Assembly: GCF_900105715.1 (NCBI RefSeq)
Contig: NZ_FNRY01000001.1
Location: 2,418,001 to 2,482,000, forward strand
Length of the DNA stretch: 64,000 bases
From: Paramicrobacterium humi
Lineage (GTDB): Bacteria > Actinomycetota > Actinomycetes > Actinomycetales > Microbacteriaceae
Direction of reading: 5' to 3'
Each line of letters starts with the position of its first letter. Within the stretch, counting starts at the first letter, position 1. The position numbers were made by a program, and so were the translations under genes. A model generated the notes under the pieces. The model made no database searches, was not told where the DNA came from, and saw only the letters and a program-made list of their open reading frames with translations. Positions 1 to 64,000 of this stretch are shown in pieces.

Positions 1-114
1 GAGGTCTTCGCTCCCGAGGCGTACACGGCGCTTCTGTGGGTGCTCGTCTCGATAAACGCGTTCAATCGCATCGCCATCGCGGGACGCTACCCGGTCGAGG
101 CCCGGGAAAGTTAG
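1..114 (+). CDS. C-terminal end of a carboxymuconolactone decarboxylase/AhpD-like protein (partial)
   Basis: The frame is open from the window edge and ends with TAG at 112-114, giving 37 residues. The tail contains a short hydrophobic stretch followed by INAFNRIAIAGRYP, which resembles the INxxNRxxxA ending common in carboxymuconolactone decarboxylase and alkylhydroperoxidase-like proteins. The catalytic CxxC region would lie outside the window, so the assignment rests on the tail alone. The stop codon lies inside the iron box that controls the next gene. Confidence 0.45.
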   Translation, partial: EVFAPEAYTALLWVLVSINAFNRIAIAGRYPVEARES

Positions 115-129
115 GTGTGGCTATACTAA
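111..129 (+). promoter_or_regulatory. DtxR/IdeR-type iron box
   Basis: TTAGGTGTGGCTATACTAA matches the 19-base DtxR/IdeR consensus TTAGGTTAGSCTAACCTAA at 15 positions. It contains the probable -10 element TATACT (122-127), so bound repressor would block the promoter of the SIP-domain gene that starts at 137. Iron-dependent repression is inferred from the family; the match itself is read directly. Confidence 0.7.
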
Positions 130-136
130 GAGCGCT

Positions 137-598
137 ATGACTCAGACTCGAACCCGCGCCACCGGGTCTCACGCGCGCCGCGATCCTCGCGGTATCGGGC
201 ACGTCTACCTGCTGACCGCCGACGAGTCGTCGATCGGCGAGCTCGAGGCCGCGCTGCAGTCGCTTCCGTACTGCGCGCGAGGCCGAGTCTTCGTCGAGGT
301 CGCCTCCGCGGCCGACATCTCGCACATCGACGTGCCCTCGCGCATGACCGTCACCTGGCTGACCCGTTCGACGCGCACGGGAGCGCCCGGAAGCGGCCGC
401 GGCTGCGCGGCGGGTGAGGCGATGGCGCGAGCCGTGTGCGCCTGGGCCGACGAGATGCTGTGCGGCAGCGACACTCCGCACATCTGGCTCGGCGGTCACT
501 ACCGCGGAGTCTCCGCCGTGCACGAGCACCTCGTGCACGCGCTCGCGGTTCCCGCGGACCACGTCGTCACCCCCGCCCCGTACGGGCTGCGTGGCTAG
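137..598 (+). CDS. Stand-alone SIP-domain protein
   Basis: This 153-residue protein matches only the C-terminal, NADPH-binding-like half of siderophore-interacting proteins. Its pattern H-LL-A-DE, then LP, GRVF-EV-SAAD and WL-R aligns with the C-terminal half of the full-length protein at 1474-2409. It has no N-terminal FAD-binding barrel and no RxYS flavin motif, so it is unlikely to be a complete ferric-siderophore reductase. The iron box overlapping its promoter ties it to iron limitation. It may be a partner subunit or a remnant that acquired another role. The ATG start lies nine bases after a -10 element with no Shine-Dalgarno sequence, suggesting a leaderless or nearly leaderless mRNA. 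Confidence 0.75.
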   Translation: MTQTRTRATGSHARRDPRGIGHVYLLTADESSIGELEAALQSLPYCARGRVFVEVASAADISHIDVPSRMTVTWLTRSTRTGAPGSGRGCAAGEAMARAVCAWADEMLCGSDTPHIWLGGHYRGVSAVHEHLVHALAVPADHVVTPAPYGLRG

Positions 599-601
599 AC
601 T
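596..601 (+). promoter_or_regulatory. -10 element TAGACT, leaderless promoter of the aldo/keto reductase
   Basis: TAGACT is followed by six bases and then the ATG at 608, so transcription would start at or next to the start codon. The element includes the TAG stop codon of the upstream SIP-domain gene. No clear -35 box was seen. Confidence 0.5.
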
Positions 602-607
602 CGCTGC

Positions 608-1432
608 ATGAGCGCGTCCGTCCCCACCCTGACCCTCCGCACCGGATTCACGATCCCGCAGATCGGGCTCGGCGTGTACAAGGTGCCGGCCGAGCAGACC
701 GCCGACGTCGTGCTCACGGCGCTCGAGGCGGGCTATCGGCACGTGGACACGGCGACGCTGTACCGCAACGAGAAGGCGGTGGGCGAGGGCATTCGCCGCA
801 GCGGCGTGCCGCGCGAGGAGCTGTTCGTCACGACAAAGGTGTGGGACGACGACCACGGCTACGACAGCACGCTCGCGGCGTTCGACCGCAGCCTCGATCT
901 GCTCGGTCTCGATTACCTCGACCTGTACCTGATCCACTGGCCCGTGCCGAGCCGTGACCGCTACGTCGAGACCTGGCACGCGCTCGAGCGGCTCGCCGCC
1001 GACGGCCGCGTGCGCTCGATCGGCGTCTCGAACTTCCACGCCCACCACCTCGAGCGGCTCTCCGCCGAGAGCGAGAGCGTTCCCGCGGTCAACCAGATCG
1101 AGACGCATCCGTGGCTGCCTCAGCATGAGGACCGCGCGTACGGGGAGACGCACGGCATCGTCACCGAGGCGTGGTCGCCGCTCGCGCGCGGCCGCGTGCT
1201 CGGTGATGAGACCCTCGGTCGGCTCGCCGCCAAGCACGGCGTGAGCGCCGCCCAGATCGTCATCCGCTGGCACCTTCAGCTCGGCAACGTCGTGATCCCC
1301 AAGTCGGTCACGCCCGCACGCATCCGCGAGAACCTCGACGTCTTCGGCTTCGAGCTCGATTTCGAAGATCTCGCGGCGATCGCCGAGCTCGAGACGGGGG
1401 AGCGCACGGGATCAGATCCCGACGACCACTGA
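608..1432 (+). CDS. Aldo/keto reductase (2,5-diketo-D-gluconate reductase-like)
   Basis: This 274-residue TIM-barrel oxidoreductase should reduce carbonyls with NADPH in the cytoplasm. The catalytic tetrad is visible as D47 and Y52 (HVDTATLYRNE), K77 (VTTKVWDDD) and H110 (LYLIHWP). The SIGVSNF motif and an NADPH-binding IPKS segment near the C-terminus complete the family signature. The length is normal. It sits between two SIP-family genes but appears to have its own leaderless promoter, so a direct role in siderophore metabolism is only a guess. The substrate cannot be read from sequence. Confidence 0.9.
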   Translation: MSASVPTLTLRTGFTIPQIGLGVYKVPAEQTADVVLTALEAGYRHVDTATLYRNEKAVGEGIRRSGVPREELFVTTKVWDDDHGYDSTLAAFDRSLDLLGLDYLDLYLIHWPVPSRDRYVETWHALERLAADGRVRSIGVSNFHAHHLERLSAESESVPAVNQIETHPWLPQHEDRAYGETHGIVTEAWSPLARGRVLGDETLGRLAAKHGVSAAQIVIRWHLQLGNVVIPKSVTPARIRENLDVFGFELDFEDLAAIAELETGERTGSDPDDH

Positions 1433-1437
1433 AGGGC

Positions 1438-1467
1438 TTGCGCTAGTAAGGTTAGGCAACCCATACT
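1438..1467 (+). promoter_or_regulatory. Promoter of the siderophore-interacting protein gene
   Basis: A -35 element TTGCGC (1438-1443) is followed by an 18-base spacer and a -10 element CATACT (1462-1467). The GTG start lies six bases further on, fitting a leaderless mRNA. The iron box covers most of the spacer. Confidence 0.55.
1447..1465 (+). promoter_or_regulatory. DtxR/IdeR-type iron box
   Basis: TAAGGTTAGGCAACCCATA agrees with the 19-base DtxR/IdeR consensus at 14 positions, including the whole left half AGGTTAGGC. It lies between the -35 and -10 elements of the siderophore-interacting protein promoter, where repressor binding would exclude RNA polymerase when iron is plentiful. Confidence 0.7.
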
Positions 1468-1473
1468 AGAGAC

Positions 1474-2409
1474 GTGCAGAATGAGACGGATGCCGCGACC
1501 CTGACGCCCGTGCGTCCCGCGTTCTGCAACTTCGACCTCACCGTCGGCCGCGTCCGCCGGCTCAGCCCGCACTTCACGCGCATCACGTTCACGGGCGACG
1601 AGCTCGATCACTTCGGCACAGAGGGGCTCGATCAGCGGATCAAGATCGTGCTCCCGCTGGCCGCGACGGGGTTCGACACGTTCCCGTCCGGGCCGGACTG
1701 GTATGGCGCGTGGCGGCAGCTGCCCGACGAGCAGCGCAACCCCTTCCGCACGTACTCGATCCGCGCGATTCGCTGCGACCAGCGTGAGCTCGACGTCGAC
1801 TTCGTCTCCCACGGCGACGGCGGTCCCGCCTCTGCCTGGGCGGCGACGGCGCGCGCCGGTGATCGGGCGGTCGTCGTTGGCCCCGACGCGCGAGCGGGGG
1901 AGTCGCGTGTCGGCATCTCCTGGAACCCCGGAGCCGCGCGGCACCTGCTGATCGCCGGTGACGAGACGGCGGTGCCTGCGGTCAGCGCGATCCTCGCGCA
2001 GCTCCCGAGCGACGCCGTCGGCCGGGTCTTCCTCGAGGTGCCGAGTGCGGCGGACATGCTCGAGGTCCGCGCACCCGAGGGCGTTCACGTGCACTGGCTG
2101 CCGCGTGCCGTCCCGGACGCCGACTACGGGATGCGCCTCGTCGACGCCGTGCGCGGCTGGGTGCGCGAGCACGTTCGTGAGGTCTCTGCCACCCGGATCG
2201 AACTCGGCGACATCGACATCGACGCCGAGATCCTCTGGGACGTCCCCGATCCGGCATCGGCGCCGGGACCCGAGGACATGTACGCCTGGATCGCGGGCGA
2301 GGCCGGCGCCGTGAAGACGCTTCGCCGGTTCCTCGTCTCCGAGACCGGCCTCGACCGTCGCGCCGTCGCCTTCATGGGCTATTGGCGCCTCGGCAAATCA
2401 GAGGTCTGA
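1474..2409 (+). CDS. Siderophore-interacting protein, FAD-dependent ferric-siderophore reductase
   Basis: This 311-residue protein has the two-domain layout of the ViuB/SIP family: an N-terminal FAD-binding barrel (about residues 15-140, with the flavin motif RTYSIRA and the FVSHGDGGPAS turn) and a C-terminal SIP domain. Such enzymes release iron from imported ferric siderophores by reducing Fe(III) in the cytoplasm. The GTG start follows directly after the -10 element, so the mRNA is probably leaderless. The substrate-binding lipoprotein gene begins 32 bases after the stop, consistent with one iron-regulated operon running through the two permease genes. Confidence 0.92.
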   Translation: MQNETDAATLTPVRPAFCNFDLTVGRVRRLSPHFTRITFTGDELDHFGTEGLDQRIKIVLPLAATGFDTFPSGPDWYGAWRQLPDEQRNPFRTYSIRAIRCDQRELDVDFVSHGDGGPASAWAATARAGDRAVVVGPDARAGESRVGISWNPGAARHLLIAGDETAVPAVSAILAQLPSDAVGRVFLEVPSAADMLEVRAPEGVHVHWLPRAVPDADYGMRLVDAVRGWVREHVREVSATRIELGDIDIDAEILWDVPDPASAPGPEDMYAWIAGEAGAVKTLRRFLVSETGLDRRAVAFMGYWRLGKSEV

Positions 2410-2441
2410 CGCTTCCGCCCACCCCGACAGTAAGGACCCTT

Positions 2442-3458
2442 GTGCCCTCTCCGCGCCGAATTCTCGCCGGCACGCTCGCGCTCGCCGCGGCCGTCGCCCT
2501 CAGCGGCTGCTCCGCCCCTGCGGCATCCGATGTGCCCGCCGAATCGGCGTCATCGGCCTTTCCCGTCACGATCCGGAGCAGCCTCGGTGACGCGACTGTC
2601 GCCGCGCAGCCCGAGCGCGTGCTGACGCTCGGCCAGGGCACGGCGGACACCGTCGTCGCGCTCGGCATCACGCCCGTCGCCGTCGAGGCCGACGCGTGGG
2701 GCGGCGACGCCGACGGGTATCAGCCGTGGGTGCGGGAAGCCATCGAGGAGCGCGGCGACGCACTGCCCGCGCTCATTGCGGGCGGCACCGAGATCGACAT
2801 GGACGCGGTCGTCGCCGCCGATCCGGATCTGATCCTCGCGCCGCAGTCAGGGCTCACGCAAGACCAGTTCGACGTGCTCTCGAAGCTCGCCCCGACCGTC
2901 GCGTATCCCGGGCAGGCGTGGAGCACGCCGTGGGACGAGCAGATCGAGATCATCGGCACGGCGCTCGGCAAGCCGGAGGAGGCGGACGCGCTCATCAGCG
3001 GCATCACCGACACGCTCGGCGACGTCGCAGAGGCGCACCCCGAGTGGCGCGACACGAGCTTCGCGTACGTCTACACGTCGAGCCCCGGCGTGCTCGGCGT
3101 CTTCCAGCCGAGCGAGCCGCGAGCCGCGATCCTCGAGCTCATGGGGCTGCGCACAGCCGCGTTCGTCACCGAGCAGCCGGTGGACGAGGGCACGGCCTCG
3201 AGCACCCTGAGCCTCGAGAACGCCGACCTTCTTGACGACACCGACCTCGTGTTCAGCTGGTTCGAGAACGCCGAGAACCAGGCGCAGATCGAAGCACAGC
3301 CGCTGTACGCGCAGATCCCGGCGGTGCAGCGCGGCTCCGACGTCGTCATCTACGACCACCAGTTCGTGACGGCGGCGAGCCTCATCACGCCGCTCACGGT
3401 TCCGTGGGTGATCGACGACTACGTCGAGCTGATTGAGAAGGCAGTGGAGAGACTCTGA
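2442..3458 (+). CDS. Iron-siderophore ABC transporter substrate-binding lipoprotein 1
   Basis: The 338-residue protein begins with a short basic segment and a hydrophobic stretch ending in the lipobox LSGC (Cys23), so it should be a membrane-anchored lipoprotein on the outer face of the membrane. The body has the FepB/FecB periplasmic-binding fold: a beta-strand motif RVLTLGQGTAD, the ILAPQSGLTQDQ segment and a C-terminal LTVPWVIDDY ending. I chose the GTG at 2442 because a TAAGGA ribosome-binding site (2431-2436) precedes it and it gives a clean signal peptide; a start at 2382 would overlap the upstream gene. Its stop overlaps the next start by one base. It is a tandem paralogue of the next gene. 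Confidence 0.9.
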   Translation: MPSPRRILAGTLALAAAVALSGCSAPAASDVPAESASSAFPVTIRSSLGDATVAAQPERVLTLGQGTADTVVALGITPVAVEADAWGGDADGYQPWVREAIEERGDALPALIAGGTEIDMDAVVAADPDLILAPQSGLTQDQFDVLSKLAPTVAYPGQAWSTPWDEQIEIIGTALGKPEEADALISGITDTLGDVAEAHPEWRDTSFAYVYTSSPGVLGVFQPSEPRAAILELMGLRTAAFVTEQPVDEGTASSTLSLENADLLDDTDLVFSWFENAENQAQIEAQPLYAQIPAVQRGSDVVIYDHQFVTAASLITPLTVPWVIDDYVELIEKAVERL

Positions 3459-4477
3459 TGAAACGAACAATGGCGGCGCTCGCCGCGCTCGCGGCAACGG
3501 CGCTCATGCTGAGCGGCTGCTCAGCGGCATCCGACGCCCCCGAGAGCACGCCCACGTCGGACGGGGCGTTCCCCGTCACGATCAAGAGCGCGCTGGGAAC
3601 CGCGACGATCCCCGAGGCACCCAAGCGTGTCGTGTCGATCGGCTGGAGCACCCCCGACATCGCCGTCTCGCTCGGCGTCACTCCCGTCGCGATCGAGGCC
3701 GACACGTGGGCCGGCGACAAGGACGGCCTGCTGCCGTGGCTGCGCGACGCGATCGAGAAGAGCGGCGACCCGCTGCCGCAGACGTTCAGCGTGTACCCCG
3801 AGATCGACATGGACGCGATCGTGAAGGCGAACCCCGACCTGATCCTCGCGCCCCAGTCCGGCCTCACGCAGGACCAGTACGACGTGCTCTCGAAGCTCGC
3901 GCCGACGGTCGCCTACCCGAAGGCGGCGTGGCAGACGAGCTGGACCGAGCAGATCCAGATCGTCGGGAAGGCCCTCGGAAAGCCCGACAAGGCGCAAGGT
4001 CTCATCGACGGCATCAACGGCCAGCTCGCGGACGCCGCGGCGGAGCATCCCGAGTTCGAGGGACTCTCGTTCGCGTACGTCTACACGGGCAAGCCCGGTG
4101 CCCTCGACGTGTACATGCCCGGCGACCCGCGCGTCGACGTTCTCACGGAGCTCGGCTTCACCGAGGCGCCCGCCGTCGCCGACCTGAAGCCGAGCGCGGG
4201 GACGTTCACGTCGACGATCGGCATGGAGAACGCGGACCTGCTCGACGACGTCGACGTGCTGTTCACGTGGTACAACTCCGAGGAGGAGAAGGACGCCGTT
4301 GCCGCGCAGGAGCTCTGGAAGCAGATTCCCGCGGTGAAGCGCGGCTCCGTTGTCGAGTTCATCTCCGACCGCCAGCTCGGCATGGCGACGAGCGCGATCA
4401 CGCCGCTGAGCGTGCCGTGGGCGCTCAACAAGTACCTCCCGCTGATCGAGGAGGGCGTCTCGCACGTCGATGACTGA
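3458..4477 (+). CDS. Iron-siderophore ABC transporter substrate-binding lipoprotein 2
   Basis: The 339-residue lipoprotein has the signal peptide lipobox LSGC (Cys21) followed by a FecB-type binding domain. It aligns with the preceding protein along its entire length, sharing blocks such as ILAPQSGLTQDQ, SKLAPTVAYP and ENADLLDD, so the pair arose by tandem duplication. Stop/start overlaps on both sides (one base upstream, eight downstream) indicate translational coupling with the permease genes. The two receptors may bind different siderophores and feed the same permease pair; that is inference. Confidence 0.9.
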   Translation: MKRTMAALAALAATALMLSGCSAASDAPESTPTSDGAFPVTIKSALGTATIPEAPKRVVSIGWSTPDIAVSLGVTPVAIEADTWAGDKDGLLPWLRDAIEKSGDPLPQTFSVYPEIDMDAIVKANPDLILAPQSGLTQDQYDVLSKLAPTVAYPKAAWQTSWTEQIQIVGKALGKPDKAQGLIDGINGQLADAAAEHPEFEGLSFAYVYTGKPGALDVYMPGDPRVDVLTELGFTEAPAVADLKPSAGTFTSTIGMENADLLDDVDVLFTWYNSEEEKDAVAAQELWKQIPAVKRGSVVEFISDRQLGMATSAITPLSVPWALNKYLPLIEEGVSHVDD

Positions 4478-5477
4478 TCGAGGGCCGACGGCACGCGGTC
4501 GCTTCGCCCTCGGCGTCGCGGCCGCCGTCGTCGTCCTCGCCGTGACCGTCGTGCTGAGCCTCGGCGTCGGCTCGAAGGAGCTCTCGCTCCAGCAGCTTCT
4601 CGACTCCGCCGCCGGGAACGGGAGCGCGTACGTCGACGCCGTGCTCGGCAGCCGCGTCCCGCGCACGGTGCTCGGGCTCATCGTGGGTGCGGCGCTCGGG
4701 GTCGCGGGAGGAGTCATGCAGGGCGTCACCCGCAACCCGCTCGCCGATCCGGGACTCTTCGGCGTCAACGCGGGCGCCGCGGCGGCCATCGTGACGGCCG
4801 TCGGCTTCGCCGGAGCGGGAGCGGGAGCCTACGTGTGGCTCGCGCTTCTCGGCGCCGCCGTCGCGGTCGTCGCCGTGTACGCGCTCGGCACGTCGCGCGG
4901 CGGCGGCTCGGCGACGCGCATCGTTCTCGCGGGCGCCGTCGTCACGGCCGTCTTCTCCGCCTATGTCCAGGCGATCACTTTGAGCTTCCCCGAGGTGTTC
5001 GACGCCTACCGGTTCTGGGTCGTCGGCTCTCTCGCCGGCCGGTCTCTCGAGCAGGCGTGGCTCATCCTGCCGTTCGTCGGCGTCGGGCTCGTTCTCGCCC
5101 TCGCACTCGCGCCCGCGCTCAACGCTCTCGCGCTCGGCGATGACATCGCCGCGTCCCTCGGCTCGAGCCCCGCCGTCACACGCGTTCTCGCGGGCGTCGC
5201 CGTCGCCCTCCTCGCGGGAGCGGCGACGGCCGGGATCGGCCCCATTCTCTTCGTCGGCCTCGCCGTGCCGCACATCGCTCGCGCGCTCTCGGGTCCCGAC
5301 CACCGGCTGCTGCTGCCGCTGTGCCTCCTGCTCGGGCCCGCGCTCCTGCTCGCCTCGGACGTGCTCGGCCGCGTGATCGCTCGCCCGGACGAGCTCATGG
5401 TCGGCGTCATGACCGCGTTCGTCGGCGCGCCCGCGCTCTTCGTCGCCCTTCGGCGCCTGCGGGGTGAGAGACGGTGA
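4470..5477 (+). CDS. FecCD-family iron-siderophore ABC permease 1
   Basis: This 335-residue polytopic membrane protein belongs to the BtuC/FecCD family. Diagnostic segments are the RNPLADPGLFGVNAGA block and the C-terminal GPILFVGLAVPHIAR block, the region contacting the ATPase. About nine to ten hydrophobic segments are visible. It starts inside the 3' end of the second binding-protein gene (ATGACTGA overlap) and its stop overlaps the GTG start of its partner permease by four bases, so the two halves are probably made in equal amounts. No ATPase gene follows. Confidence 0.93.
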   Translation: MTDRGPTARGRFALGVAAAVVVLAVTVVLSLGVGSKELSLQQLLDSAAGNGSAYVDAVLGSRVPRTVLGLIVGAALGVAGGVMQGVTRNPLADPGLFGVNAGAAAAIVTAVGFAGAGAGAYVWLALLGAAVAVVAVYALGTSRGGGSATRIVLAGAVVTAVFSAYVQAITLSFPEVFDAYRFWVVGSLAGRSLEQAWLILPFVGVGLVLALALAPALNALALGDDIAASLGSSPAVTRVLAGVAVALLAGAATAGIGPILFVGLAVPHIARALSGPDHRLLLPLCLLLGPALLLASDVLGRVIARPDELMVGVMTAFVGAPALFVALRRLRGERR

Positions 5478-6505
5478 ACCGGATGCCGCTCACGCTGCGC
5501 ATCGGCAGCATCCTGTCGCTTCGCCTCTCGCGCCGTTCGCTGCTGGTCGGCGGCCTGCTCGTTCTCGCGCTCGCCGTGCTGTCGGTGCTGTCCCTCTCGC
5601 TCGGTGATCTCGGCGTGGCGCCGGCCGCCCTCCCCGCGGCGATCTTCGGCGACGGCTCGGGCGCCGACGGCTTCGTCGTGCAGACCCTGCGCGGCCCTCG
5701 CCTGCTCGTCGCGATCGGGGCGGGAGCGGCTTTCGGTCTGAGCGGGTCGCTGTTCCAGCGCGTGACGCGCAACCCGCTCGGCAGCCCCGACGTGATCGGC
5801 CTCACCGCCGGCGCCTCCGCCGGCGCCGTCGCCTTCGGTCTGCTGTGGCCCGGCGTCGTGCCGCTGCCGCTCGGCGCCGTCATCGGCGCCGCCGCCGCGA
5901 TGGTCGTCGTCTACCTCGCCACCGGCAACGGGTTCCGGGCTCCCGGGCGCCTGATCATCGCGGGCATCGGCGTGCAGGCGATCGCGCTGTCGTTCGTGCA
6001 GTTCGCGCTCACGCGCACGAGACGGGAGCAGGCGACGGTGCTCGCAACGTGGCTCAACGGCAGCCTCGAAGCGCGCAGCCTCGCCGACGTGCTCGTCATC
6101 GGCAGCGCCGTCATCGTGTTCGGCGTGGCGGCGCTGGCTCTCTCGGCGCGACTCACCCTCGTCGAGATGGGCGACGACATCGCCGACGGGCTCGGCGCGA
6201 ACTCCGCCCGCACGCGCTCGCTCGCGGTCGGCGTCGCGATCGTGCTCGCCGCGGCGGGAGTCGCCGTGTGCGGGCCGGTCGCGTTCATCGCGCTCATGTC
6301 GCCGCACGTCGCGCGCTTTTTGACCGGCCGCTCGTCGGCGCTGCCCGCGGCGCTCATGGGAGCCGTGCTGCTCGTGCTCGCCGACGGCATCGTGCAGTTC
6401 GCGCCGCTCCCGCAGCAGCTGCCCGTCGGCATCGTCACGGGCGTCATCGGCGGGGTGTTCCTCGGTGCCCTCCTGGTGGCTCAGTGGCGCCGCGGCGCGC
6501 TCTGA
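5474..6505 (+). CDS. FecCD-family iron-siderophore ABC permease 2
   Basis: The 343-residue membrane protein is the second half of the permease heterodimer. It shows the family blocks TRNPLGSPDVIGLTAGAS and GPVAFIALMSPHVAR. It is coupled to the first permease by a GTGA overlap. The operon ends here: its last 25 bases overlap the 3' end of a convergent gene on the other strand, so an FecE-type ATP-binding subunit is missing and would have to be supplied from elsewhere in the genome. Confidence 0.93.
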   Translation: MNRMPLTLRIGSILSLRLSRRSLLVGGLLVLALAVLSVLSLSLGDLGVAPAALPAAIFGDGSGADGFVVQTLRGPRLLVAIGAGAAFGLSGSLFQRVTRNPLGSPDVIGLTAGASAGAVAFGLLWPGVVPLPLGAVIGAAAAMVVVYLATGNGFRAPGRLIIAGIGVQAIALSFVQFALTRTRREQATVLATWLNGSLEARSLADVLVIGSAVIVFGVAALALSARLTLVEMGDDIADGLGANSARTRSLAVGVAIVLAAAGVAVCGPVAFIALMSPHVARFLTGRSSALPAALMGAVLLVLADGIVQFAPLPQQLPVGIVTGVIGGVFLGALLVAQWRRGAL

Positions 6506-6867
6506 CGCGCGCGCAGGTATCCGCCCTTCTCCAGACCCGCCTCGATCTCGAAGCGATTGCGCAGCGGATCGAAGCCCGACAGCGCGTACAGCACGGGAAA
6601 CAGCATCCCGTACCGCTGCCACTGGCGCTTGTGCACCGCCTCGTGCTCGAGCACCTCGTCGTTCACGTTCGTGCGGGTGAGGTAACACGCGCCCACGCAC
6701 GATCCGCCGCGACCGAAGGTCCAGTTGGGCATTCCCGTGAACACGAACAGGCCGTTCCGGCGCTCGATGCGGCCCGTCGACCAGAGCGCTCCCCAGGCCA
6801 GGCCCACGAGCGTGGCATACAGGTAGCCGAGCCGGCTCAGCGGGGAGTCGAGAAGGATGCCGCTCAC
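6481..6867 (-). CDS. Small membrane protein with an HExxH motif, function unknown
   Basis: I prefer the GTG start at 6867, which overlaps the stop of the upstream oxidoreductase gene (GTGA), giving 128 residues; an ATG at 6945 would overlap that gene by 82 bases. The protein has one hydrophobic segment near the N-terminus (YLYATLVGLAWGALW) and a later HEAVH sequence followed by KRQWQRYG, the core pattern of zinc metallopeptidases. A GGSCVGACYLT segment precedes it. Related small proteins occur in Microbacteriaceae, some labelled Fe-S oxidoreductase without evident support. Whether it binds metal or cleaves anything is unknown. Confidence 0.6.
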   Translation of the reverse strand: MSGILLDSPLSRLGYLYATLVGLAWGALWSTGRIERRNGLFVFTGMPNWTFGRGGSCVGACYLTRTNVNDEVLEHEAVHKRQWQRYGMLFPVLYALSGFDPLRNRFEIEAGLEKGGYLRARQSAPRRH

Positions 6868-8285
6868 GCGGACTCCTCGTGCAGCTTCTCGAGCAGGCGC
6901 AACCAGATCTCGCTCATCGTGGGGAACGCGGGAACCGCATGCCACAGCCGGTGAAGCGGAACTTCCCCGACGACGGCGATCGTCGCCGCGTGCAGCATCT
7001 CCGCTGTGTCGTCGCCGACGAACGTCGCGCCGACGAGCGTGCCGCGTTCGACATCGATGACGGCGCGCATCGTGCCGGTGTAGCCGTCAGCGTGCAGGGC
7101 CGCGCCCGCGACCGAGCCGAAACCGATGTCGAGAGTCTTCGAGCGGATGCCGCGATCCTGCGCCTTCGCGCTCGTCAGCCCGATCGAGCAGACCTGCGGC
7201 TGGCTGAACACGACAGAGGGGGTCGCTGCGTGGTCGGCGGTCGCGACAGCCGAAGACCACGGCTCGGTCGACGGCACGTCGCCGCGCGCCCGAGCCGAGA
7301 TCGCGGCGGCGGCCGCGCGCGCCTGGTACTTGCCCTGGTGCGTGAGCAGGTTGCGGTGGTTGACGTCGCCCACCGCATAGAGCCAGCCGCCGTCGACGCC
7401 GGTCGCGCGCATGGTGTCGTCGACCTCGATCCACGCGCCATCCTCGAGGCCGATCGTCTCGAGGCCGAGGTCCGTGCTGCGCGGCGCACGCCCCGTCGCG
7501 ACGAGCACCTTCTCGGCGCGCACCTCGCTGCCGTCGGTGAGGGTGAGAGCGACGCCGTCGTCGGTTCGCGCGGCGCGCTCGACCTCGCCGGGCACGATCT
7601 TCGCGCCGTCGTCGGTGAGGCGCTTTGTGACGGCGTCACCGGCGATCGGCTCGAGCTTCGACAGCAGCTTTCCCCGCACCACGAGGGTCACCGTCGAGCC
7701 GAGTGAGAGGTACGCGGTCGCCATCTCGGCGGCGACGACGCCGCCGCCGATTATCGCGAGGGAGGCCGGTGCCTTCTCCGCTGTCGTGACCTCCCTGTTG
7801 GTCCAGGCGCCGACCGAGGAGAGCCCCTCGATCTCCGGAATGCGCGAGGTGGAGCCCGTGCACACGGCGACCGCGTGCCGCGCGGTGAGCGTGAGCGTCT
7901 CGCCGTCGGGGCGGGTGACCTCGACGCGGCGTTCGCCGGTCAGCCTGCCCTCACCGCGCACGAGGGGGATGTGGGCGCTCTCGAGCCACTCGACCTGACC
8001 GGAGTCGTCGCCTCGCCCGGTGAAGCCGTCGCGGCGCTTGAACACGGCGTCAGCATCCAGCGGCGCCGTGACGGATTGCGCGGCGCCCTGCACCGCGAGG
8101 GCGGCGTCGCGAGCGGCGCCCGGGCGAAGCAGCGCCTTCGACGGCGTGCACGCCCAGTACGAGCACTCTCCGCCGACGAGCTCACGCTCGATGATGACGG
8201 TGCTCAGGCCGGCTTTCGTTGCATAGTCGGCGACGTTCTCCCCGACGGGGCCGGCGCCGATGACGATGAGGTCGTATTCGGTCAT
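6864..8285 (-). CDS. Pyridine nucleotide-disulfide oxidoreductase (dihydrolipoamide dehydrogenase-like)
   Basis: This 473-residue flavoenzyme has the class I layout: an FAD-binding GAGPVGENVA near residue 10, the redox-active disulfide C41/C46 in GGECSYWACTPSK, an NAD(P)-binding IIGGGVVAAEMA, the second FAD motif YAVGDV and a C-terminal dimerisation domain with the catalytic histidine in HAVPAFPT. The disulfide spacing and histidine are intact, so it should be active. It lies 24 bases after the arginase-fold gene, and its stop overlaps the next gene, suggesting a three-gene operon. The physiological electron acceptor (lipoamide, quinone or another disulfide) cannot be fixed from sequence. Confidence 0.88.
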   Translation of the reverse strand: MTEYDLIVIGAGPVGENVADYATKAGLSTVIIERELVGGECSYWACTPSKALLRPGAARDAALAVQGAAQSVTAPLDADAVFKRRDGFTGRGDDSGQVEWLESAHIPLVRGEGRLTGERRVEVTRPDGETLTLTARHAVAVCTGSTSRIPEIEGLSSVGAWTNREVTTAEKAPASLAIIGGGVVAAEMATAYLSLGSTVTLVVRGKLLSKLEPIAGDAVTKRLTDDGAKIVPGEVERAARTDDGVALTLTDGSEVRAEKVLVATGRAPRSTDLGLETIGLEDGAWIEVDDTMRATGVDGGWLYAVGDVNHRNLLTHQGKYQARAAAAAISARARGDVPSTEPWSSAVATADHAATPSVVFSQPQVCSIGLTSAKAQDRGIRSKTLDIGFGSVAGAALHADGYTGTMRAVIDVERGTLVGATFVGDDTAEMLHAATIAVVGEVPLHRLWHAVPAFPTMSEIWLRLLEKLHEESA

Positions 8286-8309
8286 GCCCCGACGATACCC
8301 GCGTCCGCG

Positions 8310-9131
8310 TCACCGGGTAAGGGCGCCGAGGATCCGCAGGATGGCTGCGAGGTCGTCGGACGCCGCGGCGGCCGACGCCGGCGCGAATCCCGTGATTCCC
8401 GCGCCGGAGAGCGTGAACCGCCCGCGGACCGCGGCGAGCAGCTCCACAAGCGAGGCGAGGGGGATGCCGAACGGCTCGGCCCAGTGCGTTCCGTCGATGT
8501 CGGCCGGGTCGAGAACGTCGAGATCGATGTGCACGTACACGCTGCCGGCGCCCGTCGCCTCGAGCGCGGCGAGCAGCGACTCTGTCGTCACGTCCGCGCC
8601 CGGCAGAGTCGTGAGCGGCGACTCTTCGATGAAGCGCGTCTCGGAGTCGTCGACCGAGCGGATGCCGGCGAGCACCACTCGCTCTGCCGGCACGGGGTTC
8701 GAGGCGGCGAGCACCTCGTGGCCCTCGCCAAGCACGGCGCGCAGAGCCATGCCGTCGAAGGCTCCGGACGGCGACGACTCGGCCGTGTGCAGGTCAGGGT
8801 GGGCGTCGAACCAGACGACGGCCGTGTCACCGTTCGAGCTCCGCATGGCGTGGTCGATCGCGGCGATCTCGATGCCGCAGCCTCCGCCGATGCACACCAC
8901 GGGCTCCGCCTCGGTGCGCAGCCCCTCACGCAGCCGTTCCCGCACCGTGACGATGGAGCTGAACCGCTGGATTCCCGTGCCGAGGGCGTCTCCGGCCCCG
9001 TTCGGAACGTCGACGACGCGCGTCGATCGGGACGGCAGGTCGCCTCGGATGGCTTCGGCGCCGTCAATGAGCTGCATGGCGCGTGTGGACGACGAACCCT
9101 GCCACTGGGGCACAACCATGAATGCCGTCAT
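8310..9131 (-). CDS. Arginase/agmatinase-fold ureohydrolase family protein
   Basis: The 273-residue protein carries two of the three ureohydrolase metal motifs unchanged: DAHPD (109-113) and HIDLDVLDP (201-209). The first motif, normally GGDHS with a metal-binding histidine, reads GGGCG (82-86), so Cys85 takes the place of that histidine. This altered motif occurs in some uncharacterised actinobacterial members, so activity on arginine or agmatine should not be assumed. The ATG is preceded at six bases by a CATACT -10 element, indicating a leaderless mRNA that probably continues into the two downstream genes. Confidence 0.8.
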   Translation of the reverse strand: MTAFMVVPQWQGSSSTRAMQLIDGAEAIRGDLPSRSTRVVDVPNGAGDALGTGIQRFSSIVTVRERLREGLRTEAEPVVCIGGGCGIEIAAIDHAMRSSNGDTAVVWFDAHPDLHTAESSPSGAFDGMALRAVLGEGHEVLAASNPVPAERVVLAGIRSVDDSETRFIEESPLTTLPGADVTTESLLAALEATGAGSVYVHIDLDVLDPADIDGTHWAEPFGIPLASLVELLAAVRGRFTLSGAGITGFAPASAAAASDDLAAILRILGALTR

Positions 9132-9137
9132 GATTCC

Positions 9138-9143
9138 AGTATG
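9138..9143 (-). promoter_or_regulatory. -10 element CATACT, leaderless promoter of the arginase-fold gene
   Basis: On the minus strand CATACT is followed by six bases and the ATG at 9131. No Shine-Dalgarno sequence is present. Confidence 0.5.
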
Positions 9144-9167
9144 CGCGGTTCCCGCATTCGATCAGGG

Positions 9168-9202
9168 GGAAGGGGGCCGCAGCGTCGTGCAGGCCCCCTT
9201 CC
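9168..9202 (-). terminator. Strong hairpin after pspA
   Basis: GGAAGGGGGCC (9168-9178) and GGCCCCCTTCC (9192-9202) form a perfect 11-base-pair GC-rich stem with a 13-base loop, nine bases after the pspA stop. No clear U-run follows. The position makes it the likely end of the TPM-pspA transcript. Confidence 0.65.
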
Positions 9203-9210
9203 GGAGCGGT

Positions 9211-9942
9211 TCAGGACTCGACGGCCGGCGTGCTGCCGTGCTTGAGTGCGGCGAGGCGCGCCTCGACCTCGGTGAGCTCTCCCATGTCGTCGAGCTGCTC
9301 GAACTGCGCGTCGAGGCTCGAGGCCGCGAGCTCCTGCTGCCCGCGCACTTTCGCCTCCTCGCGACGGATCTTGTCTTCGAAGCGGCTGACCTCGCTGGTC
9401 GGATCCATGATGTCGATGCTCTTGAGGGCGTCGTTCACCTTGAGCTGCGCTTGCGCCGACTTCGCGCGCGCGACGAGCTCGTTGCGCTTGCTCTTGAGCT
9501 GGTTCAAGCGCTCCTTCATTCCGTTGAGGCCGTCCTTGAGCCGGTTGACGACGTCGGTCTGGTTCGCGATCTGCGGTTCGGCCGCCTTCGCCTCCTTCTC
9601 GGCGTCGATCTGGCGGCCCAGAGCGACCTTCGCGAGGTTGTCGAACTTGTCCGCGGCCGGGGCGTCGCCCGCCGCGCGCAGCTCGTCCGCCTTGCGGCTC
9701 GCGGCGAGGGCCTTGTTGCCCCAGTCGGCGGCCGCGCGGAGGTCTTCCCGGTGGTCTTCCTCGAGCAGCCGAAGATTTCCGATGGTCTCGGCGATCGCGC
9801 TCTCGGCCTCCGCGATGTTGTTCGTGTAGTCGCGCACCATCTGGTCGAGCATCTTCTGCGGGTCCTCCGCCGCGTCGATGATCGCGTTGATGTTGGCTCG
9901 CGCGAGCTGGGCGATGCGCCCGAAGATGGTCTGCTTGGCCAT
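9211..9942 (-). CDS. pspA: PspA/IM30-family envelope stress protein
   Basis: The 243-residue protein is almost wholly alpha-helical and charged, as expected for PspA/Vipp1 coiled coils that assemble on the inner face of a stressed membrane. The opening MAKQTIFGRIAQLARANINAI is the amphipathic membrane-binding helix, followed by DPQKMLDQMVRDY, a family hallmark. I chose the ATG at 9942 because the protein aligns with the family from there; the frame extends upstream only as a Gly/Ala-rich translation antisense to nothing recognisable. It lies 31 bases after a TPM-domain gene on the same strand, so the two are probably co-transcribed. Confidence 0.9.
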   Translation of the reverse strand: MAKQTIFGRIAQLARANINAIIDAAEDPQKMLDQMVRDYTNNIAEAESAIAETIGNLRLLEEDHREDLRAAADWGNKALAASRKADELRAAGDAPAADKFDNLAKVALGRQIDAEKEAKAAEPQIANQTDVVNRLKDGLNGMKERLNQLKSKRNELVARAKSAQAQLKVNDALKSIDIMDPTSEVSRFEDKIRREEAKVRGQQELAASSLDAQFEQLDDMGELTEVEARLAALKHGSTPAVES

Positions 9943-9973
9943 GGGTCGTCCTCTCAGTTGTTGTGGTGTGGAG

Positions 9974-11923
9974 TCAGAATCGTCCGCCGCCGCGCCGGGA
10001 GCGTCCGCCCCCGCCGAACGAGCGGCCCCCGCCGAAGGAGGGGCCGCGGCCGGACGAGCGGTAACCGCCGCCGAAGCCGCGGGAGGAGCCGCCGGAGGCG
10101 AGGAGCCCGCCGATGACGGCGCCGAGCAGTCCGTCGACGACACCGCTCGAGCGCCCGGTCGCGTATGGGCCGCCGAAGCCGCCGCCGAACCCGGTGTCGA
10201 AGCCGCTCAGATCGCTCTGCGCGCTCGCGAGCGACTGCTGGGCGAGGGCCGCGGCACGCTGCGCGCTCGCGAGCGCCGTCGTCGGGTCGCCCTGGCTGAG
10301 CGATTGCGCCTCGGCGAGCAGCCGCCGCGCTTCGGCGAGGCGGGTCCGAGCGGTCGTGCCGACCGCTCCGCGGCGTGCCGCGATGAAGTCCTCGGCCTGA
10401 GAGACGTGGGAGCTCGCTATCGATAGCGCACTGCCGAGTGACGCGCGGGCCCGGCGCTCCGCCTCGGCAGCGTCGCGCACGCGCTTCAGGGCGGCGTCCA
10501 TTCGCGTGTTCGCCTCGGTGAGGCGGGACGCGAGCTCGACGGGATCTGTCGGGGGCGCCGCGGAGCGCGCATCCTCGACGGTCTGCGCGGCTGCGGCGGC
10601 GACGCCCGCGAGCTCGGCGGACCCGTCGCCGCGCGCCGCAGCGACGTCGGCGTCGAGATCGGCGATGAGGCGCTGCACCTCGGCTTGCGCTGCAGCCAGC
10701 TCGTCTCGACGGCGGGCCACAGCGTCGAGCAGCTGGCCGCCCTGCGCCACCGCCCGCTTCGCGTCGCGCAGGAAGACGGCTGCCTGGCCGTTCGTCCCCG
10801 CCTCGGCGTTCGCGCGGGCCGAGCTCAGTCCTTCGCGAGCGAACCGGATGCGCTCCGTCGCCTGAGCGACGTTGTCGGCGACCGCCTCTGTCGCTGTCGC
10901 CGCGTAACGGCGCTGCAGTTCGTCGAGCAGCCGGCTGCCCTCCGGGAGGCGCTGCTCGAGGGCGGCGATGTCGGCGTCGACGCTCTGCAGGACGGGGGAG
11001 AGGTTCTCGGCGAGGGCGTCGAGCTCGTCGAACGATGCTTCTTGCGCGTCGAGAGCGGTGCCGACGGCCGTGCAGATCTCCAGGATGCGCGCGTAGCTCG
11101 ACCGCTTCTGCTCGTCCGTGTCGGGGATCGCGTCGTCAAGCTGCTGCTGCAGTCCGAACGCCTCGCGGAGCTGCGTGCTCGCCTCGGCCACGGCCGCCTT
11201 GTACGGCTTCACCGCGTCCTCACCGTACTGGGCGAGCGCGAAGCCGAGATCCTGCTCGGCGGTGCGCACGGCGTCATCGCTCTGCACAAGCGCCCGCGAC
11301 GCCTCCGCCTCGAGCTCCTCGAGCGACTCCGCTCTCGCCCGCCGCGAGCGGCCCCGCCGCACGAGCACGACGACGAGGATGACGAGGCCGATCGCGACGA
11401 TGACGCCGAGCGCGATGAGCCAGCCCGTCGCGGCGCTCATCCGCCCTTCGATGGAGCCGCCCAGCCCGTCGGCCGCGGCGACGGCCGCGCCGGCCCAGTC
11501 GCTGTCGTGCAGGCGTGGTTCGATGTTCTTCTGCTCGATGGCGCTGATGTCCGAGAGCGAGACGGGACCGGCCTGGTCGGCGGACAGGTAATAGGCGCGG
11601 TCGGTCGCGGCGATCGCGAGCAGGTAGTCGTCCGGGCCGAGCCCGTTCTGCTCCGCGACGGTGTTGGCCCAGTCCTCGGGCGAGCTCGGGTTCGTGAAGC
11701 TGTCGACATACACGACGAACAGGTCATGCCCTGTGCGCTCGTACAGGTTCGCGGCGGCATCCTCGACGCTCGCCTCCTCGGCGGAGTCCAGCACGTCGGC
11801 TTCGTCGAGAACGTGGGAGGAGCCGAGCGGCATCGGGTCGACGGCGGCAGCGGCGAGCGGCGTCCCCAGCACGACGAAGGCGGCGGCGAGCGCGGCGAGT
11901 GGCAGTCGGGGAAGCTTCGGCAT
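9974..11923 (-). CDS. TPM-domain membrane protein with long coiled coil and Gly/Arg-rich tail
   Basis: This 649-residue protein has a signal peptide (residues 1 to about 27), an extracytoplasmic TPM domain (about 35-160), one transmembrane segment (about 165-188, WLIALGVIVAIGLVILVVVL), a long Ala/Glu-rich cytoplasmic coiled coil (about 200-580) and a tail dominated by glycine, serine and arginine. TPM domains are linked to photosystem repair in plants and have been suggested to be phosphatases; the bacterial role is uncertain. The pairing with pspA suggests a membrane-maintenance module in which this protein could anchor or sense for PspA. A TAGACT -10 and an AGAAGGA ribosome-binding site precede the ATG. 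Confidence 0.8.
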   Translation of the reverse strand: MPKLPRLPLAALAAAFVVLGTPLAAAAVDPMPLGSSHVLDEADVLDSAEEASVEDAAANLYERTGHDLFVVYVDSFTNPSSPEDWANTVAEQNGLGPDDYLLAIAATDRAYYLSADQAGPVSLSDISAIEQKNIEPRLHDSDWAGAAVAAADGLGGSIEGRMSAATGWLIALGVIVAIGLVILVVVLVRRGRSRRARAESLEELEAEASRALVQSDDAVRTAEQDLGFALAQYGEDAVKPYKAAVAEASTQLREAFGLQQQLDDAIPDTDEQKRSSYARILEICTAVGTALDAQEASFDELDALAENLSPVLQSVDADIAALEQRLPEGSRLLDELQRRYAATATEAVADNVAQATERIRFAREGLSSARANAEAGTNGQAAVFLRDAKRAVAQGGQLLDAVARRRDELAAAQAEVQRLIADLDADVAAARGDGSAELAGVAAAAAQTVEDARSAAPPTDPVELASRLTEANTRMDAALKRVRDAAEAERRARASLGSALSIASSHVSQAEDFIAARRGAVGTTARTRLAEARRLLAEAQSLSQGDPTTALASAQRAAALAQQSLASAQSDLSGFDTGFGGGFGGPYATGRSSGVVDGLLGAVIGGLLASGGSSRGFGGGYRSSGRGPSFGGGRSFGGGGRSRRGGGRF

Positions 11924-12062
11924 CCGGAATCCTTCTGTCGTGACAGCACGAGTCTATGGCGAGCGCCCCGGGGAGCGCACGGAATCTGTGTCGGTGTGTG
12001 ACGGCGCGAATGGCGCCGCGCGTGCCGCTGCGGGAAACTGGAACGAGCGAGAGGAGGAACCC

Positions 12063-12809
12063 GTGACCGAACCGCACCGCCCGCTCACGCTCGCCGTCGT
12101 CGAAGTCACGAACGCCCGGCCGCACGCGCGATCGTATGACGCCTACACGCGCGGCATGATCACGCGAACGGTGAACGACGCCACCGCGCTCGGCTGGGAC
12201 GCCATGCTCCTCTCCGCCGAGCAGCTCGGCACGGCCGCGCTGCTCGACGCGACCGAGCGGGCGGATGCGATAGCGATCATGGGCGGAGAGGACATCGCGC
12301 CGGAGTTCTACGGCGCCTCGGGCGGTTACGAGGGCGAGGGGCGTCATTATCGGGGAGCGGATGCCGCCGAGCTCGCGCTCGTGCGCCGGGCAGCGCTCAG
12401 CGGAACCCCGCTTCTCGGCATCTGCCGCGGTCACCAGATCATCAACGTCGCCTTCGGCGGCACCCTCCTGCAGCACGTGCAGGAGTCGGGGCACCGCATC
12501 ACGGACCTGCCCGTCGAGTACGCGCTCGTGGAGCACCCCGTGCAGCTCGACCGGTCGAGCACCCTCGCGCTGCGTCTCGGCGAACACGTGACCGTGCAGT
12601 CCGGCCACCATCAGGTCGTCGACCGAGTCGGCCGCGGCCTGCGCGCCGTTGGCTGGTCGCCTGACGGCCACATCGAAGCCATCGAGCACGAGGTGCTGCC
12701 GATCACGGGCGTGCAGTGGCATCCCGAAGCTCCGCTCGCGGCGGAGGGCCAGCTCGAGCGGCTGCTCGACGGCCTCGAGCGTGAGGCTCTGCGCGGCGTT
12801 CTCGCCTGA
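12063..12809 (+). CDS. Gamma-glutamyl-gamma-aminobutyrate hydrolase family protein (class I glutamine amidotransferase-like)
   Basis: The 248-residue hydrolase belongs to peptidase family C26 (PuuD-like). The triad is visible as Cys121 in LLGICRGHQ and His220/Glu222 in VQWHPE; the GGEDIAP motif typical of the family is at 74-80. Such enzymes cleave gamma-glutamyl amide bonds, for example in the putrescine pathway, but no other puu gene is present here, so the substrate is open. The GTG at 12063 follows a GAGAGGAGGA ribosome-binding site; the frame extends upstream only as a shadow of the divergent TPM gene. Confidence 0.87.
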   Translation: MTEPHRPLTLAVVEVTNARPHARSYDAYTRGMITRTVNDATALGWDAMLLSAEQLGTAALLDATERADAIAIMGGEDIAPEFYGASGGYEGEGRHYRGADAAELALVRRAALSGTPLLGICRGHQIINVAFGGTLLQHVQESGHRITDLPVEYALVEHPVQLDRSSTLALRLGEHVTVQSGHHQVVDRVGRGLRAVGWSPDGHIEAIEHEVLPITGVQWHPEAPLAAEGQLERLLDGLEREALRGVLA

Positions 12810-12845
12810 GCGCGTGGCGCGCACGGCGCGCGGCGCCCGTCTGGT

Positions 12846-12851
12846 TAGGGT
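12846..12851 (+). promoter_or_regulatory. -10 element TAGGGT, leaderless promoter of the DUF3097 gene
   Basis: TAGGGT is followed by six bases and the GTG at 12858. No ribosome-binding site is present. Confidence 0.5.
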
Positions 12852-12857
12852 GACTGG

Positions 12858-13700
12858 GTGATGAACGACCGCTACGGAACCGATGTGCTCGCCGGCGACT
12901 GGAGGAACAAGGGCCGGCCGGTCGTGGCGAAGGTCGAGGCGGTGCGCGACCTCGTCGTCGAAGACGCGGGAAGCGGCTGGTGCGGCGCCGTCGTTCGGCT
13001 CGAGGGACAGATCGTCGAGCTCGAGGACTACTTCGGGAAGGTGCGCGCCTTCCCGCTCGGGCCGGGCTTCCTCGTCGAGGGCAAGCCCGTCGAGCTTGTG
13101 CGACCGCGCTCGCCGCAAGAGCAGTCTCGCGTGCGCACGGCCTCCGGCTCCTTCGCGTCCGGTCAGGAGCGCGCGCGAGTCGCGCGGCAGAGCCGCATCT
13201 ACGTCGAGGGCCGGCATGACGCCGAGCTCGTGGAGAAGGTGTGGGGAGACGACTTGAGGGCCGAGGGCGTCGTCGTCGAATACCTCGGCGGCATCGACGA
13301 CCTCGACACGATCATCCGTGACGCCGCTCCCACACGCGCCGCGCGCATCGGCGTGCTCGTCGACCACCTCGTTCCCGGTTCGAAAGAGAGCCGCATCGCC
13401 GAGCGCGTGCAGGCGTCGCCCCACGGGCAGAACGTGCTCATCGTCGGCCACCCGTTCATCGACATCTGGCAGGCCGTGCTCCCGGAGCGCCTCGGCATCT
13501 CGGCCTGGCCGAGCGTGCCGCGGAACATCGAGTGGAAGCGCGGGATCTGCCGGTCGTTCGGCTGGCCGAGCGACGACCAGGCCGACATCGCCCGCGCCTG
13601 GAAGCGCATCCTCTCGCGGGTGTCCCGTTACACGGATCTCGAACCGGAGCTGCTCGGTCGCGTCGAGCAGCTGATCGACTTCGTCACCGAGCCCGATTGA
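12858..13700 (+). CDS. DUF3097 family protein
   Basis: This 280-residue protein matches the actinobacterial DUF3097 family, recognised by RIYVEGRHDAELVEKVWGDD near residues 113-132 and by the EYLGGIDDLD block. The VEGRHD segment followed later by VLVDHLVPG resembles the glutamate and aspartate motifs of Toprim domains (nucleotidyl transfer, primase-type), but the second aspartate is not clearly conserved, so catalysis is doubtful. No function is established. It appears to be a single-gene leaderless transcript; a second ATG directly follows the GTG start. Confidence 0.85.
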   Translation: MMNDRYGTDVLAGDWRNKGRPVVAKVEAVRDLVVEDAGSGWCGAVVRLEGQIVELEDYFGKVRAFPLGPGFLVEGKPVELVRPRSPQEQSRVRTASGSFASGQERARVARQSRIYVEGRHDAELVEKVWGDDLRAEGVVVEYLGGIDDLDTIIRDAAPTRAARIGVLVDHLVPGSKESRIAERVQASPHGQNVLIVGHPFIDIWQAVLPERLGISAWPSVPRNIEWKRGICRSFGWPSDDQADIARAWKRILSRVSRYTDLEPELLGRVEQLIDFVTEPD

Positions 13701-13738
13701 GATTCCAGAAAACTGTGGATAAGACGTGCACAAATCGT

Positions 13739-13744
13739 TATATT
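13739..13744 (+). promoter_or_regulatory. Possible -10 element TATATT for the M23 peptidase gene
   Basis: TATATT lies in an unusually AT-rich 35-base stretch just after the DUF3097 stop. Transcription from about 13751 would give a leader of roughly 120 bases. No convincing -35 element is visible. Confidence 0.4.
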
Positions 13745-13774
13745 CCCGTATCCTCGGATGAGTTCGCGAGACCG

Positions 13775-13860
13775 TCGGCAGGTAACCCCCACCTGCCGAG
13801 CTGCCGCACGGAGCGGGTTCCCGATGTTTGTCGCTCCGCAGTTCACGGCGGTCCGTGTGG
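13775..13860 (+). promoter_or_regulatory. Structured leader of the M23 peptidase gene, possible RNA switch
   Basis: Three helices can be drawn. TCGGCAGGT (13775-13783) pairs perfectly with ACCTGCCGA (13791-13799). CGGAGCG (13809-13815) pairs with CGCTCCG (13832-13838). Alternatively CCGCACGGA (13804-13812) pairs with TCCGTGTGG (13852-13860), which shares bases with the second helix and reaches the first G residues of the ribosome-binding site at 13859-13864. The last two cannot form together. Known classes could not be matched. Confidence 0.45.
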
Positions 13861-13870
13861 AGGAAACCTG

Positions 13871-14767
13871 GTGACTGACACGTTCGAGACGAGGCATGGC
13901 GCCTCCGACGACACTCCGAACGCACCCGCCACCCGCCGTTCGCTTCGAGCGGCACAGCCCAAGGGTCGGCGAGCGACGCGTTCAGACTCCCCGGCAGCAC
14001 GCTCGGCCTCGGCTCCGAGCCAGCGCTCGTCGAAGCGCACGGTTCGCTCATGGGCGTCGACGGCAGTCGTCGGTCTCGTGGTTCCCGGCCTGTTCGCGAC
14101 AATGGCGCTGCCCTCGTACGCGCAGCCGGAGGCGGCCGACGGGCAGAGCTCGTATGCCCTCGCGAGCGAATCAGCCCAGACTCTCGACGCGAGCGGCGTC
14201 GAACCCGCCATGAATCTCGTCCGCGACATCTACTCGGCGACGACGTCGGAGGAGCTCGCGAAGGCGAAGGCCGCCGCGAAGGCGAAGGCCGACGCCGCTG
14301 CCGCGGCGAAGCGGGCGCGCTCAAGTGCTGGCGTCACAAGCCGCAGCTACGCGCCCATCGCGGGTGCCGGTGAGGTCCGCTGGCCGCTTCCGTCCGGCGG
14401 CACCATCGGTGACGGCTTCATGTCGCGCGGCGGCGAGCACCACGGCACCGACATTCTCATCGCGGGCGGCACCCCCATCGGCGCTATCGCTGACGGCGTC
14501 GTCGTGGTCTCCCAGGAGAGCTACGGCGGCTACGGCGTCGGCGTCGTGATCGAGCACAAGATCGGCGGGAAGACGATTCGCTCGACGTACGGCCACATGA
14601 CGTACGGTTCCCGGCAGGTCGCCGTCGGTCAGCACGTCTCAGCGGGACAGGTCATCGGCCTCGTGGGCAGCACGGGGCGTTCGACGGCCAACCACCTGCA
14701 CATCGAGATCACCGTCAACGGTTCGCTCGTCGACCCGATCGCGTGGCTGCACGCGAACGGCGCCTGA
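13871..14767 (+). CDS. M23-family (LytM) metallopeptidase, cell-wall hydrolase
   Basis: The 298-residue protein has a basic, Ser/Thr/Ala-rich cytoplasmic head (1-60), one transmembrane or signal segment (about 61-80), an Ala/Lys-rich helix (125-150) and a C-terminal LytM endopeptidase domain (165-298). Zinc ligands are visible as H190 and D194 (HHGTD) and H277 (HLHIE), with H242 as the second catalytic histidine, so it should cut peptidoglycan cross-bridges. The GTG at 13871 follows a GGAGGA ribosome-binding site. The long N-terminal head is unusual for a simple secreted hydrolase and could be a site for cytoplasmic control. Expression may be governed by the folded leader. Confidence 0.9.
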   Translation: MTDTFETRHGASDDTPNAPATRRSLRAAQPKGRRATRSDSPAARSASAPSQRSSKRTVRSWASTAVVGLVVPGLFATMALPSYAQPEAADGQSSYALASESAQTLDASGVEPAMNLVRDIYSATTSEELAKAKAAAKAKADAAAAAKRARSSAGVTSRSYAPIAGAGEVRWPLPSGGTIGDGFMSRGGEHHGTDILIAGGTPIGAIADGVVVVSQESYGGYGVGVVIEHKIGGKTIRSTYGHMTYGSRQVAVGQHVSAGQVIGLVGSTGRSTANHLHIEITVNGSLVDPIAWLHANGA

Positions 14768-14773
14768 ACCGCG

Positions 14774-16194
14774 CTAACTGCCGATCGACGGCGTCGCCGG
14801 AACCTCCGGCCGCTTCTCCGCGCGCTCGTGCGGCACGGTGACCATGATCGCGATGATCGCGACGACGACCATGAAGAGGTTGAACAGCACGCCGACGGCG
14901 CCGCCGAATCTCAGCGCGACGTTCTCCTGATTGCCGATGAAGAGCCCCCACGACCGGATCAGGTCAGGGTTGACGGCCTGCGCGGCCACGTACAGGGCGG
15001 CCGAGATCGTGACGCCGATGGCGTTGCCGAGCGATGAGGCCATCTTGTAGATGCCCGCAGCGGCGCCGGCCTGATCATCGGGAACGTTCGCGAGAGCGGC
15101 ATCCGTCGACGGAGTCGCGTAGAACCCGAGACCGATGCCGGCGATCGCGCTGCCCCAGATCATCGGCCGCTTCGGACCGAAGCGCTGAAGGAGCTTCTCT
15201 CCGACGCGGATCGTCGCGAGGATGGCGACAAGATAGCCGAGCGTCAGGAGACCGGACTGCAGCGATGACATGCCGGCCGCGATCTGCACGAGACCGAGCG
15301 ACACGATGAGGGTCCCCGCGGCGCCGTTGAGCAGGAAATTCGACAGCGTCGCCCCGGAGAACGTCATGTTGCGGAAGATCGCGAGGTCGAGGAACGCGGT
15401 GCTGCGGGACGTCTCGAACCAGAAGAACACGAGCGTCGCGGCCGGCGATGACGACGAGGCCGATTCCCGGGAGCGAAAGCCAGCCGATGCGGGGCCCCTG
15501 CGAGATGTACACGTTTATCGCGATGAGAGCAATGATGAAGCTGATGAGCCCGCCTCAGTCGAAGCGGCCGTGTCTGCCGCTGCCGGCCGCCTTCGACTCC
15601 GGCGTCCCGCGCAGCAGAAACAGGGCGACGATCGAGAGCGCTATCGAGATCCAGAAGATGGAGCGCCAGCCGAGAACCGACGTCGCCATCAACCCGCCGA
15701 AGAGAGCGGTGAAGCCCGAGCCGCCCCAGGAGCCGATCGACCAGAACGAGCGCCCTCTGACGAGCGGCGCCATCGTAGTAGGTCTTCACGAGCGCCATCG
15801 TCGACGGCATGATGCACGCCGCCGAGAGGCCCTGCACGATGCGTCCGCCGAGCAGCGCACTGTCGGTGAGCACGCCGGCGTTCGAAGGGGTGAGCGCGAT
15901 GAGCAGCGAGCCGAGGATGCTCAAGTAGATGCCGACGTACATGATCTTCACTCGGCCCATGCGGTCGGCGAGGCCGCCGGCGACGACGATGAAGATGCCG
16001 GAGAACAGGGACGTGATCGAGACGGCCAGGTTGCCGATCGTCCGCTCGACCCCGAGCGAGTCCTGAATGCCCGGTATCACGTTGAGCAGCGTTTGCGCGA
16101 AGAGCCAGAAGTTGATGACGGCGAGGACGATGCCGATCAGCCAGGGGTCGGTCGGCTTCCAGCCCGTCGCTGCTGCGGGCTCGCGTGCGCTCAC
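14774..16194 (-). pseudogene. MFS drug/solute transporter (DHA2-like), inactivated by two frameshifts and a nonsense codon
   Basis: Reading from 16194, an MFS transporter frame runs from MSAREPAAATGWKPTDPW through ALVKTYYDGAARQRAL and then leaves frame near 15748-15752, where a TC pair seems to have been lost. The transporter sequence resumes in another frame (FWSIGSWGGSGFTALFGG) and meets a TGA at 15557-15555 in the context RFD-stop-GGLISF, where homologues would have tryptophan. After that it continues (INVYISQGPRIGWL) to a +1 change near 15440-15446, beyond which the third frame (FFWFETSRSTAFLDLA) runs to the normal end. The whole would encode roughly 470 residues with about 14 membrane segments. 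Three separate lesions argue against a single sequencing error. Its start lies two bases from the amidohydrolase stop, so it was probably that operon's transporter. Confidence 0.85.
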
Positions 16195-16196
16195 TG

Positions 16197-17432
16197 TCAG
16201 TCCTGCTTCGCGAGATACGACAAGGCGGCGACGACGTGCGCCTGCACGCCCAGCGACAGAGTCGGTTCGATGACGGGAGCGAAGAGGGGGGAGTGGTTTC
16301 CCGGGATGTCCTGGGTCAGCGTGCCCTTCTCCTCCGCCGCGCGATACGCGTCCGCGTCGATGCCGCCCAAGAGCCAGTACGAGTAGGGTGTTCCGAACGC
16401 GTCGGGGATGCGCGAGAAGTCCTCTGACGCCGTCTGGCGGTCGGCCTTCCCGACGACGCCGGCGGGGAAATGCGTCTCGAACGCGTCGGTGACGTGCGAC
16501 GTCACATTCGGGTCGTTGTCGGTCAGCGGATACTGGTCATAGAACTCGAAATCCGGTTCCTTGGGGGAGCCGGCGGCGCTGCACTCCCCACGGACGATGC
16601 GCTGGATGGCCGAGATGATGTGCTTGCGCAGGAGCTCATCGTAGGTCCGGATGTTCAGAAGGAGTTCCGCGCGATCGGGAATGATGTTCGACTTCGTCCC
16701 CGCAGTGGAGGCGCCGACGGTGAGGACCGCGAATTCTCCCGGCGCCGTCTCCCGGGAGACGATCGTCTGCAGTTTCAGCACGATCGACGCCGCGAGAACG
16801 ACCGGGTCGACCGACAGCTGAGGCATGGAGCCGTGGGAGCCCTTGCCGAAAACCGTCACTTTTATGGAATCGCCCGCGGAGAGCACGGGCCCCGGCGTCG
16901 TCCAGATCGTTCCTGCGGGCAGGCTCATCACATGTTGAGCGAACACGGCGTCCGGCTTGGGCACCGCGTCGGTCAGGCCGTCGTCGATCATCGCCTGCGA
17001 GCCGGCAGCGACCTCCTCGGCAGGCTGGAACAGCGCGATGTGCGTTCCCGACCACTCGTCTCTGCCGTTCGCGAGGAGCGTCGCGGCGCCGAGCAGGGTG
17101 GCGATGTGGACGTCATGACCGCAGGCGTGCATGACGCCGTCGACCTCCGACGCGTAGTCGAGCCCGGTCTCCTCGGTGACCGGAAGAGCATCGATGTCGG
17201 CGCGGGAGAGGATCGTCGAGCCGTCGCCGTTCGCGAGCACGCCCACGACGCCCGTCCCGCCCAGTCGCTTGACCGTATAGCCGGTCTTCTTCAGATGCTT
17301 CGCGATCAGATCCGCGGTCCGATGCTCCTCAAGGCTCACCTCGGGGTGTCGGTGGAAGTCCTTGTAGGCTTCCGTGACCGTGACCATTTCCTTGTCGAGT
17401 CCGGTGAGGACTGCGTCGATGCGAGCGTTCAT
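16197..17432 (-). CDS. M20-family amidohydrolase (hippurate hydrolase/aminoacylase-like)
   Basis: The 411-residue protein is an M20D peptidase-family amidohydrolase that uses metal ions to cleave N-acyl amino acids or similar amides. Metal-site motifs are intact: HRHPE near the start, HACGHDVH (about 103-110), QPAEE (about 139-143), a histidine in FAQHV and one in GNHSP near the end; SEDF is also present. The gene is lower in GC than its surroundings, for example 32 G+C in 60 bases at 16501-16560 and 34 in 60 at 17341-17400. It seems to have a leaderless promoter (TACCAT, then seven bases). The substrate is unknown. Confidence 0.88.
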   Translation of the reverse strand: MNARIDAVLTGLDKEMVTVTEAYKDFHRHPEVSLEEHRTADLIAKHLKKTGYTVKRLGGTGVVGVLANGDGSTILSRADIDALPVTEETGLDYASEVDGVMHACGHDVHIATLLGAATLLANGRDEWSGTHIALFQPAEEVAAGSQAMIDDGLTDAVPKPDAVFAQHVMSLPAGTIWTTPGPVLSAGDSIKVTVFGKGSHGSMPQLSVDPVVLAASIVLKLQTIVSRETAPGEFAVLTVGASTAGTKSNIIPDRAELLLNIRTYDELLRKHIISAIQRIVRGECSAAGSPKEPDFEFYDQYPLTDNDPNVTSHVTDAFETHFPAGVVGKADRQTASEDFSRIPDAFGTPYSYWLLGGIDADAYRAAEEKGTLTQDIPGNHSPLFAPVIEPTLSLGVQAHVVAALSYLAKQD

Positions 17433-17439
17433 AGTGGGG

Positions 17440-17445
17440 ATGGTA
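17440..17445 (-). promoter_or_regulatory. -10 element TACCAT of the amidohydrolase-MFS operon
   Basis: On the minus strand TACCAT is followed by seven bases and the ATG at 17432. No ribosome-binding site is seen. Confidence 0.4.
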
Positions 17446-17505
17446 AGTCCGCCGGTCGGAGACGGGACAGGCCCTTGACCCGGGAGCGGATCGACGGGTT
17501 CACGC

Positions 17506-18270
17506 TCACCGGTGTTGGGCCTCGCGCAGATAGAACGCGACGGCGTTGTCCCAGAAGACCGCCGAAATCTGCTCGTCGGTCAGCGATTCTCGAACCAGGC
17601 ACCAGTCGTCGTCTGCGAACGGACGCCTCGCCCGTGTCGATGGCAGGTCGGTGCCGATCATGAGCGCGCCGGGATCCACTTCGACGATCGCCCGGATGGC
17701 GGCACCGGCGTCGAGCGCGATTCGACCGAATCCGGTGGCCTTGACCTTGACGCCCCGCTCGACGAGTCGCAGCAGGTGCGGCAGTCCGTCTTCGTGCAGG
17801 CCGAGGTGGTCGATGCTCACGGCGGGCAGGGTGCAGATGAGATCGTGCAGTTCGGGGAGACTGCGCGCGTCGATGTAGAGCTCGGCATGCCAGCCGGCGA
17901 GGTCGTAGACGCGTCGGGCGAGCGTCTCGAGATCGGCGAGCGATGCCGAGCCGCCGCGCGCGACGTTGAATCTCACAGCACGCACCCCCGCAGCATCCAG
18001 CTCGAGGACTCGCTCGTCACTGGTCTCAGCGGGAATCTGCGTGACACCGACGTAGCGTGGACCCAGCGCGCGCAGCGCCGCGATGAGGCAGCCCTGATCG
18101 AAGGCTTGAAACGACCCGGAGACGACGGCGCCGCCCCTGATGTTCAGGCCGCTGATGCGCTCCCGATAGTCGTCGACGGTGAAGGGTGCGGGCAGAAAGC
18201 CGTCGTTCTCCACGAGCGGGAACGCCGGGTCGATGATGTGTAGGTGGGCGTCGAAGGCGCGTTGGGTCAT
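17506..18270 (-). CDS. Amidohydrolase-2 family TIM-barrel metal-dependent hydrolase
   Basis: This 254-residue protein resembles the amidohydrolase-2 family, which includes lactonases and decarboxylases of aromatic breakdown. The N-terminal metal motif is DAHLHI; later come SIDHLG with a histidine and IGTDLPS with the likely catalytic aspartate. It is a little shorter than many members. It lies 20 bases after the end of tRNA-Arg on the same strand and about 70 bases before the M20 hydrolase gene. Together with the ruined transporter it looks like a small import-and-hydrolyse cassette. Confidence 0.8.
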   Translation of the reverse strand: MTQRAFDAHLHIIDPAFPLVENDGFLPAPFTVDDYRERISGLNIRGGAVVSGSFQAFDQGCLIAALRALGPRYVGVTQIPAETSDERVLELDAAGVRAVRFNVARGGSASLADLETLARRVYDLAGWHAELYIDARSLPELHDLICTLPAVSIDHLGLHEDGLPHLLRLVERGVKVKATGFGRIALDAGAAIRAIVEVDPGALMIGTDLPSTRARRPFADDDWCLVRESLTDEQISAVFWDNAVAFYLREAQHR

Positions 18271-18289
18271 CGTCGGCTCCGCTGCAGTG

Positions 18290-18365
18290 TGGTGCCCCCG
18301 ACAGGAATCGAACCTGCGACCTTTGGTACCGGAAACCAGCGCTCTATCCCCTGAGCTACGGAGGC
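18290..18365 (-). tRNA. tRNA-Arg, anticodon CCG
   Basis: The minus strand folds as a complete cloverleaf: acceptor GCCTCCG with CGGGGGC, D stem GCTC/GAGC, anticodon loop TTCCGGT, T arm GCAGG-TTCGATT-CCTGT, discriminator A and an encoded CCA (18292-18290). Anticodon CCG reads the codon CGG. The outermost anticodon-stem pair is a C-A mismatch. It is a 76-base gene including CCA. Confidence 0.93.
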
Positions 18366-18407
18366 AAATGCACGCCGCCCAGCACTCAGCTCGGCGTGTA
18401 CGGATCT

Positions 18408-18437
18408 AGGCTAGCATCTCGCGGTCGTGCTCTTGAA
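18408..18437 (-). promoter_or_regulatory. Promoter of tRNA-Arg
   Basis: On the minus strand TTCAAG (18437-18432) is followed by an 18-base spacer and TAGCCT (18413-18408), giving a start about 36 bases before the mature tRNA end. Nothing else was seen in the rest of the 18366-18500 gap. Confidence 0.4.
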
Positions 18438-18500
18438 CCGCGGCTGCGATGGGGACAAGTCCCCGCGCGCCGCCGAGGCGGCCGGTGTGAGGATGGAGGC

Positions 18501-19295
18501 ATGCTCCGCACCGTGTCCGCACATCTGCAGTTCTCGCTCTCGGGGCAGAGCGATCTGCTGTTCCAGCTCGCCGTCGCCGCGGGAACTCCGATCCGAAGCG
18601 AGAGCTTCTCGTTCGCGAGCGACGGACGCGTCTACCTTCCCCGGGAGATCGTCGACCGGCACGGCACGCGGATCCTGAGATTCACGGGGGAGACCGGCGA
18701 GTACGACGTGCACTATTCAGCAGTCGTCGCCGGCGCCCGGCCCATCCCGCCCGTCGACGAGGTCGAACTCCTCGGCTACTTGCGGCCGAGCCGCTACGCC
18801 GAGTCCGACGCCCTCTACAGCCAAGCACGCTGGACGTTCGCCGGTTTGCAGGGCCACGCGCTCGTGAACGCGGTCGCTGACTGGACCCACGACGCACTCG
18901 AGTACGTTCCCGGATCAAGCCGCGGAACCGACAGCGCTCGCACGAGCCTCGAAACCGGCCGCGGGGTGTGCCGCGACTTCGCGCACGTCGTCGTGACAAT
19001 GCTGCGTGCCTGCGACATGCCCGCGCGCGTCGCCGCCGTCTACGCTCCCGGCCTCGCGCCCATGGACTTCCACGCCGTCGCTGAAGCGTGGGTCGATGGC
19101 CGCTGGTGCGTCGTGGATGCGACGCGCCTGGCTCCCCGGCCATCGCTCGTTCGCATCGCCACGGGACGGGACGCTTCCGACGTCGCGTTCCTGACCCACC
19201 ACCGCGGTCAGCTTCGCGTGCGCTCGATCGCCGTCGACGCGGTGAGCGATCGGCTGCCCACCGACGACCACACCATGCCGCTCGCGCTGGCGTGA
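18501..19295 (+). CDS. Transglutaminase-like (cysteine protease-fold) domain protein
   Basis: The 264-residue protein has an N-terminal beta-rich domain and a C-terminal transglutaminase-like core with the triad Cys157 (GRGVCRDFAH), His191 (MDFHAVAEAW) and Asp206 (CVVDATRL). Such bacterial proteins are usually amidases or proteases; the substrate is not predictable. No signal peptide is evident, so it acts in the cytoplasm. The ATG at 18501 was chosen over upstream starts because a GGAGG site lies five bases before it and homology begins there. Its stop is one base from the convergent lipoprotein gene. Confidence 0.85.
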   Translation: MLRTVSAHLQFSLSGQSDLLFQLAVAAGTPIRSESFSFASDGRVYLPREIVDRHGTRILRFTGETGEYDVHYSAVVAGARPIPPVDEVELLGYLRPSRYAESDALYSQARWTFAGLQGHALVNAVADWTHDALEYVPGSSRGTDSARTSLETGRGVCRDFAHVVVTMLRACDMPARVAAVYAPGLAPMDFHAVAEAWVDGRWCVVDATRLAPRPSLVRIATGRDASDVAFLTHHRGQLRVRSIAVDAVSDRLPTDDHTMPLALA

Positions 19296-19296
19296 G

Positions 19297-19944
19297 CTAC
19301 GAGAGATTGCCGATCATGGCTTCCATGAGCGGTGCGACATCGCCCGGCTCGATGAAGTCCGCGGATTCCGCGACGATCCAGTAGCTGCCCGAGAACGCCT
19401 GCGCCGTTCCGATCCCGTTCGCGCGGTTGAAGTATCCCTCGACGCCATAGGTCGGCACGGACTTCGAGTTCGTCACCGCCTGGTTCGCGAGCTGCTCGAG
19501 CGTCGCCTTGTCGAGCTTCGCGACCGAGAAGTCGAGCGCGTTGCCGCTCGAGTTCTGCTGCGAGCGGCATGTGAGCCCCTTGAACGCCGCGACCTTCGCC
19601 GACAGCGCGCTCGCCTTCGGCGTGAACGGGCCGAGCAGGCTGACGTTCGAGTTGAAGTCGTACATCTGCTGCAGCGTGATCAGCTGATCGCACGCGAGAC
19701 CCACGGGCTCGCCCGCGTTCGGATTCGTCGTGGGCTTCGTCGTCGGGTCCGTTGTCGGAGCAGTCGTCCCCGGCGTCTCCGTCGGCGCGGGAGATCCGGT
19801 CGCGGTCGGCTCGCCCGTCGCGGTGCTCGTCACGCCGGGGGAGGCGCTCGGCTCGTCCTCCACAGCGGGCGCGCAGCCCGCGAGGGCGATCCCCGTCGCG
19901 ACGACAGCGACCAGTCCGAGGCTGCGAACGAGCGAAGATGACAT
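19297..19944 (-). CDS. Lipoprotein with Thr/Pro-rich linker, function unknown
   Basis: The 215-residue protein starts with a signal peptide ending in the lipobox LAGC (Cys24). A low-complexity linker rich in threonine, proline and alanine (about 28-75) probably spans the cell wall. The C-terminal part (about 80-215) is a small globular domain with two cysteines (LACDQL and LTCRSQ) that could form a disulfide. I do not recognise the domain. It is transcribed away from argS. A conserved location next to argS would be a clue worth following, but cannot be judged from one genome. Confidence 0.7.
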   Translation of the reverse strand: MSSSLVRSLGLVAVVATGIALAGCAPAVEDEPSASPGVTSTATGEPTATGSPAPTETPGTTAPTTDPTTKPTTNPNAGEPVGLACDQLITLQQMYDFNSNVSLLGPFTPKASALSAKVAAFKGLTCRSQQNSSGNALDFSVAKLDKATLEQLANQAVTNSKSVPTYGVEGYFNRANGIGTAQAFSGSYWIVAESADFIEPGDVAPLMEAMIGNLS

Positions 19945-20058
19945 ACGGCTCCCTGGGTGTGCGGCGTTTCCTCGACATTAGCAACGGGACCGCGCCTCCT
20001 CGGACACATCCGCGCGCGCCGAGGACGCTTCGATCAAGTCGTTATGGGAGCGTGACGG

Positions 20059-20064
20059 TAGAAT
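20059..20064 (+). promoter_or_regulatory. -10 element TAGAAT of argS
   Basis: TAGAAT is followed by eight bases and the GTG at 20073, with no ribosome-binding site in between, so the mRNA is probably leaderless or nearly so. The same element with the same spacing occurs before the gene at 33419. Confidence 0.5.
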
Positions 20065-20072
20065 CGCTCTCC

Positions 20073-21737
20073 GTGACTCCAGCAGACCTCTCCCGCGTCC
20101 TCTTCGACATCCTCGGTCCCCTCGCCGAGCAGCGACGAGAAGGCAGCTCAGCTGAGATCTCCGAGTCCCAGGTCACGCTCGAGCGCCCCAAGAACCGCGA
20201 ACACGGCGACTGGGCCTCCAACATCGCCATGAAGCTCGCGAAGCCCCTGGGCGCCAACCCGCGCGAGCTCGCGAGCCAGATCGCCGAGCAGCTGCAGAGC
20301 GTCGACGGCATCGCGTCCGTCGACGTCGCCGGTCCCGGATTCATCAATATCCGACTGGATGCCGCTGCCGCGGGGCAGCTCGCGAAGACCATCGTCGACG
20401 CGGGCGAGGCCTACGGCCGCAACGACTCCCTCGCCGGGGAAGTCATCAACCTCGAGTTCGTCTCGGCGAACCCGACGGGGCCGCTGCACATCGGGCACAC
20501 CCGCTGGGCGGCGCTCGGCGACTCCATCAGGCGCGTTCTCGCGGCATCCGGCGCCGAGGTCGCGAGCGAGTTCTACATCAACGACGCCGGCAACCAGATG
20601 GACACGTTCGGCCGCTCGGTGCTCGCCGCGGCCAAGGGCGAGCCGACGCCGGAGGGCGGCTACCCGGGCGCGTACATCGCCGACCTCGCCGCCGCGGTGC
20701 TGGAGCGCGAGCCCAAGCTGCTCGAGCTGGCCGAGGACGACGCCGTGCACACGGCGCGCGAGATCGCCTACGAGCTGCAGCTGACCGAGATCAAGGAGTC
20801 GCTCGCGCGCTTCAACGTCGTTTTCGACGTGTGGTTCTCGGAGCGTCAGCTGCACGCTCCCGACGAGAACGGCCGAAGCGACATCGACGTCGCCGTCGAG
20901 CGCTTGCGCGAGCAGGGCCACGTCTTCGAGCAGGACGACGCGATCTGGGTGCGCACGACCGAGTTCGGCGACGACAAAGACCGCGTCATCCGTCGCGGCA
21001 ACGGCGTCTACACCTACTTCGCCGCCGACGCCGCCTACTACCTCAACAAGGGCGACCGCGGCTTCACGCACAAGATCTACCTGCTCGGCGCCGACCACCA
21101 CGGCTATGTTCACCGCCTCAAGGCGCTCGCCGGCGCCGCAGGCGATGACCCCGAACGCGACATCGAAGTGCTCATCGGACAGCTCGTGAGCATCAACGGC
21201 GCCCGCCTGTCGAAGCGCGCCGGCAACATCATCGAGCTGAACGACCTGCAGGCGTGGCTCGGAACCGACGCGCTGCGCTACTCGCTCGGCCGCTACCCGG
21301 CGGACTCGCCGCTCACGCTCGACCCCGAGCTGCTGCGCAAGCGCACGAACGACAACCCGGTGTTCTACGTGCAGTACGCGCACGCTCGCACGTGCTCCGT
21401 CTCCCGCAACGCCCGCGACGCCGGAGTCGACCGCGACGCCTTCGCCCCAGAGACCCTCACGCACGAGACCGAGGCGGCGCTTCTCGGCGCGCTGCAGGAG
21501 TTCCCGCGCATCGTCGCGCAGTCCGCCGAGCTGCGCGAGCCGCACCGTGTCGCTCGCTACCTCGAGGAGCTCGCCGGGCTCTACCACCGCTGGTACGACA
21601 ACTGCCGCATCATCCCGAAGGGCGACGACCCGATCGAGGACGTGCACCGTACCCGCTTGTGGGTGAATGACGCGACCCGCCAGGTGATCGCGAACGGCCT
21701 CGGGCTGCTCGGCGTGTCGGCGCCCGAGAGAATGTGA
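20073..21737 (+). CDS. argS: Arginyl-tRNA synthetase
   Basis: The 554-residue class I synthetase charges tRNA-Arg in the cytoplasm. It shows the N-terminal Add-1 domain, the HIGH signature in PTGPLHIGHTRWA (about residues 136-148), the KMSKS-equivalent LSKRAGN and the C-terminal DALR anticodon-binding domain ending in NGLGLLGVSAPERM. The start GTG at 20073 was chosen because the family begins near MTPADLS and a -10 element sits just before it; a GTG at 20052 would lie upstream of the predicted transcript. The LmeA-like gene follows after one base. Confidence 0.96.
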   Translation: MTPADLSRVLFDILGPLAEQRREGSSAEISESQVTLERPKNREHGDWASNIAMKLAKPLGANPRELASQIAEQLQSVDGIASVDVAGPGFINIRLDAAAAGQLAKTIVDAGEAYGRNDSLAGEVINLEFVSANPTGPLHIGHTRWAALGDSIRRVLAASGAEVASEFYINDAGNQMDTFGRSVLAAAKGEPTPEGGYPGAYIADLAAAVLEREPKLLELAEDDAVHTAREIAYELQLTEIKESLARFNVVFDVWFSERQLHAPDENGRSDIDVAVERLREQGHVFEQDDAIWVRTTEFGDDKDRVIRRGNGVYTYFAADAAYYLNKGDRGFTHKIYLLGADHHGYVHRLKALAGAAGDDPERDIEVLIGQLVSINGARLSKRAGNIIELNDLQAWLGTDALRYSLGRYPADSPLTLDPELLRKRTNDNPVFYVQYAHARTCSVSRNARDAGVDRDAFAPETLTHETEAALLGALQEFPRIVAQSAELREPHRVARYLEELAGLYHRWYDNCRIIPKGDDPIEDVHRTRLWVNDATRQVIANGLGLLGVSAPERM

Positions 21738-21738
21738 C

Positions 21739-22518
21739 GTGCTGCCCGAAGCCCAGGACGTGCCGAAGAGCCGAGGCGGGCGCCGTCTCGGCATCGGTCT
21801 GGGCGTCACGGTGCTCGTGCTCGCCGTCCTGGCCGGCGCCGCGTGGGTGGCGGACGGCATCTTCCGGGGCATGGCGGAAGACGCCGCAGCGTCCGCGATC
21901 GAGGCACAGCTGCCCGAGGGGGTGAGCGCCGACCTCCACGTGTCGATCGGGGGAGGCCTCTTCCTGCCCCAGCTGCTCGCGGGCAGCTTCGCGGAGGTCA
22001 CGATCACTACCGACGACGCGAGCTACAAGAGCGTCGGCTTCGACGCGGTCGTGCGTGCCGAAGGAGTGCCGACGGACGTCAGCGGCACCGTGCGGCACGT
22101 CGACGCGCGCGTCACCCTCGACGAAGACGCCGTGAACGAACTGCTCGCGCTGCCGGGCACGGACCCGCATCTCAGCCTCGGCGAGAGCACCGTCACCTAC
22201 GAGGACGCCACTCGCGTACTCGGCTTCGAGATCGGCTACACGGTCACCGCACGCGCGAGCGCCGAAGACTCGACGGTGACGCTCGCGCCCGAGCACGTGA
22301 AGGTGACGAGCCCGCTCGGCAGCCTCAACCTCGACGACGTCGTCGGCCGCGTGCTCGACAAGCCCGTCGCGGTGTGCGTCGCCGACCGGCTGCCCGCCGT
22401 CGTGGATCTCGACGGCATCGCCGTCGAGCCAGGATCGGCGACCCTCACGCTCACGGCCGCGAAGCTTCCGCTCGACGCCGCGGCGCTCGGCACTCCCGGC
22501 TCGTGCGACGCCGGCTGA
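21739..22518 (+). CDS. DUF2993/LmeA-like lipid-binding membrane-anchored protein
   Basis: The 259-residue protein has a single N-terminal transmembrane anchor (about 19-42) and an extracytoplasmic body made of repeated beta-strand segments ending in VCVADRLPAVVDLDGIAV, typical of DUF2993. The best studied relative, mycobacterial LmeA, binds phospholipids and affects lipomannan elongation; a similar envelope role here is inference. The GTG start lies one base after the argS stop, so it is translated from the argS transcript. Confidence 0.75.
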   Translation: MLPEAQDVPKSRGGRRLGIGLGVTVLVLAVLAGAAWVADGIFRGMAEDAAASAIEAQLPEGVSADLHVSIGGGLFLPQLLAGSFAEVTITTDDASYKSVGFDAVVRAEGVPTDVSGTVRHVDARVTLDEDAVNELLALPGTDPHLSLGESTVTYEDATRVLGFEIGYTVTARASAEDSTVTLAPEHVKVTSPLGSLNLDDVVGRVLDKPVAVCVADRLPAVVDLDGIAVEPGSATLTLTAAKLPLDAAALGTPGSCDAG

Positions 22519-22608
22519 CGCTCTCGATGCGGCTTGCGGCGTGCGTTCTCGGTAGACTTCCTCCGACTGCCTCTTGCACCCCCGACGATCCCGCACGAAT
22601 GGTCTTCC

Positions 22609-24009
22609 GTGACGCATAACCCGCTAGCTCCGCCGTGGCTGAACGAGCCCGATGACGCCAATGCGCTCGCCGGCGGACTGTGGTCGCGCACGGCGACGCG
22701 CACCGGAGACGGCGAGATGGCGGTCGGCGGCGTCGCGGCATCCGATCTCGCTCGAGACTTCGGCACGCCGCTGTACGTCATCGACGAGCATGACGCCCGG
22801 TCCCGCGCCGTGGAGGTGCGAGAGGCCCTGCAGTCGGCGTTCGCGCGCATCGGAACGCATGCTCACGTGTACTACGCCGGCAAGGCGTTTCTCTCCACGG
22901 AAATCGCCCGCTGGATGACCGAGGCCGGCTGCCGCATCGACGTGTGCTCGGGCGGCGAGCTCGCGGTCGTTCTCGCCGCGGGAGTGGATGCCGCAAACGT
23001 GGGCTTCCACGGAAACAACAAGTCCCTCGCCGAGATCGAGCGCGCCGTCGTCGCCGGCGTCGGCACGATAATCATCGACAGCCTGCAGGAGATCGAGCGC
23101 GTCGCCGACGCGGCAGCGCGCAACGGCCGTCGGCAGCGCGTGCGCCTTCGGGTCAACAGCGGTGTGCACGCGCACACTCACGAATTCCTCGCGACGGCGC
23201 ACGAGGACCAGAAGTTCGGACTCACCCTCGAGCAGGCGCCCGACGCGGTGGCCCGCATCCGCGCGCACGGCGACCTCGAGTTCCTCGGCCTGCACGGACA
23301 CATCGGCTCGCAGATCTTCGGCGAGGGCGGCTTCGCCGAGTCCGCGGCGCGCCTGCTCGGCGTTCACAAGGCGCTGCTCCGTGACGGACCCGTTCCCGAG
23401 CTGAACCTCGGCGGCGGATTCGGCATCGCCTACACGAGCGCCGACGACCCGACTCCGATCCGGCAGCTCGCCGATGCGATCGCGGACATCGTGCGCGACG
23501 AGTGCGCCCGGCTGGAGATTCCGCTGCCCGAGGTCGCGTTCGAGCCCGGGCGCACCATCATCGGCACCGCCGGCATGACGCTGTACGAAGTGGGCACGAC
23601 GAAGCCTGTCGCTCTCGACGCCGACGGGCGGCCGCTCAGCCGGCTGTACGTGAGCGTCGACGGCGGCATGAGCGATAACGCCCGCCCCGCGCTGTACGGC
23701 GCCGACTACTCCGCCCGCATCGCGTCGCGCACATCGGACGCGGCGCCCGCTCTCGTGCGGGTCGCGGGGAAGCACTGCGAGTCCGGCGACATCGTCGTGA
23801 ACGACGACTACCTGCCCGGAGACGTCGCACCCGGCGATCTGCTGGCGGTCGCGGCGACGGGCGCCTACTGCTGGTCGCTCGCGAGCAACTACAACTACCT
23901 GGGCCGCCCGCCCGTCGTGGCGGTGCGGGACGGCGGCGCACGAGTGATCGTGCGCGGCGAGACCGAAGCCGACCTCTTGGCGCGAGACGCCGGATTGGAT
24001 GGACGATGA
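22609..24009 (+). CDS. lysA: Diaminopimelate decarboxylase
   Basis: This 466-residue PLP enzyme removes CO2 from meso-diaminopimelate to make lysine. The PLP lysine is K92 in VYYAGKAF; HGHIGSQIF, LNLGGGFGI and EPGRTIIG are the other fold-type III signatures, and the second-domain cysteine lies in AGKHCESGD. The GTG at 22609 gives the usual start just before LAPPWL; an ATG at 22600 is in another frame and stops at once. A TAGACT -10 lies at 22553-22558, giving a leader of about 45 bases. It overlaps hom by four bases, opening the lysA-hom-thrC-thrB operon. Confidence 0.95.
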   Translation: MTHNPLAPPWLNEPDDANALAGGLWSRTATRTGDGEMAVGGVAASDLARDFGTPLYVIDEHDARSRAVEVREALQSAFARIGTHAHVYYAGKAFLSTEIARWMTEAGCRIDVCSGGELAVVLAAGVDAANVGFHGNNKSLAEIERAVVAGVGTIIIDSLQEIERVADAAARNGRRQRVRLRVNSGVHAHTHEFLATAHEDQKFGLTLEQAPDAVARIRAHGDLEFLGLHGHIGSQIFGEGGFAESAARLLGVHKALLRDGPVPELNLGGGFGIAYTSADDPTPIRQLADAIADIVRDECARLEIPLPEVAFEPGRTIIGTAGMTLYEVGTTKPVALDADGRPLSRLYVSVDGGMSDNARPALYGADYSARIASRTSDAAPALVRVAGKHCESGDIVVNDDYLPGDVAPGDLLAVAATGAYCWSLASNYNYLGRPPVVAVRDGGARVIVRGETEADLLARDAGLDGR

Positions 24010-25313
24010 TCGACAGCCGCACGCTGAGGATCGCCCTGCTCGGGGCCGGAAACGTCGGGTCGCAGGTCGCGCGGCTCCTGATCGAGAACCGGACGGAACT
24101 CGCCGCGCGCGCCGGAGCCGATCTCGAGCTCGTCGGCATCGCGGTGCGCGACGTCGACGCGAAACGCGACGTCGAGCTGCCGCGCGAGCTTCTCACGACC
24201 GACGCCGACTCGCTCATCGTCGGCGCCGACATCGTCATCGAGCTCATGGGCGGCATCGAACCGGCCCGCTCCTACATCCTCAAGGCCGTGGAATCCGGCG
24301 CGGACGTCGTCACGGGCAACAAGGCCCTTCTCGCCGCGCACGGTTCGGAGCTGCTCGAGGCGACCGAGCAGGTCGGCGCCGAGATCTCCTACGAGGCCTC
24401 GGTCGCGGCCGCAATCCCTATTCTGCGGCCGCTGCGCGACAGCCTCGCCGGCGACAACATCCGTCGCGTGCTCGCGATCGTGAACGGGTCGACGAACTTC
24501 ATCCTCGACAGGATGGACCAGAACGGCGATTCGATGGCGGACGCCTCGCAGCTCGCGCGCGAGCTCGGCTACCTCGAGGCGGACCCGACCCTCGACGTCG
24601 AGGGCTGGGACGCCGCGCAGAAGGCGACGATCCTCGCACGCCTGGCGTTCCACACGAGCATCGATACCGAGCGCGTCTACCGTGAGGGCATCACGGGCGT
24701 CACGGCGGAGCAGATCGAGGCGGCGAAGTCGGCCGGCTACGTCATCAAGCTGCTCGCCGTCGCCGAACGGCTCACCGCCGAGGACGGCACCGAGGGCGTC
24801 TCGGCGCGCGTGTATCCGGCGCTCGTGCCACGAGAACACCCGCTCGCCTCCGTGCACGGCGGCAACAACGCCGTGTTCGTCGACGCGGAGGCGGCCGGAC
24901 CGCTCATGTTCTACGGCGCGGGCGCCGGCGGCCTGCAGACGGCATCCGCCATCCTCGGCGATGTGGTCTCCGCCGCTCGTCGCCATGTCGCGGGCGGACC
25001 GGGGCTCGTCGGCTCCAGCCATGCGGCGCTCCCGCTGCTGTCGATCGACGACGTCATCACCAAGTATCAGATCAACCTCCTCGTCGAGGACCGGCCCGGC
25101 GTGCTCGCCGAACTCGCCGGCATCTTCGAGAGTCTCGGCGTGTCGGTGCAGACCGTCGAGCAGTTCGTCGCCGAGGAGGAAGGGCTCGCGACCCTCATCG
25201 TGGGCACCCACTCCGCTCGGGAGAAGGCGCTGCGCGCCACGGTCGAAGCGCTGAGGGAAGCGAAGGCGACAGCACGAATTGTCAGTGTCCTACGAGTTGA
25301 AGGAGCCCAGTAA
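24006..25313 (+). CDS. hom: Homoserine dehydrogenase
   Basis: The 435-residue enzyme reduces aspartate semialdehyde to homoserine, the branch point to threonine and methionine. The N-terminal NAD(P)-binding motif is [15 protein letters not shown]; the catalytic region contains [11 protein letters not shown] and [16 protein letters not shown]; and a C-terminal ACT domain begins near [16 protein letters not shown], the usual site for threonine feedback control. It overlaps lysA (ATGA) and thrC (TAATG), so the four biosynthetic genes are translationally coupled. Confidence 0.96.
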
Positions 25314-26398
25314 TGGCACACCAGTGGCGCGGAGTCATCAATGAATACCGCGATCGTCTCGACGTCTCCGACGCGACGCCGGTCATCAGCCTCGGCGAGG
25401 GCGGCACACCGCTCATCGAGGCGAAGGCGCTCTCCGCGCGCACGGGCGCTCGCGTGTTCGTGAAGTTCGAGGGAATGAACCCGACGGGCTCGTTCAAGGA
25501 CCGCGGCATGACCATGGCGATCTCCAAGGCGATCGAGCACGGCGCGAAAGCGGTGATCTGCGCGTCGACGGGGAACACCTCGGCCTCGGCCGCCGCCTAC
25601 GCCGCACACGCCGGCATCACCGCAGCCGTCCTCGTCCCCGAAGGCAAGATCGCGATGGGCAAGCTGAGCCAGGCCGTCGCGCACAACGGTCAGCTGATCC
25701 AGGTGCAGGGCAACTTCGATGACTGCCTCGATCTCGCGCGCGACCTGTCGGCGAACTATCCCGTGCACCTCGTGAACTCCGTGAACCCCGACCGCATCGA
25801 GGGTCAGAAGACGGCCGCGTTCGAGGTCGTCGAGGTGCTCGGCGAGGCGCCCGACTTCCACTTCATCCCCGTCGGCAACGCGGGCAACTACACGGCCTAC
25901 ACACGCGGTTACTCCGAGTCGATCGACCACGGCGACTCGACGAAGCTGCCGCGCATGTTCGGCTTCCAGGCCGCGGGAAGCGCGCCGATCGTCGACGGCC
26001 ACGTCGTGAAGAACCCCGAGACGATCGCGAGCGCCATCCGCATCGGCAACCCCGCGTCGTGGGAGCTCGCTATCGACGCACGGGAGAAGACCGACGGGTA
26101 CTTCGGCGCCATCGACGACCAGCGGATTCTCGCCGCACAGCGCATCCTGTCGACGGAGGTGGGCATCTTCGTCGAGCCTGCGTCCGCGATCAGCGTCGCC
26201 GGCCTGCTCGAGCAGAGCGAAGCCGGCAACATCCCCGCCGGCTCCACGTGCGTGCTCACGGTCACCGGGCACGGACTCAAGGACCCGCAGTGGGCGCTTC
26301 GCACGGAAGACGGCAGCGACGTCCAGCCGACCATCGTGCCGGTCGACGCCGCCGAGGTCGCCAGCGTGCTCGGCCTCGCCAGCGGAGCCAGGGCGTGA
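25313..26398 (+). CDS. thrC: Threonine synthase
   Basis: The 361-residue PLP enzyme converts O-phosphohomoserine to threonine. The PLP lysine is K62 in [11 protein letters not shown]; the phosphate-binding loop is [11 protein letters not shown]. Length and motifs match the short actinobacterial form, which lacks the N-terminal extension of the plant or enterobacterial types. The ATG shares its first base with the hom stop and the stop overlaps thrB (GTGA). Confidence 0.96.
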
Positions 26399-27315
26399 CG
26401 TTGCTCGGCCGAAGCGTCGCCGTCAAGGTGCCGGCGACCTCGGCCAACCTCGGGCCCGGATTCGACACGCTCGGGCTCGCCCTCTCGATGTACGACGAGC
26501 TGACCGTCACGGCGGTTCCCGGCTCCGATGTCACGGTCGACGTCACGGGGGTGGGGGAGGGCGTCGTGCCCACTGACGCCTCGAACCTCGTCGCCTCGTC
26601 GATTCTCGCGACCTTCGCCGCCGTTCGTCAGCCGGCGCCGGGCCTGCACATAGCGGCATCCAATTCGATCCCGCACGGCCGCGGCCTCGGCTCGTCGGGA
26701 GCCGCCGTCGTCGCAGGCATCGCGGCGGCGAAGGGACTGCTGCAGGGAGTCGCCGATTTCGACGCCGACCTGCTGCTCGGCATCGCCACGGAACTCGAGG
26801 GACACCCCGACAACGTCGCGCCCGCCCTGTTCGGCGGCCTCACGATCGCGTGGATGACGACGAACGGTCCGCGCCACAAGAAGCTCATGGTGCACCGCGG
26901 CGTCTCACCGCTCGTCTTCATCCCGCAGTCGACCCTCTCCACGAAGGTCGCACGGGAGCTGCAGCCCGTGAACGTTCCCCACGCGGATGCCGTCTTCAAT
27001 GTGTCGCGGTCCGCGCTCATGATCGCCGCAATGCTGCAGAGTCCCGAACTCCTCTTCCAGGCGACCGAGGACAAGCTCCACCAGAACTACAGGGCGTCGG
27101 CGATGCCGGAGACCGCGGAGCTCGTCGCGCTCCTCCGCGCGAACGGTTATCCGGCCGTCGTCTCGGGTGCGGGGCCGTCCGTGCTCGTGCTCTGCGACGG
27201 GCCCGGTCCTCGGCTCGAAGCGGCGGAACTCGTCAGCCGCCACGCCACCGTACCGTGGGAGGCGCGAATGCTGGCCGTGGACTTCAAGGGTGCTACAGTA
27301 GTAGCGATCTCATAG
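26395..27315 (+). CDS. thrB: Homoserine kinase
   Basis: This 306-residue GHMP-family kinase phosphorylates homoserine. The start of the domain, [21 protein letters not shown], and the ATP-binding GHMP motif [12 protein letters not shown] are intact, and the C-terminal VSGAGPSVL motif is present. I chose the GTG at 26395 because it overlaps the thrC stop by four bases; longer frames are shadows of thrC. It closes the pathway set begun by hom and thrC. A probable rho promoter lies inside its last 25 bases. Confidence 0.95.
27294..27299 (+). promoter_or_regulatory. Possible -10 element TACAGT for rho
   Basis: TACAGT lies at the very end of thrB. Transcription from about 27306 would give rho a leader of about 190 bases (27306-27494), the longest non-coding stretch in the window. 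I see no convincing terminator or known RNA element in that leader; long, regulated rho leaders are known in other bacteria. Confidence 0.35.
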
Positions 27316-27494
27316 GGAACCACCCACCCGGGTGAATCTGGCCTTCGGATCATTCACCAAATCACCGCCCTCATCTCGCATGCCTTCGTGTTCCCGCACG
27401 AAGAGCGGTCCCCGTCTGTGGGGCAACCGTAGCGGTCTGAGTGGCGATCCCTGGCGCGACATCGTTCGCCAGCATGGGAAAGGACAACTCTCCA

Positions 27495-29615
27495 TTGACA
27501 GACGTAGGACTCCGCGCGAACGACGCGGACACCGGCGCTGACCTCTCGACGCTGAAGGTGGCCGAGCTGCAGAAGCTCGCCGCGAGCCTCGGCATCCTGG
27601 GCGCCTCCAAGCTCCGCAAGGGCGACCTTGTGGCCGCCATCACCGCCAAGCGGGGTGAATCGACAGACGCCGGCGCCGACGCGGCGGCTCCGCAACAGCA
27701 GGCGCAGCAGCCTGACGCCGGCACCGAGGAGCCCCAGGGCACTCAGCAGGCTGAGCCGGAGGCGCAGCAGCAGGCGCCGACGCGCCGGCCCTCGCGCCGC
27801 GTATCGACTGCGGTGCTCGACACCTCGATGCACGCCGCCGCGGATGTGAGCGACGAGAACGTCAGCCGCGCGACGACGACGCCCGAGCAGGCTGCGGAGT
27901 CGGTGCTTGACGCCCCCACGGACAGCGAAGCCGCTGCGCCGCGTCAGGACCGGCAGCGCGACCAGAACGGCAAGCGCGCGCAGGACAAGAACCGTGACCG
28001 CCAGGGCGGCCAGGACAAGAACCGCGACGAGCAGCAGGCCTCGGACAAGAACGCCGACGAGCAGAAGGGCGAGAAGGAGCAGAACCGCTCCGAGTCGGCC
28101 GACGGCGACGGCAACAACGAGCAGCGGGAACGCCGCAACAAGCGCAACGGGCGCCGCCGCGGTCGCAAGGGCGACGGTGACGGTGAGAACGGCCAGCAGG
28201 GCGAGTCCGCCGGTGCCGAGTCGACACAGGGCGGCAACAACGAGTCGTCGAACGACGACCAGTCCGACGCCGACGGCAACGACAACCAGCAGCGTCGCAA
28301 CCGCAACCGCAATCGCAACAACCGCAGCGACAGCCACTCCGACGAGAAGGACGGCCAGCACGACGACCAGTCCGGTCGCGGGCGCAGCCGGTACCGTGAC
28401 CGCAAGCGCGGCCGCAACGACGACGTCGAGCCCGAACTGACCGAGGACGACGTCCTCTTGCCCATCGCGGGAATCCTCGACGTGCTCGACAACTACGCGT
28501 TCGTGCGCACGACCGGCTACCTTCCCGGCGCGAACGACGTGTACGTGTCTCTCGGCCAGGTGAAGAAGTACAACCTGCGCAAGGGCGACGCCGTCGTCGG
28601 CGCCGTGCGCCAGCCACGCGAGGGCGAGAACAACTCCCGGCAGAAGTACAACGCGATCGTCAAGGTCGACTCGATCAACGGACTGAGCGTCGACGACGCG
28701 GCCGGTCGCGTGAACTTCGGCGAGCTCACCCCGCTGTACCCCCAGGAGCGGCTCCGCATGGAGACCGAGCCGGGCAAGCTCACGCAGCGTCTCATTGACC
28801 TCGTGGCCCCCGTCGGCAAGGGCCAGCGCGGCCTCATCGTCGCACCCCCGAAGGCGGGCAAGACGATCGTGCTGCAGCAGATCGCGAACGCCATCGCGAC
28901 GAACAACCCCGAGGTCCACCTCATGGTCGTTCTCGTCGACGAGCGTCCCGAAGAGGTCACCGACATGCAGCGCACGGTGAAGGGAGAGGTCATCGCCTCG
29001 ACCTTCGACCGTCCCGCCGAGGACCACACGACCGTCGCCGAACTCGCCATCGAGCGCGCGAAGCGTCTCGTCGAGCTGGGCCACGACGTCGTCGTGCTTC
29101 TTGACTCGATCACCCGACTCGGTCGCGCGTACAACGTCTCCACGCCGACGAGCGGACGCGTGCTCTCCGGCGGTGTCGACGCCGCCGCGCTCTACCCGCC
29201 GAAGCGATTCTTCGGCGCGGCGCGCAACATCGAGAACGGCGGTTCGCTGACGATTCTCGCGACCGCACTCGTCGAGACCGGCTCGAAGATGGACGAAGTG
29301 ATCTTCGAGGAGTTCAAGGGAACCGGAAACTCGGAGCTGCGCCTGTCGCGCCAGCTCGCCGACAAGCGCATCTTCCCCGCTGTGGACGTGAACGCGTCCT
29401 CGACGCGGCGTGAAGAGATGCTGCTCGGCGCTGAAGAGGTCAAGGTCACCTGGAAGCTCCGTCGCGCCCTCGCGGGACTCGACACGCAGCAGGCGCTCGA
29501 GGTCATCCTCGGCAAGCTCCGCGACACGTCGTCGAACGTCGAGTTCCTCGTGCAGATGCAGAAGTCGATGCCGCAGCCGGCGAACTCCCACGCGCACGAA
29601 CGCGACCACCGCTAG
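27495..29615 (+). CDS. rho: Transcription termination factor Rho with a large polar insertion
   Basis: The protein of about 706 residues has an N-terminal Rho_N helix bundle (about 17-52, LKVAELQKLAASLGILGASK), a very long low-complexity stretch rich in Gln, Asn, Asp, Arg and Glu (about 55-310), the RNA-binding cold-shock-like domain (about 315-390) and the hexameric ATPase domain with Walker A VAPPKAGKT (about 446-454), Walker B VVVLLDSITRLGRAYN and the Q/R-loop region. E. coli Rho has 419 residues; the excess is the insertion, a known feature of high-GC Gram-positives. I place the start at TTG 27495 because AAAGGA lies ten bases upstream; ATG codons at 27474 and 27441 are alternatives. Confidence 0.93.
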   Translation: MTDVGLRANDADTGADLSTLKVAELQKLAASLGILGASKLRKGDLVAAITAKRGESTDAGADAAAPQQQAQQPDAGTEEPQGTQQAEPEAQQQAPTRRPSRRVSTAVLDTSMHAAADVSDENVSRATTTPEQAAESVLDAPTDSEAAAPRQDRQRDQNGKRAQDKNRDRQGGQDKNRDEQQASDKNADEQKGEKEQNRSESADGDGNNEQRERRNKRNGRRRGRKGDGDGENGQQGESAGAESTQGGNNESSNDDQSDADGNDNQQRRNRNRNRNNRSDSHSDEKDGQHDDQSGRGRSRYRDRKRGRNDDVEPELTEDDVLLPIAGILDVLDNYAFVRTTGYLPGANDVYVSLGQVKKYNLRKGDAVVGAVRQPREGENNSRQKYNAIVKVDSINGLSVDDAAGRVNFGELTPLYPQERLRMETEPGKLTQRLIDLVAPVGKGQRGLIVAPPKAGKTIVLQQIANAIATNNPEVHLMVVLVDERPEEVTDMQRTVKGEVIASTFDRPAEDHTTVAELAIERAKRLVELGHDVVVLLDSITRLGRAYNVSTPTSGRVLSGGVDAAALYPPKRFFGAARNIENGGSLTILATALVETGSKMDEVIFEEFKGTGNSELRLSRQLADKRIFPAVDVNASSTRREEMLLGAEEVKVTWKLRRALAGLDTQQALEVILGKLRDTSSNVEFLVQMQKSMPQPANSHAHERDHR

Positions 29616-29626
29616 CTGACAGCACG

Positions 29627-29679
29627 AGCCCGTTTGCCTCCGCGCGCCTACGATAGGCGTAGCCGGCGGCAGACGGGCT
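29627..29679 (+). terminator. Hairpin between rho and prfA
   Basis: AGCCCGTTTGCC (29627-29638) pairs with GGCAGACGGGCT (29668-29679) over 12 base pairs with one G-T wobble, and the loop holds a further stem GCCTA-CGA-TAGGC. No U-run follows. The inner stem also contains TACGAT (29648-29653), which could be the prfA -10 element, so termination versus promoter function is unresolved. Confidence 0.5.
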
Positions 29680-29719
29680 CTGTCGTTCACCCCCCCCTGA
29701 GCACGAGACGGAAGAGAAA

Positions 29720-30799
29720 ATGTTTGAGTCGGTCGCGGCACTGATCGAAGAGCACCAGGATCTGCAGAACCAGCTTGCCGACCCCGCTGTGCACGCCGAC
29801 CCGGCGCGCTCGCGCAAGATCAACCGTCGCTACGCGGAACTGTCGAAGATCCTCGCCGCGCACACGGCCTGGAAGCGGGCCGAAGACGATCTCGAGGCCG
29901 CTCAGGAGCTCGCGAAGGAAGACGACGCGTTCGCGGAGGAGGTGCCCGCGCTCGAGGAGCACCGGTCCGAGTCCCAGGAGAAGCTGCGTCGGCTCCTCAT
30001 CCCGCGCGACCCCGACGACGGTCGCGACGTGATCATGGAGATCAAGGGCGGGGAAGGCGGCGCGGAAAGCGCCCTCTTCGCCGCGGATCTGCTGCGGATG
30101 TATCTGCACTACGCCGAGTCGATGGGCTGGAAGACGGAGCTGCTCGACCGCGACGAGTCCGATCTCGGCGGCTACAAGAACGTCCAGGTCGCCATCAAGA
30201 GCTCGTCGAGCGACCCCGCCGACGGCGTATGGGCGCACCTCAAGTACGAGGGCGGCGTGCACCGCGTGCAGCGGGTGCCCGTCACGGAGTCGCAGGGCCG
30301 CATCCACACCTCGACGACCGGCGTGCTCGTCTTCCCGGAAGTCGACGAGCCCGAGGAAGTGGACATCAGCGCCAACGACATCCGCGTCGACGTGTTCCGC
30401 TCGTCGGGCCCCGGCGGACAGTCCGTGAACACGACTGACTCCGCCGTGCGCATCACGCACATTCCGACCGGAATCGTCGTGTCGATGCAGAACGAGAAGA
30501 GCCAGATCCAGAACCGCGAGGCCGCGATGCGCGTTCTGCGCGCACGACTTCTCGCCAAGCAGCAGGAAGAGCTGGATGCCGCGGCGTCGGACGCCCGCAA
30601 GAGCCAGATCCGCACGATGGACCGCTCGGAGCGGATCCGCACCTACAACTTCCCCGAGAACCGCATCGCCGATCACCGCACCGGCTACAAGGCGTACAAC
30701 CTCGACCACGTGATGAACGGCGATCTCGGTCCCGTGATCGAGTCGTGCATCCGCGCCGACGAGGAGGCGCGTCTCGCCGAGATCGGCGACCACAGCTGA
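29720..30799 (+). CDS. prfA: Peptide chain release factor 1
   Basis: The 359-residue factor ends translation at UAA and UAG codons. The peptidyl-tRNA hydrolysis motif GGQ sits in [10 protein letters not shown] (about 231-233) and the codon-recognition tripeptide PVT is at about 186-188, the RF1 rather than RF2 version. The ATG follows a GGAAGAG ribosome-binding site. The glutamine of GGQ is the usual substrate of PrmC, whose gene lies about 1.6 kb downstream, separated by an oppositely oriented cysteine cassette. Confidence 0.96.
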
Positions 30800-30819
30800 G
30801 CCGATCGGCTCAGATGTGG
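30790..30819. terminator. Palindrome across the prfA and cysE stop codons
   Basis: CTGAGCCGATCGGCTCAG (30796-30813) is a perfect 18-base palindrome containing both stop codons, and CCACA/TGTGG arms extend it after one mismatch. The RNA from either strand can form the same hairpin, so it may serve as a two-way terminator for the convergent genes. There is no U-run. Confidence 0.5.
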
Positions 30820-31373
30820 TACTCCGGCTCGGCGAGCCCGTAGCGGTTTCCCGCCTCGCGCGGCCGGGACTTCGCCGGCACGCCGACGACGAGCGAGTGC
30901 GGGGGAGTGTCCCGGGTCACGACGGCATTCGCGCCGATGATGCAGCCCGCGCCGATCGTGATGGGCCCGAGCACCTTCGCTCCCGCGCCGATCGTGACGC
31001 CGTCGCCGATGGTCGGATGCCGCTTGCCGTGTCCCGCGCCCTTTCCGCCAAGCGTGACACCGTGGTACAGCATCACGTCATCGCCGATCTCCGCCGTCTC
31101 GCCGATCACGACGCCCATGCCGTGATCGATGAAGAATCGGCGCCCGATCGTCGCGCCCGGGTGGATCTCGATCCCCGTGAGGAACCGGGCGAACTGCGAT
31201 CCGAGGCGTGCCGGCAGTCGTCGACCGCGTCGCCACAGGCGACTGTTCACCCGGTGCAGCCAGATCGCGTGCAGGCCCGAATAGGCCAGAGCGATCTCGA
31301 GGCGGCCGCGCGCGGCAGGGTCGTGCACGCGCGCGGCCGTGATGTCCTCACGAATGGTGCGCAGAACTGACAT
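30810..31373 (-). CDS. cysE: Serine O-acetyltransferase
   Basis: The 187-residue enzyme makes O-acetylserine for cysteine synthesis. It has the N-terminal helical domain ([17 protein letters not shown]) and a left-handed beta-helix of hexapeptide repeats (about 65-165) with the active-site histidines in [11 protein letters not shown] and [10 protein letters not shown]. It is of the short EpsC/CysE type common in Gram-positives, without the long E. coli N-terminus. It starts three bases after the cysK stop, so the two pathway enzymes are made from one message and may form the cysteine synthase complex. Confidence 0.95.
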
Positions 31374-31376
31374 GCC

Positions 31377-32315
31377 TCAGTCGCGCAGATCCTCGTACAG
31401 GAAGGTGGACACGTAGCGTTCGCCGGAGTCCGGAACGACGACGACGATCGTCTTTCCCGCGTTCTCGGGGCGCTTCGCGACCTCGAGCGCCGCCCACACG
31501 GCAGCGCCAGAGGAGATCCCGCCGAGAATCCCGTCCTTTGCCGCGAGAGCGCGGCTTGTCGACACGGCGTCCTCGATCTCGACGGTGACGACCTCGTCGT
31601 ACACGGAAGTGTCGAGCACCGAGGGCACGAAGTTCGCACCGAGGCCCTGGATCTTGTGCGGGCCTGCCGTGCCCTCGCTCAGCAGCGGGGAGTCCTTCGG
31701 CTCGACGGCGACGACCTTGACGTCGGGGTTGTGCTCCTTGAGCGCCCGTCCGGCACCGGTGACGGTGCCGCCCGTTCCGACGCCCGCGACGAGGATGTCG
31801 ACGGCGCCGTCCGTGTCGCGCCAGATCTCCTCGCCCGTCGTCGTGCGGTGGATGCGGGCGTTGGCCTCGTTTTCGAACTGGCGCGCGAGAATCGCTCCCG
31901 GCGTGTTCGCCGCGAGCTCCTCAGCCTTCTCGACAGCGAGCTTCATGCCGCCCGACGGATCCGTGAGAACGAGCTCCGCGCCGTACGCGCGCAGCAGCAC
32001 CCGGCGTTCCATGCTCATCGACGACGGCATCACGAGGATCACCTTGTAGCCGCGCGCCGCACCGGCAGCCGCAAGCGCGATTCCCGTGTTGCCGCTCGTG
32101 CCCTCGATCACGGTGCCGCCCGGCTTCAGCACGCCCGACGCCTCGGCCGCGTCCAGGATCGCGATGCCGATGCGGTCTTTGACGCTGCTCGCGGGGTTGT
32201 AGAACTCGAGCTTCGCGAGCACCGTGGCGTCGATGCCCTCCGCGATGCGGTTGAGCTTGACGAGAGGCGTGTTCCCGAATGCCTCGGTGATGTTCGTGTA
32301 GGTCTTTCCGGTCAC
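31377..32315 (-). CDS. cysK: Cysteine synthase A (O-acetylserine sulfhydrylase)
   Basis: The 312-residue PLP enzyme replaces the acetyl group of O-acetylserine with sulfide. The PLP lysine is K46 in [11 protein letters not shown]; the substrate loop [11 protein letters not shown] and the phosphate loop [10 protein letters not shown] are intact. The start GTG at 32315 is chosen because AAGGAG lies five bases upstream; an in-frame ATG at 32333 would place that ribosome-binding site inside the gene. A TAGTCT -10 is visible further upstream in the 129-base divergent gap shared with prmC. Confidence 0.95.
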
Positions 32316-32444
32316 CGGTTCTCCTTGATCCATCGTCGGACACGGCGCAACGCCGTTCCCACAGACTACCCGCGGATGCTGTCCGTCCGGTCCTCGTGAC
32401 GGCCCCGATAGGGTTAACCGGCCGCCAACCCCCGGAGCACGAAC

Positions 32445-33314
32445 ATGCCTCACCGCCCCACCGTCACCGAACTGCTTCAATCCGCGACGGCGACGCTCGC
32501 CCGGGCGGGGATCGCCGACGCCGCCGTCGACGCGGAGCTGCTCGTCGGCCACGTCATCGGCATGGGTCGCGGGCAGGTGCAGGCGGCCGCCGTCACGGGG
32601 CGTGACATCGACGAGTCGGATGCCGCCGAGCTGGCCGCCCTCGTCGAACGCCGTGCCGCACGCGAGCCCCTGCAGCACATCACGGGCGTGGCCGGGTTCC
32701 GCACCCTCGAGCTCGCCGTCGGCCCAGGGGTTTTCGTTCCTCGGCCGGAGACCGAGCAAGTGACGCAGATCGCGATAGACGCGCTGCGGATGCTGCCGGA
32801 GGAGCGACCCGTCGCCGTCGACCTCGGCACCGGATCCGGCGCGATCGCGCTCGCCATGGCCGTGGAAGTCCCGCACGCGAGAGTTTTCGCTGTCGAGAAC
32901 TCCGTCGAGGCGTTCCTCTGGACGCGGCAGAATTTCCGCGCCGTCGGCGCCGACAATGCCACGCTCGTCTTCGACGATCTCGGCCGCGCCCTGCCCGAGC
33001 TCGACGGCGCCGCGTCCGTGGTCATCTCCAACCCGCCGTACGTTCCCGACGCCGCGACTCCGATCGATCCCGAAGTGCGCTTCTACGACCCGGTCGCCGC
33101 GCTCTACGGCGGGGCCGATGGCCTTGACGTCGTGCGCGTGCTCTCGGTCACCGCGGCACGATTGCTTCGCCCCGGCGGCACGCTCGTGATCGAGCACGGC
33201 GAGCAGCAGGGCGAGGCGATCCGCGGCATCCTCACGGCTGACGGCTGGCGAGCTTCCGCCACGTTCCCCGACTTCACGATGCGAGACCGAGCCACGACCG
33301 CCATCAGGGCCTGA
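32445..33314 (+). CDS. prmC: Release factor glutamine methyltransferase
   Basis: The 289-residue protein methylates the glutamine of the GGQ motif in release factors. It has an N-terminal helical recognition domain, the SAM-binding motif [12 protein letters not shown] and the catalytic NPPYVPD motif (about 196-202). It normally sits directly after prfA; here the cysK-cysE pair on the opposite strand lies between them, and prmC has its own upstream region with a TAGGGT element about 35 bases before the ATG and GGAG before the start. Confidence 0.95.
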
Positions 33315-33404
33315 AGCGCCACCGGAGACCCGGCCCGCTAACGGAACCGCAACAATGAGCGCCCCGTGACGGTCGGTCGCGGCATTCTCACACCCGGCCC
33401 GCGA

Positions 33405-33410
33405 TAGAAT
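33405..33410 (+). promoter_or_regulatory. -10 element TAGAAT of the tsaC/sua5 gene
   Basis: TAGAAT, then eight bases, then ATG at 33419: identical element and spacing to argS. No ribosome-binding site is present, suggesting a leaderless mRNA for the start of the long tsaC-GT4-atp gene chain. Confidence 0.5.
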
Positions 33411-33418
33411 CGCTCGCG

Positions 33419-34078
33419 ATGTCGAAGGTCTACGACTGCTCGGTCGAATCAGAACTCCTGGCCGGTATGCGGCTCGCTCGCACGTCTCTCGGACGCGGTG
33501 AGCTCGTTGTGCTCCCCACGGACACGGTCTACGGGATCGCCGCTGACGCGTTCAATCCCGCAGCGGTGCAGCGCCTGCTCGACGCGAAGGGGCGCACTCG
33601 GCAGCAGCCGCCGCCCGTGCTCGTCTCAGGGCCCGACACCCTCGCGGCGCTCGCGGCGGTCGTCCCCGAGCCGGTCACACGGCTCGTCGAGGCGTTCTGG
33701 CCCGGCGGCCTCACCGTCATCCTGCCCGCGCAGCCGAGCCTCGCCTGGGATCTGGGGGAGACGCACGACACCGTCGCGCTGCGCATGCCCGACCACGATC
33801 TCACTCTCGAGCTGCTGCGTGACACGGGACCGCTCGCCGTCTCGAGCGCCAACCGCACGGGCATGCCGCCCGCGACGACTTCCGCGGAGGCGTACGACAT
33901 GCTCGGGGAGGCCGTCGAGGTGTACCTCGATGCAGGCACCGGCAAGAGCGTCCCTTCCACGATCGTCGACGCGACCGCTCTCACCATCGAAGGCGGGACC
34001 GCGCGAGTGCTGCGCGACGGCGCGATAAGCCGAGAGCAGCTGCGCGAGGTTCTCGGCGACCTCCTCTCCGAGGACTAG
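33419..34078 (+). CDS. L-threonylcarbamoyladenylate synthase (TsaC/Sua5/YwlC)
   Basis: This 219-residue YrdC-domain protein makes threonylcarbamoyl-AMP, the intermediate for the t6A modification at position 37 of tRNAs that read ANN codons. The motif [15 protein letters not shown] and the KGR block binding the nucleotide are intact, as is [13 protein letters not shown]. It lacks the extra Sua5 domain, so it is of the short TsaC type. The glycosyltransferase gene begins eight bases after its stop. Confidence 0.93.
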
Positions 34079-34086
34079 GACGGCGA

Positions 34087-35334
34087 ATGCGGCAGTATGC
34101 GCTGATCGCTCTCGCGGCCATGATCATCACGTGGGTGCTGTCATGGGGCGTATACAGGTTCGCGCTGCGGTTCAAGCTGTACCCGCCGATCCGTGAGCGG
34201 GACATGCACTCGCGGCCAACGCCGCGTCTCGGCGGGCTCGCGATGTTCCTCGGCGTCGTCGCGGCGGCGGGCATCGCCTCCCTCAACCCGTTCTTCAGCG
34301 TCATCTTCGCCGAGCCCGGCCCGATCATCGCGATCATCGGCGCGACGGCCCTCATCGTCATCCTCGGCATCGTCGACGACCTGATCGACCTCGACTGGAT
34401 GATCAAGCTCGCGGGGCAGTTCCTCGCCGCCGGACTGATCGCCTGGCTCGGGGTGCAGATCTACTCGCTCCCGATCGGCGGCCGCACGGTCGGCTCGAGC
34501 TGGATGTCGTTCACGATGACGGTCTTCGCCATCGTCCTCGTCATGAACGCCGTCAACTTCATCGACGGTCTCGACGGACTCGTCGCCGGAGTCGCTCTCA
34601 TCGCCAACGGCGTGTTCTTCGTGTACGGGTACCTTCTCGTGCGGCAGACGCAGCAGTTCACGTTCTTCAACCTGTCGCTGCTGATCTCCGCGATCCTCGT
34701 CGGCGTGTGCGCCGGATTCCTGCCGCTCAACTGGCATCCGGCGAAGATGTTCATGGGCGACGCGGGCGCGCTTCTCGTCGGCCTGCTCATGGCCACCTCG
34801 GCCATCGCGATCACGGGCCAGATCGACCCGAGCACTATCGAGTCCGGCACGGGCAGCTCCGGCATCGGCAGGTCGCAGCTCGTCGGCGCCTTCATCCCGA
34901 TACTGCTGCCGCTCGCGATACTCATCGTGCCGCTCCTCGACTTCGGCATGGCCGTCTTCCGGCGACTGCGGGCCGGCAAGAGCCCGTTCAGCGCCGACCG
35001 GATGCACTTGCACCACCGGCTCATCGACATGGGGCACAGCCACATCCATGCCGTGGTCCTGTTCTACGCGTGGACCGCCGTCATGTCGGTCTCCTGCCTG
35101 CTTCTGCTCATCTTCGACTCCGGCTGGTGGGCCCTCGGGTTCTGCGTCGTCGGCGTCGCCGTGTGCATGGCCGCCACGCTCGCGCCGCTCGGCCGCCGGA
35201 AGCGACTCGAGGTCGCGGCGCAGCTCACAGCCGACAAGGACTCGACCGAAGCCCTCCGCGAGAACGATCCCCTCGATGACGCTTCCGCCTCGGGCGAAGC
35301 CACGACTCACCGACACGAAGGACCAGTACTGTGA
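34087..35334 (+). CDS. Undecaprenyl-phosphate N-acetylhexosamine-1-phosphate transferase (WecA/TagO-like, GT4/MraY superfamily)
   Basis: The 415-residue polytopic membrane protein transfers a sugar phosphate to undecaprenyl phosphate, the first step of a cell-wall polymer or glycolipid. MraY-superfamily motifs are clear: RDMHSRPTPRLGG, DDLIDLDWMIKL (Mg-binding aspartates), NAVNFIDGLDGL, MGDAGALLVG and MHLHHRLIDMGHSH. About eleven membrane segments are visible. Its stop overlaps the start of the ATP-synthase-I-like gene (GTGA), a gene order common in actinobacteria. The product sugar is probably GlcNAc-1-phosphate, by analogy. Confidence 0.92.
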   Translation: MRQYALIALAAMIITWVLSWGVYRFALRFKLYPPIRERDMHSRPTPRLGGLAMFLGVVAAAGIASLNPFFSVIFAEPGPIIAIIGATALIVILGIVDDLIDLDWMIKLAGQFLAAGLIAWLGVQIYSLPIGGRTVGSSWMSFTMTVFAIVLVMNAVNFIDGLDGLVAGVALIANGVFFVYGYLLVRQTQQFTFFNLSLLISAILVGVCAGFLPLNWHPAKMFMGDAGALLVGLLMATSAIAITGQIDPSTIESGTGSSGIGRSQLVGAFIPILLPLAILIVPLLDFGMAVFRRLRAGKSPFSADRMHLHHRLIDMGHSHIHAVVLFYAWTAVMSVSCLLLLIFDSGWWALGFCVVGVAVCMAATLAPLGRRKRLEVAAQLTADKDSTEALRENDPLDDASASGEATTHRHEGPVL

Positions 35335-35777
35335 CCTCGAATCCCATCTTCCGGGCCAGCATCCTCTGGGGTGCCGTCGTGACGGCGGGGATCGCCGTGC
35401 TCGGGGGCATCATCGGATTCTTCGTGGACGGCTCACGTGGCCTCGTGAGCGGACTGCTCGGCGCCGTTCTCGCTCTCCTGTTCGTGAGCGTCACGGCGAT
35501 CAGCATCCTTCTCGCGAACAGGAAGGCCGGGACGGATCTGTTCGTTCCGATCTTCTTCGCGAGCGTCATGGGCAGCTGGATCGTGAAGTTCATCGTCTTC
35601 CTCGTCGTCGCGTGGCTGCTCAAGCAGCAGCCGTGGGTGAACGACACGGTGTTCTTCCTCTCCGTCATCGCGGGGGTGATCGCGTCGCTCGTCGTCGACG
35701 GCATCGTGGTCGCGAAGATGCGCGTTCCGTACGCGAGCGACGTTCAATTGCCGGGCAATGAAAATAAGGATGATTAG
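35331..35777 (+). CDS. AtpI-like membrane protein preceding the ATP synthase operon
   Basis: The 148-residue protein has four hydrophobic segments (about 9-30, 34-52, 66-88 and 99-122) and no catalytic motif. Position directly before atpB and topology match the AtpI-type proteins thought to assist c-ring assembly or Mg uptake. Sequence similarity to E. coli AtpI is too weak to claim from inspection, so the label rests on context and topology. The GTG start overlaps the upstream stop by four bases. Confidence 0.65.
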   Translation: MTSNPIFRASILWGAVVTAGIAVLGGIIGFFVDGSRGLVSGLLGAVLALLFVSVTAISILLANRKAGTDLFVPIFFASVMGSWIVKFIVFLVVAWLLKQQPWVNDTVFFLSVIAGVIASLVVDGIVVAKMRVPYASDVQLPGNENKDD

Positions 35778-35784
35778 GCTCTTC

Positions 35785-35858
35785 TACGATTCGTAGACAG
35801 CCGCAACGTTTGCTAAGGTTATGGGAGATTCTCCCTGCCGGGGTGCGCCTTCGGGTGC
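35785..35858 (+). promoter_or_regulatory. Structured leader and possible promoter region of the atp operon
   Basis: Small hairpins are CTACG-ATT-CGTAG (35785-35797), GGGAG-ATT-CTCCC (35823-35835) and GCGCC-TTCG-GGTGC (35845-35858, a UUCG tetraloop with one wobble). A TAAGGT element at 35814-35819 could be a -10 box. I could not assign any known RNA class. Confidence 0.35.
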
Positions 35859-35894
35859 CGGGTATGGCGTCTTTCCCACCGATCGAACGTAAGC

Positions 35895-37021
<1,127 letters not shown>

Positions 37022-37050
37022 TCCTCTTTCACAACTCGTAAGGAGGAATG

Positions 37051-37611
37051 ATGCTTCACACACTCTTGGCGGCAGCAGAAGGGGAGACGGCTCCGAACCC
37101 GATTCTCCCGCAGCCGTACGACATCATCTGGTCGTTGGTGTGCTTCGTTATCGTTCTCGTCGTGTTCTGGAAGGTCGCCCTTCCGAAGCTGTACACGCTG
37201 CTCGACGAGCGCGGTGCGGCGATCGAGGGAAACATCGCGAAGGCAGACGAGGCTCAGCGCAAGGCTGAGGCGGCGCTCGAGGAGTACACCTCGCAGCTCG
37301 CCGACGCTCGAGCGGAGGCCGGTCGCATCCGCGAAGGCGCCAGAGAAGACGGCAAGAAGATCGTGGCAGAGGCCAAGGACCAGGCGACGACAGAGGCCGC
37401 CCGCATCACGGCAAGCGCCCAGTCGCAGATCGAGGCGGAGCGCCAGTCGGCGATCGTCTCGCTGCGCAGCGAGGTCGGCACTCTGGCTCTCGACCTCGCC
37501 GGCAACGTGATCGGCGAGTCGCTGCAGGACGACCAGAAGGCTTCGGCCGTCGTGGACCGCTTCCTCGCGGACCTCGAGGCTTCAGAGACGACAGCGGCAG
37601 GGAACAAGTAA
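37051..37611 (+). CDS. atpF: ATP synthase F0 subunit b
   Basis: The 186-residue subunit has one N-terminal membrane helix (about 26-46) and a long charged helix that forms the peripheral stalk dimer. Two ATG codons are adjacent at 37048 and 37051; AGGAGG ends at 37046, so only the second has a workable spacing (four bases) and I use it. It is a normal separate b subunit, not the b-delta fusion of mycobacteria. Confidence 0.96.
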   Translation: MLHTLLAAAEGETAPNPILPQPYDIIWSLVCFVIVLVVFWKVALPKLYTLLDERGAAIEGNIAKADEAQRKAEAALEEYTSQLADARAEAGRIREGAREDGKKIVAEAKDQATTEAARITASAQSQIEAERQSAIVSLRSEVGTLALDLAGNVIGESLQDDQKASAVVDRFLADLEASETTAAGNK

Positions 37612-37617
37612 TCAGCA

Positions 37618-38412
37618 ATGGGTAGCGCAACAAGAGAAGCACTCGCTCAGTCGGTGGCGGCCCTCGAGGCCGCCCAGGGCTCCGTCGACCTCTCCACTGC
37701 AGCCGAGCTGCTCGACGCGGGACGCGTCATCGACGCTTCCGCGCAATTGCGCACGCTGATCGCGGACCCTGCGGCCGAGCCTGAGGTGAAGGCCGAGGTT
37801 GCGAACCGCGTGTTCGGCGGGCGCGTGGGGCAGACCGCCGCCTCGCTCCTCGGCGTCATCGCGCGCGGACGCTGGTCCTCGGCGGAGGACCTGCTCGCGG
37901 GCGTGGAAGAACTGGGCATTCGGGCCGCCGCGATCTCGGCACCCGACGCCGACCTCGAGTCGGAGCTGTTCCAGTTCGGCCGCGCCGTCTCGTCGAACGC
38001 CGAGCTGGAGCTCGCGCTCAGCGCGAAGCTCGGCAGCGGAGACGCGAAGGCGGATCTCGTGCAGAAGCTGTTGGCCGGCAAGGCGAGCGAGCAGACCGTG
38101 CTGATCGTCTCGCAGCTGGTGCGTCAGGCGCGCGGGCGCCGCACGGGCGAGCTGCTGCGCCGAGCGGCATCCGTCGTCGCATCCCAGCGGGGCCGCACCG
38201 TCGCGACCGTCACGAGCGCGAGCCCGTTGAACGACACCCAGGTCGAGCGGCTCCGCGGCGTGCTCGGCGGCATGTACAAGCAGGACATCGCGTTCAACCT
38301 GGTCGTCGACCCCGAGCTCGTTGGGGGAATGCGCATCCAGGCGGGGGATGATGTCATCGACGGCAGCATCGCCTCACGCCTCGCCGACCTGAAACTCAAG
38401 CTCGCCGGCTAG
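37618..38412 (+). CDS. atpH: ATP synthase F1 subunit delta
   Basis: The 264-residue delta subunit attaches F1 to the b stalk. It is longer than the 177-residue E. coli protein, as in other actinobacteria, with the conserved C-terminal block [22 protein letters not shown]. It begins six bases after atpF, and 52 bases separate it from atpA. Confidence 0.95.
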
Positions 38413-38464
38413 ACCGGCTCCACACACTTATCGGGGAAGAACCCCGGCACAGATAGGGAAGAAG

Positions 38465-40093
38465 ATGGCAGAACTCACGATCAGCCCCGATGAGATCCGG
38501 GATGCTCTGAAGGGCTTCGTCTCGGCATACGAGCCCGACAAGGCCTCGAAGACCGAGGTCGGCTATGTCACGGATGCCGCTGACGGCATCGCGCACGTCG
38601 AGGGCCTGCCCGGCGTCATGGCCAACGAACTCATCCGCTTCGCGGACGGCACGCTCGGGCTCGCCCAGAACCTGGACGAGAGCGAGATCGGCGCCATCGT
38701 GCTCGGCGAGTTCGCCGGCATCGACGAGGGCATGGAAGTCACGCGGACGGGCGAGGTCCTCTCGGTCGCCGTCGGCGACGGCTACCTCGGCCGCGTCGTC
38801 GACCCGCTCGGCAACCCGATCGACGGTCTCGGCGAGATCGCCACCGAGGGTCGGCGCGAGCTCGAGCTGCAGGCGCCCGGCGTCATGCAGCGCAAGAGCG
38901 TGCACGAGCCCCTGCAGACCGGCATCAAGGCGATCGACGCCATGATCCCCGTCGGCCGCGGCCAGCGTCAGCTCATCATCGGCGACCGCCAGACCGGCAA
39001 GACCGCGATCGCGATCGACACGATCATCAACCAGAAGTCGAACTGGGACTCGGGCGACCCCGAGAAGCAGGTTCGCTGCATCTACGTCGCCGTCGGCCAG
39101 AAGGGCTCGACCATCGCATCGGTGAAGGGCGCGCTCGAGGACGCCGGAGCGATGGAGTACACGACGATCGTGGCCTCCCCGGCATCCGACCCCGCGGGCT
39201 TCAAGTACCTCGCCCCCTACACGGGCTCGGCGATCGGCCAGCACTGGATGTACGGCGGAAAGCACGTGCTGATCGTCTTCGACGACCTGTCGAAGCAGGC
39301 GGAGGCGTACCGCGCCGTGTCGCTGCTGCTGCGTCGCCCGCCGGGGCGCGAGGCGTACCCCGGTGACGTCTTCTACCTGCACTCCCGCCTGCTCGAGCGC
39401 TGCGCGAAGCTCTCGGACGAGCTCGGTGCGGGCTCGATGACCGGTCTGCCGATCATCGAGACGAAGGCGAACGACGTCTCGGCGTACATCCCGACGAACG
39501 TGATCTCGATCACCGACGGCCAGATCTTCCTTCAGTCCGACTTGTTCAACGCGAACCAGCGTCCCGCTGTCGACGTCGGAATCTCGGTGTCCCGCGTCGG
39601 CGGTGACGCCCAGGTGAAGAGCATCAAGAAGGTCTCGGGAACGCTCAAGCTCGAGCTCGCCCAGTACCGTTCGCTCGAGGCGTTCGCGATGTTCGCGTCC
39701 GACCTCGACGCGGCCAGCCGCCGCCAGCTCGATCGCGGCGCGCGCCTGACCGAGCTGCTCAAGCAGCCGCAGTACTCGCCGTACCCGGTGGAGGAGCAGG
39801 TCGTCTCGATCTGGGCCGGCACCAACGGCAAGCTCGACACGGTTCCCGTCGAGGACGTTCTGCGATTCGAGCGTGAACTGCTCGACTACCTGCGTCGCAA
39901 CACCTCGGTGCTCGACGACCTGCGGGAGACGAACCAGCTCACCGACGAGACCGTCGCGACGCTCGACAGCTCCGTCGACACGTTCCTCTCCGAGTTCCAG
40001 ACGAGCGAGGGCAAGCCGCTCGGCCCCGAGCAGGTCGAGGAGCTCCCGGAAGAGGACGTCAACCAGGAGAAGATCGTCAAGGGACGTCGATAA
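38465..40093 (+). CDS. atpA: ATP synthase F1 subunit alpha
   Basis: The 542-residue subunit carries the non-catalytic nucleotide sites. The P-loop is [11 protein letters not shown] (about 173-183); VGQKGSTIA and the arginine-finger segment [12 protein letters not shown] are also visible. It has the extended actinobacterial C-terminus ending in KGRR. A GGGAAGAAG ribosome-binding site precedes the ATG. atpG follows after three bases. Confidence 0.97.
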
Positions 40094-40096
40094 TCC

Positions 40097-42489
<2,393 letters not shown>

Positions 42490-42491
42490 CC

Positions 42492-42761
42492 ATGGCGGAG
42501 CGTTCGCTGCAGGTCAGCGTCGTCGCCGCCGACCACGAAGTGTGGTCGGGGGAGGCGTCACTGGTCATCGCCAAGACGGTCGAGGGTGAGATCGGCGTGA
42601 TGGCCGGTCACGAGCCGATGCTCGCCATCCTCTCCAAGGGCGAGGTGCGCGTCACGACCTCGACGGGCGAGAAGGTCACGGCCACGGCGGACGACGGCTT
42701 CCTGTCCGTCGAGAACAACACCGTCACCGTCGTCGCCGGCAACGCGTCTCTCGTCAAGTAA
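42492..42761 (+). CDS. atpC: ATP synthase F1 subunit epsilon, short form
   Basis: The 89-residue protein contains the N-terminal beta-sandwich that contacts gamma and the c ring (VVAADHEVWSGEASLV to VVAGNASLVK) and then stops. The C-terminal helical hairpin that acts as a brake on ATP hydrolysis in the 130-140-residue epsilon of many bacteria is missing. I chose the ATG at 42492; a longer frame would overlap atpD. Confidence 0.93.
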   Translation: MAERSLQVSVVAADHEVWSGEASLVIAKTVEGEIGVMAGHEPMLAILSKGEVRVTTSTGEKVTATADDGFLSVENNTVTVVAGNASLVK

Positions 42762-42780
42762 CTCTCTTTCTCTCTTCACC

Positions 42781-42847
42781 CGAACGCCCCGTGCTGATCC
42801 TGCTGCCTCCGTCTGAGACGAAGCGGCAGGGCGGCACGGGGCGTTCG
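42781..42847 (+). repeat. 14-base perfect inverted repeat enclosing the yaaA start
   Basis: CGAACGCCCCGTGC (42781-42794) and GCACGGGGCGTTCG (42834-42847) are exact inverse complements 39 bases apart. The left arm contains the first bases of the yaaA GTG start and the right arm lies in codons 15-19. Inner complementarity (CTGCC with GGCAG) would extend the stem. Confidence 0.75.
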
Positions 42848-43531
42848 CTGTCTCCAGGGACGCTCTCGTTCCCTGCCCTCGACCCTCAACGACGCGCGCT
42901 CGTGGGCGCTGTCGTGGCGCTTGCCGGGGACGCCGACGCCACGATCGCGGCGCTCAAGCTCGGACCCAAGCAGCACGCGGAGGTGGAGACGAACCGGGCG
43001 CTGCGGCGCGCCGCCACGATGCCCGCTATCGATCGCTACACCGGCGTGCTCTTCGACGCGCTCGATGCGCAGAGCCTCAGTACGGCGGAGCGGGCGTTCG
43101 CGGGGCGGCACGTCGCCGTGCACTCGGCGCTGTTCGGGCTCATCGGCGCGCTCGACCCGATTCCCGCCTATCGGCTCTCCCATGACTCCCGCGTTCCCGA
43201 GCTTCCGCTCAAGCGGCACTGGTCGGCGAGCGTGAGCGCGCAGCTCGCCGAGCATGACGGGCTCATCCTCGACTTGCGCTCCGAGGGGTACGCGAAGCTC
43301 GGACCGGCGCCGACCGACGGCCGGGTCCGGTACGTTCGCGTCCTCACCGAAGCGGAGGGTGGCACGCGCCGCGCCCTCAACCACTTCAACAAGAAGGCGA
43401 AGGGCGCATTCAGCCGCGCCCTCATCCAGTCCGGCATCGACTTCTCGGACGTGACGGAACTCCTCGACTGGGCGGCGAGAGGCGGCATCCGGCTCGAGGA
43501 CGCCGACGGTGAACTCGCGCTCATCGTCTGA
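42791..43531 (+). CDS. yaaA: YaaA family peroxide-stress protein (DUF328)
   Basis: The 246-residue protein matches YaaA/UPF0246: the opening LILLPPSETK, then YTGVLFDAL, HSALFGLIGALDPIPAYR and the C-terminal FNKKAKGAFSRAL. In E. coli YaaA limits damage from hydrogen peroxide by lowering free iron, and it has DNA-binding ability; the actinobacterial role is inferred. The GTG start sits inside a strong inverted repeat and has no clear ribosome-binding site, so translation may depend on unfolding. Confidence 0.88.
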   Translation: MLILLPPSETKRQGGTGRSLSPGTLSFPALDPQRRALVGAVVALAGDADATIAALKLGPKQHAEVETNRALRRAATMPAIDRYTGVLFDALDAQSLSTAERAFAGRHVAVHSALFGLIGALDPIPAYRLSHDSRVPELPLKRHWSASVSAQLAEHDGLILDLRSEGYAKLGPAPTDGRVRYVRVLTEAEGGTRRALNHFNKKAKGAFSRALIQSGIDFSDVTELLDWAARGGIRLEDADGELALIV

Positions 43532-43554
43532 GCCGGCTACGCCGCGTAGTCGGC
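43532..43554. terminator. Hairpin at the yaaA / alkyltransferase-like convergent end
   Basis: GCCGGCTACG (43532-43541) pairs with CGTAGTCGGC (43545-43554) around a CCG loop, ten pairs with one wobble. It lies right after the yaaA stop and inside the last codons of the convergent gene, so it could stop transcription from either side. Confidence 0.5.
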
Positions 43555-44046
43555 GCCCTCGTGGTCAAGCAGCCACGCCTTGATGTCCCGCCCGTTCGAG
43601 CCGCTGAAGCCCGTGATGCGGCCGGTGCTCGAGACGACGCGGTGGCTCGGCACGATGATCGGCAGCGGATTCGCCGCCACCGCGCGGCCGATGGCGCGTC
43701 CACCGCGGCTGCCGACGGCCGTGTAGCCGAGGCTCGCGTAGCTCACCACCGCGCCGAACGGCACGAGATCGAGGGCGTTCCACACGGCGAGCTGGAACGC
43801 CGTTCCGGTGAGCGTGAACGGCACGGAGAACTGCGTGCGGTCGCCGACGAAGTACTCGCCCAGCTGCGCGACCGCCTCGTCGATGAGCCCCGTCGTGCGG
43901 CGCGGCAGGTCGTCGTGGGGGAGTGCGCCGTCGTCTTCGATGGCGATGCCGGTCAGCGACTCGCCGTCGCTCACGAGCTCGATGCGGCCGATAGGGGTGG
44001 AGACGACGGCGAGGTATTCGGGAATGTCGAGGAGAGTCTGCGTCAT
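43537..44046 (-). CDS. Alkylguanine-DNA alkyltransferase homologue lacking the catalytic cysteine (ATL-like)
   Basis: The 169-residue protein has the full Ogt/AGT layout: an N-terminal domain and a C-terminal DNA-binding domain with the helix-turn-helix, the tyrosine in VVSYASLGY, the arginine finger region GGRAIGRAVAANP with the hinge asparagine and the C-terminal glutamate in DHEG. The active-site motif, normally PCHRV, reads PSHRV: Ser134 is encoded by AGC (43647-43645), one base away from TGC. Repair by alkyl transfer to cysteine should therefore be impossible. Alkyltransferase-like proteins, with Trp or Ala at this site, bind O6-alkylguanine and flag it for nucleotide excision repair; this protein may do the same. 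Confidence 0.85.
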   Translation of the reverse strand: MTQTLLDIPEYLAVVSTPIGRIELVSDGESLTGIAIEDDGALPHDDLPRRTTGLIDEAVAQLGEYFVGDRTQFSVPFTLTGTAFQLAVWNALDLVPFGAVVSYASLGYTAVGSRGGRAIGRAVAANPLPIIVPSHRVVSSTGRITGFSGSNGRDIKAWLLDHEGADYAA

Positions 44047-44135
44047 GACGCGAGGCTAGGGGCGCTCCGTCGCGACCTCAGCGCGGAACGCGAGTCGGTG
44101 CATAACTCTGTCCGCTCCGGGCCTGTGAACGACGA

Positions 44136-44141
44136 TAACGT
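44136..44141 (+). promoter_or_regulatory. -10 element TAACGT, leaderless promoter of the second aldo/keto reductase
   Basis: TAACGT is followed by six bases and the ATG at 44148, which favours that start over the ATG at 44157. Confidence 0.45.
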
Positions 44142-44147
44142 GGGGGC

Positions 44148-45110
44148 ATGCGTGAAATGAGCTATCGACCCCTCGGAACCTCCGGCCTCATGGTGTCCGC
44201 CACGGGTCTGGGGTGCAACAACTTCGGCCGCTCCGGAACCGTGACGGAGGACCAGTCCGGCACCGACGCCGTCATCGGCGCGGCTCTCGACGCCGGCATC
44301 ACGTTCTTCGACACGGCCGACATGTACGGCAAGCACCCCGGCTTGAGCGAGACGCTCATGGGCAACGCGCTGAGGGGCAAGCGCGACGACGTCGTGCTCG
44401 CGACGAAGTTCGGCCACAGCGGCGCCGACGTCGGCATCGCAGGGTGGGGCGCGAAGGGATCGCGCCGCTACGTGCGACTCGCCGTGGAGGCGTCGCTTCG
44501 GCGGCTGCAGACCGACTGGATCGACCTCTACCAGCTGCACACGCCCGACGACGTGACGCCGATCGAAGAGACGCTCGCGGCCCTCGACGAGCTCATCGTC
44601 GAAGGCAAGGTCCGCTACATCGGCCACTCGAACCTGTCCGCGTGGCAGCTCGTGGAAGCCGAGTTCACGGCACGGCTGCACGAGCACCCGCGGTTCATCT
44701 CCGCGCAGAATCAGTACAGCCTCATCGTGCGCGACGCCGAGCGGGACGTCCTTCCCGCCGCGAACCGCTTCGGAGTGGGCTTCCTGCCGTACTTCCCGCT
44801 GCATAACGGCCTGCTCACCGGCAAGTTCACACGGTCAGGCGGGCCGGACGACTCGCGAATCATGCGGCAACGCCGGCACATCATCGACGACGCGCCATGG
44901 GATGCGCTCGAGGCGTACCGCGCGTTCTGCGAGGAGCGCGGCATCAGCATGCTGCAGGCGACGTTCGGCTGGCTCCTCGCGCAGCCGGCGCTCGCGAGCG
45001 TCATCGCGGGGGCGACGAGCCCCGAGCAGGTGAGACAGAACGCGGATGCCGCGACGGCATGGCAGCCGAGTGCCGATGAGGTTCGCGCGATCAGCGAGAT
45101 CTTCGACTAG
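44148..45110 (+). CDS. Aldo/keto reductase (YhdN/IolS type)
   Basis: The 320-residue enzyme is an NADPH-dependent reductase with catalytic residues D55 and Y60 (FFDTADMYG), K87 (VLATKFGH) and a histidine in YQLHTPDD. The C-terminal IAGATSPEQVRQNADA is the family's cofactor-binding ending. It is unlike the aldo/keto reductase at 608 and belongs to a different subgroup. Its stop lies five bases before the -35 element of the TetR gene, so the regulator does not obviously control it. Confidence 0.9.
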   Translation: MREMSYRPLGTSGLMVSATGLGCNNFGRSGTVTEDQSGTDAVIGAALDAGITFFDTADMYGKHPGLSETLMGNALRGKRDDVVLATKFGHSGADVGIAGWGAKGSRRYVRLAVEASLRRLQTDWIDLYQLHTPDDVTPIEETLAALDELIVEGKVRYIGHSNLSAWQLVEAEFTARLHEHPRFISAQNQYSLIVRDAERDVLPAANRFGVGFLPYFPLHNGLLTGKFTRSGGPDDSRIMRQRRHIIDDAPWDALEAYRAFCEERGISMLQATFGWLLAQPALASVIAGATSPEQVRQNADAATAWQPSADEVRAISEIFD

Positions 45111-45115
45111 CTCCC

Positions 45116-45145
45116 TTGCTGAGTGAGTGCTCACTCAGTTATGCT
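45116..45145 (+). promoter_or_regulatory. Promoter of the TetR-ABC exporter operon
   Basis: A -35 element TTGCTG (45116-45121) and a -10 element TATGCT (45140-45145) are separated by 18 bases. The GTG start lies six bases after the -10 box, giving a leaderless mRNA. Confidence 0.65.
45119..45138 (+). promoter_or_regulatory. TetR operator palindrome
   Basis: CTGAGTGAGTGCTCACTCAG consists of two perfect nine-base inverted half-sites around a TG centre and fills the gap between -35 and -10. Its size, symmetry and position directly before a TetR gene make it the likely autoregulatory operator that also controls the coupled ABC genes. Confidence 0.8.
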
Positions 45146-45151
45146 CTCGGG

Positions 45152-45739
45152 GTGACGATCAGCAAGACGAAGCGCGCTGCCCCGATGTCGGCGGAGGACC
45201 GGCGGGAGATGATCCTCGACGTCGTCGTGCCCTTGCTGCTTGAGCACGGCACCGGCGTGACGTCCCGCCAGATCGCGCAGGCCGCGGGAATCGCGGAAGG
45301 CACCATCTTCCGGGTGTTCGGCGACAAGGACAGCGTCGTGTCCGCCGCGATCGACAAGTACTTCGATCCCGAGCCGTTTCGCGAGCAGTTGCGGCACATC
45401 AGCCCGGAGTGGTCCCTCGACGTGAAGCTGCGGGAGCTCATCCGGCTGATGCGGGAGCGCTTCACGGGAATCTTCCGTCTCGCGAGCGTCATCGGCCCGC
45501 GGCATCCCGACCGACGCGACCAGCGGCAGGTGTACGCCTCGATCGTCGCGGACTTTCTCGCGCCGGACCTCGAGCGCCTGACGCTGCCGCCGGTCCGTGT
45601 CGCGCACATCGTGCGCCTGCTCACGTTCGCGTCCGCGTTTCCCATGGTGAACGCGGGCATCGAGTTCGACGACGCCGAACTCGCACACATCATCATGCAC
45701 GGGGTCGTCGGCGCCCCACGATCAGAATCGCAAGGATAG
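45152..45739 (+). CDS. TetR-family transcriptional regulator
   Basis: The 195-residue regulator has an N-terminal helix-turn-helix domain (about 12-60; VTSRQIAQAAGIAEGTIFRVFGDKDSV) and an all-helical ligand-binding domain. The GTG at 45152 follows a -10 box at leaderless spacing; an upstream ATG at 45116 would place the operator inside the coding region. The ABC exporter genes start eight bases after its stop, so it probably represses itself and the exporter until a ligand, likely an exported compound, binds. Confidence 0.92.
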   Translation: MTISKTKRAAPMSAEDRREMILDVVVPLLLEHGTGVTSRQIAQAAGIAEGTIFRVFGDKDSVVSAAIDKYFDPEPFREQLRHISPEWSLDVKLRELIRLMRERFTGIFRLASVIGPRHPDRRDQRQVYASIVADFLAPDLERLTLPPVRVAHIVRLLTFASAFPMVNAGIEFDDAELAHIIMHGVVGAPRSESQG

Positions 45740-45747
45740 GAACCGCT

Positions 45748-47481
45748 ATGTTGTGGAAGCTGCTCACGCGCTTCTTGAGACCTCATCGGATGCTGCTGGT
45801 GGGCGTCGTCGTCTTCCAGCTCGCGCAGTCGATCGCCTCACTGTACCTGCCGACGCTCAACGCCGACATCATCGACAAGGGCGTCGCGACCGGCGACACC
45901 GGCTACATCCTGCGCGTCGGCGGCGTGATGCTCGCGATCTCGCTCGGCCAGGTCATCTGCTCGGTGGTCGCCGTGTACTTCGGAGCGAAGACGGCGATGG
46001 CGCTCGGCCGCGACGTGCGCGGCGCCGTCTTCGATCGCGTCGCCGAGTTCTCCGAACGGGAGGTCGCCCGGTTCGGGGCGCCCTCGCTCATCACGCGCAA
46101 CACGAACGACGTGCAGCAGGTGCAGATGCTCGTGCTCATGAGCTGCACGCTCATGGTCACCGCGCCCATCCTCGCGATCGGCGGCGTGATCATGGCCCTG
46201 CAGCAGGATCTGCAGCTTTCGTGGCTCATGGCCGTCTCGATCCCCGTTCTGCTCGTCTCGGTCGGAATCATCATCGTGCGCATGGTGCCGCTGTTCCGTC
46301 AGATGCAGCGTCGGATCGACCGCGTCAACCAAGTGCTCCGTGAGCAGCTCACCGGAATCCGGGTGATCCGAGCGTTCGTGCGAGAGCGCACCGAGCGCAG
46401 CCGGTTCAACGTCGCGAACGACGACGTGACCGACACCGCCCTGCGCGCCGGTCGATACATGGCGCTCATGTTCCCGCTCGTCATGCTCGTGCTCAACCTC
46501 TCCAGCATCGCCGTGCTCTGGTTCGGGGCGTTCCGCATCGAAGACGGCGGCATGCAGGTCGGCACTGTCATGGCGTTCCTGCAATACCTCATGCAGATCC
46601 TGATGGCCGTCATGATGTCGACATTCATGTTCATGATGGTGCCCCGCGCCGCCGTGTGCGCCGAGAGAATCGGCGAGGTGCTGGGAACGGAATCGAGCGT
46701 CGAGTTCTCGACGAACCCGACGACGGCGATGCCGAGCCCGGGCCTCATCGAGTTCGACGACGTCTCCTTCGCGTACCCCGGTGCCGCGGAGCCCGTCCTG
46801 CAGAACCTCAGCTTCGTCGTGGAGCCGGGCACCACGACCGCCATCATCGGCGCGACAGGAGCCGGCAAGACGACTCTCGTGAACCTCCTTCCACGGCTGT
46901 TCGATGCGACCGGCGGGCACGTGCGGGTCGGCGGCGTCGACGTGGCCGAGCTTGATCCTGACGTGCTGTGGAGCTCGATCGGGCTCGTGCCGCAGAAGCC
47001 GTACCTGTTCAGCGGAACTGTCGAGTCGAACCTGCACTACGGCAAGGTCGACGCCAGCGACGACGAGATGTGGCACGCCCTGGAGATCGCGCAGGCGAAG
47101 GACTTCGTGAGCGCGATGCCCGACGGCATCCACTCGCCCATCGCCCAGGGCGGCACAAACGTCTCGGGCGGCCAACGGCAACGCCTCGCCATCGCGCGGG
47201 CTCTCGTGAGGAGGCCCGACATCTTCGTCTTCGACGACTCGTTCTCGGCACTCGACCTCGCGACCGACGCGCGCCTGCGCCGGGCGCTGTCACGCTCGGT
47301 CGGTGATGCCACGCAAGTGATCGTCGCCCAGCGGGTGTCGACGATCACGGATGCCGACCAGATCCTCGTGCTCGAGAACGGCCGCATCGTCGGTCGCGGG
47401 CGGCACGAGCAATTGCTCGAGGAGAACGAGACCTACCGCGAGATCGTCGAGTCGCAGCTCACCCCCGAGGAGGCCGCATGA
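45748..47481 (+). CDS. Heterodimeric ABC exporter, subunit with degenerate ATP site
   Basis: The 577-residue half-transporter has six membrane helices (about 1-320) and an ATPase domain. Walker A is GATGAGKTTL (about 369-378) and the signature VSGGQRQR is canonical, but the Walker B motif reads FVFDDS, with Asp replacing the catalytic Glu, and the switch histidine is glutamine (VAQRVSTI). These are the changes found in the non-hydrolysing site of heterodimeric exporters such as TM287/288. An AAGGATAGGA ribosome-binding site precedes the ATG at 45748. The stop overlaps the partner start (ATGA). Confidence 0.93.
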   Translation: MLWKLLTRFLRPHRMLLVGVVVFQLAQSIASLYLPTLNADIIDKGVATGDTGYILRVGGVMLAISLGQVICSVVAVYFGAKTAMALGRDVRGAVFDRVAEFSEREVARFGAPSLITRNTNDVQQVQMLVLMSCTLMVTAPILAIGGVIMALQQDLQLSWLMAVSIPVLLVSVGIIIVRMVPLFRQMQRRIDRVNQVLREQLTGIRVIRAFVRERTERSRFNVANDDVTDTALRAGRYMALMFPLVMLVLNLSSIAVLWFGAFRIEDGGMQVGTVMAFLQYLMQILMAVMMSTFMFMMVPRAAVCAERIGEVLGTESSVEFSTNPTTAMPSPGLIEFDDVSFAYPGAAEPVLQNLSFVVEPGTTTAIIGATGAGKTTLVNLLPRLFDATGGHVRVGGVDVAELDPDVLWSSIGLVPQKPYLFSGTVESNLHYGKVDASDDEMWHALEIAQAKDFVSAMPDGIHSPIAQGGTNVSGGQRQRLAIARALVRRPDIFVFDDSFSALDLATDARLRRALSRSVGDATQVIVAQRVSTITDADQILVLENGRIVGRGRHEQLLEENETYREIVESQLTPEEAA

Positions 47482-49499
47482 GCGAGACAGCGAAGACGGA
47501 GAAGACTCCGCAGCGCCCCGCGGGCGGCGGGCGAGGCCCGATGGGCGGCATGGCGCCCGTGCAGAAGGCCATGAACTTCCGGGCGAGCGCCAAGCGGCTC
47601 ATGGGCCGGCTGCGCCCGGAACGGCTGCGCATCGCACTCGTCCTGCTCCTGACGATCGCGAGTGTGACGCTCAGCGTCATCGGGCCGAAGCTGCTCGGCA
47701 ACGCGACCACCCTCGTGTTCGAGGGCAGCATCTCGCAGCACCTGCCCGCGAACCTGACGAAGCAGCAGATCGTCGAGGGACTGCGCGCTCAGGGCGAGAA
47801 CCAGCAGGCCGACATGCTCAGCAGCATGCACCTCACGCCCGGCCAGGGCATCGACTTCGACAAGCTCGTGCAGGTTCTGCTGCTCGTGCTCGTCGTCTAC
47901 GTGGCGGCGTTCGCGTTCGGCCTGGTGCAGGCGCTCATCCTCAACGGCGTCGTGCAGCGCACGGTGTACCGCTTGCGCCGAGACGTCGAGGACAAGGTGC
48001 ACGCCCTCCCGCTGAGCTACTTCGACCGCACCCCGCGCGGCGAGCTGCTCAGCCGGGTGACGAACGACATCGACAACATCTCGCAGAGCCTGCAGCAGAC
48101 CCTGAGCCAAGTGGTCACGAGCCTGCTGACCGTCATCGGCGTCGTCGTGATGATGTTCGTCATCTCGCCGCTCCTCGCGCTCATCGCGCTCATCACCATC
48201 CCGTTCAGCATCATCATCACGGTGCTCATCGCCAAGCGCTCCCAGGCCCGCTTCGTCGCGCAGTGGCGGCACACGGGCGAGCTCAACGCCCAGATCGAAG
48301 AGGGCTTCACCGGGCACGCGCTCGTGAAGGTGTTCGGTCGTCGCCGCGAGGTCGGCGAAGCCTTCCGGCGGAAGAACGATGAACTGTACACCGCGAGCTT
48401 CGGCGCGCAGTTCATCTCGGGGATGATCATGCCTGCGATGACCTTCGTCGGCAACCTCGTGTACGTCGGCATCGCCGTGGTCGGCGGCCTCATGGTCGCC
48501 GGCGGCACCATGGCGATCGGTGACATCCAGGCGTTCATCCAGTACTCCCGCCAGTTCACGCAGCCGCTCGCGCAGCTCGGCTCCATGATGAACCTGCTGC
48601 AGTCGGGCGTCGCCTCGGCGGAGCGCGTCTTCGAGGTCCTCGACGCGGAGTCGCAGTCACCGGACCCTGCCGTCCCCGCCGTCGCCGAGGAGGGCAAGGG
48701 CCTGCTGCGGTTCGAGGACGTGTCGTTCAGCTACAGCCCCGACACCCCGCTCATCGAGCACCTCAGCCTCGTCGCCGAGCCGGGGCACACCGTCGCGATC
48801 GTCGGTCCGACGGGAGCCGGCAAGACGACCCTCGTGAACCTCATCATGCGCTTCTACGAGGTGAACGCGGGGCGCATCACGCTCGACGGCGTGGACATCA
48901 GCCAGATGACCCGCGACGACTTGCGCTCGCGCACGGGCATGGTGCTGCAGGACACGTGGCTGTTCGAGGGAACCATCCGCGAGAACATCGCGTACGGAAG
49001 ACCGGATGCCACGGAAGCGGAGATTCTCGACGCGGCGACGGCCTCCTACGTCGACCGGTTCGTGCACTCGCTCCCCGACGGCTACGACACCGTGCTGGGC
49101 GACGAGGCCTCGAACCTGAGCGCGGGGGAGAAGCAGCTGCTCACGATCGCTCGCGCGTTCCTCGCGAAACCCAGCATCCTCATCCTCGACGAGGCGACGA
49201 GCTCCGTCGACACGCGTACCGAAGTCCTCGTGCAGAAGGCGATGGAGGCCCTGCGCGCCGACCGGACGAGCTTCGTCATCGCCCACCGGCTGTCCACGAT
49301 CCGCGACGCCGATCTCATCCTCGTGATGGAGAACGGCAGCATCGTCGAGTCGGGGAGCCACGACGAGCTGCTCGAGAGGGGCGGAGCGTATGCCGCGCTG
49401 TACCAGGCGCAGTTCGACGCCCCGCTCGACGAAGAGGTGGCGGGCGACTCGCTCGCTGTGGATCTCAGCACCGTCGGTTCTCCACAGGACGGCGCCTAG
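47478..49499 (+). CDS. Heterodimeric ABC exporter, catalytic subunit
   Basis: The 673-residue half-transporter has an N-terminal Gly/Pro-rich extension (1-35), six membrane helices, and an ATPase domain with Walker A GPTGAGKTTL (about 444-453), Walker B ILILDEATS with the catalytic glutamate, and a normal switch histidine (IAHRLST). Its signature motif is altered to LSAGEKQ. That altered signature would face the degenerate Walker site of the partner, so one composite site is complete and one is not. It is larger than its partner because of the extension and a long loop between the first two helices. Confidence 0.94.
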   Translation: MSETAKTEKTPQRPAGGGRGPMGGMAPVQKAMNFRASAKRLMGRLRPERLRIALVLLLTIASVTLSVIGPKLLGNATTLVFEGSISQHLPANLTKQQIVEGLRAQGENQQADMLSSMHLTPGQGIDFDKLVQVLLLVLVVYVAAFAFGLVQALILNGVVQRTVYRLRRDVEDKVHALPLSYFDRTPRGELLSRVTNDIDNISQSLQQTLSQVVTSLLTVIGVVVMMFVISPLLALIALITIPFSIIITVLIAKRSQARFVAQWRHTGELNAQIEEGFTGHALVKVFGRRREVGEAFRRKNDELYTASFGAQFISGMIMPAMTFVGNLVYVGIAVVGGLMVAGGTMAIGDIQAFIQYSRQFTQPLAQLGSMMNLLQSGVASAERVFEVLDAESQSPDPAVPAVAEEGKGLLRFEDVSFSYSPDTPLIEHLSLVAEPGHTVAIVGPTGAGKTTLVNLIMRFYEVNAGRITLDGVDISQMTRDDLRSRTGMVLQDTWLFEGTIRENIAYGRPDATEAEILDAATASYVDRFVHSLPDGYDTVLGDEASNLSAGEKQLLTIARAFLAKPSILILDEATSSVDTRTEVLVQKAMEALRADRTSFVIAHRLSTIRDADLILVMENGSIVESGSHDELLERGGAYAALYQAQFDAPLDEEVAGDSLAVDLSTVGSPQDGA

Positions 49500-49566
49500 G
49501 CGAAGCTTTCCACAGCCGCGCCGGCCGCCGGAACCGGAACCTCGCCGACTGCTCACACTGGGGAGC

Positions 49567-50739
49567 ATGACCACAACAAACGTTCGCGCCGACGGTGCCG
49601 CCGAACTGCTCTCGTACATCCCATACCTCGTCGCGATCACGCCGCGCAATTGCCTCGTGCTCGTCGCGTTCAGCGACCATCAGACGTGCGGGGCGCTGCG
49701 GGTCGGCCTGCCCCCGCAGGGCGTCGACGCCGATGAGCTCGCCGCCGGCATCGTCTCGGCCCTCGGCACGATGATGCGGCTGCCCGGCGTGACGGGCGTG
49801 GTGCCCGTCGTGTACACACCGGCGCGCTACGCCGACGACGGCCGACCGCCGCTCGGCGACATCGTGATGCTCGTCATCCGCACGGCGCGCGCCGACGGTC
49901 TCGACGTGCACGACGCGTTGTGCGTCGCCGCCGACGGCTGGGGCAGCTACCTCGACGACGACGGCAGTTGGACGCCGCGGGATCTCGCCGAGATCCGAGT
50001 GCCGGAGGGCCTCGACGAAGCGCCGTCGCTCCTCGACCCCGATGAGGAGGCCGCGCTTCCCTCGGCGAACCTGCGAGATGGCGAGCAGTGCGCGCGCCGC
50101 TACGTTCGCATGTGCCCGGCGGCGTGGCCCGCCGTCATGTGCGACCTGGACGCCGCCGCACGATCGGTCTTCGACGACACCGCGATGAGGGGCGATCTCG
50201 TGCTCTTCGCCGAACACTGCCTCGCCGCCGGAGGCGAGATCACGGTGGCGGATGCCGCGGCCCTCGGCGCTCTCATGCGCCTTCCCGCGTTTCGCGACGT
50301 TCTCCTGTACGAGTGGGCATGGGGCTCCGTCACCGGTACGCACATCCTCCGCAGCACGCTGCTGACCAGCAGGAGCGAGAGCGAGGCGCGCGACGACGCG
50401 TGGATGGTCGCGCTCATCGGCAAGATCTCCGTCCGACCCGACGTCGACAGGCTGCGACGCTCCCTCACGCTGCTCAAGCGCGTCGCATCTCTCCTGCCGC
50501 TCTCCGAGCGCGCCGCGAGCTACACGCTGATCGCCTGGATCTACTGGGCGCTCGGCCTCAATTCGGTGGCGGCGCCCTGGCTGGCTCGCGTCGCGAGCGT
50601 CGACAGCACCTACGGTCTCGCGGAGATCCTCTCGAGCGTGCTCGCCGCGGGGCACATGCCGGACTGGGCGTTCGCCGACGGCGACGAGCTCGACAGCGAT
50701 TGGGACGCGTTCGCTGACGCCGATGGGCTCGGCTTCTGA
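49567..50739 (+). CDS. DUF4192 family protein
   Basis: The 390-residue protein matches the actinobacterial DUF4192 family, recognisable by the opening ELLSYIPYLVAITPRNCLVL and the later WAWGSVTGTHILR and TLIAWIYWALG blocks. It is acidic, cytoplasmic by appearance and has no catalytic motif I can name. Function unknown. The ATG at 49567 follows a CACACT -10-like element by seven bases. It lies upstream of the PP2C gene with an 88-base gap. Confidence 0.85.
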   Translation: MTTTNVRADGAAELLSYIPYLVAITPRNCLVLVAFSDHQTCGALRVGLPPQGVDADELAAGIVSALGTMMRLPGVTGVVPVVYTPARYADDGRPPLGDIVMLVIRTARADGLDVHDALCVAADGWGSYLDDDGSWTPRDLAEIRVPEGLDEAPSLLDPDEEAALPSANLRDGEQCARRYVRMCPAAWPAVMCDLDAAARSVFDDTAMRGDLVLFAEHCLAAGGEITVADAAALGALMRLPAFRDVLLYEWAWGSVTGTHILRSTLLTSRSESEARDDAWMVALIGKISVRPDVDRLRRSLTLLKRVASLLPLSERAASYTLIAWIYWALGLNSVAAPWLARVASVDSTYGLAEILSSVLAAGHMPDWAFADGDELDSDWDAFADADGLGF

Positions 50740-50827
50740 TCCCGCGGTCAGTCGGAGCCCGACGAAACGGTACTATTGCACGCTAGGACGACTTCTGTGC
50801 GCGTCCCATGCGAGCGAAAGGGCCGAC

Positions 50828-51634
50828 GTGTCTCAAGCGACCACGTTCACGGACTCCCGCACCGTGACTGTGCGAGGCACGACGCTGACCCTGTCGTGGG
50901 CCACGGCCACCCACGTCGGCCGCAAGAGGGAAGTCAATCAGGACTCCGTCATGGGAGTCTTCCCGATCTTCGCCGTGGCCGACGGCATGGGCGGCTACTC
51001 CGCGGGCGAGATCGCGAGCGCCGCCGTCGTCGACCGGCTCAGCGCGCTCGCCGCGACCGGTGCCGACGTGACGGAGGCCGGAATCGAAGAGGCCCTGCGC
51101 GGCGCCGTGAAGGATCTCGCGGACTCGGACGAGGACATCGACGCCGGCACGGGAACAACCGTGACGGGAATCGTGTTCAGCCCCGACGGCGACGACGCGA
51201 CCTGGAACGTCTTCAACATCGGTGACTCCCGCGTCTACGTCCTCCGCGACGAGGAACTCGAGCAGGTGACGACGGATCACTCCGTCGTGCAGGAGCTCAT
51301 CGCCATCGGCGCCATCTCGCCCGAGGAGGCCGAGACGCACCCCCACGGCAACGTCATCACGCGCGCCGTCGGGTTCACGGAGGATCCCGTGCCCGACTAC
51401 CTCCGGCGTCCCGTCGAGGCCGGGACGCGCTGGGTGATCTGCTCCGACGGCCTCACGAAAGAACTCACGGATTTCGGCATCCAGCATTTCCTCGAGCGCG
51501 GCGCCGAGCCGCTGGACGCAGCGAACCTCATGATCGAGGCGGCCGTCGAGAACGGCGGTCGCGACAACGTCACCGTGCTTGTGCTCGACGTCATCGCCGC
51601 GCAGGCCGAGACTGCCGAGCCGGACGCCGAGTAA
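50828..51634 (+). CDS. PP2C-family serine/threonine protein phosphatase
   Basis: The 268-residue phosphatase has the metal-binding PP2C motifs: HVGRKREVNQDS near the start, VADGMGGYSAGEIAS, NIGDSRVYVL, DHSVVQEL, CSDGLTKEL and the final GGRDNVTVLVLD. No membrane segment is present, so it is a soluble enzyme that removes phosphate from Ser/Thr of proteins. The GTG at 50828 follows AAAGGG; a TACTAT -10 lies about 55 bases upstream. No partner kinase is in the window; the adjacent EccC-like ATPase is a candidate partner in function only. Confidence 0.92.
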   Translation: MSQATTFTDSRTVTVRGTTLTLSWATATHVGRKREVNQDSVMGVFPIFAVADGMGGYSAGEIASAAVVDRLSALAATGADVTEAGIEEALRGAVKDLADSDEDIDAGTGTTVTGIVFSPDGDDATWNVFNIGDSRVYVLRDEELEQVTTDHSVVQELIAIGAISPEEAETHPHGNVITRAVGFTEDPVPDYLRRPVEAGTRWVICSDGLTKELTDFGIQHFLERGAEPLDAANLMIEAAVENGGRDNVTVLVLDVIAAQAETAEPDAE

Positions 51635-51722
51635 CTCGTCCACAACCTCGCCGCTTCCGCCGTCGTCCACGATTCGACGGGAACGCAGTCCGGCCGCATG
51701 CTCGGCATGCTGATCTCTACAG

Positions 51723-54524
51723 ATGGCCTTCCCGACTGAGATCCGCGTCCCCGCCGTCCCGGGCACGCCGCCGCGGTCTCCATTCCCGTTCATCGCGAGT
51801 CTCGCGCCCGTCGTCGCGTCCGTCGCCATCTCGGCCGTGACCCGCTCGCCGTACGTTCTCATGTTCGCGATCCTGGGGCCCGTGATCGCCATCGCCAGCG
51901 TCGTCGACAGTCGGCTCTTCGCCCGTCGATCGCTGCGGAAGCAGGAACGCGAGTATCAGGAGCGGCTCGTCGAGGTGCGAGAGCTGGTCTCTGCCGCGCA
52001 CGACGGCGAGCGGCGCTCGCGGCTCACAGCGTCGCCGACGGCGCGCGAAGTGCTCGCGGATGCCGGCCGAGCGTCGCGCTGGCGAGCATCGACGGAACGC
52101 GCGCGCACCATCACCCTCGGACTGGGCGACCGACCGAGCGGCGTCGTCCTCGGCGGCGCCGCGGGCGACGAGGCGCACACGGGGCTCCGTGAGCACGCCT
52201 CGACGCTTGCGGCGGCACCGTGCACCGCCGATGCCACGCTCGGCATCGGCGTCGTGGGCGCCACAGCGCTCGCTCGAGCCGTCGCGCGCGGCTACCTGCT
52301 CCAGTTGTGCCACGCGGTCGACCCGACGCGACTGAGGATCGTGGCGCTGCCCGATGAGGGCTGGGAGTGGGCGCGGTCCCTGCCGCACCTGTCGCGGCGC
52401 AGCGCCGACGCAGCGATGACAGTGAGCGTCGTGGAAGACGCGACCGCACCAGCGGTCCCCGCGGACATCACTCTCGCTGTCGCGCGCGTCGTCGACGCCG
52501 TTCCCGCTCACTGTCGCGAGATCATCGAGTGCTCGACCGGTCTGACCGCGACCTGGATGAGCGCCGACAACCCCGCCGATCGCATCACGGTTCTCACTCA
52601 CCCCGTCACGGCGGCGGCCGCGCACGCCTACGCGGCTGCCCTCTCCGCGCTCGCCGCGGAGACCGGTGTGGTCGGCGAGGACGGTGAACCGCCCGTGAGC
52701 GCGCACTGGGACGACCTGGCGCGGGATCCCGACGGGGGAGCGCTCTCCGTCCCGATCGGGCTCGCCGCGCGCTCGAGCGTCAGCGTCGATCTCGTGGAGC
52801 ACGGTCCACACGCCATCATCGGCGGAACCACGGGGAGCGGGAAGAGCGAGCTTCTCGCAAAGTGGGTGCTCGGACTCGCCGCCGCGCATTCGCCCAGCGA
52901 GGTCTCGATGCTCCTCGTCGACTTCAAGGGCGGGGCGACCTTCGCACCCCTCCAACGGCTGCCGCACGTCGTGGGAGTGATAACCGATCTCGACCCGGCG
53001 GCCGCGACGCGCGCGCTCGAGAGCCTTCGCGCCGAGGTGCGCTACCGCGAGCGGACGCTGCGGGAGCACGGCGTCCAGGACATCGCGGAACTGCGCTCCG
53101 GACTCGCTCGCCTCGTCATCGTGGTCGACGAGTTCGCGGCGATGCTCGAGGGCTTCCCCGAACTGCACGCCCTGTTCGTCGACATCGCCGCACGCGGCCG
53201 ATCGCTCGGCATGCACCTCGTGCTGTGCACGCAGCGTCCAACCGGCGTCGTGCGCGACTCGCTGCTCGCGAACTGCACCCTGCGGCTCAGCCTCCGCGTC
53301 AACAACCGTGCAGACGCACTTGCCGTGACGGGCGTCGACACCGCCGCCTCTCTCCCCGTGACCCCGGCGGGACGCTGCGTCGTCGTCACGCCCGACGCGG
53401 ACCCCGTCGTCGCGCAAATCGCCCGGGTGTCGGATGCCGACATCGCCGCTGTCGCCGCCCGCCATGCGGGGGAGCCGCGGCCTCGGCGACCGTGGCTCGA
53501 CCCACTGCCGCCCCGGATACCGCTCGAGCGCCTTGCCTGCACGGCCGACGCCTTCACGCTCGGCCTTCGGGACGTGCCGGCACAGCAGAAGCAAGAGCCT
53601 GCGGTGTGGCGGCCCGCGACGGACGGCAGCCTGCTCGTGCTCGGCGGCGCGCGGTCGGGGAAGACCACGCTCGCTCAGGTCATCGCGGCGCAGAGCAGCG
53701 GCTCGTGGCATGTCGACGAGCTGCCCGACGATCTCGAGCGAGCGTTCGATGTTCTCGAGGACAGCGCCGAGCGCGCGGAGACCGCGCTCGGACCGTCGAC
53801 GACGAGGTCGGTTCTGACGATCGACGACCTCGACGTCTTGTGCGGCCGACTCGATGACGACGACGTCGAGCACGCGCGCGGGCTCCTGACCAGGCTGCTG
53901 CGCTCCGGGCCGCGCGCCGGCATCTGCGTCGTGGCGACGGCCCAGCGCCTCGGGGCCGGGATGAGCGCGCTCGCCGCCTTGTTCGACTCGACGATGCTGC
54001 TTCGAATGCCGAGCCGCGCCGAGCACATCCTGTGCGGTGGAGACACGGCGACCTGGTCGGAGGACAGACGCGCGGGCAACGGCGTCTGGGGCGGCACGAG
54101 CGTGCAATTGGCGTATACGACGCGCATGCGACGCCGCCGTGGCGCTCGCGCGCTTCCCGAGCTCGATCTGGACGCGGAGCAGATCGTGCTCGTGAGCTGT
54201 CGTCGCCCCGCCCAGACGGCCAGGACGCTGCGGGAGCGGCATCCGGGCGTTCACATCATCACACTGGGTCCGACGCCGGTCTATCCCGCGGAGATGCGCG
54301 AGCTCACGAGCGTCGTCGTGGTCGGTGACGCCGACGCGTGGCAGGCGAACTGGTCGCTGCTCGCCGCTCTGCGCAGCACCGCCACGGTCGTCGTCGAAGC
54401 CTGTCCGCTCGTCGACTACCGTGCCCTCACGCGCACTCGGGCGCGGCCCCCGTACCTGCACCGCCAGCCCGGCCGGGCGTGGCGCATCGCCGCTGACGGC
54501 CACATCACCCGTTGCGCGCTCTGA
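51723..54524 (+). CDS. FtsK/SpoIIIE-domain ATPase, EccC-like (type VII secretion family)
   Basis: The 933-residue protein has two membrane helices near the N-terminus (about 22-62), a poorly conserved linker, and two P-loop domains. The first is canonical: Walker A GTTGSGKSELL (about 370-380), FKGGATF and Walker B VIVVDEFAAM, with the CTQRPTG motif of the family. The second has GGARSGKTT (about 640-648) and a weaker LTIDDLD. True EccC proteins of ESX systems usually carry three ATPase domains; this one has two. No WXG100 substrate, EccB, EccD or mycosin gene is nearby. It ends exactly where the convergent ald gene ends (TGA abutting TCA). Confidence 0.88.
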   Translation: MAFPTEIRVPAVPGTPPRSPFPFIASLAPVVASVAISAVTRSPYVLMFAILGPVIAIASVVDSRLFARRSLRKQEREYQERLVEVRELVSAAHDGERRSRLTASPTAREVLADAGRASRWRASTERARTITLGLGDRPSGVVLGGAAGDEAHTGLREHASTLAAAPCTADATLGIGVVGATALARAVARGYLLQLCHAVDPTRLRIVALPDEGWEWARSLPHLSRRSADAAMTVSVVEDATAPAVPADITLAVARVVDAVPAHCREIIECSTGLTATWMSADNPADRITVLTHPVTAAAAHAYAAALSALAAETGVVGEDGEPPVSAHWDDLARDPDGGALSVPIGLAARSSVSVDLVEHGPHAIIGGTTGSGKSELLAKWVLGLAAAHSPSEVSMLLVDFKGGATFAPLQRLPHVVGVITDLDPAAATRALESLRAEVRYRERTLREHGVQDIAELRSGLARLVIVVDEFAAMLEGFPELHALFVDIAARGRSLGMHLVLCTQRPTGVVRDSLLANCTLRLSLRVNNRADALAVTGVDTAASLPVTPAGRCVVVTPDADPVVAQIARVSDADIAAVAARHAGEPRPRRPWLDPLPPRIPLERLACTADAFTLGLRDVPAQQKQEPAVWRPATDGSLLVLGGARSGKTTLAQVIAAQSSGSWHVDELPDDLERAFDVLEDSAERAETALGPSTTRSVLTIDDLDVLCGRLDDDDVEHARGLLTRLLRSGPRAGICVVATAQRLGAGMSALAALFDSTMLLRMPSRAEHILCGGDTATWSEDRRAGNGVWGGTSVQLAYTTRMRRRRGARALPELDLDAEQIVLVSCRRPAQTARTLRERHPGVHIITLGPTPVYPAEMRELTSVVVVGDADAWQANWSLLAALRSTATVVVEACPLVDYRALTRTRARPPYLHRQPGRAWRIAADGHITRCAL

Positions 54525-55640
54525 TCAGCCGAGAACGGCGGCGAGTGCGGTGTGCTCGATGCCGTGCGCGCGAGCCACCGGCTCGCTCACCAGGCGGCCC
54601 GCGGTCGTCGCGAGACCGGCGGCGAGGGCCGCGTCCGATCGCATCGCGGCACGCCACCCGTCGCGCGACACGGCACGGACGTATGGCAGCGTCGCGTTCA
54701 CAAGGGCGAACGTCGACGTGTGCGGCACAGCGCCCGGCATGTTCGCGACGCAGTAGAACACGGAGCCGTGCACGGTGAACGTCGGCTCGTCGTGTGTGGT
54801 CGGGTGGCTGTCCTCGAAACAGCCGCCCTGGTCGACAGCGATGTCGACGAGCGCACTTCCCGGCCGCATGCGGGACACGAGGTCATTGCTCACGAGCTTC
54901 GGAGTGCGGGCGCCCGGCACGAGCACGGAGCCGATGACGAGATCAGCGTCGACGAGCGAGTGCTCGATCTCGAAGGCGTTCGAGGCGATCGTGACGACGC
55001 GGCCGCCGAACTGCTCGTCGAGCTCGCGAAGCCGCGCCAGATTCGTGTCGAGCACCGTGACGCGCGCGCCGAGGCCAAGCGCGATCGCCGCGGCGTTCGA
55101 ACCGGCGACGCCGCCGCCGAGCACACTCACTTTCGCCGGGTGGGTGCCCGGCACGCCCGGCACGAGAAGCCCGGGCCCGCCGTTCGGCTTGAGCATCGTG
55201 TTCGCGCCGACGATCGCCGACAGGCGGCCCGCCACCTCGCTCATGGGGGCGAGGAGTGGCAGCGAACGATCCGGCAGTTGCACGGTCTCGTAGGCGATCG
55301 CGGTGACGCCTGCCTCGAGCAGCGCCCGGGTGAGCGCCTCGTCGGCGGCGAGGTGCAGGTAGGTGAAGAGGACGAGATCTTCCCTGAAGTGGCGGTACTC
55401 GCTCTCGACCGGCTCCTTGACCTTCAGGACGAGGTCGGCGGCGGCCCAGAGCGCATCCGCGTCGGCGACCATCGTCGCGCCCGCGGCCTCGTAGGCGCTG
55501 TCGGGGATCGACGATCCGGCGCCCGCGCCCTTCTGGATCTTGACCTCGTGGCCGGCCGCGCTGAGATCGTGAACTCCGGCCGGGGTGATGGCCACGCGGA
55601 ACTCGCTGTTCTTGACTTCCGTCGGGATCGCTATTCGCAT
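54525..55640 (-). CDS. ald: Alanine dehydrogenase
   Basis: The 371-residue enzyme interconverts alanine with pyruvate and ammonia using NAD. It begins MRIAIPTEVKNSEFRVA, has the catalytic lysine in LVLKVKEP, the Rossmann motif VLGGGVAGSNAA and the C-terminal HTSTFALVNATLPYV. I use the ATG at 55640 because AGGAG precedes it by four bases; the in-frame ATG at 55652 overlaps that ribosome-binding site. The gene converges with the EccC-like gene with no spacing. Confidence 0.95.
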   Translation of the reverse strand: MRIAIPTEVKNSEFRVAITPAGVHDLSAAGHEVKIQKGAGAGSSIPDSAYEAAGATMVADADALWAAADLVLKVKEPVESEYRHFREDLVLFTYLHLAADEALTRALLEAGVTAIAYETVQLPDRSLPLLAPMSEVAGRLSAIVGANTMLKPNGGPGLLVPGVPGTHPAKVSVLGGGVAGSNAAAIALGLGARVTVLDTNLARLRELDEQFGGRVVTIASNAFEIEHSLVDADLVIGSVLVPGARTPKLVSNDLVSRMRPGSALVDIAVDQGGCFEDSHPTTHDEPTFTVHGSVFYCVANMPGAVPHTSTFALVNATLPYVRAVSRDGWRAAMRSDAALAAGLATTAGRLVSEPVARAHGIEHTALAAVLG

Positions 55641-55729
55641 TGTGCTCCTCATCGCGCACGTGTCGTCGGGGCATGTTCCGCCCTCGCCCCTCAGCCTACG
55701 GCCGATCCGGACCGCTCGCGGGAACCTGG

Positions 55730-56731
55730 CTACAGCGTCGGCGACACCTCGATGCGACCGACGGGTTCGCCGCCGCCGGTTATCGTGAGGTCGAGCTGCT
55801 CGAGCACGTCGTCGACCTCCTGGCGGGGGAGAGCGCCGGCGGCGACGAGCAGCTCGAGTCCGACGAGGGTGGAAGCGCGCCCGCTGCCGTCCAGGACCTT
55901 GAGCGCCACCGTCGTGCCGTCGCGAGCGGCCATGACCATGACGCCCTCGGCGCCGAGCTTTGCGAAAACGCCGAGCCGCTCGATCACAACGGTGTTCGGC
56001 CGTCCGGGTCCCTCGATCGCCCAGGGGTCTTCGAGCACGGCGTCCACGAGCGCTCCTGCGTTGCGGTAGATCGCGAACGGCGACGTCGCCGACGAGGTGC
56101 GCACGCGAGCGATGCCGCGCGCGAGTCCGATGAGGGAGATCGCGAACACGGGAGCCCCGCAGCCATCGACGGCCGTCGCGACGGGCTTCTCACCCGTGAA
56201 CCGCTCGACCGTGTCGCGCACCGCGCGCTGCAGGGGATGCTCCGGGTGGAGGTAGCTCGCGGCGTCCCAGCCGTTCGCGACGCACGCGAGCAGCATCGCC
56301 GCGTGCTTGCCCGAGCAGTTCATGGCGATGCGCTGGGGTCCGACGCCCTGTCGCACCATCTCGTCGCGCGTGGCCTGGTCGCCGGGGAACGCGGGCGGAC
56401 ACTGCAGAGCGTCCTCGGGCAGACCCGCCGTCGTGAGCATCGCCCGCACCGTCGACATGTGCCGCATCGTGCCGGCATGGCTCGCCGTCGCGAGGACAGC
56501 CTGCGGTCCGCGCAGCTGCACGCCGGCGTTCATCACCGCGATCGCCTGGAACGGCTTGAGCGAAGAGCGCGGGAACACGGGAGCCTCCGGCGCGCCGATC
56601 GACCGCTGCACCTCGCCGTGCTGGTCGAGCACGACAGCAGAGCCGACATGCCGGGACTCGACGAAGCCCGATCGGGTCACGATCGCGAGCTCTGCTGCCT
56701 GATCTGCCGTGAACGTGCCCAATTGCGCCAT
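55730..56731 (-). CDS. L-asparaginase II-family protein
   Basis: The 333-residue protein belongs to the asparaginase II family (PF06089), unrelated in fold to E. coli AnsA/AnsB. Hallmarks are VESRHVGSAVV near the start, FPRSSLKPFQA with the likely nucleophilic serines, ASHAGTMRHM, NCSGKHAAML and VDGCGAPVFA. It should release ammonia from asparagine; direct evidence for this family is limited. The start at 56731 gives the family N-terminus; the frame extends upstream into the divergent gap. Upstream lies ald, also an ammonia-releasing enzyme, 90 bases further along the strand. Confidence 0.88.
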   Translation of the reverse strand: MAQLGTFTADQAAELAIVTRSGFVESRHVGSAVVLDQHGEVQRSIGAPEAPVFPRSSLKPFQAIAVMNAGVQLRGPQAVLATASHAGTMRHMSTVRAMLTTAGLPEDALQCPPAFPGDQATRDEMVRQGVGPQRIAMNCSGKHAAMLLACVANGWDAASYLHPEHPLQRAVRDTVERFTGEKPVATAVDGCGAPVFAISLIGLARGIARVRTSSATSPFAIYRNAGALVDAVLEDPWAIEGPGRPNTVVIERLGVFAKLGAEGVMVMAARDGTTVALKVLDGSGRASTLVGLELLVAAGALPRQEVDDVLEQLDLTITGGGEPVGRIEVSPTL

Positions 56732-56786
56732 CTGGTTGCGGTCCCTTCGCTGTCGCCGACCATTCAGGTTACCGCGCCCGAAGTGG

Positions 56787-56792
56787 CATGCT
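56787..56792 (+). promoter_or_regulatory. -10 element CATGCT, leaderless promoter of the OsmC gene
   Basis: CATGCT is followed by six bases and the ATG at 56799, without a ribosome-binding site. Confidence 0.45.
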
Positions 56793-56798
56793 TGAGCC

Positions 56799-57272
56799 AT
56801 GTTGGGACGCCACAGCTACCGAGTCGGCATCGAGTGGACGGGAAACCGCGGGAGCGGAACGAGCGGCTACCGCGACTATGGCAGGCAGCTCGTCGTGCGC
56901 GCCGACGGCAAGCACGACATCGCCGCGTCTGCCGATCGCACCTTCCACGGCGACGCGGACCGCTGGAACCCCGAGGAGATGCTGCTCACCGCCCTCGCGC
57001 AGTGCCACATGCTGTCGTACCTGCACGCCGCCGTCCGCGGCGGCGTCCTGGTCACCGCCTACACCGACGAGCCGACCGGCACGCTGCAGGAGGATGGGAA
57101 GGGCGGCGGAGCCTTCACCGAGGTGGTGCTGCGTCCTGTCGTCACGATCGCCGACGCGTCCATGACGGATGCCGCCGAGGCGGCGCACGAACTCGCACAC
57201 CGACTGTGCTTCATCGCGAACTCGGTGAACTTCCCCGTGCGCGTCGAGCCGAGCGTGTGCGCCGCGTCGTGA
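56799..57272 (+). CDS. OsmC-family thiol peroxidase
   Basis: The 157-residue protein is an OsmC/Ohr-family member that reduces peroxides with two cysteines. Cys69 (ALAQCHMLSYL) and Cys137 (HRLCFIANSVNFPV) are at the expected places, together with a glutamate in NPEEMLL. It is closer to the OsmC-like subgroup than to Ohr. It converges with the acyltransferase gene, six bases between stops. Confidence 0.9.
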   Translation: MLGRHSYRVGIEWTGNRGSGTSGYRDYGRQLVVRADGKHDIAASADRTFHGDADRWNPEEMLLTALAQCHMLSYLHAAVRGGVLVTAYTDEPTGTLQEDGKGGGAFTEVVLRPVVTIADASMTDAAEAAHELAHRLCFIANSVNFPVRVEPSVCAAS

Positions 57273-57278
57273 TGCGGA

Positions 57279-58040
57279 TCAGAGTCGTTCGGGGCGCAGC
57301 ACGGCCTGCTTGATCTTCTCGACGGTGCTCGCGGGCGGCGCCTCGTTGTAGCTGTCGGCGAGCTCCTGCCCGCTCAGCTCGTGGATCGCCGCCATGATCT
57401 CGTCCGTGGCCGCGCGCCGCGCCTTCCCGGAGCGGGCCTCGCCGTGCTTGCTCACGTCGATGGGCTCACCGAACGCCACGCTCACCTTCGCGCGGCGCGG
57501 CATGCTGGCGCCGACCGGCATCATGGCATCGGTGCCGCGCAGGCCGACGGGCACGACGAGAGCCCCGGTCGTGAGAGCGAGCCACGCCACTCCGGTGCGA
57601 CCGCGGTACAGCCGGCCGTCGAGGGACCGGGTCCCCTCCGGGTAGATGGCGAACGCGTTCTCGGCTTCGAGGATCGTGCGGCCCGTGTTGAGAGCAGCCT
57701 GGGCGGCCTGCCCCGCGCCGCGATCCACCCCGACCGCTCCGATCGAGCCGAAGAAGGTGCGCACGACCCAGCCCTTCACGCCCGTGCCGGTGAAGTAGCT
57801 CGACTTCGCGAGGAACTGCACGGGCCGCGGCGAGCACACGGGGATCGCGATGCTGTCGATGAACGAGAGGTGATTGCTCGCGAAGATCACGCGACCGCTC
57901 TTCGGCACGTTCTGACGACCCGTGACGCGCGGGCGGTAGTAGCCGCGAACGATCGGGGTCAGCACGCTGCGGCCGAGCCAGTAGACGAAGCCGGGCCGCT
58001 TCGCTCGAGCGGGCGCGATCGTCGTCGTTACATCAGCCAC
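57279..58040 (-). CDS. 1-acyl-sn-glycerol-3-phosphate acyltransferase (PlsC-like)
   Basis: The membrane-associated acyltransferase adds the second acyl chain in phospholipid synthesis. Both catalytic motifs are intact: NHLSFID (about 56-62; NHxxxxD) and YPEGTRS. A hydrophobic segment near the N-terminus could anchor it. I prefer the GTG at 58040 (253 residues) because a TACGGT -10 element ends six bases before it; an ATG at 58061 lies upstream of that element and would give 260 residues. Confidence 0.88.
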   Translation of the reverse strand: MADVTTTIAPARAKRPGFVYWLGRSVLTPIVRGYYRPRVTGRQNVPKSGRVIFASNHLSFIDSIAIPVCSPRPVQFLAKSSYFTGTGVKGWVVRTFFGSIGAVGVDRGAGQAAQAALNTGRTILEAENAFAIYPEGTRSLDGRLYRGRTGVAWLALTTGALVVPVGLRGTDAMMPVGASMPRRAKVSVAFGEPIDVSKHGEARSGKARRAATDEIMAAIHELSGQELADSYNEAPPASTVEKIKQAVLRPERL

Positions 58041-58158
58041 GTGCCGACCGTACACGCGCATTCATTCCGCCGGTGGCATGAAGCGCTTTCAGGTTTCCGT
58101 GATGCGGGATGCTGCAGACTGGAGCGGAAACCCGTTCGCTGTCGAAAGTGATGCTCCC

Positions 58159-59139
58159 GTGCGCAAACGCCTCATCGTGGCTCCGGCCGCGGCACTTCTC
58201 CTGCTCCTGACGGGATGCGCCTCAGGGAGCGCGGCGTCCGACGCTCCGAGCTCGAGCGCGAGCCCCGCAGCGGAGACCTGCGCGGCGACGACGTCGGGAG
58301 CGGCATCCGATTCGGTCACGGTGAAGGGTGCGATCGGCGAGAAGCCGACCGCGAGCTTCGACGCGCCGCTGAAGGTGACGAAGACCGAGCGGACGGTGCA
58401 GACGACGGGCGACGGCGCCGAGACGAAGCACGGCGAAATGGTCGGCATCGAGGTCACCCTCTACAACGCCGTCACCGGCAAGCTCGTGCAGCAGAGCTCC
58501 TACGCGGGCGGTCCCATGCAAGTGACGATCTCGGACGACTCCCTCATCCCCGCCCTCGTGCGCGCTATCGAGTGCGTGCCGACCGGCTCGCGCGTCGTCT
58601 CGGTGTCGCCCGCGAGCGACGCGTGGGGCGACCAGGGCAGTCAGGACGGCTCCGTCGGACCCGACGAGGGTGTCGTGATCGTCGCCGACGTGCTCTCGAT
58701 CACACCGAGCAAGGCGACGGGCGAGCCGGTCGCGGCCGACGCCTCGCTCCCCGCTGTCGAACTCGACAAGACGGGCGCGCCGACGGTCACGATTCCGGAC
58801 CGCGCAGCGCCAGCCGACTACCAGCTCGGCGTGCTCAAGCAAGGCGATGGCGCAGAGGTCGCCGACGGCGACACCGTCACGGTGCAGTACCAGGGCGTCA
58901 ACTGGCGCACGGGCAAAGTCTTCGACCAGAGCTGGACGCGAGGCGCGCCGTCTCAGTTCGCCACGAACCAGGTGATCAAGGGGTTCACGAAGGCGCTCGT
59001 CGGGCAGAAGGTCGGCAGCCAGGTCATCGCCGTGATCCCGCCGGACATGGGCTACGGCGCGGCCGGTAGCGAGAGCGCGGGCATCAAGGGCACCGACACG
59101 CTCGTCTTCGTCGTCGACATCCTCGCGACCTCGCGCTGA
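58159..59139 (+). CDS. FKBP-type peptidyl-prolyl isomerase lipoprotein
   Basis: The 326-residue protein has a lipoprotein signal peptide with lipobox LTGC (Cys20), a Ser/Ala-rich linker, a middle domain resembling a degenerate FKBP fold (about 60-215) and a C-terminal FKBP domain with VTVQYQGVNWRTGKVFDQSW, GFTKALVGQKVGSQV and PPDMGYG. It should help fold exported proteins outside the membrane. The GTG at 58159 was chosen to begin the signal peptide; the frame extends upstream to 58078 without homology. Confidence 0.9.
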   Translation: MRKRLIVAPAAALLLLLTGCASGSAASDAPSSSASPAAETCAATTSGAASDSVTVKGAIGEKPTASFDAPLKVTKTERTVQTTGDGAETKHGEMVGIEVTLYNAVTGKLVQQSSYAGGPMQVTISDDSLIPALVRAIECVPTGSRVVSVSPASDAWGDQGSQDGSVGPDEGVVIVADVLSITPSKATGEPVAADASLPAVELDKTGAPTVTIPDRAAPADYQLGVLKQGDGAEVADGDTVTVQYQGVNWRTGKVFDQSWTRGAPSQFATNQVIKGFTKALVGQKVGSQVIAVIPPDMGYGAAGSESAGIKGTDTLVFVVDILATSR

Positions 59140-59165
59140 CGCCGCGGGCGCGGCGAGGCTCGCAA

Positions 59166-59171
59166 TAGGGT
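59166..59171 (+). promoter_or_regulatory. -10 element TAGGGT, leaderless promoter of dxr
   Basis: TAGGGT is followed by six bases and the ATG at 59178, the same arrangement as before the gene at 12858. Confidence 0.5.
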
Positions 59172-59177
59172 GGACGC

Positions 59178-60254
59178 ATGAGACGCGTCATCATCCTCGG
59201 CTCGACGGGCTCCATCGGAACGCAGGCGCTCGATGTCATCCGTCGCAACCCGGAGCGCTTCGACGTCGTCGGACTCGCCGCAGGGAGCAACCGGGAGCTT
59301 CTCGCCGAGCAGGCGAACGCCTTCCACGTGGACGACACGGCAGTGGGAGCGGAAGAGGCGGAGCAGCTCGTGCGCGACGTCGACGCTGACGTCGTGCTCA
59401 ACGGCATCACGGGCTCCGTCGGGCTCGGGCCGACGCTCGCCGCTCTCGAGGCGGGGAGAACCCTCGCCCTCGCGAACAAGGAGTCCCTCGTCGTCGGCGG
59501 AGAGCTCGTCGCGCGGGCGGCCGCGCCGGAGCAGGTCGTCCCGGTCGATTCCGAGCACTCGGCGATCGCCCAAGCGCTTCGCGCCGGCGCGCCGCACGAA
59601 GTCAGGCGCCTCGTCCTCACGGCATCCGGCGGTCCCTTCCGCGGCCGCACGCGAACCTCGCTCGCGAGCGTCACTCCCGAGCAGGCGCTCGCGCACCCGA
59701 CGTGGGACATGGGGCTCGTCGTGACGACGAACTCGTCGACGCTCGTGAACAAGGGACTCGAGGTGATCGAGGCGCACGTGCTGTTCGGGGTGGACTACGA
59801 CGACATCGCCGTGACCGTGCACCCGCAGTCGATCGTGCACTCCATGGTCGAGTTCACCGATGGCTCGACGCTCGCCCAGGCCTCCCCGCCGGACATGCGA
59901 CTGCCCATCTCGCTCGGCCTCGACTGGCCGAACCGGGTGCCGGGCGTCGGCGTGCCGCTCGACTGGACGCGCGCACAGTCTTGGACCTTCGAGCCGCTCG
60001 ACGAGGATGCCTTCCCCGCCGTGGCCCTTGCGAAGCGCGTCGGTCGGACCGGCGGAACGTACCCGGCCGTGTTCAACGCCGCGAACGAGCAGGCGGTCGC
60101 GGCGTTCCACGCCCGGCGCATCGGCTACCTGGACATCGTCGACACCGTCGAGCGCGTCGTCGATCGGCACGAGGCCGCGGGTGAGCTGACGCGTGACTCG
60201 CTCGCCGACGCGGAGGAGTGGGCGAGGCGAACCGCCGACGCGGTCATCGGCTGA
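59178..60254 (+). CDS. dxr: 1-deoxy-D-xylulose 5-phosphate reductoisomerase
   Basis: The 358-residue enzyme makes 2-C-methyl-D-erythritol 4-phosphate in the non-mevalonate isoprenoid pathway. NADPH-binding [14 protein letters not shown] is at the start, NKESLVVGG and the metal-binding PVDSEHSAI follow, and [10 protein letters not shown] and the MVEFTDGS loop are present. Length is slightly shorter than in E. coli (398). Its stop lies inside the palindrome CTGAGCTCAG (60251-60260), 16 bases from the convergent Mur ligase gene. In many actinobacteria dxr precedes the rseP-type protease gene; here the Mur ligase gene separates them. Confidence 0.95.
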
Positions 60255-60270
60255 GCTCAGGCGGCTGCGG

Positions 60271-61848
60271 TCACTCCTCTGGGGCGAGCTGCCAGCCCGC
60301 TTCGAGGAGCGCGCCGCGAGTTTCGCCGGGAACCGAGAACGGCACGTGCTGGCCGGCGATCTCGCGATAGTCCTTCCCGGCCAAGCCCGCCCAGACGACG
60401 GTGTCGTCCTCGTCGGCGGCCGCCACGGCGACGCGGATGGCGTCGGCGGGGTCGGGCACTTCGCGGATGTCGCCGTCGGGCCGGGCGTCGCGAGCGCCCG
60501 CGAGCACGGCGGCCCGGATCTGTGCGGGGTCCTCGTCGCGCGGATGATGATCGGTCACGATGAGAATGTCGCTGCCGAGCGCGGACACGCGCCCCATCTC
60601 GGTGCGCTTCGTCGTGTCGCGGTTGCCGTTCGCCCCCGCGACCATGATGACCTTGCCCTGCGTCACGTGCCGCGCCGCCTCGAGCAGCTTCTCGAACGCG
60701 TCAGGGGAATGGCCGGAATCGATGATCACGGCGGGCCCGTGCACGACGGGGATGCGGTTCGAACGCCCCGGGACGTGCACGCGGATGCCGCCATCGCGGG
60801 CGAGCACGGAGTCGATGTCGTGAAGCTCGAAGCCCGCCTCCACGAGCATCGCGATCGCGAGGCCCGCGTTGGCGGCCATGTGCCGGCCGATGAGCGGCAC
60901 CCGCGTAGACAGCGATCCGTGCCGCGCGCTGTGCAGCGTGAACTCCGTCGCGTCAGGGCTCTCCATTCCCACGTCGACGACCCAGTCCGCGCTCTCGCCC
61001 TCGAGGGAGGTGATCGTCGTGACCGGTACGCCCGCGGCGTCCGCGACGCGCTGCCCGGCCGGGGAATCCAGGCTCACGACGGCCGAGCGGGCGCGGTCGG
61101 GCTGGAACAGCTGCAGCTTCGCGTTCAGGTAGTCGGCCATGTCGGCGTAGTCGTCGAGGTGGTCATGACTCAGGTTCGTGAACGCGGCGACGTCGAAAAC
61201 GAGGCCGTCGACGCGGTGCCGCGAGAGAGCATGAGCGCTCACCTCGATGACGATGCCCTCGACGTCGACCTCCTGCATGCGGGCGAGCAGCGCGTGCATC
61301 TCGGGGGACTCCGGCGTCGTCAGCTGCGACGGGAAGCTCTCGCCGCCGGCGCGGCGCTCGGCCGTCGAGCTCAGGCCCACGCGCAGTCCGAGCTGCACGA
61401 GGATCGCCTCGAGCAGGTGCGCCGTCGACGTCTTGCCGTTCGTGCCCGTGATGCCGAACATCGGCGGCCGGTCCCTGTCGGTGTCGTACACCCACGCGGC
61501 CATCGCGCCGAGCACCTCGCGCGGGTTCACGGGCGTCACGAGGACAGGGACGGCGAGATCCGCGAGCGACGTGGCGCCAGCGGCATCCGTCACGACGGCC
61601 ACGGCCCCACGGGACACGGCGTCGGCGGCGAACTGGGCGCCGTGGAACCGTGCGCCGGGAGTGGCGACGTACACGTCGCCCGGCTGCACCATGGCGCTCG
61701 CGAGCGTGATGCCCGTGATCGTGGCCTCTGTGGCGGGTTCGGCGAGCGAGAAGGCCCGTGCGAAGTCTTCAAGTGATTTGGGTGTCGGAGACAACGGTCT
61801 CGACACCCGCGGTGTGTCAGCCTCCACGGTGCGCAGAATCCCTCTCAT
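60271..61848 (-). CDS. Divergent MurE-like Mur ligase
   Basis: The 525-residue protein has the three Mur ligase domains. The ATP loop GTNGKT (135-140), the IEVSAHAL block and the Lys244 expected to be carbamylated (NAKLQLF) are intact. The parts of MurE that bind the incoming diamino acid are altered: the usual DNPR site reads DHHPR (433-437), the conserved GKGHEDYQ is reduced to AGKDYRE (490-496) and VDYAHTP reads IDSGHSP. It stands outside any division and cell-wall cluster. It may add an unusual amino acid, or act on another substrate. ATG 61848 was chosen as the most plausible start; an upstream in-frame start exists at 61875. Confidence 0.85.
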   Translation of the reverse strand: MRGILRTVEADTPRVSRPLSPTPKSLEDFARAFSLAEPATEATITGITLASAMVQPGDVYVATPGARFHGAQFAADAVSRGAVAVVTDAAGATSLADLAVPVLVTPVNPREVLGAMAAWVYDTDRDRPPMFGITGTNGKTSTAHLLEAILVQLGLRVGLSSTAERRAGGESFPSQLTTPESPEMHALLARMQEVDVEGIVIEVSAHALSRHRVDGLVFDVAAFTNLSHDHLDDYADMADYLNAKLQLFQPDRARSAVVSLDSPAGQRVADAAGVPVTTITSLEGESADWVVDVGMESPDATEFTLHSARHGSLSTRVPLIGRHMAANAGLAIAMLVEAGFELHDIDSVLARDGGIRVHVPGRSNRIPVVHGPAVIIDSGHSPDAFEKLLEAARHVTQGKVIMVAGANGNRDTTKRTEMGRVSALGSDILIVTDHHPRDEDPAQIRAAVLAGARDARPDGDIREVPDPADAIRVAVAAADEDDTVVWAGLAGKDYREIAGQHVPFSVPGETRGALLEAGWQLAPEE

Positions 61849-61861
61849 CACGAATCGTGAA

Positions 61862-61895
61862 ACCCATGCTCTCACAGCACGCAGACAGCATGGGT
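61862..61895. repeat. 9-base inverted repeat in the Mur ligase / rseP divergent gap
   Basis: ACCCATGCT (61862-61870) and AGCATGGGT (61887-61895) are exact inverse complements 16 bases apart, in the only 73 bases between two divergent genes. It could be an operator for either promoter. A small palindrome CACGAATCGTG (61849-61859) lies next to the Mur ligase start. Confidence 0.5.
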
Positions 61896-61909
61896 GAAGG
61901 CGGGGGCGC

Positions 61910-61915
61910 TATCGT
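61910..61915 (+). promoter_or_regulatory. -10 element TATCGT, leaderless promoter of the site-2 protease gene
   Basis: TATCGT is followed by six bases and the GTG at 61922; no ribosome-binding site is seen. Confidence 0.5.
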
Positions 61916-61921
61916 TCCGAT

Positions 61922-63337
61922 GTGGAATCCGTGCTGCTGTACATCCTCGGCATCCTGATCATCGTGGTCGGGCTCGCCGTGTCCATCGGGCTGCACGAAA
62001 TGGGCCACCTGATTCCCGCGAAGCTGTTCGGCGTCAAGGTGACGCAGTACATGATCGGCTTCGGCAAGACCGTCTTCTCCCGACGCAAGGGCGAGACGGA
62101 GTACGGGATCAAGGCGATTCCGCTCGGCGGCTACATCTCGATGATCGGCATGTTCCCGCCGACCCGGCCGGGTGAGAAGCTGCACGCCTCGAGCACGGGC
62201 TTCGTGCAGCAGCTCTCGGATGCGCACCCGGACGCCGCCGCGACCGACGTGGCCGGCGCGATCGAAGAGGCCATCGAGACGCCGCCGGTGGGAGAGACCG
62301 GCAAGCGACGCATGTTCGACACGCTCGTGCAGGACGCGCGAGACGCGAGCGCCGAGACGATCGGCGACGAGCACGAGCGCGCGTTCTACCGGCTGCCGGT
62401 CTACAAGCGCATCATCATCATGCTCGGCGGGCCCGCCATGAACCTCGTGCTCGCCGTGCTGTTCTACGGCATCGTCCTCGTCGGATTCGGGGTTCCCACG
62501 GCGTCCACGACTGTTGCCGCCGTGAGCGAGTGCGTGCTGCCGGCCGGAAGCAGCCAGTCGAGCTGTCCGGCGGACGCCGAGCCGTCGCCTGGCGCCGCGG
62601 CGGGCATCAAGCCGGGCGACCGCATCGTCAGCATCGACGGCACCCCGATCGACGAGTGGACGCAGTCGACGAAGATCATCCAGGACAACCCCAACCGCGC
62701 GCTCAGCGTCGTCGTCGATCGGGACGGCGAGCAGAAGACGCTCACGGTCACACCGCGCCCCACCGAGCGCGAGGTCGCGACGGCTGAGGGCGGAACACGT
62801 GTGGCGAACGTCGGCTTCGTGGGCATCACGGCGGCGACGCCGTTCAAGCCGCAGCCGGTGACGACCGTGCTTCCCGCGGTGGGCGACAATATCGCGGCCG
62901 TGACGAACATCGTCGCGCACTTGCCGCAGCGCATGGTGGCCGTCGCTCAAGCCGCGTTCGGCTCACAGGAGCGCGACCCCAACGGTCCCATCAGCGTCGT
63001 GGGCGTGGGGCGCATCGCGGGCGAGGTAGCGAGCCTCGACACGATTCCCGTGGTCGCGAAGGCGCAGACGATGTTCGGCATTCTCGCCTCGCTCAATGTC
63101 GCCCTCATGGTGTTCAACCTCATCCCGCTGACCCCGCTCGACGGGGGCCACGTCGCCGCCGCCCTGTGGGAAGCGCTCAAGAAGGGCTTCGCGAAGCTGC
63201 GCCGCAAACCGGATCCCGGCCCCGTCGACGCGGCGAAGCTCATGCCGCTCACCTTCACCGTCGTCGTGCTGCTCGGCGGCATGAGCGTGCTGCTCATGTA
63301 CGCCGACATCGTGAAGCCCGTCAACCTCTTCGGCTGA
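61922..63337 (+). CDS. Site-2 intramembrane zinc metalloprotease (RseP/Rip1-like)
   Basis: The 471-residue protease cleaves membrane-bound regulators within the bilayer. The zinc motif HEMGH (25-29) lies in the first membrane helix, a PDZ domain spans about 215-290 (GIKPGDRIVSIDGTPID), and the third zinc ligand lies in the NLIPLTPLDGGH helix near residue 400. An extra polar stretch of about 60 residues (about 85-150) interrupts the usual region before the second helix. The gene overlaps the convergent MFS gene by 17 bases. Confidence 0.94.
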   Translation: MESVLLYILGILIIVVGLAVSIGLHEMGHLIPAKLFGVKVTQYMIGFGKTVFSRRKGETEYGIKAIPLGGYISMIGMFPPTRPGEKLHASSTGFVQQLSDAHPDAAATDVAGAIEEAIETPPVGETGKRRMFDTLVQDARDASAETIGDEHERAFYRLPVYKRIIIMLGGPAMNLVLAVLFYGIVLVGFGVPTASTTVAAVSECVLPAGSSQSSCPADAEPSPGAAAGIKPGDRIVSIDGTPIDEWTQSTKIIQDNPNRALSVVVDRDGEQKTLTVTPRPTEREVATAEGGTRVANVGFVGITAATPFKPQPVTTVLPAVGDNIAAVTNIVAHLPQRMVAVAQAAFGSQERDPNGPISVVGVGRIAGEVASLDTIPVVAKAQTMFGILASLNVALMVFNLIPLTPLDGGHVAAALWEALKKGFAKLRRKPDPGPVDAAKLMPLTFTVVVLLGGMSVLLMYADIVKPVNLFG

Positions 63338-64000
63338 CCGGTCGCCACAGGGCGAGCACGGGAACGAGCACGGCCGAGAGCACGGCGGCGACGACAGTCA
63401 CCTCGAGCCAGCTCGCCGGGCTCGTACCGTCGCTGAACGCGATGCCGAGCAGCGTCGTTGCGAGGATCGCGCCGACATAGCGTGAGGTCTGGAAGATCCC
63501 GCTCGCCACACCGGCCTGCTCCCGGCGCGCTGACGAGTACAGTGCCTGACTCAGCGCAATGCTGACGACGCAGTACGGCACGCCCATCGCGGCCGTCACC
63601 AGCAGGGGCACGAATGCGGCCGTGCTCCACGCCAGCAGACCGAGAAGCATCGCCGACCCGACGAGCCACAAGCCGCCGCCGATAAGCGTGACGCGCACAC
63701 CGCGTCGCTCGATGAAGCGCGCGGCGAACGGCGTGAGCAGCACGTTGAGAGCCGCGAGCGGCAGCATCAGAAGCCCGGTCGCATCCGCACGGTATTCGCC
63801 GTGCTCCTCAAGGAACTGCGGCAGCCCGAAGAACGCGCAGTAGTAGACGAGATTGAACAGCGCGAAGCTCGCGTACACGATGACGAGGGAACGGTTGCCC
63901 GCCAGCATCCGAAGATCGATGAACGGATGCCGGCCGCGCAGCTCCCGCCAGACGAACAGAGCACCGCAGACCACCGCGGCGGCCAGCAGCCACCACAGCG
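63321..64000 (-). CDS. MFS transporter, C-terminal part (runs off the window)
   Basis: The frame is open to the window edge; its N-terminus lies beyond 64000. About seven hydrophobic segments are visible, with ELRGRHPFIDLRML before the first long helices and SSARREQAGVASGIFQTSRYVG later, features of DHA2-type multidrug or solute exporters. The stop at 63323-63321 lies within the last codons of the protease gene. The substrate cannot be inferred. Confidence 0.88.
   Translation of the reverse strand, partial: LWWLLAAAVVCGALFVWRELRGRHPFIDLRMLAGNRSLVIVYASFALFNLVYYCAFFGLPQFLEEHGEYRADATGLLMLPLAALNVLLTPFAARFIERRGVRVTLIGGGLWLVGSAMLLGLLAWSTAAFVPLLVTAAMGVPYCVVSIALSQALYSSARREQAGVASGIFQTSRYVGAILATTLLGIAFSDGTSPASWLEVTVVAAVLSAVLVPVLALWRPVSRRG

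Follow-up and report, generated by a model that had tools for sequence, protein, structure and literature searches.

The window, by which we mean the whole 64,000-nucleotide stretch of Paramicrobacterium humi DNA analysed here, encodes on its minus strand (positions 43537-44046) a 169-residue, two-domain homologue of the O6-alkylguanine-DNA alkyltransferases (AGT/Ogt) with serine at the position of the catalytic cysteine. A sequence-only reading had called the replacement from the PSHRV motif and an AGC codon for Ser134 at 43647-43645, and both were read as claimed in the 169-aa open reading frame. The motif in full is IVPSHRVV, with PSHR replacing PCHR, and the corresponding segment of the frame is ...ANPLPIIVPSHRVV.... 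The locus contains the following features, in window coordinates:

42791-43531, plus strand: yaaA (PF03883), convergent neighbour outside the system, also found beside Cys orthologues
43537-44046, minus strand: Ser-type two-domain AGT homologue, 169 aa (open reading frame and Pfam)
43552-43800, minus strand: DNA-binding/active-site domain PF01035, residues 83-165 (Pfam)
43558-43560, minus strand: Glu163, catalytic-triad glutamate (human Glu172), in 5/5 Ser proteins and 123/123 Cys orthologues
43645-43647, minus strand: Ser134 codon AGC at the catalytic-Cys position, PSHR for PCHR (read from the sequence)
43669-43671, minus strand: Asn126, hinge asparagine, present in the window protein and gone in 2/5 Ser proteins
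43696-43698, minus strand: Arg117, arginine finger (human Arg128), in 5/5 Ser proteins and 123/123 Cys orthologues
43738-43740, minus strand: Tyr103, base-flipping tyrosine (human Tyr114), in 5/5 Ser proteins and 123/123 Cys orthologues
43813-44010, minus strand: N-terminal ribonuclease-like AGT domain PF02870, residues 13-78, absent from alkyltransferase-like proteins (ATLs) (Pfam)
44053-44058, minus strand: TAGCCT, probable -10 element 6 nt before the ATG of a leaderless mRNA (conservation)
44148-45110, plus strand: aldo/keto reductase (PF00248), divergent neighbour outside the system, also found beside Cys orthologues

Both AGT domains of the window protein scored above their Pfam cut-offs (PF01035, 81.7 bits against a cut-off of 27; PF02870, 33.7 bits against 21), as they did in all five Ser proteins described below, where PF02870 reached 29.8 to 35.0 bits. 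The protein also falls in the NCBIfam ogt superfamily (TIGR00589, 78.4 bits; cut-off, 46.4). Family models label the gene methylated-DNA--[protein]-cysteine S-methyltransferase, which for the window protein is probably wrong. His135 is present beside Tyr103, Arg117, Asn126, and Glu163. A two-domain AGT fold is predicted by an AlphaFold2 model (mean pLDDT of 92.9 from a 38-row alignment), which aligned with the M. tuberculosis OGT-DNA structure 4wx9_A over 154 columns (TMq, 0.81; rmsd, 2.5) and with the S. tokodaii C120S complex 7e1p at a TMq of 0.75; only 83 columns could be aligned with the S. pombe ATL 3gva. By sequence, too, the nearest solved structures were M. tuberculosis OGT chains.

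The observation is stronger than first claimed, in that the serine is genus-wide, ancestral, and conserved. Ser was found at the syntenic gene in all five genomes examined of the window's genus (codons AGC in three and AGT in two), in proteins sharing 63.5 to 91.7% pairwise identity, and hence does not represent a single-strain mutation. Across the family, 249 genomes were searched and 155 gave a match at E <= 1e-28, 5 of which belonged to the window's genus; among the remaining 150, the best-scoring 123 loci were read, and every one of these orthologues from other genera has Cys (79 PCHR and 44 GCHR motifs, with 106 TGC and 17 TGT codons). More distant AGTs, retrieved with a single-protein query against named genomes, were PCHR in 80 of 80 cases (the best 80 of 107). 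As a separate observation, the GCHR orthologues (e.g., L010, L012, and L024), in which Gly replaces the Pro preceding the catalytic Cys, are scattered over the tree.

A tree was built from 62 proteins after masking the acceptor column: the 5 Ser proteins, 10 paralogues, and a set of 47 drawn from the 123 Cys orthologues at one per genus. In it, the PSHR homologues formed one clade (support, 100/99) that requires one change and has a stem length of 0.58. The chromosomal setting is shared as well. The aldo/keto reductase gene lies divergently upstream in 5/5 Ser genomes and 72/123 Cys orthologues, and yaaA lies convergently downstream in 5/5 and 105/123, respectively, the stretches examined around the Cys orthologues often covering only 1.5 to 2.5 kb a side; of the 18 Cys orthologues without yaaA, 4 lie in short stretches and for 14 the gene was not found within 1.5 to 2.5 kb. 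Tree and synteny together show that the Ser gene descends from a Cys AGT at this same site, the Cys having been exchanged within the ancestral gene without a change of locus. That ancestor, a chromosomal AGT with two domains and yaaA as its neighbour, would have lost its acceptor Cys through a TGY-to-AGY change, a single transversion, before the sampled species of the genus diverged.

This distribution also removes a connection suggested earlier between the Ser form and yaaA, an oxidative stress gene, since yaaA accompanies most Cys orthologues too; as Ser-specific evidence for a functional partner, yaaA was rejected. The two genes are convergent and thus do not form one operon. They are separated by 5 bases in the window, versus a median of 700 bases between match edges at the Cys orthologues.

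Upstream of the gene, a TANNNT element 5 to 8 nt before the start was found in 5/5 Ser genes and 115/123 Cys orthologues, a count somewhat inflated for the latter by allowing several candidate starts per gene, compared with a background of 125 of 5,676 ATGs (2.2%) across these loci. Its presence across the family orthologues suggests leaderless transcripts. A strict scan of positions 43400-44300 for sigma-70 promoters and terminators found nothing, and the -10 assignment is therefore based on conservation.

The Ser gene coexists with other alkyltransferase homologues. Four PF01035 genes occur in the window's genome, namely L001 and L002 with PCHR, the Ser gene, and a Trp-type ATL (L004), which has a PWWRVV motif and no PF02870 match. 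Four PF01035 genes are likewise present in each of the other four genomes of the genus, so that PCHR is seen in 10/10 Cys paralogues and the Trp-type ATL motif elsewhere in 5/5 genomes with a Ser protein. Loss of transfer in the Ser protein would be tolerable because these five genomes each retain two Cys AGTs. A UvrA gene was identified in 5/5 genus genomes. Two further observations were made on gene content: each of the five genomes has, besides full UvrA, a second UvrA-like open frame of approximately 800 to 860 aa (e.g., G000:C1:3021423-3023690), and some relatives (L313, L314, L315, and L316) carry two Cys AGT genes approximately 1 kb apart on one strand.

In our best explanation, the Ser protein descends from a suicide repair enzyme and now acts as a lesion sensor, a reading to which we give a probability of roughly 0.55 based on its sequence and on analogy with characterized proteins. 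Cys-to-Ser laboratory mutants of other AGTs bind without transfer, and for that reason the natural Ser protein should bind without repairing: human C145S has no detectable alkyl transfer (PMC4150771), and S. tokodaii C120S soaked with O6-methyl-dG held the nucleoside in its pocket with the methyl untransferred (PMC8647212). The Ser protein would still scan DNA, Tyr103 and Arg117 would flip O6-alkylguanine and seat the base in the pocket, and Ser134 would take no alkyl group, leaving the protein bound and unconsumed. The bound complex may then mark the lesion for nucleotide excision repair, for which the UvrA gene is present, or, alternatively, collect lesions on which the Cys paralogues act poorly. 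For the step after binding, passing the lesion on to excision repair is favoured by analogy with ATLs, which contact UvrA and UvrC (PMC10779285, section 3.5); the partner in this step is speculative.

Conservation among the five Ser proteins bears on the lesion sensor reading in both directions. Tyr103, Arg117, Pro133, His135, Arg136, Lys156, and Glu163 are unchanged in 5/5, which favours a sensor, as do the retained -10 element and the sequence constraint described below. Of the retained residues listed in the sequence-only reading, the tyrosine, arginine, and glutamate therefore stand as general traits of the Ser proteins; the hinge asparagine stands for the window protein but not as a general trait, since Asn126 is kept in 3/5 (the other two have Ala and Thr) versus 123/123 Cys orthologues. 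Together with loop residue 148, which varies among Ser proteins (S/T/A), the loss of the hinge Asn in two of five could indicate relaxed constraint on the pocket and would speak against a sensor. The long stem branch likewise counts against a sensor, fitting relaxation as well as new function, as do sequence identities that fall a little short of the Cys paralogue values. Where a Trp-type ATL is already present, another sensor may be superfluous, and by analogy the lesion binding of human AGT, which is far weaker than that of ATLs (low micromolar versus nanomolar; PMC10779285), also weighs against this role. Eight of nine clade-specific changes fell in residues 82-165, an enrichment against all residues (P = 0.016) that was not significant against 59 well-conserved columns (P = 0.09).

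Among the alternatives, the one that survives best, although we regard it as unlikely, is that the Ser protein retains some ancestral Ogt function that needs no alkyl transfer, for instance coating DNA cooperatively or contacting another protein, and that lesion recognition is incidental. Such a function would suit the conserved fold and DNA-binding residues, the variation in hinge and loop residues among the Ser proteins, and the mostly constant locus of the orthologues across the family. However, the lesion-pocket residues Tyr103, Arg117, His135, and Glu163 are retained without exception, and the His and Glu would be of little use in plain coating. Somewhat less likely again is shielding, in which the Ser protein would hold O6-alkylguanine and delay other repair or the Cys paralogues, thereby tuning tolerance or mutation; this would follow from binding without transfer and is compatible with the coexistence of two Cys AGTs in each of the five genomes, but a cost is expected.

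A slightly weaker candidate than shielding is slow decay, according to which two Cys AGTs make the Ser gene redundant and it is being lost. The long stem, the missing hinge Asn in two of five proteins, and the redundancy itself would agree with this. Against it, the reading frame is intact in 5/5 Ser genes, the -10 element is kept in 5/5, and PSHR itself is invariant. In addition, the window protein is 63.5 to 65.1% identical to its four congeners, close to the values for the two Cys paralogues (65.3 to 67.6% and 64.1 to 67.7%), and the Ser protein thus appears to evolve at about the same pace as the genus's two Cys AGT paralogues, perhaps slightly faster. For the closest Ser pair (G002-G004; 91.7% identical), NG86 dN/dS was 0.055, whereas the two Cys paralogues in these genomes gave 0.138 and 0.145; the ratios are rough given a dS of 0.90 in this pair and of 0.83 to 3.85 over ten Ser pairs, with YN00 giving no estimate in 24/30 pairs. 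A decaying pseudogene is not favoured on these grounds.

It is very improbable that Ser134 acts as a weak alkyl acceptor or that damage is reversed by other chemistry: the nucleophile-activating His-Glu pair is kept in 5/5 proteins, as such activity would require, but the human and S. tokodaii Ser mutants described above show no detectable transfer and a methyl left on the base, respectively. A sequencing or assembly error, although TGY and AGY lie one transversion apart, is already refuted by the same residue in five separate genomes of the divergence given above.

Loss of the acceptor Cys is not confined to the Ser clade; a second genus in which a Cys-less AGT is fixed adds support to the sensor reading. 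An order-level search gave a match at E <= 1e-24 in 96/396 genomes, and the 67 loci read, 4 of them repeating genes already counted, comprised 54 PCHR, 11 GCHR, and 2 PGHR motifs, with both PGHR proteins, in which Gly replaces the catalytic Cys, coming from one genus of another family. Within that genus, a PGHR protein was found in 20/20 genomes searched, plus G546 (loci L311, L312, L320-L330, L333, L334, L336-L339, L347, and L350), and a PCHR paralogue was identified in each of the 12 of these 20 genomes in which the paralogue was read. PF01035 passes its cut-off in 20/20 PGHR proteins and PF02870 in 4/20; a further 12 have a sub-threshold PF02870 match, and the remaining 4 have none. A description of these proteins as plainly two-domain was accordingly not borne out; judging from these matches, their N-terminal region is present but diverged.

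The Ser and Gly clades are separate in the tree (Ser, 100/99; Gly, 100/98-99) and require two changes, and an AU test against joining them was borderline (p = 0.0503; lnL difference, 42.9). From their sequences, the Gly loss was probably independent of the Ser loss. We tentatively propose, at somewhat less than even odds, that AGTs with an N-terminal domain repeatedly became non-repairing lesion sensors in this order, by at least one Cys-to-Ser and one Cys-to-Gly replacement, each beside Cys AGTs. If true, these proteins would form a class of damage sensor that has gone unrecognised and that arose from AGTs along a different path than the classical ATLs.

Genera that drop the acceptor Cys and keep the rest of the protein provide a natural experiment in the conversion of a suicide repair enzyme into a sensor, and make it possible to ask if losing the nucleophile is enough for the ATL strategy or if the special architecture of ATLs is also required. 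An ATL-like role has so far been described mainly for shorter proteins, whereas the window protein is full length. Descriptions of PSHR or PGHR alkyltransferases, or of actinobacterial alkyltransferase-like proteins, were not found in the open-access papers searched, and an earlier description in a subscription paper is possible. The acceptor Cys has been described as universal in AGTs (review PMC10779285); the window protein departs from this as a natural Cys-to-Ser two-domain AGT.

Compared with known systems, the window protein is nearest to the two-domain AGT/Ogt proteins, such as M. tuberculosis OGT (4wx9), its closest solved structure by both sequence and fold, and human MGMT, with which it shares the domains, fold, flipping Tyr, Arg finger, His, and Glu, differing in having Ser where these have the acceptor Cys. 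E. coli ATL and S. pombe Atl1 are likewise Cys-less with the flipping Tyr and Arg finger, and the window protein is predicted to be non-transferring like them. T. thermophilus TTHA1564 has Ala at the acceptor site. It is also a bacterial AGT homologue annotated as an ATL, and an interaction with a nucleotide excision repair protein is stated in the title of Morita 2008 (via PMC7216122). ATLs, however, have neither N-terminal domain nor Asn hinge, and Trp usually occupies their Cys site (PMC10779285, section 3.5); their tight binding is owed to an extended N-terminal helix and a C-terminal extension loop, both in contact with DNA (PMC10779285); the window-type Ser proteins have the N-terminal domain in 5/5 cases, and Asn126 is present in the window protein and in 3/5 overall. 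Because of this domain and hinge, we do not file the window protein as an ATL. Of the separate ATL subgroup proposed in the sequence-only reading, the separate Ser clade is borne out and an ATL-like role is the most likely one, while ATL membership is not supported for proteins that have this domain, derive in place from a Cys AGT, and occur in genomes with a Trp-type ATL elsewhere. Laboratory equivalents are human C145S (1t38) and S. tokodaii C120S (7csm and 7e1p), which carry the same Cys-to-Ser replacement in a two-domain AGT and bind without transfer; these are engineered, whereas the Ser of the window protein is natural, fixed in the genus, and accompanied by further substitutions. Judged by its sequence, the window protein is a Cys-less AGT that probably works like an ATL and is not a member of the ATL group.
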